Shown here: positions 1-38,488 of the stretch, in pieces
How the letters are laid out: every line of letters begins with the position of its first letter
Numbering within the stretch: position 1 is the stretch's first letter
Assembly (NCBI GenBank): GCA_018004645.1
Contig: JAGNBV010000002.1
Coordinates: forward strand, 1 to 38,488
Origin: Bacteroidales bacterium
GTDB taxonomy: Bacteria; Bacteroidota; Bacteroidia; Bacteroidales; CAIWKO01
Length of the DNA stretch: 38,488 nucleotides
Direction: 5' to 3'
The notes under the pieces: model-generated
The model's input: only the letters and a program-made list of their open reading frames with translations
What the model was told of the DNA's origin: nothing
Database searches by the model: none
Translations under genes and position numbers: made by a program

Positions 1-54
1 CACTCTGCAAGCATTCTCGTCTGGAAACCGATTAATAAAATACAATGTATTCAT
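1..54 (-). mobile_element. IS1595-like transposase, N-terminal fragment (cut by window edge)
   Basis: Reading the minus strand from position 54 to 1 gives an open 18-codon ATG start, beginning MNTLYFINRFPDENACRV. The FPDE-x-x-C pattern right after a short hydrophobic start is how the N-terminal zinc-ribbon domain of IS1595/ISXO2-type transposases begins in Bacteroidota. Only the start is in the window; the zinc-ribbon cysteines and the catalytic domain would lie to the left. The gene is divergent from the nucleotidyltransferase at 152. The family is recognised from memory on 18 residues only, so this is a probable call. Confidence 0.6.
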
Positions 55-151
55 AACTTTTTTCTTGCAAAGAAACATCATGAGTGCGTCAAAATATGTC
101 GTAGTGTATAATTGTGATTAATCAATTTTTATTTTTACTAGAAAAACAATA

Positions 152-553
152 GTGAAAAACCAACTCATATTATTTGCCACCGATGATGCCGGCAATCATT
201 GGAAATGGCGTTATCAGATGGCTGAATCTATAGCGCAAAAGGTGGATAAGGAAGCATTTGGCGTAAAAGCCATTTACCTGATTGGCAGCACCAAAAATGC
301 CAATAGCGGCCCTGCCAGTGATATTGATCTGATGATACATTTTTCGGGGGACGAAGAACAAAAAAAATTATTGCAGACATGGATTGACGGCTGGAGTAAA
401 TGTCTGGACTCGCTAAACCATATGCTCACCGGCCATCATGACCCAAGAGGCTTAATCGACCTGCATCTGATTACCGATAAAGATATCCAGGCGGCTGACA
501 GTTTTACCATTAAAATTGGCGCCCATACCGATGCAGCCAGAAAATTGCTTTAA
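152..553 (+). CDS. Nucleotidyltransferase-domain protein, possibly a 3' remnant of a larger gene
   Basis: A 133-aa protein with the polymerase-beta-type nucleotidyltransferase signature: GST at residues 46-48 followed by SDIDLMIHF, giving the G-S...D-x-D metal-binding pattern. The C-terminal part ends in TIKIGAHTDAARKLL. I recall very similar sequence as the C-terminal domain of much longer PEP/pyruvate-binding proteins in Bacteroidota, so this ORF may be the surviving end of such a gene. The only usable start is GTG at 152; an in-frame stop lies at 119-121. It sits just downstream of a divergent transposase fragment, which would fit truncation by insertion. The nucleotidyltransferase fold is well supported. 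The substrate cannot be told, and whether this is a standalone gene is uncertain. Confidence 0.75.
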   Translation: MKNQLILFATDDAGNHWKWRYQMAESIAQKVDKEAFGVKAIYLIGSTKNANSGPASDIDLMIHFSGDEEQKKLLQTWIDGWSKCLDSLNHMLTGHHDPRGLIDLHLITDKDIQAADSFTIKIGAHTDAARKLL

Positions 554-627
554 TCCATAATCATTGTTTTGAATAAATGTTATTTTTGATACAATAAATT
601 TTGTAGCCCAACCTTAGTATTGTTTTT

Positions 628-2085
628 ATGCTGATCGTTTTTATTTTATATCTGCTGGTGTTATTAGGCATTACCATTTATACTGCCAATAAGTCGAAAA
701 ATGCTTCAGAATATGTGCTTGGCGGAAAAAAAATACCTGGCATTGCCTTAGCCCTTTCCGAACGATCCACGGGCGAGTCGGCCTGGCTGATACTTGGCCT
801 TACCGGCGAAGCTTTTGCCATAGGCTTACAATCCATTTGGGTTGCTTTAGGGTGTGTAACCGGGATTATTTTTATCTGGACGGTGATGAGTAACCGTCTG
901 CGCCTGGAGGCCGAAAAAACACAATCGCTCACCGTGTCAGGTATATTATATAAACGTTTTCCCGGTAGTGAAAAAACAATAGGACTGCTTTCATCGTCCA
1001 TTGTAGTTTTTTTCTTTTTGTTTTATGTGGAAGCCCAGTTTTTTGGAAGCGGGAAGGTTTTGGAGCAAACTTTTGGCATCCCGGCATTCTGGGGTGTTAT
1101 TATCGGGTCGTTGATTGTTGTTTTATACACCATGATAGGAGGTTTTATTACCGTGGTTTACACCGACGTTTTTCAGGCTATCCTGATGATAATATCCCTG
1201 GTGGCCCTGCCGGTAATGTTGATTTTTATCATAGCTTCCAATAATGTAAATGTAAGTAATGCCCTGATAGAAGCAGGCAATGGCTATAATTCCCTCACCG
1301 GCGGCAAGACCGGTGTTCCGGCCGTGCTTTTAATCCTCAGCGGCCTTAGCTGGATGTTTGGCTATACTGGTCAGCCACAATTGCTCACCCGCATGATGGC
1401 TATCAAAGATAAAAAGCACATACACGATGCAAAAGTGGTAGCAGTAATATGGACGCTGATTGCTTATGCAGGAGCCCTGGTAATAGGAATTTTGGGATTT
1501 GTTCTGATGAAAAACAATTTTCTGGGGGCCCATGCAGCCAGCTTGACAGCCGATGCCGAAAAGATCTTGCCGGTGCTTATTAATACTTTTGTGGGGCCGG
1601 TAATTGCCGGACTGTTGCTGTCGGGTGCCATATCGGCCATGATGTCCACTGCATCTTCTGAAATAATAGTCAGCTCCTCGTCAATTACCGAGGATATTTA
1701 CAGCAACCTTGCCAAAAAGAAATTTGACGGTAAAAAACTGCTCACATTCAACCGCCTGGTAACACTGGGCGTGGGCTTGCTTGCCTTTGTGCTTGCCTTA
1801 ACAGTTAAGGATTCTGTTTACGGATTGGTATCCTATGCATGGTCAGGGATAGGGTCGTCTTTCGGGCCGGCGCTGCTGCTCCTGTTGTTTTGGAAAAAGA
1901 TGTCCCGTGCCGGGGTTATTGCTTCCCTTGTTTCGGGTACGGCCGGAACCATAGTGTGGAAATTGTTTTTTGCCGTTCCTACGGGCGTTTCCGAGCGTCT
2001 GAGCAGTTTTGTTTTTGCTTTCCTCATGGCTGTGTTGTTTTCTTACATTTTTCCTGAAAAAAATAAAACTTCGGCAATTGAATAA
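628..2085 (+). CDS. Sodium:solute symporter, PutP-like (SSF family)
   Basis: A 485-aa inner-membrane protein of about 13 hydrophobic segments, the usual size for PutP-type Na+/solute symporters. N-terminal sequence YVLGGKKIPGIALALSE followed by SAWLILGLTGEAF aligns with TM1-TM2 of PutP, and SGAISAMMSTASSEIIVSSS followed by ITEDIY aligns with the conserved segment carrying the second sodium site. It probably imports an amino acid or other small organic solute with Na+. The residue matching the essential PutP Asp55 is Gly49, with Glu50 and Ser51 next to it, so proline specificity should not be assumed. The 3' end overlaps the next gene, implying co-transcription. A TATTTTTG -7-like box occurs at 581-588, without a clear -33 partner. 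Confidence 0.88.
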   Translation: MLIVFILYLLVLLGITIYTANKSKNASEYVLGGKKIPGIALALSERSTGESAWLILGLTGEAFAIGLQSIWVALGCVTGIIFIWTVMSNRLRLEAEKTQSLTVSGILYKRFPGSEKTIGLLSSSIVVFFFLFYVEAQFFGSGKVLEQTFGIPAFWGVIIGSLIVVLYTMIGGFITVVYTDVFQAILMIISLVALPVMLIFIIASNNVNVSNALIEAGNGYNSLTGGKTGVPAVLLILSGLSWMFGYTGQPQLLTRMMAIKDKKHIHDAKVVAVIWTLIAYAGALVIGILGFVLMKNNFLGAHAASLTADAEKILPVLINTFVGPVIAGLLLSGAISAMMSTASSEIIVSSSSITEDIYSNLAKKKFDGKKLLTFNRLVTLGVGLLAFVLALTVKDSVYGLVSYAWSGIGSSFGPALLLLLFWKKMSRAGVIASLVSGTAGTIVWKLFFAVPTGVSERLSSFVFAFLMAVLFSYIFPEKNKTSAIE

Positions 2086-2947
2086 AAACCTTTTATTTTT
2101 TGTTTCTGACCTTCACGGCAAAGAAAGCCGTTATGAAAAACTTTTTGCAGCCATCGCCGCAGAAAGGCCAGGTCTGGTGTTGATAGGAGGGGATATACTC
2201 CCGTTGGGAATCCTTAGAAACATTTTGAAAAATGCCGGACCTGTTGATTTTGTAAAATCATACCTTCGACCACAACTGGAAGCATTAAAGAAAGAACTTT
2301 CAGATGATTATCCCTGTATTGGTGTCATACTTGGTAATGATGACCCGCGTTCGGAAGAAGCTTCGATCATGGAACTTGAGAAATCAGGGTTATGGCATTA
2401 TATTCATTTCAGGCAATTTCAGTATGATGATTTTAGCATTTGCGGGTATTCCTATGTCCCTCCAACGCCTTTCCGGCTCAAAGATTGGGAGCGCTATGAT
2501 GTTTCGCGTTATGTGGACCCCGGTTGTTATGCGCCTGACGAGGGTTTTAGAACCATGCCTGTTTCCGATGATGAAATTCAATATGCTACCATGATGAAAG
2601 ACATTTCGTCGCTGACGGAGAACCTCGATATGGGCAAAACAATTATGCTCTTTCATTCACCGCCTTACGATTCATATCTCGACAGGGCAGCCCTCGACGG
2701 TATGCAGGTGGATCACGTTCCGCTGGATGTGCATGTGGGAAGCATTGCCGTACAACGTTTTATCGCAGAGAAACAACCGTTTATCACGTTGCATGGCCAC
2801 ATACATGAATCTTCAAGGATTACCGGACAGTGGAAACAGGATTTTGGCAATACCAAATCATTTTCGGCTGCCTATCACGGAGAAGAACTCGCCCTGCTGA
2901 AAATTGACCTTAATTTCCCTGAAAATGTGGTGAGGGAATTATTGTAG
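2078..2947 (+). CDS. Calcineurin-like metallophosphoesterase
   Basis: A metallophosphoesterase of about 289 aa. In order it shows SDLHG (first metal ligands D-x-H), IGGD, LGNDD (the GNHD/E-type motif), HSPP, and HGHIH near the C terminus, so all five metal and catalytic blocks are present. The open frame reaches back to an ATG at 2009, but that would overlap the symporter by 77 bp. The conserved domain starts at once at residue 5-10 from a TTG at 2078, so I prefer TTG 2078 (8-bp overlap with the symporter stop). CTG at 2054 or ATG at 2009 remain possible. The substrate is unknown: the family includes nucleotidases, phosphodiesterases and protein phosphatases. Coupling to the symporter gene suggests a shared transcript only. 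Confidence 0.85.
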   Translation: MNKNLLFFVSDLHGKESRYEKLFAAIAAERPGLVLIGGDILPLGILRNILKNAGPVDFVKSYLRPQLEALKKELSDDYPCIGVILGNDDPRSEEASIMELEKSGLWHYIHFRQFQYDDFSICGYSYVPPTPFRLKDWERYDVSRYVDPGCYAPDEGFRTMPVSDDEIQYATMMKDISSLTENLDMGKTIMLFHSPPYDSYLDRAALDGMQVDHVPLDVHVGSIAVQRFIAEKQPFITLHGHIHESSRITGQWKQDFGNTKSFSAAYHGEELALLKIDLNFPENVVRELL

Positions 2948-3028
2948 TTTTGAAAAAATGCAGGAATATTTCCTTTCTTTTTCAATTAATTCATAATATT
3001 TTGTTACTTTGTAGTAGATTCATTCGAT

Positions 3029-6004
3029 ATGAAACTGATTAAAAAAATATTCGACACCAATAAGTACTATTTGCAGGACCGGTCTTTTATGCTGTTGATG
3101 CAGAAACGTATTTATCATGTTTTACTGGTGTGCAGTGCTTATGATGCTTTTATGCTGGAAGAAGACGGCCGCATTGACGAGCAGATTTTTAATGAATACA
3201 CCTCCCTGAATTTGCGCTACCCGCCGCGCTTTTTTATTGCTTCCACGCACGATGAAGCTATGAATTACCTTCAGACAGAAACTATTGATCTGATTATTAC
3301 CATGTTGAGTGTCGCCGATCCACTGGAACTTACAAAAAAAATCAAAGCTAGTTTCCCTGCCAAACCCGTGGTGGTGTTGTTCCCATTTTCGCGTGAGGTA
3401 ACGGAAGTATATACCGAAGAGGATCTGTCGATTTACGACCATAAGTTTTGCTGGCTTGGTAATGCCGATCTGTTGTTAGCCATCATAAAGCTTATTGAGG
3501 ATAAGATGAATGTGATGCATGATATTGAGAAGGTGGGCGTTCAGACGATTTTGCTGGTGGAAGATTCCACCCGTTTTTATTCGAGTTACCTGCCGGTGCT
3601 GTACAAGGTCATCTTTCAGCAGTCGCGCGAGTTTATGGCCGAAGGGCTCAACGAACACCAGAAAATGATCAGGATGCGCGGCAGGCCAAAGATACTGTTG
3701 GCTAAAAACTATGAAGAAGCTGAGTATTTCTATGCGACCTTTAAAAACAATCTGCTGGGCATTATTACCGATATGTCGTTTTTGCGCCAGGGCGAAACCG
3801 ATCCCGAAGCCGGCCTTAAAATATGCCGCATGGCCAAAAAAGACGACGAAACCCTGCCGGTGCTCATACAATCTTCTGATGATAAGCACTATTATACTGC
3901 GCAACAGATGAATGCAAAGTTTTTAAATAAGAACTCAAAAACCTTGTCTGCCGAGCTGCGCGACTTCATCAACGAGTATATGGTTTTTGGTGATTTTATT
4001 TTCAGGAACCCCAATACGGGGGAAGAGATTTCGCGGGCCTCCGACCTGCAGTCGCTGCAACAAAAAATATTTGAAATCCCTGATGAATCATTGAAATATC
4101 ATTTCGACCGCAACCACTTTTCGAAATGGCTGAATGCCAGGGCATTGTTTACCCTGGGAGAGATATTTAAAAGTGTGCATGTGGAAGATTTCAGCAGTCT
4201 TGAAGAAACTAAACATTACCTGTTCGATAATATCGCCAGCTATCGTATGCACAAGTCCAGAGGTATTGTTGCTGAATTTGTGAGCGACAGTTTTGATGAA
4301 TATATTTTCTTTGCCCGCACCGGCAAGGGTTCGCTGGGAGGTAAAGCCAGAGGGCTTGCTTTTATTGACTCGCTGATTAAGCGCAACCGGATTTTGGATA
4401 TGTTCGAAAATGTCATCATCACCATTCCCCGTACCGTGGTGCTCACCACCGATGTGTTTGATGAGTATATGGAACAAAACAAACTTTACAAAACCGGCTT
4501 GTCGGATATGACGGATGAGGATATTCTGAAGGAATTTGTTAAAGGCCGCCTGCCATACCGGATTCATGAAGATTTGCTGGCCTTTGTGCATGTGGTAAAA
4601 AATCCGATAGCTATTCGTTCGTCCAGCCTGCTGGAAGATTCCTATTATCAGCCTTTTGCAGGGATATATTCTACTTATATGATCCCCAGGGTTGATAACG
4701 AACGCAAAATGATTGAAATGCTCAGCTGTGCCATCAAATCGGTGTTTGCTTCGGTGTTTTTCAAAGCCAGCAAATCCTACATGGCATCTACTTCCAATAT
4801 TATCGACCAGGAAAAAATGGCCATCATACTGCAGGAAGTATGCGGCAAGCAATACGACAATATTTTCTATCCCACTTTTTCGGGCGTGGCGCGTTCGATA
4901 AATTTTTATCCTATCCATCCCGAAAAAAGCGAAGATGGCGTTGCCAATATTGCCTTTGGCCTGGGCAAATATATTGTGGAAGGCGGCACTTCCATCCGCT
5001 TTTCACCTTATTATCCCAAGAATATTTTGCAGTTGTCGTCTCCTCAACTTGCCCTGAAAGAAACACAAAACAGGTTTATGGCGCTGGACCTTAATCCCGA
5101 AAGTTTTGTGCCTTCCACCGACGATGGAGTCAATATCCTCAAACTGCCTGTCAGCGGAGTGGTTAAAGATGGATCGTTAAAGCATCTGGTATCGATGTAT
5201 GACATGAACAACAATATGTTGCACGATACGTATGATCCGGCTGGAAAAAAAATTGTCTCTTTTTCAAAAATTTTAAATTACAACACATTTCCTTTGGCAG
5301 ATATCTTAAAAACTCTTTTGGAAACCGGCCAGCGCGAAATGAACAACCCTGTTGAAATAGAATTTGCCGTAAATCTTGATGTGCCTGAGGGATATCCCAA
5401 GGTATTTAATTTTTTGCAGATACGGCCTATAGTTCAAAACAAGGAAGAGATACACGAAAAGCTGGATAGTATGGATAAAAGCGGGTTAATCATCAGTTCC
5501 AATATGGCCATGGGGAATGGCGTTTACAATACCATACGCGATATTATCTATGTGAAATCCGAAACCTTTGATTCTTCGAAAACCAGAGATATTGCAGCGG
5601 TCATTGACAGGCTGAACCAGGACTTTTTGCGTGAAAACAGAAATTACGTGTTGATTGGCCCTGGCCGTTGGGGTTCCAGCGATCCCTGGCTGGGAATACC
5701 CGTGAAATGGGCGCAGATTTCTGCTGCCCGCCTGATTGTTGAGTCGGGGCTCGACCGGTATCGTATTGATCCTTCGCAGGGGACACATTTCTTTCACAAC
5801 CTCACCTCGTTCCGCGTAGGGTATTTCACCATCAATCCATTTATCCACGACGGTTATTATGATATTGATTTTCTGAATAATAGCCCGGCCACCTATGAGG
5901 ATGAATATGTCAGGGTGGTCAGGTTTGACAGCCCGGTAGTATTTAAAATTGATGGCAAACGGCAGATTGGGGTGCTCTGCAAGCCAAAAACTCAGGCAGA
6001 ATAA
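3029..6004 (+). CDS. Receiver-like/PEP-synthase-like protein (PPDK N-terminal ATP-grasp, no phosphohistidine domain)
   Basis: A 991-aa multidomain protein. Residues about 28-150 and 170-320 look like two response-regulator receiver folds. The first lacks an Asp at the phosphosite (DLIITML). The second has the acidic pair in LLVEDS (about 172-177), a phosphosite-like Asp in IITDMSF (about 248) and a Lys in AKFLNKNSK. Residues about 430-800 match the PPDK/PEP-synthase ATP-binding domain: SLGGKARGLAF (glycine-rich loop), AIRSSSLLEDS (about 529-538) and the closing FLQIRPIV (about 795-801). The C-terminal about 180 residues (GPGRWGSSDPWLGIPV at 877) are not the swivelling His domain or the TIM barrel of real PEP synthases. 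It may be a phosphotransfer or signalling enzyme; the substrate is unknown. Such proteins are often annotated PEP/pyruvate-binding protein in Bacteroidota. Confidence 0.8.
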   Translation: MKLIKKIFDTNKYYLQDRSFMLLMQKRIYHVLLVCSAYDAFMLEEDGRIDEQIFNEYTSLNLRYPPRFFIASTHDEAMNYLQTETIDLIITMLSVADPLELTKKIKASFPAKPVVVLFPFSREVTEVYTEEDLSIYDHKFCWLGNADLLLAIIKLIEDKMNVMHDIEKVGVQTILLVEDSTRFYSSYLPVLYKVIFQQSREFMAEGLNEHQKMIRMRGRPKILLAKNYEEAEYFYATFKNNLLGIITDMSFLRQGETDPEAGLKICRMAKKDDETLPVLIQSSDDKHYYTAQQMNAKFLNKNSKTLSAELRDFINEYMVFGDFIFRNPNTGEEISRASDLQSLQQKIFEIPDESLKYHFDRNHFSKWLNARALFTLGEIFKSVHVEDFSSLEETKHYLFDNIASYRMHKSRGIVAEFVSDSFDEYIFFARTGKGSLGGKARGLAFIDSLIKRNRILDMFENVIITIPRTVVLTTDVFDEYMEQNKLYKTGLSDMTDEDILKEFVKGRLPYRIHEDLLAFVHVVKNPIAIRSSSLLEDSYYQPFAGIYSTYMIPRVDNERKMIEMLSCAIKSVFASVFFKASKSYMASTSNIIDQEKMAIILQEVCGKQYDNIFYPTFSGVARSINFYPIHPEKSEDGVANIAFGLGKYIVEGGTSIRFSPYYPKNILQLSSPQLALKETQNRFMALDLNPESFVPSTDDGVNILKLPVSGVVKDGSLKHLVSMYDMNNNMLHDTYDPAGKKIVSFSKILNYNTFPLADILKTLLETGQREMNNPVEIEFAVNLDVPEGYPKVFNFLQIRPIVQNKEEIHEKLDSMDKSGLIISSNMAMGNGVYNTIRDIIYVKSETFDSSKTRDIAAVIDRLNQDFLRENRNYVLIGPGRWGSSDPWLGIPVKWAQISAARLIVESGLDRYRIDPSQGTHFFHNLTSFRVGYFTINPFIHDGYYDIDFLNNSPATYEDEYVRVVRFDSPVVFKIDGKRQIGVLCKPKTQAE

Positions 6005-6138
6005 AATTTTTTATTTTTATTGGTGAAATTTTTTTATAAGAGCTGATTACAAAGGCTTAGCAATCTTTATGGTAAAAAATCTTTTTTTTGTCATTGATTT
6101 GTAATTATTTATAATTAAAAATATTTTTGCCTACTTTG

Positions 6139-6168
6139 TTTGCTTTCAGAAAATAATATATAAATTTG
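6139..6168 (+). promoter_or_regulatory. Bacteroidota-type promoter for glutamate dehydrogenase
   Basis: TTTG at 6139-6142, an 18-bp spacer, then TAAATTTG at 6161-6168, which fits the Bacteroidota -33/-7 consensus TTTG-N19-TAnnTTTG with a one-base-shorter spacer. Transcription would start near 6175, leaving a 5' leader of about 45 nt before the ATG at 6221. A second candidate, TTTG 6098-6101 with TATTTTTG 6122-6129 (spacer 20), lies just upstream, so two start sites are possible. Confidence 0.65.
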
Positions 6169-6220
6169 CTCCAAAATTTATGGTCTCACTCACTAATTAT
6201 AAATCTAAAAAATTATTATC

Positions 6221-7558
6221 ATGAACGTAGAAAAAATTATGAACGAACTCGAGAAAAAACATCCGGGAGAATCCGAATATTTGCAGGCAGTTCGTGAAGT
6301 ATTGGAATCAATCGAGGAAGTTGTTAACCAAAATCCTCAGTTCGAAGCAGCAGGAATCATCGACAGAATTGTTGAGCCTGATAGAATCTTGACTTTCAAA
6401 GTTCCCTGGGTTGACGATAAAGGCGAAGTTCATGTAAACCTCGGATACCGCGTACAGTTCAACGGGGCTATCGGACCTTACAAAGGTGGTCTGCGTTTCC
6501 ACCCCAGTGTAAACCTCAGCATATTAAAGTTCCTGGGTTTTGAACAAATTTTCAAAAACAGCCTCACTTCCTTGCCTATGGGCGGTGCTAAAGGCGGTTC
6601 TGATTTCAATCCCAAAGGCAAGTCAAACAACGAAATTATGCGTTTCTGCCAGTCATTTATGCTCGAATTATGGAAAATCATCGGTCCGGAAACTGACGTT
6701 CCCGCAGGAGATATTGGCGTGGGCGGAAAAGAAATCGGATATCTTTATGGCATGTACAAAAAACTTACCCACGAACACGTTGGCGTGTTGACCGGAAAAG
6801 GCCTGAACTGGGGTGGTTCACTCATTCGTCCCGAAGCTACCGGTTTCGGCGGAATTTATTTTCTGGACCAGATGCTCAAAACCATGGGTGCCGATTTGAA
6901 AGGTAAAACAGTAGCTGTTTCAGGTTTTGGCAACGTAGCATGGGGTGCAGCTCTTAAAGCTACTGAACTCGGAGCCAAAGTTGTTACCATCAGTGGCCCG
7001 GACGGATACATTTATGATCCAGATGGAATTTCCGGTGAAAAAATAGACTATATGCTCGAACTTAGAGCTTCTAACCAGGACATCGTAAAACCGTATTCAT
7101 ATGAATTCCCGAATTCGAAATTTATTCAGGGAAAACGTCCTTGGGAAGTAAAATGTGATATCGCATTACCTTGCGCAACTCAGAACGAACTCAACGGAGA
7201 AGAGGCAAAAGCTCTTATTGCCAATGGTGTTAAATTTGTTGCTGAAGTTTCCAACATGGGGTGTACTCCTGAAGCAGTTGAAGCTTTCCACGCTGCCAAG
7301 ATTCCTTTTGGCCCTGGTAAAGCCGTTAACGCCGGTGGTGTTGCTACCTCAGGCCTCGAAATGACTCAGAATTCAATGAAATTAAATTGGACAGCTGAAG
7401 AAGTTGATCAAAAATTACATGGAATCATGAAGAATATTCATGAAGCTTGCGTAAAACATGGTAAAGAAGCAGACGGTTATATAAATTATGTTAAGGGAGC
7501 TAACATAGCAGGCTTTATGAAAGTCGCTAATGCAATGCTTGACCAGGGAGTTTTATAA
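6221..7558 (+). CDS. gdhA: NADP-type glutamate dehydrogenase (hexameric GdhA family)
   Basis: A 445-aa protein, the standard length of the small hexameric bacterial glutamate dehydrogenase, which reversibly converts 2-oxoglutarate, ammonium and NAD(P)H to glutamate in the cytoplasm. Visible motifs are YKGGLRFHPSVN, LPMGGAKGGSDFNPKGKS with the catalytic Lys near 124, PAGDIGVGGKEIG with the conserved Asp, and the Rossmann loop VSGFGNVAWGAA. The start is ATG 6221, behind a clear promoter and about 45 nt of leader. A strong intrinsic terminator follows, so it is a monocistronic unit. The coenzyme (NADPH versus NADH) is inferred from family membership only. Codon use suggests high expression. Confidence 0.96.
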   Translation: MNVEKIMNELEKKHPGESEYLQAVREVLESIEEVVNQNPQFEAAGIIDRIVEPDRILTFKVPWVDDKGEVHVNLGYRVQFNGAIGPYKGGLRFHPSVNLSILKFLGFEQIFKNSLTSLPMGGAKGGSDFNPKGKSNNEIMRFCQSFMLELWKIIGPETDVPAGDIGVGGKEIGYLYGMYKKLTHEHVGVLTGKGLNWGGSLIRPEATGFGGIYFLDQMLKTMGADLKGKTVAVSGFGNVAWGAALKATELGAKVVTISGPDGYIYDPDGISGEKIDYMLELRASNQDIVKPYSYEFPNSKFIQGKRPWEVKCDIALPCATQNELNGEEAKALIANGVKFVAEVSNMGCTPEAVEAFHAAKIPFGPGKAVNAGGVATSGLEMTQNSMKLNWTAEEVDQKLHGIMKNIHEACVKHGKEADGYINYVKGANIAGFMKVANAMLDQGVL

Positions 7559-7609
7559 AACCTGACTTTAAAAGGTCGCCACTAATTACGGTGATCGGGC
7601 AGAGATGCC

Positions 7610-7645
7610 AAAAAGCTGTTCCCCCTCCGGAACAGCTTTTTTTTT
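7610..7645 (+). terminator. Intrinsic terminator of gdhA
   Basis: A perfect 13-bp stem: AAAAAGCTGTTCC (7610-7622), 6-nt loop (7623-7628), GGAACAGCTTTTT (7629-7641), continuing into an uninterrupted T run to 7645. It starts 52 bp after the gdhA stop codon. Confidence 0.93.
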
Positions 7646-7708
7646 GGATCTCATAAGGTTTTTACAATATTTTATCAACTCTTCGTTAATTATTCGCCGG
7701 ATAAAAGG

Positions 7709-7716
7709 TATTTTTG
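7709..7716 (+). promoter_or_regulatory. -7 box (TATTTTTG) upstream of ridA
   Basis: TATTTTTG matches TAnnTTTG exactly and lies 30 bp before the ATG at 7747, after the gdhA terminator, where a new promoter is needed. A good TTTG -33 box is not present at the expected distance, so only the -7 half is supported. Confidence 0.5.
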
Positions 7717-7746
7717 TCTGTTATAAAATTTTAATATAAAAAAACT

Positions 7747-8124
7747 ATGAAGAAGGTTATCAACACAAACCAGGCTCCTGCCGCTATTGGTCCTTACAGT
7801 CAGGCCATCCTGGCCAACGGAATGTTATTTGTTTCAGGACAGCTGCCCGTAGATCCCGCTACAGGCGTAATGGCTCAAAACGATATTGGAGCGAACACCA
7901 AACAGGTTATGGCTAATATTTCAGCTATTCTCAAAGAAGCAGGAATGGATTTTACCCATGTGATAAAAACAACGATTTTTCTTGCCGACATGAATGATTT
8001 TGGCAAAGTGAACGAAATATACGGTTCCTATTTTACGTCGGAACCTCCTGCACGTGAAACCGTTCAGGTTGCCCGTCTGCCAAAGGATGCAAGGATAGAA
8101 ATTTCGGTACTCGCTGCCTTGTAG
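7747..8124 (+). CDS. ridA: RidA family reactive intermediate (enamine/imine) deaminase
   Basis: A 125-aa protein, the exact size of the YjgF/YER057c/UK114 family. RidA hydrolyses reactive 2-aminoacrylate and related enamine/imine intermediates released by PLP enzymes. Conserved features are NTNQAPAAIGPYSQAI at the N terminus, the FVSGQLPVDPATG block, and the C-terminal signature PARETVQVARLPKDARIEIS containing the substrate-binding Arg and the usual Glu. It stands alone between the gdhA terminator and the S46 peptidase. Proximity to gdhA is compatible with an amino-nitrogen theme, but the terminator between them argues against one transcript. Confidence 0.95.
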   Translation: MKKVINTNQAPAAIGPYSQAILANGMLFVSGQLPVDPATGVMAQNDIGANTKQVMANISAILKEAGMDFTHVIKTTIFLADMNDFGKVNEIYGSYFTSEPPARETVQVARLPKDARIEISVLAAL

Positions 8125-8146
8125 AATTTCGGAAATGCCGAATTTC
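8124..8146 (+). terminator. Imperfect hairpin just after ridA
   Basis: GAATTTCGG (8124-8132), loop AAATG, CCGAATTTC (8138-8146): a 9-bp stem with one T-T mismatch, starting on the last base of the ridA stop codon. No T run follows, only TCATTTTCAG, so this may be a transcript-stabilising 3' hairpin or a weak terminator. Confidence 0.35.
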
Positions 8147-8217
8147 TCATTTTCAGTGCCTGTTTTTATTCTAAAGGTGCAAAAACTATTTATTCATAAA
8201 TTTTCAAAAAGAATTCA

Positions 8218-10377
8218 ATGAAAAAACTCTCCATCATTTTATTGTTGTCTTTATTGGTTTTCAGATCTACGGCTGACGAAGGCATGTGGATACCTATCTT
8301 GCTCTCGAAAGGCCCTGAAGCAGAAATGAAAAGGCTGGGGATGAGGATTTCTGCCGAGGATATCTTTAGTTTGAACAAGCCCAGCATGAAAGACGCTGTT
8401 TGTCTTTTTGGCGGGGGATGCACGGCCGAAATTGTATCGGATCAGGGGCTTATCCTTACCAACCATCATTGCGGATACAGCGCTGTACAGGCACACAGCT
8501 CGGTGGAACACGATTATCTCACCAATGGTTTTTGGGCAAACTCTTTTGCTGAAGAATTGGCAAACCCCAAACTGAAAGTGTCGATTCTGACCTATATGGA
8601 AGATGTAACAACCAAAGTGCTTAAGAACGCCGGCGATGATCTTTCGCCTGAAAAAAGAAAGGCCTTGATAGATTTGAATATTGATGCTATACTAAAAGAT
8701 AACAGGAAAGATGATTCATATGAAGTGGTGGTGGAGCCATTCTTCTATGGCAACCAATACATTCTTATTATTTCGCGCATCTATGAAGATGTGCGTCTTG
8801 TTGGCGCCCCGCCTTCAGGAATAGGAAAGTTTGGCGGCGATACAGATAACTGGATGTGGCCGCGTCATACCGGTGATTTTTCAGTGTTCCGCATTTACGC
8901 CGATAAAAATAACCAGCCGGCAAAATATTCTCAGGACAACGTGCCTTACAAACCGCCGTTTCATTTTCCGGTATCCTTAAAAGGTGTGAAACCGGGCGAT
9001 TTTACCTTTATTTTCGGGTACCCCGGCACTACCAACGAATACCTTGTTTCCTATGCGGTGGACAGGATGGTGAATTACGAAAACCCGGCTGCTATTAAGG
9101 CCAGAGGAAAACGGATGGAAGTGTACAACAAGTATATGGCCCAAAGCAAAAAAACACGCATACAATATTCGTCGAAACTGGCCAGCGTGGAAAACTACCA
9201 TAAAAAAATGATAGGGGAGAGCAAAGGAGTAGTCAGAACCAATATTATTGCCAAAAAACAGGAGCTGGAAAAGCAGTTTATCCAATGGGCTCAGGCCAGC
9301 CCTGAAAAACAAAATAAGTATAACGGCCTTATTGAGAAGTTTGAACAGTTGTACAAAAACTACGGCGCCAATAACCTGGCTGCCGATTATGTATTTGAAG
9401 CCGGTCTGGGAATGGAAATCGTGCGTTATGCGGCCAACTATGAGGCATTGGTAAAAAGCAGCCAGGACAAGAAACAGAACGATGATGCCATCAATAAAAC
9501 CCTGGAGCGGATTAAACTTGCCTCCGAAGGATTTTTCAAAAATTACGACAGCCGCATCGATCACGAAGTGGTGGGTTTGCTGATGGAAATCTATTGCTCA
9601 GCCCCGGACAAGGATTTGATGCCTGCCGAAGTTGCACGGGTCGGAGCTGCATACAAAGGCGATTTTAAAAAATATGCCGACGACCTCTTTGCCCAATCTT
9701 TTATGGCGGACGAACAAAAGGTTAACGATTTCCTGAAAAATTATAAACCATCCAAAGCCAAAGAAATAGAAAAAGATCCTGCTTATATACTGGCGATGAG
9801 CATTTACGACCTGTACAGAAAAACAATTTACCCGAAATATGTGGAATATCAGGACAAGGCCGATGAACTTTACCGGGTATATATGCAGGGATTGATGGAA
9901 ATGCAACCCGAAAAAAAGTTCTATCCCGACGCCAATATGACCTTGCGTGTTGCTTATGGCCAGGTGGGCGGCTTCAATCCCCGCGATGCTGTCAGGTATG
10001 AATATTTTACCACCCTGAAAGGTGTCATCGAAAAAGAAGACTCCACCATTTATGATTATACCGTAAACAGCAAACTCAAGGATTTATACAATAGCAAGGA
10101 TTACGGCATGTACGCCGACACTGACGGGAGTATGCACGTGGCTTTTGTCGCCACCAACCATACCACCGGCGGCAATTCGGGAAGTCCGGTATTAAACGCC
10201 GACGGACACCTGATAGGTATCAATTTCGACAGGGTGTGGGAAGGCACCATGAGCGACATTGTCTTTGAACCGGCTATGTGCAGGAATATCTCGGTGGATA
10301 TAAGATACTGCCTTTTTATCATTGATAAATATGCAGGAGCACACCGGCTTATTGAGGAAATGACGCTGGTAAAATAA
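8218..10377 (+). CDS. S46 family dipeptidyl peptidase, DPP11-like (Asp/Glu-specific)
   Basis: A 719-aa secreted serine exopeptidase. Residues 1-19 form a signal peptide and the mature protein would begin at ADEGMW, as usual for S46 enzymes. Chymotrypsin-fold catalytic blocks are visible: LTNHHCGYS with His84, WPRHTGDFSVFRIY (probable Asp220), and TTGGNSGSPV with nucleophile Ser654. Arg672, 18 residues after the nucleophile, sits where Porphyromonas gingivalis DPP11 has Arg673 (Ser655 + 18). That residue gives DPP11 its preference for acidic residues at the second position, while DPP7 has Gly there. It should release X-Asp/X-Glu dipeptides in the periplasm for uptake. The OPT transporter at 23044 is not adjacent, so pairing is only a possibility. 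Confidence 0.93.
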   Translation: MKKLSIILLLSLLVFRSTADEGMWIPILLSKGPEAEMKRLGMRISAEDIFSLNKPSMKDAVCLFGGGCTAEIVSDQGLILTNHHCGYSAVQAHSSVEHDYLTNGFWANSFAEELANPKLKVSILTYMEDVTTKVLKNAGDDLSPEKRKALIDLNIDAILKDNRKDDSYEVVVEPFFYGNQYILIISRIYEDVRLVGAPPSGIGKFGGDTDNWMWPRHTGDFSVFRIYADKNNQPAKYSQDNVPYKPPFHFPVSLKGVKPGDFTFIFGYPGTTNEYLVSYAVDRMVNYENPAAIKARGKRMEVYNKYMAQSKKTRIQYSSKLASVENYHKKMIGESKGVVRTNIIAKKQELEKQFIQWAQASPEKQNKYNGLIEKFEQLYKNYGANNLAADYVFEAGLGMEIVRYAANYEALVKSSQDKKQNDDAINKTLERIKLASEGFFKNYDSRIDHEVVGLLMEIYCSAPDKDLMPAEVARVGAAYKGDFKKYADDLFAQSFMADEQKVNDFLKNYKPSKAKEIEKDPAYILAMSIYDLYRKTIYPKYVEYQDKADELYRVYMQGLMEMQPEKKFYPDANMTLRVAYGQVGGFNPRDAVRYEYFTTLKGVIEKEDSTIYDYTVNSKLKDLYNSKDYGMYADTDGSMHVAFVATNHTTGGNSGSPVLNADGHLIGINFDRVWEGTMSDIVFEPAMCRNISVDIRYCLFIIDKYAGAHRLIEEMTLVK

Positions 10378-10444
10378 ATTATTGTTCAAACTTACCGAGT
10401 CAACTGATATTAAGGTATAGAAACTATTTTTCAATAAACAAGTG

Positions 10445-11890
10445 ATGAAGAAGATATACCGGTTTGTGCTGAAATCCTTTATAGGGCCGATGGCGCTGAC
10501 TTTTTTTATTGCCTTGTTTATCCTGCTGATGCAGTTTTTGTGGAAGTATGTGGACGACATGGTGGGCAAAGGATTTGAATGGTATGTCCTGGCCGAATTG
10601 ATGTTTTATGCTTCAGCTACTTTTGTGCCTATGGCTTTGCCGCTGGCCGTGTTATTGGCATCATTGATGACTTTCGGCAACCTGGGTGAGCATTATGAAC
10701 TGGTGGCTATAAAAGCTGCCGGCATATCGTTTCGCAAGGCGATGATGCCGCTGGTAGTATTTATTGTCCTGCTCAGCGGACTTGCATTTTATTTTTCAAA
10801 CAACATTTTGCCTATTGCCAACCTGAAATACGGAGTCCTTTTGTTTGATATCCGCGAAAAAAAACCTGCGCTCAATATCAATGAAGGGATTTTTTACAAC
10901 GAGTTGGAAGGCTATGTTATCCGCATTGGGAAAAAAGACAAAAACGGCGCCGACATACAGGATGTCATGATTTATGACCATACTGACGCGACAGGAAACA
11001 ACAATGTTACCCTTGCCGAAAAGGGCAGGATGGAAACAACAGCCGACAAAAAAACGCTGATTTTCATGCTGTACAACGGTTATAACTATTATGAGCCGGC
11101 GCCTACACGCGAACAACGCTCTGCTAAAGCCATGCAACGGACCCGCTTCGACGAGGAAATACGCCGCATTGATGTGTCGGAATTGGATATGATTCGAAGC
11201 AAAGAAGACTTGTTCAAAGATAATTATCAGATGCTGAATCTCACTCAACTGCAGGAAGCCATTGATACGCTGATCAGCCAAAAAGTAAAACGAGAGATCA
11301 TCGTTGAGAAATATATCTTTGGCAATTATCCCTATTTTCAAAAAGTGGATACAGCCCGTGTTGTGGCAGCCAATGGGGCCAGACCGTCATCTAATGATTT
11401 TATTGCAAACTTTTCAAAACCTGAACAAACGCCCATTGTAGATCTGGCATTGAATACGGCCAGGGGCATCTATCAGCAGGTTGATTATTATTCGAAGGAG
11501 ATGAACATGAAACGCGAAATCATTGCCCGTCATGAAATTGAATGGTTTCGTAAATTCACCCTTTCGGTGGCCTGTATCGTACTCTTTTTTATAGGCGCAC
11601 CCCTGGGAGCCATTATCCGCAAAGGCGGGCTGGGTTTGCCGGTGGTCTTTTCCACCTTGTTTTTCATTATTTTTCATGTCATTTCCATGACCGGCGAAAA
11701 ATTTGCCCGCGAAGGCGTCATCCCTGTTTACGAAGGTATGTGGATACCTACCATGGTGTTTATCCCTATCGGCGTATTGCTCACCTATAGCGCCAGCACG
11801 GATGCGCGTATCCTGAGCTACGACTGGTGGGCGATATTTTTAAAAAAAATTGTCAATTTTTTTAAGCGATTAATTCCTATCAAAAAATGA
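10445..11890 (+). CDS. LptF/LptG family permease (LPS export)
   Basis: A 481-aa YjgP/YjgQ-family inner-membrane protein. Three N-terminal TM segments fall within residues 1-120 (RFVLKSFIGPMALTFFIALF; AVLLASLMTFGNLGEHYELV is the characteristic family block), followed by a periplasmic beta-rich domain of about 250 residues and three C-terminal TM segments. LptF and LptG form the membrane part of the LptB2FG ABC transporter that extracts lipopolysaccharide. The C-terminal segment RKFTLSVACIVLFFIGAPLG followed by AIIRKGGLG is strongly conserved. The frame opens at GTG 10442, but the ATG directly after it (10445) is the likelier start. The next glycosyltransferase begins 6 bp after the stop, so the two are co-transcribed. 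The periplasmic domain is longer than in E. coli LptF/G (about 360 aa total), as is usual in Bacteroidota. Confidence 0.9.
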   Translation: MKKIYRFVLKSFIGPMALTFFIALFILLMQFLWKYVDDMVGKGFEWYVLAELMFYASATFVPMALPLAVLLASLMTFGNLGEHYELVAIKAAGISFRKAMMPLVVFIVLLSGLAFYFSNNILPIANLKYGVLLFDIREKKPALNINEGIFYNELEGYVIRIGKKDKNGADIQDVMIYDHTDATGNNNVTLAEKGRMETTADKKTLIFMLYNGYNYYEPAPTREQRSAKAMQRTRFDEEIRRIDVSELDMIRSKEDLFKDNYQMLNLTQLQEAIDTLISQKVKREIIVEKYIFGNYPYFQKVDTARVVAANGARPSSNDFIANFSKPEQTPIVDLALNTARGIYQQVDYYSKEMNMKREIIARHEIEWFRKFTLSVACIVLFFIGAPLGAIIRKGGLGLPVVFSTLFFIIFHVISMTGEKFAREGVIPVYEGMWIPTMVFIPIGVLLTYSASTDARILSYDWWAIFLKKIVNFFKRLIPIKK

Positions 11891-11896
11891 ACAGTC

Positions 11897-13105
11897 ATGA
11901 ACGTACTACAACTATGCAATAAGTCGCCATTTCCGCCCAAAGAAGGAGGTCCTATTGCCATGTATAACCTGGGCAACGGACTGATGCAACAGGGATATCA
12001 TGTAGATATCCTTACTATGAATACCTTTAAGTTTTCGGTGGATGTGGATGACTTGCCTGTGGATTATCGCTATAAGACCAATTTTACTGCGGTTTTTGTT
12101 GATACAAGAATAAAGTACAGGGAAGCTTTTTTGAACTTGTTTTCTTCCCAATCCTTTCATGTCCAGCGCTTCGATTGTCAGGAATTCAGAAACACCCTGG
12201 TTCATATTTTAAAGAACAAGAAATATGATATCGTCCAGCTTGAAACCATCTATGTGGCGCCCTATATTGATACCATTCGCAAATACAGCAAAGCCAAAAT
12301 AGTTCTCCGCTCGCATAATATTGAACACCTGATCTGGCAACGGTATGCACGTACCATAGCTAATCCGGTGAAACGAAAATATGTTAATTACCTTACCACA
12401 AAACTGCAAAGATACGAACTGGAGGTTTTTGGCGCGGTGGATGGTATCGCCTCTATTACCAGTGTAGATGCTGATTACATAAAAAGTCATGGTTTTTCAA
12501 CACCCTTGACGGTAGTGCCTTTTGGGTTGGAATGCGAAAAATACAAACACATTCCCTCCGAAAACAGCCGGCCAACGTTTTTTCATCTGGGTTCAATGGA
12601 CTGGATGCCTAATCAGGAAGCCATCAAATGGTTTCTCGAAAACTGTATGCCGCAGTTAGCCAAACTCTTTCCGGATACTATGATTTATCTGGCAGGCAGA
12701 AACATGCCAGCCTGGATATATAATTATAAATTTCACAACCTGAAAGTTGTAGGAGAAGTGGATGATGCAGGGGAATTTATGCAGTCGAAAACGGTGATGT
12801 TTGTTCCCTTATTGTCGGGGAGCGGTGTCAGGGTAAAAATTATTGAAGGAATGGCTTTGGGCAAAACCATCATTTCTACCTCGGTGGGCGCCGAAGGTAT
12901 TCATTATACAGATGGTGAAAACCTGCTTATTGCTGATAGTCCCGAGGCTTTTATTGAAAAATTCAGGTTGTGCATCAACGACCATGGGGTGTGCGCCAAT
13001 ATCGGATCAAATGCCCGGAAACTGATTGAAGCAGAATACGATATTTCGGTAACTACACAAAACCTTATCAATCTTTATAGGATGGTACTGGCTAATGCAA
13101 ACTGA
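11897..13105 (+). CDS. Glycosyltransferase, GT4 (GT-B) family
   Basis: A 402-aa GT-B fold transferase. The N-terminal acceptor domain starts NVLQLCNKSPFPPKEGGPIA, typical of GT4 enzymes. The donor domain contains FHLGSMDWMPNQEAIKWFLE, VVGEVDDAGEFM and the E-x7-E-type nucleotide-sugar signature IIEGMALGKTIISTSVGAEG. It probably adds a sugar to a cell-surface glycan (LPS, exopolysaccharide or protein glycan); the sugar and acceptor cannot be read from sequence. The start is ATG 11897, 6 bp after the LptF/G stop, and an intrinsic terminator begins at its stop codon, so LptF/G plus GT4 form a two-gene unit. Confidence 0.9.
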   Translation: MNVLQLCNKSPFPPKEGGPIAMYNLGNGLMQQGYHVDILTMNTFKFSVDVDDLPVDYRYKTNFTAVFVDTRIKYREAFLNLFSSQSFHVQRFDCQEFRNTLVHILKNKKYDIVQLETIYVAPYIDTIRKYSKAKIVLRSHNIEHLIWQRYARTIANPVKRKYVNYLTTKLQRYELEVFGAVDGIASITSVDADYIKSHGFSTPLTVVPFGLECEKYKHIPSENSRPTFFHLGSMDWMPNQEAIKWFLENCMPQLAKLFPDTMIYLAGRNMPAWIYNYKFHNLKVVGEVDDAGEFMQSKTVMFVPLLSGSGVRVKIIEGMALGKTIISTSVGAEGIHYTDGENLLIADSPEAFIEKFRLCINDHGVCANIGSNARKLIEAEYDISVTTQNLINLYRMVLANAN

Positions 13106-13135
13106 AGAATATCCTGCTACGATAATCTTCTTTTT
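13104..13135 (+). terminator. Intrinsic terminator of the LptF/G-GT4 unit
   Basis: GAAGAATATC (13104-13113), 7-nt loop, GATAATCTTC (13121-13130): nine of ten positions pair (one A-A mismatch), followed directly by TTTTT (13131-13135). The stem overlaps the TGA stop of the glycosyltransferase at 13103-13105. Confidence 0.7.
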
Positions 13136-13153
13136 AATACAATTATAAATAAA

Positions 13154-13455
13154 ATGATCTCAGATCATAATTCGTTAATCGGTGTTCGATATTTAAAGGA
13201 AATAAAGATGTACGAATTTCGATTAACGATTTTCAATTTTTGAAGTACAGGATACTTCTTAAATCATCCTTCGTTAATCGCTGTTTGATATTGAAAGGAA
13301 TCAAAGATGTAATTGATTGAACTTGCTTGCGGCAAGCAGGGAATATCGATTTTTGAAGTACTGGAATACATCTTAAATCATCATTCGTTAATCGATGTTC
13401 GAGCTTAAAAGGAAATAATTGCAGTACGAATTTCGATTAACTCTTTTAGATTGTT
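13154..13455. repeat. Three degenerate palindrome-containing tandem repeats in a 471-bp gene-free gap
   Basis: TTCGTTAATCG begins at 13171, 13270 and 13384, giving spacings of 99 and 114 bp. The block TTTTTGAAGTAC, then TCTTAAATCATC, leading into the next TTCGTTAATCG is shared by units 1 and 2. Within units 1 and 3 the opening TTCGTTAATCG is mirrored about 45 bp later by CGATTAAC, so each unit can fold on itself. Unit 2 instead carries the hairpin TGCTTG-CGG-CAAGCA (13324-13338). A perfect palindrome ATGATCT-C-AGATCAT (13154-13168) precedes unit 1. No credible ORF is present. This looks like an intergenic repeat family (REP- or MITE-like) in decay rather than a CRISPR: units are unequal and there are no unique spacers. 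Confidence 0.7.
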
Positions 13456-13506
13456 GGTTGCCGGATTGCCTGATTTTCTTTTCTCTGCCCGAAGGGGGAA
13501 CACTTC

Positions 13507-13523
13507 GTATGAATTTTTCATAC
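13507..13523. other. Short perfect inverted repeat upstream of the second GT4 gene
   Basis: GTATGAA-TTT-TTCATAC, a 7-bp perfect stem with a 3-nt loop, 53 bp before the ATG of the glycosyltransferase at 13577. It is directly preceded by CGAAG...CTTCG (about 13490-13507), which can also pair. It could be an operator or a leader hairpin; no function can be assigned. Confidence 0.3.
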
Positions 13524-13576
13524 TAAAAAATTTTGCTATGAACAAATAATAAATAATTTTACAGCAAATTTGACAG

Positions 13577-14746
13577 ATGAAACTGTTTGTTTTATTATCG
13601 CGGGTACCTTATCCTCTTGAAAAAGGGGATAAACTGAGGGCTTTTCATCATTTGAGGTGCCTGTCAAAGTATTATGATATCCACCTGTTCTGTCTTAACG
13701 ATACTAAATTGCATCCTCAGGCTATCGAAAAGCTAAGTCTGTACTGCAAATCTATTACCATTGCTCATCTTGGGAAAAAGGACATTTATGCAGGCCTGTT
13801 CAGCGCCCTTTTTTCGGGTATTCCCTTTCAGTCGGGATATTTTTTTAACAAAAAGATAAAAAAACAAATACTTGCTAAAATTCAGGAGATAAATCCGGAT
13901 CATATTTTTTGCCAGTTGATACGGGTTACAGAATATGTTAAGGAACTCAACATCCCCAAAACCCTGGATTATCAGGATGTCTTTTCCACAGGATACCAGC
14001 GTTTGTCCACCAAATCATCATTTTTCATGAAACCGCTGTTGCGCATAGAGTCAAAGCGTGTGGATAAATACGAGAAATACATTTTCGACAAATTCGATAA
14101 TAAACTGATCATCTCCCAGCCCGACAGAGATGCTATCACTCATGCACAAAAAAATGAGATTCATGTAATTCCAAATGGCGTTGATACAGAATATTTTAAA
14201 CCTGTTGACTTAAACAAAGAGTTTGATATTCTTTTTACCGGCAACATGAATTATAAACCCAACGTGGATGGGGTAGAATACCTGGTTAAAAATGTGTTAC
14301 CTTTATTAAAAAAGAAGCTTCCTGCTGTAAAAATTCTGATTGCAGGCGCCGATCCTCATAAAAGAGTGCTCAAACTGGCTTCAGATGATGTAACGGTAAG
14401 CGGCTGGGTGGAAGATATGCGTGATTGTTATGCCAAATCGCGAATTTTTGTGGCGCCCATGCAAATTGGTACCGGGTTACAGAACAAACTCCTGGAAGCC
14501 ATGGCGATGAAACTGCCTTGTGTTACTTCCGGGTTGGCTAATAATGCCCTGCAGGCCACCGAAGATAGTGAGATATTGGTTGGGTATTCTCCCGAAGATT
14601 ATGCCGATAAGATAGTGATGTTGCTGAAAGACCGGGAAGTATATAACCGAATTGCCAACGGCGGGTACAATTTCATCCTGAAAAACTATGACTGGGAAAC
14701 CCAGGTAGAGAAAATCCACCGGCTCATCATGGGAGCGGGGCGGTAG
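13577..14746 (+). CDS. Glycosyltransferase resembling the PEP-CTERM/exosortase-associated GT4 family (TIGR03087-like)
   Basis: A 389-aa GT-B transferase. The N terminus LLSRVPYPLEKGDKLRAFHH and the donor-domain segments FTGNMNYKPNVDGVEYLV and APMQIGTGLQNKLLEAMAM match what I remember of TIGR03087, sugar transferases linked to PEP-CTERM/exosortase loci in Proteobacteria. The E-x7-E region is GTGLQNKLLEAMAMKLPCV. It is followed by a T9SS surface protein and a tiny protein with a sortase-like C-terminal signal, so a role in glycosylating surface proteins or in exopolysaccharide is plausible but unproven. Its own promoter is expected in the repeat-bearing gap upstream. The family assignment to GT4 is firm; the TIGR03087 subgroup is moderate. 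Confidence 0.85.
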   Translation: MKLFVLLSRVPYPLEKGDKLRAFHHLRCLSKYYDIHLFCLNDTKLHPQAIEKLSLYCKSITIAHLGKKDIYAGLFSALFSGIPFQSGYFFNKKIKKQILAKIQEINPDHIFCQLIRVTEYVKELNIPKTLDYQDVFSTGYQRLSTKSSFFMKPLLRIESKRVDKYEKYIFDKFDNKLIISQPDRDAITHAQKNEIHVIPNGVDTEYFKPVDLNKEFDILFTGNMNYKPNVDGVEYLVKNVLPLLKKKLPAVKILIAGADPHKRVLKLASDDVTVSGWVEDMRDCYAKSRIFVAPMQIGTGLQNKLLEAMAMKLPCVTSGLANNALQATEDSEILVGYSPEDYADKIVMLLKDREVYNRIANGGYNFILKNYDWETQVEKIHRLIMGAGR

Positions 14747-15010
14747 CCTGTTAATATTTTTTTAATACTTGTTTAATTAACTTCTCTCAGATGCCTTCTC
14801 TTTTGTAAGGCAGGAGGGGAGCTTAATTGGTGCATATGTAAAAAAAGTACTTTGGGTGTTAGCAGAAAAAGCTGTGTAACAAGCTGTATTAAATATAAAT
14901 AAATTTTTATTACATCTGTAACCTTTTGGCAAAAATGTCGTATATTAGTGTTTTATAATACACAGTAAACAAAATAATTATTAATTTGAATTAATCAATA
15001 TTTATTACTT

Positions 15011-18000
15011 ATGAAAAATAAACATGTTACTTTTTGGATGAAAATGCTGGTAGTTGCAGCATTTTTGGTTTTTAACGGATTCTTTGGTTGGGGCACTAAT
15101 CTCATTGATGAGAACATTCAATCATGGACAAACCATGGTTCTTATGGAAGTTATACCCAGGTGATAACTGCTGGTAATGTTATCATGACACAATGCATAG
15201 TGCAAAATACGGCCTCTGCTACTGGTACATGTACAATGGGCCGTGTTCAAATGCAGGGAAGTGCAGGTGTTCTTGAATTACCTCCATTAAGTTCTGTCGG
15301 GACCGCAGAATTTCATTTAGCTGCGGGTGGCGCGGGAAGATCAATTAAATTACAAAGATTTAATGGTTCAACTTGGGATGATTTAACTACATTTACCAAC
15401 ATTGGCACCACTGGCGCTACCTATACATATGATGTCAATTCGAGTTCATCTACGACATTGCGCCTTGCTTCACCTAGTGCAGCTTTATATGTTCATGATA
15501 TTATTATTACAGATTATGTAGGCTCCGGTTCTATTACCTTATCCCCAACTTCTCAAAGCTTTGGCCCGTTTTGTAACAGTACCACAAACGATATTACTCT
15601 CACATATAATACCACAGGAACAGTAACTGCACCCTTCATCCAACTTTCAAATTCAAGCGGAAGTTTTGCATCCGGTACAACCGATTTAGTCAGCACAGTT
15701 ACACCAGGATCGCCAAATAGTATTTCAGCCTCTATTTCAGCAGCACAAGCAGCTGGCACTGCTTACCGGGTTCGGATAGTAAGCACAGATGCTACACCTG
15801 TTATCAGTGCTGATAATGGGAGTAATATTACTATTAATGATGTGGTAACACCCGTAGTTTCTACTTCAGCAGCTACACTTGTCGTTAATACAACAGCAAT
15901 CCTTAACGGCAACCTGACTACGTTGGGCACATGTCCTGCAACAAATGAAAAGGGATTTGTTTATTCAGTCACCTCAACGAATAATGATCCACTGGCTGGC
16001 GGAACAGGAGTAACAAAAATACCCGTGGCTGGCATTACTACAGGCACATATTCTCAGGGATTGACAAGCCTGGCGCCCAACACGGGCTATTCTTACAAGG
16101 CCTATGTCTACGACGGAACAAGCTATACCTATGGCTCAGTAATGGCCTTTACCACACTTGATGTAGCCTCTAAACTTGCCTTAGGCATAGCACCGCCATC
16201 AGCAGGTAATGTCGGTGTCAACCTGACCACGTTTACAGTGCAGGCTCAAAGACCAGACAATACGGTGGATGCAGAATTTGTAGGTAACATCACTGTTGCC
16301 AAAGCCAGCGGTCCCGGTAATATTTCAGGCACACTCACAGTTGCCGCAGTAAACGGCACAGCTACATTTAGCGCTGTTCAGTTTGATGCTGCAGGCACCT
16401 ATACCATCATAGCAAGTTCAGGGGCACTTACCACAGTTACAAGCGGTAATATTGTCATCACCTTGGCAACTCCGGTTATATATTATCATGATTTTGGAAC
16501 GACACCAATAACCACAAAACCATATACTGATGTGCCTGTAACCTTGGATGCTAATTTAAGCAATTCATCCTGGACAACTAGTGCAGCCGCTTTTGCCGGC
16601 TATGTCGGAAATGGAGGAACTCCAAGTTATTGTTTGTCCATAGCCAATTCAAGCGGAACACCTACTTTTACATTGACTTTTAATGTTGCACCAGGCTATG
16701 AGGTTGAAATATCTTCTTTTGATTTCTGGAGAGTAAGCAGTAGTACGGGAGCTGCAAACTGGACTTTGACAATTAACGGGACTTCTGTTGGTTCAGGGAG
16801 TATTCCTACAACAGGGGCATTATTAGGACAGACAAATGTTTCCAATACTATCAGTGGACTGACAGGTACGGTAACAGTTGTTTATACAATGAGTGGAGCA
16901 TCAGGTTCAGGTTCAAGCAGGCTGGATGATTTCAGGCTTTGGGGTTTTGTTACACCGGCGCCACAACCGGAAATTGATATACAAGGAAATTCCGTATCCA
17001 TTGCTGATGGTGATGCTACACCTTCTGCATCTGACTGGACAGATTTCGGAAGCGCCGTTGTTACTACAGGATCAGTGGACAGAACATTTACCATTTTGAA
17101 TACCGGCGTTGCCGGGCTAAATTTAACTGGAACACCAAAAGTAGCCATCAGCGGTACTAATGCTGCTGATTTTTCGGTGACAGGTACGCCAACATCACCA
17201 GTTTCTGCCGGCGGAAGCACTACGTTTACAGTTCACTTTGTTCCGACCGCAGTAGGAGTGAGAACAGCAACTCTTACAATAGCTAATAATGACCTGGACG
17301 AGAATCCATATAATTTCGATATAGTTGGAACAGGTTATATTCCTGATTGTGCCGGCACGCCAACAGCGGGCACAGCTGCAACATCCGTTACATCTGCTAC
17401 ATGTACCACAAGTACCAATCTGAGCCTTAGCGGCCAGACAACAGACAATGGCATTACCTTGCAATGGCAATATTACGATGGCAGTACCTGGCAGGATATC
17501 GTAGGCGGAACAACCACGCCGTATACTGTTTCGGGTATTGTTGCAACTACCCAGTACAGATGTAATGTAACCTGTACAAATAGTGCTTTATCCGCAGTTT
17601 CTAATACAGTAACTGTTACTATAAATGCGCCCACAGGTGGTACTACTGCTGCAACAGTTAATCCTGTGTGTGCAGGTTCAACCACCTTGTCTTTGACAGG
17701 AGCAACAGCTTCTGGCGTAAGTTACAATTGGGAGTCATCCACAGACGGGGTAACATATTCCCCAACAGGGGCAACAACCTCCACGTATTCGCCAAACCCT
17801 GTTATTGATACGTGGTACAGATGCAAACTTACCTGTACTGCCAGTGCACAAAACGCCTATTCTACACCTTTGCAAATAACGATGAATATGACCGCTACAA
17901 ATGTTATCGGTACAACGGCAAGCATAGATAACCTGCAATCACAGGTTAGCTGGACCAACCAGGGTTGTTATAGCGAAATATTGGTGGTTGCCAGTTCTGC

Positions 18001-20794
18001 TGTTGCCAACACGGCTACTCCAACAGGCGACGGTAGTGCCTATTCTGCAAATTCAGTATTTGGCGATGGTACACCATTGGGCAATGGATATGTTGTTTTT
18101 AAAGGTACAGCAAATACGCAATTAGTTACAGGACTTACTAATGGCACTACATATTACTTCAAGATTTTTACCCGCAACGGGACCAACTGGAGTTCCGGCG
18201 TGGAGGTAAATGTAATACCTGCATTATTATCTGCTACAGGGGTTATTTTTAGCGGGGCAAACGCCGTGTCAAATTGTGTGAGTGGTGGTTCAGGAACCTG
18301 GGTTACATCTAATAACTGGTGCGGTGGCGTACTTCCTTCTGCAACAACAATAGCACAATTTGGCGCATTAGGAACAAACACAACCTTATCATTTAATATG
18401 AATACGCCTCCAGCAGGCTCTACTACAATTGGTGCTATTGAATTTTTAAATAGCAACACTATCGACAGGAATTTGATTAATAGCTCGACGACAGTTAACG
18501 GCTCTCTCACTTTGATGGGGGTAGTGGTAAATTCTACATCGAATGTTATTATAAGGAATAACAGTTCAAATTTATTTACGATTACTGGTAATAATAGTAA
18601 TCACATACTTGGTTTGGATCTCGGAAATAATACAAACAACATTATCAATATTGACGGGTCGGGTGGAGTTACCATCAGTGCTATAATTAGCGGCACAGGT
18701 AAGGCCCTTACAAAGGCCGGCACAGGAACCGGTATCTTAATATTGTCAGGCGCCAATACATATTCAGGCGGCACCACCATTACCAGTGGAATCCTGCAAT
18801 TAGGCGCAACCGGTGTTTTAGCCGATGCAGGTGCCATCACTTTAAATGGCGGTACGTTAAGTACAGGCGCTACCACAGGATTTTCAGAAACTGCAGGCAC
18901 CTTGAATTTGAATGCTTCAACAACATCCACCATTGCATTGGGTACAGGAGACCATACGCTTACTTTTGCCAACAGCAGCGGCTTGTCACCCTGGGGAGCC
19001 GGAGCAAGCCTTGTAATTACCGGATGGAACGGTGTTGCAGGACAATCTAATACTGGTGGCGGTAAAATTGTTGTTGGTGTGGGCGGTTTAACCGCACAAC
19101 AATTAGCAAAAATATCATTCTTAGGATATCCGGGCACTCCGGTAATATTAGGAAATGGCGAATTGGTGCCTGCTGCACCGGCAACTTCCACATTCTCCGG
19201 AACAGGAAACTGGAACGATGCAATACGGTGGGATAACGGCATTCCTACTCCAACAACGGATGCATTTATCAATGGATCGTGTACTATGACGAGTGCTGGC
19301 AATTGTAATGATTTAACCATCAACCCGGGAATGGATTTGACGGTTAATGCAGGTCAAACACTTACTGTAAACGGACAATTCCTGATTGCATCAGACGCCA
19401 CCGGCACCGGATCATTTATTGATAATGGTATATTAAGCTACACAGGCAATGTAACTATGCAGCGCTACATGCCAAACAGACTTGGCTATCATTATTATTC
19501 TTCGCCATTCAACGGGGCTCCCATTTCAGAATTTTCCGATGAGATAGGAACAATCATTACAGGCGATCCATATGTCAATAATGATACAACACATACCGTA
19601 ACTCCTTTTCCTAATTTTTACATTTATAATGAAACAAAGCCTTACCCGACTATTTCCGTTGGCTGGGACGCCGCTACTGCTACACTTGAAACCATGAAGG
19701 GCTATTGCATCAACTTCGGAGCATCAACATCACCTGTAACTACCGATGTCAGTGGAACTTTGAACAGTGGACCATACAGCATTGGCGTTACCAACACCAC
19801 GTCGGGCAACCCGGTTTCCGATGGCTGGAACCTTGTAGGAAACCCATACCCATCAGCGATTGACTGGCAGAATTCAGCCTGGACGAAAAATAATGTTACG
19901 GATGGGATCTATTTTTTCAAATCGAATTCGCAATATAAAGGGACATACAGTTCGTTTGTAGGCGGGGTTGGCACAAACGGAGGAACAGGTATCATTCCTT
20001 CCATGCAGGGATTCTTTGTAAAAGCTACAGGGGCCGGCACTCTGGGTGTTACCAATGCCGTCAGGGTACATTCAAATCAAACATTCTATAAGTCAACTGT
20101 AACTTCAAATCCATTATTAAGGCTTAAAGGATATCCCTCAGCGAATCAAGCTACAGGTGATGAAACTGTGATTTATTTTGATCCTCAGGCCACGAATATG
20201 TTTGACGGGAATTACGACGCCTATAAACTTATGAACAATGATGTTGCTTTTCCCAATATTTTTACGAGGGACAGTTCTATGCATGCATTATCTATAAGCG
20301 CCTTGCAGCCGCTTTCTGGCACCGACGTGGTGATACCTCTGGGTTTTATTACCAAAACAAACGGAAGTTTTAAAATTAAAGCAACGGAAATACTTAACTT
20401 CGATCCGTCGCTTCATATTTATCTTGAAGATAACCAGACTTCTACAATTCAGGATCTGACGATTAATCCTGAATACACCTTCACAATTAATGCAAACGCG
20501 CCTCTTTACAGGTTTTTCATCAGGTTCTCGCCTTCCATAATCACGGGTATCGAAACCAGCGGCAGTTCGTTTGTGGATGCCTGGTCGTCGGGAAAGGATA
20601 TCTTTGTCAACTACAGCAACACCGCCTCGCAGAAGGCCGTAGTATCCGTTTATAACATGCTTGGTCAACAGCTCATCACCGATGAAGTGCAGGGCAGCAG
20701 CACCTTCCGTTACACGGTGGGTAAGCCCGGATGTTACATCATCAACGTGATTGGCGGTGGAAACAGTTTCCAGAAAAAAATCATCATCTTGTAA
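15011..20794 (+). CDS. Giant T9SS-secreted multidomain surface protein
   Basis: A 1927-aa secreted protein. Residues 1-27 form a signal peptide. Domains in order: an N-terminal beta-rich region (about 30-160); an Fn3-like module (about 280-380); a lectin/MAM-like beta-sandwich beginning YYHDFGTTP (about 491-650); a choice-of-anchor D/ASPM-SPD2-Hydin-type module (about 654-775, [14 protein letters not shown] to NFDIVGTG); two Cys-bearing Ig-like repeats (about 780-955); an Fn3-like module (about 960-1075); an autotransporter-associated beta-strand repeat (about 1225-1260, [18 protein letters not shown]); a region with [13 protein letters not shown]; and a C-terminal type A sorting domain (about the last 80 residues, [11 protein letters not shown]). 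It should cross the outer membrane by T9SS and be attached to A-LPS or released. No catalytic motif is seen, so an adhesin or matrix role is likely. The next small gene starts 39 bp later. Confidence 0.9.
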
Positions 20795-20833
20795 GCAGTA
20801 ATGGTAGTAATAAAAAACTAAAAAGCGAAAAAC

Positions 20834-21025
20834 ATGAAAACAACAAAGATAAAAATACTGCTGACCCTGGTTTTTCTGTCGGTTCCCTTATTTATTACTG
20901 AAGTGCTGGCCCAGGCGCCGCCTCCGGCGCCCTCGGGCAACAGTGTGCCCATAAATGGTTTGGGCATACTGGCAGCCCTGGGTATAGGCTATGGAATAAA
21001 GAAACTCAGGGGTAAGAAGAAGTGA
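20834..21025 (+). CDS. 63-aa secreted peptide with PID-CTERM-like tripartite sorting signal
   Basis: A 63-aa protein made almost only of targeting signals. Residues 1-27 form a signal peptide (hydrophobic core LLTLVFLSVPLFI, cleavage after VLA or VLAQ). Then come a Pro-rich linker APPPAPSGNS, the motif VPIN, a glycine-rich membrane helix GLGILAALGIGYGI, and the basic tail KKLRGKKK. The order motif, TM, basic tail is that of LPXTG/PEP-CTERM-type sorting signals and resembles the PID-CTERM class of short Bacteroidota proteins as I remember it, with PIN in place of PID. If both ends are cleaved, only about 14 residues remain. It lies 39 bp after the giant T9SS protein with no terminator between them, so they are probably co-expressed. 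No exosortase gene is visible in the window. Confidence 0.7.
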   Translation: MKTTKIKILLTLVFLSVPLFITEVLAQAPPPAPSGNSVPINGLGILAALGIGYGIKKLRGKKK

Positions 21026-21260
21026 AAAATAAACATTCTGTTGCAGCATACTCAATCGCCCTGTTGCTCGGGCAGGAGGTCAACCGATTTCGCTTTCCCT
21101 TTGCTGAAGGAAGGTTTGGCTATTGTTTACCTCCTCTGGAAAAGGACAACAACCCATCAAAAACAATCATGAATTGATCCGTTTTAAAAATAAAATTATC
21201 AAATACCCCAAATTTTAACAAATAAATATTAATATTTTTCGCTGATGTAAAAAAATACTG

Positions 21261-21268
21261 TACTTTTG
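21261..21268 (+). promoter_or_regulatory. -7 box (TACTTTTG) of the RRM gene
   Basis: TACTTTTG matches TAnnTTTG exactly, 35 bp before the ATG at 21304; the expected start is about 21275, giving a leader of about 30 nt. The -33 position reads TTTC rather than TTTG. The preceding 21026-21260 holds no ORF I can support. Confidence 0.6.
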
Positions 21269-21303
21269 TACGTTAATAACCAATTAAAATTAATTATCGC
21301 ATT

Positions 21304-21615
21304 ATGAAAATTTACGCTGGTAATCTTCATTACGGAATGACTGAAGATGAATTACAAAAAATTTTTGAAGAGTATGGACAAGTAGCTTCGGCTAAGATCA
21401 TCACTGACAAATACTCAGGAAGAAGCAAAGGATTTGGTTTTGTTGAAATGCCTGATGATGGTGAAGCTCAGCAAGCTATTGAAGATCTCAATGGCAAGGA
21501 TGTAAAAGGCAGAAATATCACTGTTAATCAATCAATCGAAAGAAAAGAAGGAGAACACAGAAACAACAGAAGAGATAATTTCAGGAGAAATAATAATTAC
21601 AGGAATAACGAATAA
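21304..21615 (+). CDS. RRM-type RNA-binding protein
   Basis: A 103-aa protein with a single RNA recognition motif. RNP2 is IYAGNL (residues 2-7) and RNP1 is KGFGFVEM (about 40-47), with the aromatic residues that stack on RNA bases. The C-terminal tail of about 25 residues is rich in Arg and Asn (NNRRDNFRRNNNYRNNE), a disordered RNA-binding extension. Such small RRM proteins are common in Bacteroidota and cyanobacteria and are thought to act as RNA chaperones or post-transcriptional regulators. It has its own -7 box and a strong terminator, so it is monocistronic. Confidence 0.95.
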   Translation: MKIYAGNLHYGMTEDELQKIFEEYGQVASAKIITDKYSGRSKGFGFVEMPDDGEAQQAIEDLNGKDVKGRNITVNQSIERKEGEHRNNRRDNFRRNNNYRNNE

Positions 21616-21665
21616 TTATTTTTCTCAGAAACAAATTACTGTTTCGAAAATTTTTTATAATCCAT

Positions 21666-21696
21666 AAACGGCGGCCATCAGGCCGCTGTTTTTTTT
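21666..21696 (+). terminator. Terminator of the RRM gene, shared with the convergent GT2 gene
   Basis: AAACGGCGGCC (21666-21676), loop ATCA, GGCCGCTGTTT (21681-21691): 11 pairs including one G-U, then T run to 21696. It overlaps the stop codon of the minus-strand glycosyltransferase (21695-21697). Read on the minus strand the hairpin is followed by a weaker T-rich run, so it may act in both directions. Confidence 0.88.
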
Positions 21697-22951
21697 ACCA
21701 GGTCATGACTTTTCCGTATGCATAGAACCAGTTGACCACCTGGTGTTTTTTCCGGTAATTATTTTCGATGGTTGAAAGCAAGTCCCTGAGTTTATCCAGC
21801 ACTTCAACAGGCGAGGTGTCGAAATGCAAATCGCCGGCTGCATGCAATATTTGTCCGGCTTCCTCCTGGTGAAAGAGCCTTAAATATTCCACAAGGTATT
21901 TCATTTCGTTTTCTGAGACACTTTGCCTTGACTTAAGAAATTGCAATATCCTCAACCCATCAACTTTTTCGGCACAAGCCCTGATAAATTTGTTTTTTTC
22001 TTTAAAGTTTTCCCGCAGTGGCGTCCAGATATTTTTGGTCAGAAATGTCTTTTCGAGAAAAGTGTCCATGGGTGTTGGCACGTCGGAAGAAAAGAGGTCT
22101 TTAAAAAGATGAAAGGTGCGTTTTACCTCATCAAACAGTTGCCAGGCATACATTGGATAACTGTTCCAATCGCTTTGTACCCCTTTGATGAGAGCCGGGC
22201 CGGTGCCGAAAAACACCCTGTCGGAATAGCGGGTGGCAGGAAAAGTTTGTTCTTCGTTCCATACAATAATGTCGCCGTACTTTCTTAATTTCTGTAAAAA
22301 ATAAAAATCCTCGCCGCTGAGTTTTGGCGCAATGCCGCCGATGGCGCGGTATGCATGCACGGGCACAGCCATCGACGAGCCGATAGCCGTGAAACAATAG
22401 GGATTTTTAATCCGCCACAGGTTGATGGCATAATAGCGCATATATATTTCGTAACGAAGCATCGCACGGTCGAGGGTGGCGTCGCCGGTAAGCCTGTGAT
22501 AATAGGGCAGGGCAAGGGCTGTGGCTTTTTTATGTTTGTGAAAACTATGAACCACCGACCGGCAAAAGTCAGGGTTGAACACGGTGTCGGCATCCATGCT
22601 CAGGATAATATCGCCTGCCGATGCAATGCCCGAGATATAATCCATGGTAACTTTGCGTGCCCAGCCTACGCCATGTTTTTTGCCCTTCCATCCAAGGCCT
22701 GCTGAGGATTTGTCGATAATATGTATCGGGAAATTTTTATAGCTCCGCAGGAATTCCAGGGTACGCGCATTATCTTCACAGATAGTTTTTTTTTCAGGAT
22801 GCTCCCGGTAATTTTCGGGTTGGTTAATACAAATAACCACATCAAGGTTGTCATAGGTCTGTTTCTCAATACTGGCAAGGCAGGAGGGGAGCCATTCCGA
22901 TTCGTTCATGACAGGTATGGCAAAAAAAATTTGTGGTTTTGGGCTCAACAT
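21695..22951 (-). CDS. Glycosyltransferase family 2 (GT-A)
   Basis: A 418-aa GT2-type transferase. The N terminus IFFAIPVMNESEWLPSCLAS is the standard GT-A nucleotide-binding start. LSMDADTVF holds the DxD metal-binding motif (about residues 119-121), and LSGEDFYFLQKL supplies the catalytic acidic residues (GED). The C-terminal about 150 residues are variable and carry no clear membrane helix, so the enzyme is probably cytoplasmic or peripheral. The donor and acceptor are unknown. It is the only gene on the minus strand in the central part of the window, divergent from the OPT transporter and convergent with the RRM gene. Confidence 0.88.
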   Translation of the reverse strand: MLSPKPQIFFAIPVMNESEWLPSCLASIEKQTYDNLDVVICINQPENYREHPEKKTICEDNARTLEFLRSYKNFPIHIIDKSSAGLGWKGKKHGVGWARKVTMDYISGIASAGDIILSMDADTVFNPDFCRSVVHSFHKHKKATALALPYYHRLTGDATLDRAMLRYEIYMRYYAINLWRIKNPYCFTAIGSSMAVPVHAYRAIGGIAPKLSGEDFYFLQKLRKYGDIIVWNEEQTFPATRYSDRVFFGTGPALIKGVQSDWNSYPMYAWQLFDEVKRTFHLFKDLFSSDVPTPMDTFLEKTFLTKNIWTPLRENFKEKNKFIRACAEKVDGLRILQFLKSRQSVSENEMKYLVEYLRLFHQEEAGQILHAAGDLHFDTSPVEVLDKLRDLLSTIENNYRKKHQVVNWFYAYGKVMTW

Positions 22952-23014
22952 AAGGGCAAAGGAAAAAAATATTCCGCTATAAGCAAAAAATACTGTTAAT
23001 AATTCAAAAATGTT

Positions 23015-23022
23015 TATACTTG
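23015..23022 (+). promoter_or_regulatory. Possible -7 box (TATACTTG) of the OPT transporter gene
   Basis: TATACTTG differs by one base from TAnnTTTG and lies 22 bp before the preferred ATG at 23044. No TTTG -33 box was found, so support is weak. Confidence 0.3.
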
Positions 23023-23043
23023 TACAAATTAATAATTCGGAAA

Positions 23044-25119
23044 ATGAGCGACACCAAGAAATTTATTCCTTTTGTTTCGGCCGAAACCAACATGAAAGAG
23101 TTTACCCTGAGGGCAGTATTGCTGGGTGTTTTGATGGCTATGATCATGGGTGCCGCTAATGCCTATCTGGGTTTAAAGGCCGGCATGACCATTGCGGCAA
23201 CCTATACAACGGCGGTGCTGGGAATGGCTGTACTGAAAGCTTTTAAAGGCACCATACTTGAAGAAAATGCCGCACGAACCATCGGCTCTATTGGCGGCAA
23301 CATTGCAACGGGAGCCATTTTTACGTTGCCTGCCTTTTTTATTGCTTCGGTATGGACACCGTTTTATTCGGTTTCGCACTATCTTATAGCCATTGTGATA
23401 CTTGCTTCCGCAGGTATCCTGGGCATTATGTTTACTACCTTGCTGCGCAGGGTGCTGGTTGAGGATGCCGACTTGCCGTTTCCCGAATCCGTGGCGGCGG
23501 CCGAGATACATAAATCGGGCAGGGGCGGATCGGGAGGATCAAAATTTTTGCTGTGGGGTATGGGCATTGGCGCATTCTTTACAGCTTTGGTAGAATTCAA
23601 AATTATTGCCGCCACCTGGCAGAAAATCGTTTCATTTTCAAAAGGCGCCATTTTGTTGCGTTCCCCTGGAATGGCCCCTGCGTATTTTGGTGTGGGTTAC
23701 ATCATCGGACCAAAACTCGGCGCTATTAACTTCAGCGGCGGACTGCTTGCCTGGGGCTTGATGGCACCGGTAATAGCTTACTTCATCAATTACAATGATG
23801 CCGCCGCAGTCAGCGACTGGGCTGTTGAAATAACGCGTGTATGGAAGGCTTATGTCCGGTACATTGCTATCGGGGGTATGCTCGTAGGATCGTTCTATAC
23901 CTTGTATAATATGCGCAAAAGCTTGTTCAGCGGCATACAGCGTTCGTTTGCCAACCTGAAAAAATCATCTGCAGATTCGGGACAACTCCTGCGCACCGAA
24001 AAAGATATTAATATGCGCTGGTCGTTGATAGTGATAGGTATCATCATGCTCATCATGTTTCTGGTGTTCCACTATTTTGCCGGCGATCCGATGGCTGCCG
24101 GTATTGCCACCATCGTGATGTTGTTCATGGGATTTGTGTTTGCTGCCGTTTCGGGCTATCTTGTCGGCATTATCGGCGTTAGCAACAATCCGACCAGCGG
24201 ACTTACTGTTTCGGTGCTGATCATAGCAGCTCTGTTGATGGTGGCGTTAGGCATGCGTGGCCAGGCGGGACTGGCTGCCGTGTTAGGCATTGCCGCATTC
24301 ACCTGTACATCGGTATCGGTGGCAGGGGAGATGATGCAGGATTTGAAAGCCGGCCATATTCTCGGGTGTACCCCTTGGCGTATGCAGCTCGGCGACGTGT
24401 TTGGCGTGGTGGCGGCATCGACAATTATGTTTCTTATTCTCACCCTGCTGCACCTTGGCGATATTAAAGATGTTGTCGGCAAAAAAATTGAAAAACTCGA
24501 AAGCGAAAACGTTACTGTGGTGCAATATCAGGGAGAAAACCCTGCATTAAAAAATTCAACCTATACGATAGCCGACATAAAAGCCATGTCACCGGAACAG
24601 CAAAACGATGTTTTGGCGGCCAATGCCGGTTTTGGCGGCGAAAAACTCCCCGCTCCGCAGGCAAGCCTCATGGCCGTGGTGGCTAAAGGTATTGTGGATA
24701 TGAAAATGGAACTTATTCTGATTATTGTGGGTATGTTTATGGGCATAGCGCTGATTTTAATGCAGGTAAAAAGCCCCATGCTCATCAGTGTGGGCATGTA
24801 TCTGCCCATTGATACGTCTTTCGCGATTTTCTTAGGCGGTGTCATGAAAGCTATTACAGACACCTATGTGAAAAAGAGGGGATACACTGAGGCGCAAAAA
24901 GAAAAAATTAATAACACCGGTGTCCTTCTGTCATCGGGACTGATTGCGGGAGAAGCGTTGATGGGACTGTTGTTTGCAGGCCTTGCTTTTGCCGAAATAA
25001 AGATGTTTAAAATGTTTGAAAACCCTTCTTTTTTGGGCAGCCTGATAGCGATGGGGATTATTGGCCTGGTGCTGATCAGATTTTCCTTAGGCGAAAAAAT
25101 TAATAATGTAAAAAAATAA
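23044..25119 (+). CDS. OPT family oligopeptide transporter
   Basis: A 691-aa polytopic membrane protein of about 15 hydrophobic segments. Its opening EFTLRAVLLGVLMAMIMGAA followed by NAYLGLKAGMTIAATYTTAV is the OPT-family signature, and later blocks include EENAARTIGSIGGN and VSNNPTSGLTVSVL. OPT proteins use the proton gradient to import small peptides or metal chelates. The open frame extends to a TTG at 23020, but the ATG at 23044 (MSDTKKFIPF) is the likely start because the TTG version adds eight non-conserved residues. A loop of about 70 residues (around 480-550) separates the last membrane bundles. The downstream cupin starts 5 bp later. The substrate is unproven; an Asp/Glu-releasing peptidase occurs upstream in the window. 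Confidence 0.92.
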   Translation: MSDTKKFIPFVSAETNMKEFTLRAVLLGVLMAMIMGAANAYLGLKAGMTIAATYTTAVLGMAVLKAFKGTILEENAARTIGSIGGNIATGAIFTLPAFFIASVWTPFYSVSHYLIAIVILASAGILGIMFTTLLRRVLVEDADLPFPESVAAAEIHKSGRGGSGGSKFLLWGMGIGAFFTALVEFKIIAATWQKIVSFSKGAILLRSPGMAPAYFGVGYIIGPKLGAINFSGGLLAWGLMAPVIAYFINYNDAAAVSDWAVEITRVWKAYVRYIAIGGMLVGSFYTLYNMRKSLFSGIQRSFANLKKSSADSGQLLRTEKDINMRWSLIVIGIIMLIMFLVFHYFAGDPMAAGIATIVMLFMGFVFAAVSGYLVGIIGVSNNPTSGLTVSVLIIAALLMVALGMRGQAGLAAVLGIAAFTCTSVSVAGEMMQDLKAGHILGCTPWRMQLGDVFGVVAASTIMFLILTLLHLGDIKDVVGKKIEKLESENVTVVQYQGENPALKNSTYTIADIKAMSPEQQNDVLAANAGFGGEKLPAPQASLMAVVAKGIVDMKMELILIIVGMFMGIALILMQVKSPMLISVGMYLPIDTSFAIFLGGVMKAITDTYVKKRGYTEAQKEKINNTGVLLSSGLIAGEALMGLLFAGLAFAEIKMFKMFENPSFLGSLIAMGIIGLVLIRFSLGEKINNVKK

Positions 25120-25124
25120 ATTTT

Positions 25125-25454
25125 ATGGAACCTAATGAACTGGAACGTGGGAAAGTTTTTTCCTTTCCCGAAATTGTCGATTACGCCGGTGGAGCTGTGG
25201 TGAGCCGCACCATTATCAAGAGACCTTTGGGTACTGTTACGGTTTTTTCTTTCGACAAAGGCGAAGGATTAAGCGAACATACGGCGGCTTTTGATGCGTT
25301 GGTGAATATAGTGGATGGCACCGCTGATATCATCATAAACGGCAAATCGAACATCCTGCATGCAGGGCAATTCATCATCATGCCGGCCAATATTCCGCAT
25401 GCCGTGAAAGCTGTGGAAAAGTTTAAAATGGTGCTGGTGATGATTAAAAGCTGA
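25125..25454 (+). CDS. Small cupin-domain protein
   Basis: A 109-aa single-domain cupin. Motif 1 is degenerate: GLSEHTAAFDALVNIVDG keeps only one His of the usual H-x-H pair. Motif 2 retains the Pro and His in IIMPANIPHAVKAV. Metal binding is therefore possible but incomplete, and the function may be ligand sensing rather than catalysis. The ATG follows the OPT stop by 5 bp, so the two form an operon. Similar cupins are common in Bacteroidota and have no established role. Confidence 0.85.
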   Translation: MEPNELERGKVFSFPEIVDYAGGAVVSRTIIKRPLGTVTVFSFDKGEGLSEHTAAFDALVNIVDGTADIIINGKSNILHAGQFIIMPANIPHAVKAVEKFKMVLVMIKS

Positions 25455-25536
25455 GAGTTTGTTTTTTTACAACTTGTATTTTTATTCACGTCAAAAATTG
25501 ATGATACCGTTTTTGAACAGGTATTCTTAAGAAAAA

Positions 25537-27267
25537 ATGTACAAAAAAAAACTGAGCAATAAATGGCTTAAATCGTCTGTTTTGGGCTGCCTGTGGGCAT
25601 CTGCCGAAATAGTACTGGGAAGCTTTTTACACAATCTGAAGATACCTTTCACGGGAAATATTTTGACGGCTATTGGCATTGTATTGTTGATTTCCGTTGC
25701 TCATATCTGGAAAGAAAAAGGATTGTTCTGGCGGTCGGGTATTGTCTGCGCCCTCATGAAATCCATATCGCCCAGCGCAGTGATCTTTGGTCCTATGATC
25801 GCCATTCTTACCGAAGCCCTTGCTATGGAGCTGGTAGTCCGCATTTTTCGCAGAAATATTTTTTCTTTTTTATTGGCAGGAATTTTTGCCATGGTGTCGA
25901 ACCTGATTTTTATCATATTTAATTATGTTATAATTTATGGCACCAGCATCCTTGACCTTTATAAAAACCTGACAGAATTTGCCACAAGGCAATTGCATTT
26001 ATCGGGTGATATTTATTGGATGCCTTTATTCCTGCTTATTTGTCTTTTTGTGTTTATGGGGCTTATCGCTGCCGTTTTCGGAATTTATATCGGCCGAAAA
26101 GCTGCTGCACAACCCGTAAAAACCGAAAGTCTTTCGGTGAAACAGGTGCTGGATATAAAATCAAAAAAACACGACACTTCCTTTGCTTTTTCATATTACT
26201 GGCTTGCTTTTAATATGGTGGCATTGATTGCTGTGCTGGCACTGATGAGTTTTACACCTTATTATTATTGGGTGTCAGCAGGATGTATAGTTTTGGCCGT
26301 GTGGTTTATTCGCTACAAACGCGCTCTCAGAATGCTTGCCAAGCCTACATTCTGGATTACATTTTTCCTGTTGACTATGATTTCTGCCTTTATTTTATAC
26401 GAATTAAAAAATTCTGAAAAAGGATTTGTTGACGGCATCCTGATAGGATTAGAAATGAATTTCAGGGCTTTGGTTGTTATCATAGGATTTATGGCTATAG
26501 GCACAGAATTGAGAAACCCCGGATTCAGAAAAATATTTGTCAATTCGAGGTTTTGGCAGTTGCCGCTGGCGCTGGAGGTTGCCTTTGATACGCTACCCCT
26601 TATGATTGCCAACCTGCCCCGTGTCAGGGATGTTTTCAAAAAACCCGCGGCGATATTTCGCATACTGGTTGCCCAGGCCGATTTCTGGCTCGAAAAAACA
26701 GAGTTGAAATTAAATGACAGAAAAAATGTAATCATTATCAGTGGTTCGGAAAAAACAGGAAAATCCACATTGTTGCAAAAAATCGTGGAATGTCTTGAGA
26801 TGAAACACCTTAAAGCAGGTGGGTTCCTGTCAACGTCGGTATTTGAAAACGGCCTGCACACGGGATATGACATTGTTGACCTGAAGGATTATTCAAAAAA
26901 GATTTTGTCCCGGATTTATGGCGATGAAACCATGGCTAAAGTAGGAACTTTTTATTTCAGACCTGATGGCATTGACTTTGGCAATGAGCTGTTAACATTG
27001 AAAAATTTAAGCCATGCCGATTTTGTTGTTATTGATGAAATAGGGCCATGGGAATTGAAAAACCAGGGATGGGCGAAGGGGTTGTCAAGCCTCGTCAGGT
27101 ATTGGGAAAAACCAATAATTTTGGTAGTCCGCGAAAGCATTGTGGACAAAGTCATTGAAAACTGGTCGCTCAAAGAACCGCTGATAGCTGATTCAAAAAA
27201 TTGCGATATAAATTTTATATGCAATCATGTAATTTCCATATTAAGATTGCAAAAAGTAGGAAGCTGA
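25537..27267 (+). CDS. ECF-like membrane protein fused to THEP1-type NTPase
   Basis: A 576-aa fusion. Residues about 1-190 contain five or six TM helices resembling a substrate-binding (S-like) membrane component. Residues about 215-380 contain further helices, then GLEMNFRALVVIIGFMAIGT and a cytoplasmic stretch with LPLMIANLPRVRDVF, resembling the EcfT/CbiQ coupling protein. Residues about 395-576 are a P-loop NTPase of the THEP1 (NTPase_1) family: Walker A GSEKTGKST (403-411), Walker B VVIDEIGPWEL (about 499-509), and the family-typical KAGGFLSTSVFENGLHTGYD. There is no ABC signature motif. It could be a single-chain transporter with an unusual NTPase, or an NTP-dependent sensor. The position just upstream of a molybdoenzyme operon suggests a link to molybdate, cofactor or precursor uptake; this is inference. 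Confidence 0.75.
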   Translation: MYKKKLSNKWLKSSVLGCLWASAEIVLGSFLHNLKIPFTGNILTAIGIVLLISVAHIWKEKGLFWRSGIVCALMKSISPSAVIFGPMIAILTEALAMELVVRIFRRNIFSFLLAGIFAMVSNLIFIIFNYVIIYGTSILDLYKNLTEFATRQLHLSGDIYWMPLFLLICLFVFMGLIAAVFGIYIGRKAAAQPVKTESLSVKQVLDIKSKKHDTSFAFSYYWLAFNMVALIAVLALMSFTPYYYWVSAGCIVLAVWFIRYKRALRMLAKPTFWITFFLLTMISAFILYELKNSEKGFVDGILIGLEMNFRALVVIIGFMAIGTELRNPGFRKIFVNSRFWQLPLALEVAFDTLPLMIANLPRVRDVFKKPAAIFRILVAQADFWLEKTELKLNDRKNVIIISGSEKTGKSTLLQKIVECLEMKHLKAGGFLSTSVFENGLHTGYDIVDLKDYSKKILSRIYGDETMAKVGTFYFRPDGIDFGNELLTLKNLSHADFVVIDEIGPWELKNQGWAKGLSSLVRYWEKPIILVVRESIVDKVIENWSLKEPLIADSKNCDINFICNHVISILRLQKVGS

Positions 27268-27335
27268 TACGTTTTCAGATTATAAAATTCTAACCACGAT
27301 TTTTCAAATATAAAATTTAGAACCAAAATAATAAT

Positions 27336-27343
27336 TACTTTTG
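27336..27343 (+). promoter_or_regulatory. -7 box (TACTTTTG) of the aldehyde oxidoreductase operon
   Basis: TACTTTTG is an exact TAnnTTTG match in the 211-bp gap between the NTPase fusion and the aldehyde dehydrogenase. Transcription would start near 27350, giving an unusually long leader of about 130 nt. The -33 half is poor. It is the only clear promoter element before the eight-gene run. Confidence 0.5.
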
Positions 27344-27478
27344 TTTTGGATATGCAAACAAATTCATATCGAATATCAGAAATTTTCAGTTTTGTTGGTG
27401 AAGGGTACTGTGATTATATATGGTGTCTTCTAAACTGAGCTATGACAAAAGGAAATAAATGAAAAATGAACAATAAAG

Positions 27479-29029
27479 ATGGAAAATAAAATTAAACAAG
27501 TATTAGAAAAGTTTGGTATTAAAGAATTGAACGATGGCGTATGCACCGGCACCGAATGGTTTAAAACCGAGGGAGATGTTACGGTCTCTGTATCGCCTAT
27601 AGACAATCGCGAAATAGCAAAAGTAAAGAATGCAACACTTAATGATTACGAGGCTGTCATGCAGAAAGCCGGAGAAGCTTTTAAAATATGGCGCGAGGTA
27701 CCTGCTCCCCAGCGAGGTGAAATCGTACGACAGATAGGCCTGGCCTTGCGCGAAGCCAAAGAAGATCTGGGTTTTCTGGTTTCTCTTGAGATGGGAAAAA
27801 TTCACCAGGAGGGTATGGGCGAAGTTCAGGAAATGATCGATATCTGTGATTTTTCAGTGGGGCAATCACGATTACTAAACGGGTTTACGATGCACTCGGA
27901 ACGAAAAGATCATCGTGTTTACGACCAATATCATCCGCTGGGAATCGTGGGCTTAATCACGTCATTCAACTTTCCCGTGGCTGTTTGGGCATGGAACTCT
28001 ATGCTGGCAGCCGTTTGCGGCGATGTGATTGTATGGAAGCCAAGTTCAAAAACGCCGCTATGCGCTATAGCTACTCAAAATATTATCGGCGGTGTTTTAA
28101 AAAAGAACAATATTCCTGAGGGTGTATTCAACATGATCATTGCAAAATCTTCGGTTCTCGGCGATAATTTTGTCGCCGATAAGAGAATCCCGCTGTTTTC
28201 AATTACCGGTTCCACCCGAGTGGGAAAACGAGCATGCAAAATTATTGGTGAGCGCCTTGGAAAATCTATCCTTGAATTAGGTGGCAACAATGCGGTAATC
28301 GTTTCTAAGTATGCCGACCTGAACATGGCCATTGCTTCCACGGTGTTTGGCGCTGTGGGTACCTGCGGGCAGCGTTGTACTTCGACAAGAAGAATAATAG
28401 TACATAAAAAGGTTTATAATGAAGTAAAATATAATCTTATCAGTGCTTACGAACAGATTCGGGAAAAAATCGGAAATCCGCTGAACGCTGAAACATTGGT
28501 GGGTCCTCTGGTTGATGAGAGTGCGGTAAATGCTTTCTTAAACGCTATAGAAGAAGTAAAAAAAGAAGGCGGAAAAGTGTTATATGGCGGCTATAAGATA
28601 GAAGATGAAAATAATATTTCCGGGAATTATGTGGTGCCGGCATTGGTAGAAGCCGAAAATCATTATAAAATAGTTCAGGAAGAAACTTTTGCACCGATCC
28701 TTTATCTTATAAAATACGATGGAGAAATAGAAGAAGCCATAGCAATCAATAACGATGTGCCACAGGGTTTGTCGTCTTCCATTTTTACCCTCAACATGAG
28801 GGAAGCAGAAAAATTCCTTGCCGATGCCGGCTCCGACTGTGGCCTGGCCAATGTCAACAGCGGTACATCGGGTGCAGAGATAGGCGGCGCCTTTGGCGGC
28901 GAAAAAGACACCGGAAGCGGGCGTGAATCAGGGTCTGACTCCTGGAAACAATACATGAGAAGACAAACCAATACCATTAATTATAGTAACGAACTGCCAT
29001 TGGCACAAGGTATCAAATTTGAGTTTTAG
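27479..29029 (+). CDS. NAD-dependent aldehyde dehydrogenase, ALDH7 (antiquitin/AmaB) type
   Basis: A 516-aa ALDH superfamily enzyme. It carries LGIVGLITSFNFPVAVWAWN, SITGSTRVGKR, LELGGNNAVIVSKYAD with general base Glu266, and GTCGQRCTSTRR with nucleophile Cys300. The C-terminal ANVNSGTSGAEIGGAFGGEK and SDSWKQYMRR, with the ending NYSNELPLAQGIKFEF, are diagnostic of the ALDH7 subfamily (human ALDH7A1, bacterial AmaB/Pcd), which oxidises 2-aminoadipate semialdehyde/piperideine-6-carboxylate in lysine catabolism. The start is ATG 27479. It opens the operon with the molybdopterin aldehyde oxidoreductase, so the cell encodes two mechanistically different aldehyde oxidations side by side. Lysine catabolism genes are not visible nearby, so the physiological substrate is open. 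Confidence 0.92.
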   Translation: MENKIKQVLEKFGIKELNDGVCTGTEWFKTEGDVTVSVSPIDNREIAKVKNATLNDYEAVMQKAGEAFKIWREVPAPQRGEIVRQIGLALREAKEDLGFLVSLEMGKIHQEGMGEVQEMIDICDFSVGQSRLLNGFTMHSERKDHRVYDQYHPLGIVGLITSFNFPVAVWAWNSMLAAVCGDVIVWKPSSKTPLCAIATQNIIGGVLKKNNIPEGVFNMIIAKSSVLGDNFVADKRIPLFSITGSTRVGKRACKIIGERLGKSILELGGNNAVIVSKYADLNMAIASTVFGAVGTCGQRCTSTRRIIVHKKVYNEVKYNLISAYEQIREKIGNPLNAETLVGPLVDESAVNAFLNAIEEVKKEGGKVLYGGYKIEDENNISGNYVVPALVEAENHYKIVQEETFAPILYLIKYDGEIEEAIAINNDVPQGLSSSIFTLNMREAEKFLADAGSDCGLANVNSGTSGAEIGGAFGGEKDTGSGRESGSDSWKQYMRRQTNTINYSNELPLAQGIKFEF

Positions 29030-29050
29030 CAATTATCTTATACAACTGGA

Positions 29051-29491
29051 ATGACAAAAGATCGTGTTGCAGAAGCGCTCGAAATGTTTACAGCAGGTTT
29101 TCACTGTTCGCAATCCGTGTTCGCCGTGTTCAGCGAAGATTTCGGGGTGCCAAAAGAAACTGCCTTGAAGATTGCGTGCCCTTTTGGCGGAGGCCTGGGC
29201 GGATATGGCAGAACCTGTGGCGCCATTACCGGAGCCATGATGGTGCTTGGGCTGAGATATGGGTCAAGCGATCCGACTGATATTGAAACAAAGAGAATTT
29301 CGCGTGAAAAAACCCGTGCACTCATCGAAAGCTTTGAAAAGCAGCACTATTCCTGCAACTGCAATGACCTTGTGGGTTTTGACCGGAGCCAGCTCAGCGA
29401 TGCCGACCTGATGCTAAAGCTGCCTGTTTTCCATAATACTTGTGGGAAATTTCTGGAGACTGTTGTTGCATATCTTGAAGAAGAACTTTAA
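29051..29491 (+). CDS. C_GCAxxG_C_C family redox-type protein
   Basis: A 146-aa protein of the C_GCAxxG_C_C family. The first conserved Cys lies in AGFHCSQSVF. The central signature appears as GRTCGAITGAMMVLG (CGA-ITG in place of GCA-xxG), followed by the paired late cysteines in YSCNCNDLVGFD and HNTCGKFLE. The spaced cysteines suggest disulfide chemistry or metal/cluster binding; no enzymatic role is established. It lies 21 bp after the aldehyde dehydrogenase and 44 bp before the molybdoenzyme. I recall members of this family next to aldehyde oxidoreductases in Desulfovibrio (DVU1555-like), so a part in enzyme maturation or electron transfer is plausible. Confidence 0.85.
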   Translation: MTKDRVAEALEMFTAGFHCSQSVFAVFSEDFGVPKETALKIACPFGGGLGGYGRTCGAITGAMMVLGLRYGSSDPTDIETKRISREKTRALIESFEKQHYSCNCNDLVGFDRSQLSDADLMLKLPVFHNTCGKFLETVVAYLEEEL

Positions 29492-29520
29492 TAAATATCA
29501 ATTTTAACAACCAATAATTA

Positions 29521-29528
29521 AAAGGAGA
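29521..29528 (+). promoter_or_regulatory. Shine-Dalgarno-like site (AAAGGAGA) before the molybdoenzyme gene
   Basis: AAAGGAGA ends 7 nt before the ATG at 29536, a textbook spacing. Most genes in this window show no such site, which is normal for Bacteroidota, so this one stands out and supports the chosen start. Confidence 0.6.
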
Positions 29529-29535
29529 ACATCTT

Positions 29536-32454
29536 ATGAACCTTAGAAAAATGTGGCTCAATATTAACGGGGCAAATCGCTTATTAATTTGTAATCCTGA
29601 AAAGGATAGCCTTGCTGATGTAGTAAGGCGGATGGGCCTGACAGGTACCAAAGTGGGATGCGATGTTGGTGTTTGCGGGTCATGTTCAGTAATTTTAAAC
29701 GGAAAACTGGTACGCTCCTGTACAAAAAAAATGAAAAACATCGATGAGTACAGCTCGGTTCTGACCATAGAAGGTATCGGTACTCCATTAAATCTTCATC
29801 CCATTCAGGCGGCGTGGATTCATGCCGGCGCAGTACAGTGCGGTTTTTGTGTCCCGGGCTTTATAGTTTCGACATACGCCCTGCTCCACGAAAATGTGAA
29901 TCCCACACGCGAAGAAGTGCGCGACTGGTTTCAAAAAAATAAAAATGTTTGCCGTTGTACAGGTTATGTGCAGATTGTCGATGCAGTAATGCAGGCGGCA
30001 GCCGTGATGCGTGGAGAAAAAACCATGGATGACCTGTTGTTTAAAAAACCCGCTGATGGTGAATATTATGGTAAGCCGGTTCACCGCCCGTCAGCTTTGG
30101 CTAAAGTTTGCGGACTGGCAGATTATGGTGATGACCAGGAACTGAAAATGCCTTCCGAAAAATTGCATGTAGCTTTGGTTCAACCCCGAATAGCTCATCA
30201 TGCCAGGATTTTGAAAATTGATATGGACGAAGCATTGAAAATGCCCGGCATTGTGAAAATAGTAACAGCGCAGGATATCAAAGATGCCGGTGGAACCAAT
30301 ATTATGGCTGAAGGACATTTTCACGAACGTACAACCATTGCTGTACCTACACGTAATGTGCTTTGTGAAGATAAAATAAATCGCTGGGGCGATGTTGTGG
30401 CACTAGTTTGTGCCGATACCAAAGACCGCGCCCGGGCTGCAGCTGCTAAAGTTAAAGTGGAAATTGAAAAACTTCCTGAGTATCTTGGATACCTCGATGC
30501 TGCCATGCCGGATGCAATGCGTATTCATGAAGATACACCTAATATTTTTGCCATGCAGCCGGTGCTTAAAGGTGCCGGGCTGGAAGCCCCGCAGAAGGTA
30601 GCAGAAATAATTGATAAATCTGATTTTAAAGCAGAGGGTAGTTTTTTCTCTACCCGTGAGCCGCACCTTTCCATCGAAGGAGACTCTGTTCAGGCTTATT
30701 TCGACGAAGACGGATACCTTGCTATTCAATGCAAATCACAAGGCGTATATTCATCCGTTGGGCGCATCGGTAATTCTGTTGGACACCCCAAAGATAAAAT
30801 CAGGGTTATTTTGAACCCGACAGGAGCCAGCTTCGGCTGGTCAACCAATGCAGGTGACCTTTGCCTGGCAGCCGCTGCAGCCGTGGTAACTAAAATGCCT
30901 GTTGCCATGTCCATGAGTTACGAAGAACATCAGCATTTTTCAGGAAAACGCCGCCCATGCCATTCTAATGGTAAAGCAGCATGCGATAAAAACGGTAAAC
31001 TTACAGCTGTTGAAATGGAATTTGGCGTTGATCAGGGCGCTTATACTTTTGGCGGTGATGATGTGATTACCAAACAGGTTCGTTTCGGTTTTTTCCCATA
31101 TTCTATCCCGAATGTAGCGGGCCTTTCACGTATTGCCATCACCAATCATAATTTTGGAACGGCTTACCGCAGCTATGGTTCACCACAGGCTTATACCATG
31201 AGTGAAGCACTGATGGATATGCTGGCCGAAAAAGCAGGGATAGACCCCTTTGAATTCCGCTGGAGAAACATCGCCCGTGAAGGAGAAACGAATGTAAACA
31301 GTGTTCCTTTCAGGTTATATCCTATGGAAAAAATGATGGAAATGCTGAAGCCGTATTATGAAAAGGCCGTGAGAGAAGCTAAGGAAAAGGATACCCCCGA
31401 AGTCCGCAGAGGTGTTGGCCTGGCGTGGGGCGGATTTAATGTTTCAGAAGGCCCGACTGATAATGCTACAGTCAGGCTGCAGTTGAATCCTGACAATACT
31501 ATAACCAAATTTGACACCTGGCAGGATCTCGGTCAGGGAGGCGACATTGGCTCGTTGATGGTTGCCCTGGAAGCCCTCAAACCATTAAAACTGACTCCGG
31601 AGCAGATTAAACTCGTGCAGAGCGATACCAAAGAATGCCCTGACAGCGGAATGTCGGCAGGAAGCCGCTCCCATTACATGAATGGCCATGCAACAATAAT
31701 TGCGGCAGAAAAATTAATGGCAGCCATGAAGAAACCGGATGGCACTTTCAGAAACTATGATGAAATGGTAAAAGAGAACATTCCAACCGTGTATGAAGGA
31801 AAATTTTCAAATATCGTTACTCCAGGACTGAGCCGTCTTGACCCCAATACCGGTATTGGCGATCCCACACCAGCATTCACCTATGCGCTTAATATGGCAG
31901 AAGTTGCTGTTGATACCAAAACGGGAAAGACTACAGTCACCCGCTTTGTGTGTGTCTCCGATGTCGGCAAGATTGGAAATAAAGATGCAGTGGATGGACA
32001 GGCATACGGCGGTATTTCGCATAGTATCGGATTTGCACTTTCGGAAGATTACGAAGATGTAAAAAAACATACCAACATAGCTTCCAGCGGCGTACCATAC
32101 ATTAAGGACATTCCCGATGAAATCATTTTATTATACCACGAGAGTGACGATAAAACCGGGCCTTTCGGCTCTTCGGGAGCTTCGGAAGCATTTCAGGCAT
32201 CAGGCCATGTGGCTGTGATCAATGCTATCTATAATGCCTGCGGCGTCAGAATCTATGAATTGCCGGCAACTAAGGAAAAAGTAAAGGCCGGTTTGGAAAT
32301 TCTGGCAAAAGGCGGTAAGATAGAACCTCCAAAAAAATATTACCTTGGCCCGGATATGTATGATGAATTGGAAAATATTCTGGCTAATCCTGTGCCTTAT
32401 GGCGGAATAGATTATTTTAAACCTCTTGGAGGGGCAGGAGAAAGATTTTTCTAA
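29536..32454 (+). CDS. Molybdopterin-dependent aldehyde oxidoreductase (MOP type, xanthine oxidase family)
   Basis: A 972-aa single-chain enzyme closely matching the architecture of Desulfovibrio gigas MOP (907 aa), which oxidises aldehydes to carboxylic acids with water. The first [2Fe-2S] cluster has Cys42, 47, 50 and 62; the second has Cys102, 105, 139 and 141 in CGFC and CRCTG. All are shifted by two from D. gigas. The Moco domains include SREPHLSIEGDS-type sequence (TREPHLSIEGDS), NPTGASFGWSTNAG, AYRSYGSPQAY and FGSSGASEAFQAS with catalytic Glu884. No FAD domain is present, so electrons must leave via the clusters to a partner, perhaps the next gene product. There is a C-terminal extension of about 50 residues (ILAKGGKIEPPKKYYLGPDM onward). 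No signal peptide is present, so it is cytoplasmic. A Shine-Dalgarno site precedes it. Confidence 0.95.
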   Translation: MNLRKMWLNINGANRLLICNPEKDSLADVVRRMGLTGTKVGCDVGVCGSCSVILNGKLVRSCTKKMKNIDEYSSVLTIEGIGTPLNLHPIQAAWIHAGAVQCGFCVPGFIVSTYALLHENVNPTREEVRDWFQKNKNVCRCTGYVQIVDAVMQAAAVMRGEKTMDDLLFKKPADGEYYGKPVHRPSALAKVCGLADYGDDQELKMPSEKLHVALVQPRIAHHARILKIDMDEALKMPGIVKIVTAQDIKDAGGTNIMAEGHFHERTTIAVPTRNVLCEDKINRWGDVVALVCADTKDRARAAAAKVKVEIEKLPEYLGYLDAAMPDAMRIHEDTPNIFAMQPVLKGAGLEAPQKVAEIIDKSDFKAEGSFFSTREPHLSIEGDSVQAYFDEDGYLAIQCKSQGVYSSVGRIGNSVGHPKDKIRVILNPTGASFGWSTNAGDLCLAAAAAVVTKMPVAMSMSYEEHQHFSGKRRPCHSNGKAACDKNGKLTAVEMEFGVDQGAYTFGGDDVITKQVRFGFFPYSIPNVAGLSRIAITNHNFGTAYRSYGSPQAYTMSEALMDMLAEKAGIDPFEFRWRNIAREGETNVNSVPFRLYPMEKMMEMLKPYYEKAVREAKEKDTPEVRRGVGLAWGGFNVSEGPTDNATVRLQLNPDNTITKFDTWQDLGQGGDIGSLMVALEALKPLKLTPEQIKLVQSDTKECPDSGMSAGSRSHYMNGHATIIAAEKLMAAMKKPDGTFRNYDEMVKENIPTVYEGKFSNIVTPGLSRLDPNTGIGDPTPAFTYALNMAEVAVDTKTGKTTVTRFVCVSDVGKIGNKDAVDGQAYGGISHSIGFALSEDYEDVKKHTNIASSGVPYIKDIPDEIILLYHESDDKTGPFGSSGASEAFQASGHVAVINAIYNACGVRIYELPATKEKVKAGLEILAKGGKIEPPKKYYLGPDMYDELENILANPVPYGGIDYFKPLGGAGERFF

Positions 32455-32463
32455 ACCTTTATT

Positions 32464-34698
32464 ATGGCTTACTCACACGAGTTAGTTACCGATTGTTTAC
32501 AATTTGAACGGGCATTCTGCACTGCAGAATGCCCGTTCAATCTTGATATCCGCGATTTTGCCGGCAAATTGCAGCAGGGGCGGTTTAATGTAGCTTATAA
32601 AACATATCAGAATGTGGTTGGATTCCCGGGTATTGTTACCGCATTATGCCCCGAACCTTGCAAAAAGGTTTGTCCTATGAAAGATGCCGGCGGGCCAATT
32701 TCTTTAAAGTGGCTTGAAAAGGCTTCTATGGATCATGCCCGCAATAAAGAACCTGACCAATACAACATGCCGCCGAAGAATAAAAAAATCGCCATCATCG
32801 GCGCAGGAATAAGCGGACTGGCATGTGCATTAAGGCTTTCCACAAAAAAGTATCCTGTCACTGTCTTTGAAAAATCTGATCGTATTGGAGGCCATCTTTA
32901 TGATTTGCTGGATCCTGAAATATTTCTTGAAGATATTAAACTTCAATTCAAATATGAAATCTACCAGCTATACACGGACACAGAAATAACGGATATTGAT
33001 GTGCTGGATTTTGACGCTATATATATAGCCACCGGAAAAAACGGAAATGATTTCGGCCTTTCAAAAGGAAGTGAAGGCCTTTATGCCACTTCAAGGCAGG
33101 GCGTTTTTATAGGCGGTTCAATCACCGGTGCGGACACGATGAAAGCAATTGCCCATGGCCTGAACGTTTCGAATGCCATCGAAGCATACCTGAAAATCGG
33201 GAAAATGAGTTTCGGCGAAGAAATTTCAGGCACTACACGGCTTAAGCCCGAAGCTATACGCAAAATACCCAAAGACCCTATCATACCTGCCGACGGCTGT
33301 GCATATTCAAAAGATGAAGCGATAGCAGAGGCAAAACGCTGCCTGAAATGTTGTTGCGATGCCTGTGTGCATTATTCACCCCTGATGAATTATTTTCAGA
33401 AATTTCCAAGGCGTATCACCGAAGAGGTCGAGATTACCATACATCCCAGTTCGCTGGATGGCAACGCCACACTGGCAACCCGGCTTATTTCAACCTGCAA
33501 CCATTGCGGACTTTGCAAAGAAGTGTGCCCGGTTGGTATTGATGTGGGTGAGTTTCTCCTGAAGAGCCACCGCACCATGCATGAAACAGGTAAAATGCCC
33601 TGGGCATTCCACGAATTTTATCTCAGGGATATGGAATTTTCCAATGGCGAAGCTGGCCTTGTGAAAGCGCCTCATGGGTATGACAAGTGCCGGTTTATGT
33701 TTTTTCCGGGCTGCCAGTTGGGAGCTTCCGATATGCGATATGTTTCAGAGAGTTACAACTATATGACAAAGTATTTTCCGGATACTGCCTTGATGCTTCG
33801 ATGCTGTGGTGCGCCTGCCGATTGGGCCGGCGATGAAAAGATTCACAGCGGGGTTATTGATGCTATCAAAGCCGATTGGAGCAGACTCGGGAAACCCACG
33901 GCTGTATTTGCCTGTCCTATGTGCAAGCAAATGTTCGGAAAGTACCTTCCCGAGATACAGGGCAGGTTCCTGTATGAATTTTTTATTGAAACTGAAACAA
34001 AGCCGGTGGTCAAATATAATAGCAGTAAGGCTTCGGTGTACGATCCTTGTGCAAGCCGTTATGAACCTGACCTCCAGCAGATCATTAGAAATATAGCCAG
34101 CAATGCCGGCTTTATTTTAGAGCCGCTGGTGATGGAAAAAAATATGGCCGAATGTTGCAGCTATGGCGGGCAGGTGGCAATTGCACACCCCCCATACGTA
34201 AATTACAATGTGGAAAAAAGGATCAGGCAAAACGACAATCCTTATATTACCTATTGCTCGAATTGCAGGGATATTTTTACTAAAGCAGGAAAACAATGCT
34301 GGCACATCCTTGATATTATGTTTGGGCTTAACCGCGAGCATGAGAAAATACTAACTATTTCGGAACGGAGACAAAACCGGCTGCACCTCAAGCAACAACT
34401 ACTGAAAGAATATTGGAATGAAACATTTCTTATGGAAAATAACAAAAAGCAACTGATCATTTCTCCTGAACTCAGGGAAAAATTAAATAAAGAAATGATC
34501 TTAGAAACAGATATCTTTACCGTAATTGAATATTGCGAACAGAGTGGACAAAAACTGTTGGATTCAGAAGCCGGCACATACGCGGGCCACAGACAAATAG
34601 GAAATATGACCTTCTGGGTGGAATACCGCATAATGCAGGATGGTTCGTATGAATTGCTGAAAGGTTACTGCCATAGGATGAAAATTGAGGATAATTGA
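32464..34698 (+). CDS. FAD-binding/ferredoxin/double-CCG (HdrB-like) fusion oxidoreductase
   Basis: A 744-aa iron-sulfur flavoprotein. The N terminus resembles the GltD cluster domain (Cys11, 19, 23; 62, 66, 70). The FAD-binding loop is GAGISG (113-118), with IATG (188-191) and GVFIGG (213-218) completing the FAD site. More cysteines lie at 293-301, and a ferredoxin motif CNHCGLCKEVCP at 345-356. Two full CCG repeats follow: C417/CC447-448/CxxC484-487 and C529/CC564-565/CxxC598-601, the pattern that holds non-cubane clusters in HdrB. The last about 100 residues are unassigned. Only 22 residues separate IATG from GVFIGG, so the NAD(P)H domain of GltD is missing. It is 9 bp after the aldehyde oxidoreductase and is a likely electron acceptor for it, passing electrons to a thiol/disulfide or other carrier. 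Confidence 0.85.
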   Translation: MAYSHELVTDCLQFERAFCTAECPFNLDIRDFAGKLQQGRFNVAYKTYQNVVGFPGIVTALCPEPCKKVCPMKDAGGPISLKWLEKASMDHARNKEPDQYNMPPKNKKIAIIGAGISGLACALRLSTKKYPVTVFEKSDRIGGHLYDLLDPEIFLEDIKLQFKYEIYQLYTDTEITDIDVLDFDAIYIATGKNGNDFGLSKGSEGLYATSRQGVFIGGSITGADTMKAIAHGLNVSNAIEAYLKIGKMSFGEEISGTTRLKPEAIRKIPKDPIIPADGCAYSKDEAIAEAKRCLKCCCDACVHYSPLMNYFQKFPRRITEEVEITIHPSSLDGNATLATRLISTCNHCGLCKEVCPVGIDVGEFLLKSHRTMHETGKMPWAFHEFYLRDMEFSNGEAGLVKAPHGYDKCRFMFFPGCQLGASDMRYVSESYNYMTKYFPDTALMLRCCGAPADWAGDEKIHSGVIDAIKADWSRLGKPTAVFACPMCKQMFGKYLPEIQGRFLYEFFIETETKPVVKYNSSKASVYDPCASRYEPDLQQIIRNIASNAGFILEPLVMEKNMAECCSYGGQVAIAHPPYVNYNVEKRIRQNDNPYITYCSNCRDIFTKAGKQCWHILDIMFGLNREHEKILTISERRQNRLHLKQQLLKEYWNETFLMENNKKQLIISPELREKLNKEMILETDIFTVIEYCEQSGQKLLDSEAGTYAGHRQIGNMTFWVEYRIMQDGSYELLKGYCHRMKIEDN

Positions 34699-34699
34699 G

Positions 34700-34894
34700 A
34701 TGGAAGAAAAAAAGAAACTGATATGTTGCAAATGCCATAAAGAATTGGAACTGAAGAAGACGGATTTTACCTACCTGGGACATAGTTTTTTCACCGAGTT
34801 GCCGCGGTGCCCTGAATGCGGCGCAGTATACATTTCAGAAGAGCTTGTAAAAGGCCGCATTTCGGATGTGGAGATGCAGCTTGAGGATAAATAG
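34700..34894 (+). CDS. 64-aa zinc-ribbon/rubredoxin-like protein
   Basis: A 64-aa protein with two cysteine pairs, ICCKCHKELELKK and PRCPECGAVYIS, arranged as a zinc ribbon or rubredoxin-like knuckle. ATG 34700 is one base after the preceding stop and is preferred over the TTG five codons upstream. The next ATG comes one base after its own stop, so translation is probably coupled. I recall a similar short protein beside the same genes in Desulfovibrio (DVU1557-like, called a redox protein). It may bind Zn or Fe and deliver electrons to the radical SAM enzyme that follows; this is inference. Confidence 0.8.
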   Translation: MEEKKKLICCKCHKELELKKTDFTYLGHSFFTELPRCPECGAVYISEELVKGRISDVEMQLEDK

Positions 34895-34895
34895 T

Positions 34896-36191
34896 ATGAA
34901 TAACGCAAAGATACTGAATAAAACATGGAGCCTTTGCCCTGTATGCCTGAAACGCATACCGGCAGAAAGAGTAAAAAAAGGGAAGAAAGTTTTTTTAATA
35001 AAAACCTGTGAAGAACATGGACCTTTTGAAGCACTTATCTGGGGAGGATTCTCCGAAATAGATACCTGGCTGGGCGGTAAGGAAAAGCCCTGGACAAAAG
35101 ATCCCCAATGTCCCGATAATTGCGGACTGTGCCCCGATCATCAGCAGAAAACATGTTGTATCATTGTAAATGTTACAGCTAACTGTAACCTGAATTGCCG
35201 TTTCTGTGTGGCGGATCATGAAAACATAAAGGAGCCCTCGTTTGAAGAAATCATAGAATCACTTTCTAAAATCATTGAAAAAGATAAAACCCTAATTCAG
35301 TTAAGCGGAGGAGAACCAACTATACGCGAAGACCTTCCTATGATTATCAAGGAAGCAAAGAAAGTCGGTGCAAAATATGTTCAGCTTAATTCAAACGGGA
35401 TACGCCTTGGTGAAGACAAAGATTATGTAAAAGAACTTGCTGAAGCAGGCTTGTCTTTTGTGTTCATGCAGTTTGACGGCACTGAAGATGCGATGCACGA
35501 ATATATCCGGAACAGGCCGCTCCTGAAAATTAAGCAACAGGCCATCGAGAATTGTGCTGCATATAACCTTGGCGTAACCCTGGTACCGACGATTGTTCGT
35601 GGTGTTAACTCGCAAAATATCGGAAATATCATTCGCTATGCTATAGAGCGAGTACCGGTTGTGCGTGGCGTACATTTTCAGCCTGTGACTTATATGGGCC
35701 GTATACCAGGTATCCCAAGTGATGTTAATCGTTTCACACTAGATGAACTGGTGTTTGAAATCCAACTACAAACGGATGGGCTTATTAAAGCCGAACATCT
35801 GCTGCCGTCAGGTTGCGATCATCCGCTTTGCGGGTTTCACGGCGATTTTGTGGTGGAGAAAGATCAGGTCTTACCGTTGTTGAGCAATAAAAGTACTGGT
35901 AGTAGTTGTTGTTGCGGCAGCGTGCCGGCGGAAAAAAACAGGGAATTTGTCGGACGCCGATGGCTAAGGCCTGTGCCGGATGCAGAGATGGATTCGTGTT
36001 GTGGCGACCTTCATGATATGGAGTATTTTCTTAAACGTGTCAAAACAAACGGTTTTACAATAACGGCTATGGCATTTCAGGATGCAGGGAACATTGATCT
36101 TGCCCGCCTGCAGCAATGCAGTCTCCATGTTTATGATAAGGGGCGTATAGTACCTTTTTGCTCATACAACCTTACGGCATGGAAGAAGTAA
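34896..36191 (+). CDS. Radical SAM protein of the MJ0619/Tes-like (TrsS-like) group
   Basis: A 431-aa radical SAM enzyme. The N-terminal metal-binding region CPVCLKRIPAE ... IKTCEEHGPFEALIWGG and CPDNCGLCPDHQ precede the SAM cluster motif NCNLNCRFC (Cys97, 101, 104), with QLSGGEPTIRED as the SAM-binding GGEP block. This N-terminal pattern is shared with MJ0619/tetraether-synthase-type enzymes, which carry out demanding C-H activation. A C-terminal cysteine-rich zone (GCDHPLC, SSCCCG, DSCCGD, PFCSYN) may hold auxiliary clusters. ATG 34896 follows the zinc-ribbon stop by one base and is preferred over GTG 34866. The 3' end overlaps the methyltransferase by 13 bp. The product it makes is unknown; homologs in aldehyde oxidoreductase loci are called TrsS as I recall. 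Confidence 0.82.
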   Translation: MNNAKILNKTWSLCPVCLKRIPAERVKKGKKVFLIKTCEEHGPFEALIWGGFSEIDTWLGGKEKPWTKDPQCPDNCGLCPDHQQKTCCIIVNVTANCNLNCRFCVADHENIKEPSFEEIIESLSKIIEKDKTLIQLSGGEPTIREDLPMIIKEAKKVGAKYVQLNSNGIRLGEDKDYVKELAEAGLSFVFMQFDGTEDAMHEYIRNRPLLKIKQQAIENCAAYNLGVTLVPTIVRGVNSQNIGNIIRYAIERVPVVRGVHFQPVTYMGRIPGIPSDVNRFTLDELVFEIQLQTDGLIKAEHLLPSGCDHPLCGFHGDFVVEKDQVLPLLSNKSTGSSCCCGSVPAEKNREFVGRRWLRPVPDAEMDSCCGDLHDMEYFLKRVKTNGFTITAMAFQDAGNIDLARLQQCSLHVYDKGRIVPFCSYNLTAWKK

Positions 36192-36820
36192 AAAATAAAT
36201 ATGACGAACTGAAACGTCCGGGGGGATATGAAATTACCGACAGGGCACTGTCTGTTTGCATGTTTCCAAAAGGCTCAAAAATATTGGACATTGGTTGTGG
36301 AAGCGGGGCAACCACGCGGTATCTGACAACAAAATATAATTTAGATACTTTCGGTATGGATATCAACTGCGAAATGGAATCAAATGATGAGAACCTACTG
36401 CGGGCTTCTGCCGAAAAGATACCTTTTGAAACAACATCAATGGATGGTGTGTTTATGGAATGTAGTTTTTCGCTAATGAATGATCAGGAGAAAGTATTGC
36501 AGGAGTGCCATCGCGTATTAAAAACAAATGGGCAGATGGTTATTTCTGATATGTATGCGCGGGGCGAGGCAGCACGTTTTGATGGATGCATGGGACACAT
36601 TGACACAAGAGAGCATATCATTTATTTGCTTGAAACTAATGGCTTTGAAGTTGCGTTTTTTGAGGACTTCTCATTTCACTTGCAAACTTTGTGGGGTCAA
36701 ATGATCTTTGAAAAAGGAGCATCATCATTCTACTGTGAATTAAAAACCGATAAGGAAACATTGAAACGTGTCAAATGTGGATATTTCCTTCTTGTCGCAT
36801 CAAAAATTAATGAGCAATGA
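36179..36820 (+). CDS. SAM-dependent class I methyltransferase
   Basis: A 213-aa Methyltransf_11/25-type enzyme. Motif I is KILDIGCGSGATTRYL (about residue 34), then FGMDIN (motif II Asp) and FMECSFSLMNDQEKVLQECH, followed by the post-motif RVLKTNGQMVISDMY. The start ATG 36179 (MEEVKNKYDELKRPGGYEIT) overlaps the radical SAM stop by 13 bp and is preferred over TTG 36158. The stop overlaps the next ATG by four bases (ATGA). The acceptor is unknown; proteins of this type lie in equivalent positions in Desulfovibrio (DVU1556-like). Tight coupling to the radical SAM gene suggests the two act on the same molecule. Confidence 0.88.
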   Translation: MEEVKNKYDELKRPGGYEITDRALSVCMFPKGSKILDIGCGSGATTRYLTTKYNLDTFGMDINCEMESNDENLLRASAEKIPFETTSMDGVFMECSFSLMNDQEKVLQECHRVLKTNGQMVISDMYARGEAARFDGCMGHIDTREHIIYLLETNGFEVAFFEDFSFHLQTLWGQMIFEKGASSFYCELKTDKETLKRVKCGYFLLVASKINEQ

Positions 36821-38037
36821 TTTCTCCCGTTGAAACTTGGGTTGCAGAGAAAACCGGCCTTAAGGAAAACCTTAATGCTGAAACCATGCAATGTTGGCAG
36901 CAGAAAAAGTTGCAGGAATTATTGGAGTATGTGAGTATAAGATCCGGATATTACAAAGGAAGAATTAATTGCGGCATGCAGTTGACAGAGATTCCTTTTA
37001 CCACTCCTTCGGACCTTGTGCGCGATCCGTTGTCATTTTTATGTATACCACAGCATGAAGTAGCCCGTGTGACCACCCTTTCAAATTCCGGCACTACCAG
37101 GGAACGGAAACGGATTTTCTTCTCGAAAAAAGATCTTCAAAACACCAAAGACTTTTTTGCAGCCGGAATGAAGATTATGACAAACAGGGGAGACCATGCC
37201 TGCATCCTGATTTCGAACCGGACCGAGAACAGCCTCGGAAGTCTTCTTCGCGAAAGCCTGATGCAGATTGGTGTTACCGCACATATTCCGGGAATTATTA
37301 AATCAGCCGCTGATGCGATAGCTACTGCGCGTAATGCAGATTGTATTATCGGAATGCCCGCTGAGTTGCTATACATGAGCCGTATTGACCAATCGCTGCG
37401 GCCCAAAAGCGTTTTGCTTGCTGCAGATATAGCCCCGCAAGTTGTAATTAACAGCATTAGGGAAACATGGCGTTGTGAAGTTTATACACACTACGGGCAT
37501 ACGGAGTTCGGCTATGGTTGCGCCGTTGATTGTACCAGTCATAATGGCTTGCACCTGCGCCATGCCGACAATATTTTTGAAGTGATTAATCCCGCAACGC
37601 TCTTGCCTGTGCTACACTGGCAAACGGGCGAAATAGTAATTACAACCCTTGCAAACGAAGCAATGCCACTGATCCGTTACAGAACCGGACAATTGACACA
37701 TCTCAATAATTCACCGTGCAAATGCGGGTCAACACTGCCTCGTTTTGAAAAAATTATCGGACGGCTTTACGATATTATTATACTAAGCAATGGCGCTTCA
37801 ATTAACATTCATACTCTGGACGAATTGCTTTTTTTAAATCCAAATGTAAAGAGTTATAAACCTACGTTCATCAAAGAAAATAATGCTGAAAAACTGCATC
37901 TGTTGGTTGATTCTGTTGGCAAAATTGATACCCACAAGCTGGCAGCAAACCTTCCGAAATGTCTTTCGTTAGGTATTACTTATGGGAGCTATGATCCGTT
38001 TACCAATAGAGGAAAAAGGCGCCTGCATAGTGCATGA
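36817..38037 (+). CDS. PaaK-like adenylate-forming enzyme (AMP-dependent CoA ligase-type)
   Basis: A 406-aa ANL-superfamily protein resembling phenylacetate-CoA ligase (PaaK, about 430 aa). The P-loop is TLSNSGTTRERKR (residues 88-100), the aromatic/adenine motif is HYGHTEFGYG (Y226-E230), and a Cys pair lies in SPCKCGSTLPRF. The hinge is KIIGRLYDIII, with a short C-terminal domain ending NRGKRRLHSA, whose Lys400 could be the A10 catalytic lysine. The usual ribose-binding Asp of the RTGD/RTRD motif is Gln292 (RYRTGQL). It may activate a carboxylic acid, perhaps the product of the aldehyde oxidoreductase, as acyl-AMP or acyl-CoA. The start overlaps the methyltransferase stop as ATGA. It ends 19 bp from the convergent homoserine dehydrogenase stop. 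I recall a DVU1553-like ligase family in the same context. Confidence 0.85.
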   Translation: MISPVETWVAEKTGLKENLNAETMQCWQQKKLQELLEYVSIRSGYYKGRINCGMQLTEIPFTTPSDLVRDPLSFLCIPQHEVARVTTLSNSGTTRERKRIFFSKKDLQNTKDFFAAGMKIMTNRGDHACILISNRTENSLGSLLRESLMQIGVTAHIPGIIKSAADAIATARNADCIIGMPAELLYMSRIDQSLRPKSVLLAADIAPQVVINSIRETWRCEVYTHYGHTEFGYGCAVDCTSHNGLHLRHADNIFEVINPATLLPVLHWQTGEIVITTLANEAMPLIRYRTGQLTHLNNSPCKCGSTLPRFEKIIGRLYDIIILSNGASINIHTLDELLFLNPNVKSYKPTFIKENNAEKLHLLVDSVGKIDTHKLAANLPKCLSLGITYGSYDPFTNRGKRRLHSA

Positions 38038-38056
38038 AAAATGCGGTGCATTGCAA

Positions 38057-38488
38057 TTAGCATCCCCGGTGTATCGCAAGCATGTCGGTCAAAATGGAGA
38101 ATCCTGTCTCCGTCTTTCCGGCTCCTGGGCCAATGATAGTAAGATCACCAAGCATATCGGTGGTAAAGGTCAGCGCATTTTTGGCGCCCATGACACCGGC
38201 TAAGGGATGCGATAATTCTACCATCTCGGGGTTTACCGAACCGACAACCTTGTTGCCTTTCTTTTCCACACAACCGATGAGTTTCCAACGCTTGCCTTCT
38301 TTTTTTGCTTTTTCAATATCACCCAGAGTTATGCCGGTAATTCCCTTACAGGCAATATCGTTGAAATTTAGGGGGACGCCCATCACCACATTGGCCAAAA
38401 TACAAACTTTTCCTCTGGCATCGTATCCTTCCACATCGCCTGTGGGATCGGCTTCAGCATAACCCAGATCCTGCGCCACTTTCAGCAC
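38057..38488 (-). CDS. Homoserine dehydrogenase, C-terminal part (cut by window edge)
   Basis: The last 143 codons of a gene running off the right edge. It matches the catalytic/dimer region of homoserine dehydrogenase: AQDLGYAEADPTGDVEGYDA (substrate-binding Glu and Asp), then KVCILANVVMG, and the closing LTIIGPGAGKTETG with TDMLAIHR at the C terminus. The enzyme reduces aspartate semialdehyde to homoserine in threonine/methionine biosynthesis. The stop is TAA (38057-38059 on the plus strand). No ACT domain follows, so it is a short-form enzyme at its C terminus. It is not part of the aldehyde oxidoreductase operon: it is convergent with it across a 19-bp gap holding a small AATGC-GGT-GCATT hairpin. 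Confidence 0.85.
   Translation of the reverse strand: MLKVAQDLGYAEADPTGDVEGYDARGKVCILANVVMGVPLNFNDIACKGITGITLGDIEKAKKEGKRWKLIGCVEKKGNKVVGSVNPEMVELSHPLAGVMGAKNALTFTTDMLGDLTIIGPGAGKTETGFSILTDMLAIHRGC

Follow-up and report, generated by a model that had tools for sequence, protein, structure and literature searches.

A single-chain membrane protein with an S-component-like part and a THEP1 domain, and its possible role in molybdenum cofactor uptake in Bacteroidales

Results

Genes at the locus

The window analysed here is a stretch of 38,488 nt from a Bacteroidales bacterium (assembly GCA_018004645.1, JAGNBV010000002.1:1-38,488, forward strand). On its plus strand, positions 25,537-27,267 form an intact open reading frame with an ATG start that encodes 576 aa, and sequence, Pfam, conservation and AlphaFold2 together described it as a single chain of an S-like part, a second membrane part and a THEP1 domain. 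That it is a chance frame can be dismissed, since a genome contig search confirmed at least 541 relatives of the protein and 15 residues of the membrane part do not vary among 51 sequences.

All of the neighbouring genes listed here lie on the same strand. Directly upstream is a Cupin_2 protein (25,125-25,454, Pfam), preceded by a probably unrelated OPT-family transporter (23,020-25,119, Pfam and NCBIfam), and neither is recurrent near homologues. Downstream are an aldehyde dehydrogenase matching the L-piperidine-6-carboxylate dehydrogenase model NF050084 (27,479-29,029, NCBIfam), a C_GCAxxG_C_C protein (29,051-29,491, Pfam and NCBIfam) and a molybdopterin-dependent Mop aldehyde oxidoreductase (29,536-32,454, Pfam and NCBIfam; NF045668, 1166 bits), which is a likely client of the cofactor. 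NCBIfam models then identified a pyridine nucleotide-disulfide oxidoreductase/dicluster-binding protein (NF045663, 32,464-34,698), a TrsS radical SAM protein (NF045646, 34,866-36,191), a DVU_1556-family methyltransferase (NF045667, 36,158-36,820) and a DVU_1553-family AMP-dependent CoA ligase (NF045666, 36,817-38,037). The molybdoenzyme operon that the original prediction had placed after the gene is therefore real, and the same Mop-type aldehyde oxidoreductase operon adjoins the gene in a second genome, G179. No riboswitch or any other Rfam match turned up within the window, and XdhC and MobA were not found further along the contig, at 37.5-52 kb.

Domain architecture of the protein

The THEP1 (NTPase_1) domain occupies residues 395-576 (26,719-27,264). 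Residues 399-541 matched Pfam NTPase_1/THEP1 (PF03266) with E = 1.2e-21 and 77.8 bits against a cut-off of 23.9, a profile of the domain found 1ye8 (E 2.6e-17) and 2i3b (E 2.8e-13) in the PDB, and Foldseek gave a fold match to 2i3b (E 1.7e-5). The sequence contains a Walker A motif, GSEKTGKS (residues 403-410, 26,743-26,766), and a Walker B motif, DEIGPWE (residues 500-506, 27,034-27,054), and G408, K409, D500, E501, G503, E506 and R532 are invariant in 51 homologues. A LSGGQ-like string occurred in only 3 of the 114 fused homologues, and the Pfam match to MobB was weak (E 0.17 versus 1.2e-21 for NTPase_1). Judged by sequence, the domain belongs to the THEP1/NTPase_1 family and is neither an ABC ATPase nor MobB, so both the Walker motifs and the missing ABC signature had been predicted correctly. 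Since the NTPase motifs are intact, the domain is predicted to hydrolyse NTP.

Residues 1-390 matched no family in Pfam or NCBIfam. The AlphaFold2 model of the full-length protein was confident (pLDDT 89, pTM 0.81) and placed long helices in residues 8-191, which make six membrane helices and a loop helix, followed by a disordered linker (200-213), further long helices (220-392) and an alpha/beta domain (398-575). When the full-length model was searched with Foldseek, THEP1 was the sole match, so the S-like part was modelled alone. This six-helix part (residues 1-196, 25,537-26,124) reached pLDDT 91, and its best PDB match was the ECF S-component 5edl (probability 1.00, TM 0.59/0.58), and further matches were TmRibU (0.91) and chain S of 4hzu (0.66); the Foldseek E-values were non-significant (best 0.076), and its sequence profile had no meaningful match in the PDB. 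One face of helix 1 is invariant (W20-E24-G28-H32-N33), as are K75, P79-S80 and P86, and the same helix carries a conserved small-xxx-small pattern, A13-G17-A21. The modelled structure supports an S-component fold for the N-terminal part, in agreement with the original prediction.

The second helical membrane part (residues 214-394, 26,176-26,718, delimited by AlphaFold2) has W273, R310, F318 and P354 as invariant residues (alignment A4). It had been described as EcfT/CbiQ-like, which our data make suggestive only: the layout agrees, and in hhalign CbiQ beat four control families, but the E-value of 0.056 was non-significant in this one-profile comparison with only five CbiQ sequences, Pfam gave no CbiQ match, and the profile of this part had no match in the PDB. 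An AR[GS] motif was present in 4 of 130 homologues, and the order's own CbiQ proteins had it in just 1 of 5 cases, so the missing ARG motif was dropped as an argument on EcfT. EcfT/CbiQ (PF02361) itself was found in only 11 of 99 genomes searched.

Fused and split forms in the order

Among the best 80 of the at least 541 relatives, nearly all were from Bacteroidota, and one record was labelled Candidatus Methylomirabilis. We surveyed 198 genomes of the same order as the source, and the membrane part was carried by 62 of them, with G040 and G044 counted from pieces at contig ends only. THEP1 and the membrane part were in one chain in 114 of 130 collected homologues. Where the membrane part was split off, a separate THEP1 was present in 14 of 15 genomes, versus 7 of 136 genomes that lack this part (p = 8e-14), and this co-occurrence supports the membrane part and THEP1 as a probable functional unit. 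Four of these seven (G019, G121, G131 and G110) were found by more sensitive searches to hold S-like proteins, which means that the true carrier count is slightly higher than 62. G019 and G121 encode stand-alone S-like proteins that share the helix-1 pattern W-xxx-E-xxx-G-xxx-H with the fused form, and in both genomes THEP1 is present while the second membrane part was not detected.

Molybdenum genes beside the homologues

Among neighbours of the homologues, DUF364, MobA, THEP1, XdhC, TonB receptor, ModE-like, MoeA, MogA and NarG were verified by Pfam or NCBIfam, and the others were assigned from representative sequences. The commonest neighbour was DUF364, a family without known function, as are its solved relatives 3npg and 3l5o; DUF364/DUF4213 lay directly upstream of the fused form at 46 loci (for example L031:8346-9155), mostly overlapping it by a few bases. 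The gene directly upstream was MobA at 8 of 16 loci with the split form and at 3 of 114 with the fused one. XdhC, a Psr/Phs operon and a TonB receptor were each found near the gene at 10 loci, and a ModE-like repressor at 9 loci (TIGR00637, 5.8e-22). The ModE-like HTH protein is short and lacks a molybdate-binding domain (L040:949-1305 and 8 other loci).

Several gene rows combined these elements. G020 has a TonB receptor, DUF364, the fusion and then MoeA and MogA directly downstream, and in G040 THEP1, MobA and the membrane gene adjoin one another. The row of G131 (L183:2988-8523) contains THEP1, an S-like protein, an XdhC-MocA fusion, a ferredoxin-type subunit and a xanthine-dehydrogenase-type Mo subunit. 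G019 (L156:5110-16518) has an S-like protein, MobA, an MFS-type transporter (probably for nitrate), NarG (1857 bits to TIGR01580), NarH, NarJ, NarI, a TonB receptor and THEP1, and G121 (L157:6003-14359) likewise has a stand-alone S-like gene with MobA, NarGHJI and THEP1; both genomes are 99% complete and are without MoaA, MoaC and MoeA. THEP1 is even fused to MobA in G075 (L180:6907-8088) and G179 (L181:6814-7977), with the NTPase at about residues 8-180 and MobA at about 192-381. Beside the G179 fusion there is a shortened second S-like copy of 163 aa (L181:6330-6818).

No EcfA gene was recognised among the recurrent neighbours, and a periplasmic oxyanion-binding protein with an ABC ATPase (ModABC/WtpABC) was absent from the protein and not recurrent beside the gene. 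The neighbour survey, which the original prediction had called for, tied the homologues to molybdenum genes and TonB receptors, and we consider the molybdenum link of the family strong. Homologues unconnected with cofactor or metal genes would have refuted the prediction, and the survey showed the opposite.

Cofactor synthesis and molybdoenzymes in carrier genomes

The 198 genomes were searched for MoaC, the C-terminal domain of MoaA (PF06463) and MoeA. PF06463 scores were low, as MoaA here is short (about 266 aa), and MoaC gave a nearly identical answer. MoaA or MoaC was present in 43 of the 62 carriers and neither in 19, apparent cofactor auxotrophs that belong to 14 families and of which 12 are at least 95% complete. 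G040 and G044, with their contig-end pieces, are among these 19. These counts are uncorrected for phylogeny beyond noting the 14 families, and since most or all of the surveyed carriers are MAGs, some gene absences may be assembly gaps. Non-carriers without MoaA and MoaC served for comparison (87 MoaC-negative genomes, reduced to 86 by leaving out G193, which has MoaA). PF00384 molybdopterin oxidoreductases were found in all 19 carriers without MoaA/MoaC versus 15 of these 86 non-carriers (Fisher p = 5e-12), and 9 of the 19 also have xanthine-dehydrogenase-type enzymes. A strong PF00384 match occurred in only 6 of the 86, and three of these six (G011, G019 and G121) have THEP1 with nitrate reductase.

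Other genes were also missing from most of the 19 genomes. MoeA was absent from 16 and kept in G020, G031 and G134. Of the 43 carriers with MoaA or MoaC, 34 had ModA/WtpA (E<1e-15), versus 4 of the 19 carriers with neither (p = 3e-5); the search used PF13531, which does not reach TupA, so TupA-type uptake is uncounted in these figures. MobA (E<1e-30) was present in 17 of the 19, with no clear match in G012 and G155, versus 1 of 20 non-carriers that have neither MoaC nor PF00384. The source genome has MoaA and MoeA, and MoaC is missing from its 93%-complete assembly.

Nitrogenase was considered as the molybdenum need of carriers without MoaC and rejected, because NifH genomes and carriers do not overlap: true NifH was found in 15 genomes of the order (G029, G037, G042, G064, G078, G091, G096, G118, G123, G132, G143, G151, G165, G182 and G197), and the membrane part in none of them.

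Discussion

A possible uptake system for ready-made Moco

We propose that the protein may be the inner-membrane component of a system that takes up molybdenum cofactor (Moco) in finished form, most likely Mo-loaded molybdopterin (Mo-MPT), a proposal we hold at an even balance of belief and doubt. That the substrate is a Mo-pterin cofactor seems slightly favoured, and if the protein is a transporter, the chances that THEP1 is its energiser are about equal either way. The full reading, in which intact Moco is imported by a TonB receptor, an S-type membrane protein and THEP1 in place of ABC ATPases, and this let many Bacteroidota drop Moco synthesis while keeping their molybdoenzymes, is tentative and falls a little short of an even chance. 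In such a system, a TonB-dependent receptor would carry the cofactor over the outer membrane, and the S-like part, whose fold is supported by the model, would bind it and move it inward with the second membrane part. On the cytosolic face the THEP1 domain, with its complete set of motifs, would bind and split NTP and so drive movement or release, possibly handing the cofactor to MobA. MobA would then add GMP, or XdhC/MocA would process the cofactor, before it reaches the molybdoenzymes; these enzymes and their linkage to the gene were found directly, and their order is our suggestion. Genomes with de novo synthesis would use the protein for salvage, and it would be indispensable where MoaA, MoaC, MoeA and molybdate uptake have gone.

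The presence and absence of genes fit import of Mo-loaded Moco better than import of molybdate, cPMP or a vitamin. As 34 of the 43 synthesis-capable carriers have ModA/WtpA, the protein is not simply a substitute for molybdate uptake, and as 16 of 19 carriers without MoaA/MoaC lack MoeA, most of them could not insert molybdenum. MoeA and ModA/WtpA are mostly absent while MobA is mostly kept, which suggests from this pattern that the cofactor would enter after molybdenum insertion and before GMP addition. The TonB receptors near the gene fit a molecule larger than molybdate. Given the THEP1-MobA fusions, THEP1 may drive import, pass the cofactor on in the manner of MobB, or do both. Against import of Moco, 4 of the 19 keep ModA/WtpA and 3 keep MoeA, and such cells would need a supply of extracellular Moco, which is regarded as unstable (PMC9793310).

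Alternative explanations

The original prediction proposed molybdate/tungstate or a cofactor precursor as substrate, and its molybdenum link stands, but the survey speaks for a pterin cofactor that contains molybdenum rather than for molybdate. In a molybdate/tungstate importer, the S-like part would bind the oxyanion, THEP1 would energise transport and TonB receptors would bring in metal-chelate complexes; the general molybdenum linkage and the repressor genes at nine loci agree with this, and the conserved H32, N33, K75 and S78-P79-S80 could serve to bind an oxyanion. Yet molybdate is small enough to pass porins, so a TonB receptor is not needed for it, most synthesis-capable carriers already own ModA/WtpA, 15 of the 19 carriers without MoaA/MoaC lack it and could make no use of molybdate without molybdopterin, and none of the 15 NifH genomes carries the protein, so we consider this importer unlikely. 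An early intermediate (cPMP or metal-free molybdopterin) as the imported compound would suit the three genomes that have MoeA without MoaA and MoaC, but with MoeA missing from 16 of 19 and ModA/WtpA from 15 of 19, most could not finish an unmetallated precursor, which makes it very improbable. We give equally little credence to a vitamin-type transporter or sensor without a direct molybdenum role, whose association with these genes would come from its host lineages respiring anaerobically: S-component folds are generic and the DUF364 and cupin neighbours have no known molybdenum role, but the gene directly adjoins MobA, XdhC, MoeA and ModE-like genes and THEP1-MobA fusions occur, and the enrichment of 19 out of 19 among MoaA/MoaC-negative genomes spans 14 families.

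A reading that overlaps with ours accepts Moco import and makes THEP1 a MobB-like adaptor that passes the cofactor to MobA, with the drive coming from trapping or another source. E. coli MobB is a GTP-binding accessory of MobA (PMC13197769), THEP1 fused to MobA takes the place of the known MobA-MobB arrangement, G040 has its membrane gene next to THEP1 and MobA, there is weak similarity to MobB, and in G019 and G121 S-like proteins go with THEP1 without a detected second membrane part. However, 114 of 130 homologues fuse THEP1 to the membrane part, the sequence is that of THEP1 and not MobB, and the NTPase motifs are intact, so we judge a pure adaptor doubtful. Finally, if the missing MoaA and MoaC were assembly gaps, the argument from auxotrophy would be void. 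The source genome shows one such gap, in MoaC, but 12 of the 19 genomes, from several families, have a completeness of 95% or more, a loss rate of 5% would predict such a gap in about 3 of 62 carriers where 19 were seen, and ModA/WtpA, a separate locus, is absent in 15 of 19 while MobA and molybdoenzymes were found, which leaves this explanation with a low probability.

Relation to known systems

The prevailing view is that cells needing Moco must make Moco (PMC9793310), and a bacterial Moco importer, if true, would overturn the view that Moco users must synthesise it. It would also reveal that anaerobes share the cofactor, account for molybdoenzymes in genomes that lack moaA and moaC, offer a lead for Moco delivery, and provide a membrane transporter that works with a THEP1 NTPase, from a family of poorly understood role, rather than with ABC ATPases. 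Our literature search found no bacterial Moco importer, and nothing specific that links the NTPase THEP1 to ECF transporters or to molybdenum. We rate the system as a whole as new in kind, with an S fold that it shares with known proteins; should the substrate prove to be another, we would still rate it as a novel form of S-component-type transport.

The nearest known relatives are ECF transporters, which likewise have an S-component fold, a small-xxx-small pattern in helix 1 (the AXXXA motif of S-components, PMC11109136, with which we compared A13-G17-A21), a second membrane part and a cytosolic NTPase. However, they consist of an S-component, EcfT and two EcfA ABC ATPases, whereas here THEP1 is in the same chain and there is no ABC ATPase; as the ABC ATPases are a defining ECF feature, we do not class the protein as an ECF transporter, though it may work like one. 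Solitary S-components are known, such as some BioY and BtuM (PMC11109136), and the stand-alone S-like proteins of G019, G121 and G131 resemble them but are accompanied by THEP1 with MobA or MocA. The domain is of the same family as THEP1/NTPCR (Aq_1292, 1ye8; human, 2i3b) by profile and fold, but those proteins are soluble, whereas the present THEP1 shares a chain with a membrane part or with MobA. MobB and MobA-MobB fusions also place a P-loop NTPase beside or in one chain with MobA; the difference is that the NTPase here is of the THEP1 family and mostly attached to a transporter-like membrane part. ModABC/WtpABC share the molybdenum supply and a ModE-like regulator, but there are no ABC parts here and the protein co-occurs with ModA/WtpA in Moco-making genomes. 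For the uptake of Moco itself, molybdopterin uptake has been suggested for some T11SS proteins (PMC12282271), and C. elegans takes up dietary Moco, no other organism having been observed to take up exogenous Moco (PMC9793310). As in the system proposed here, the worm, an animal, obtains ready-made Moco from outside.
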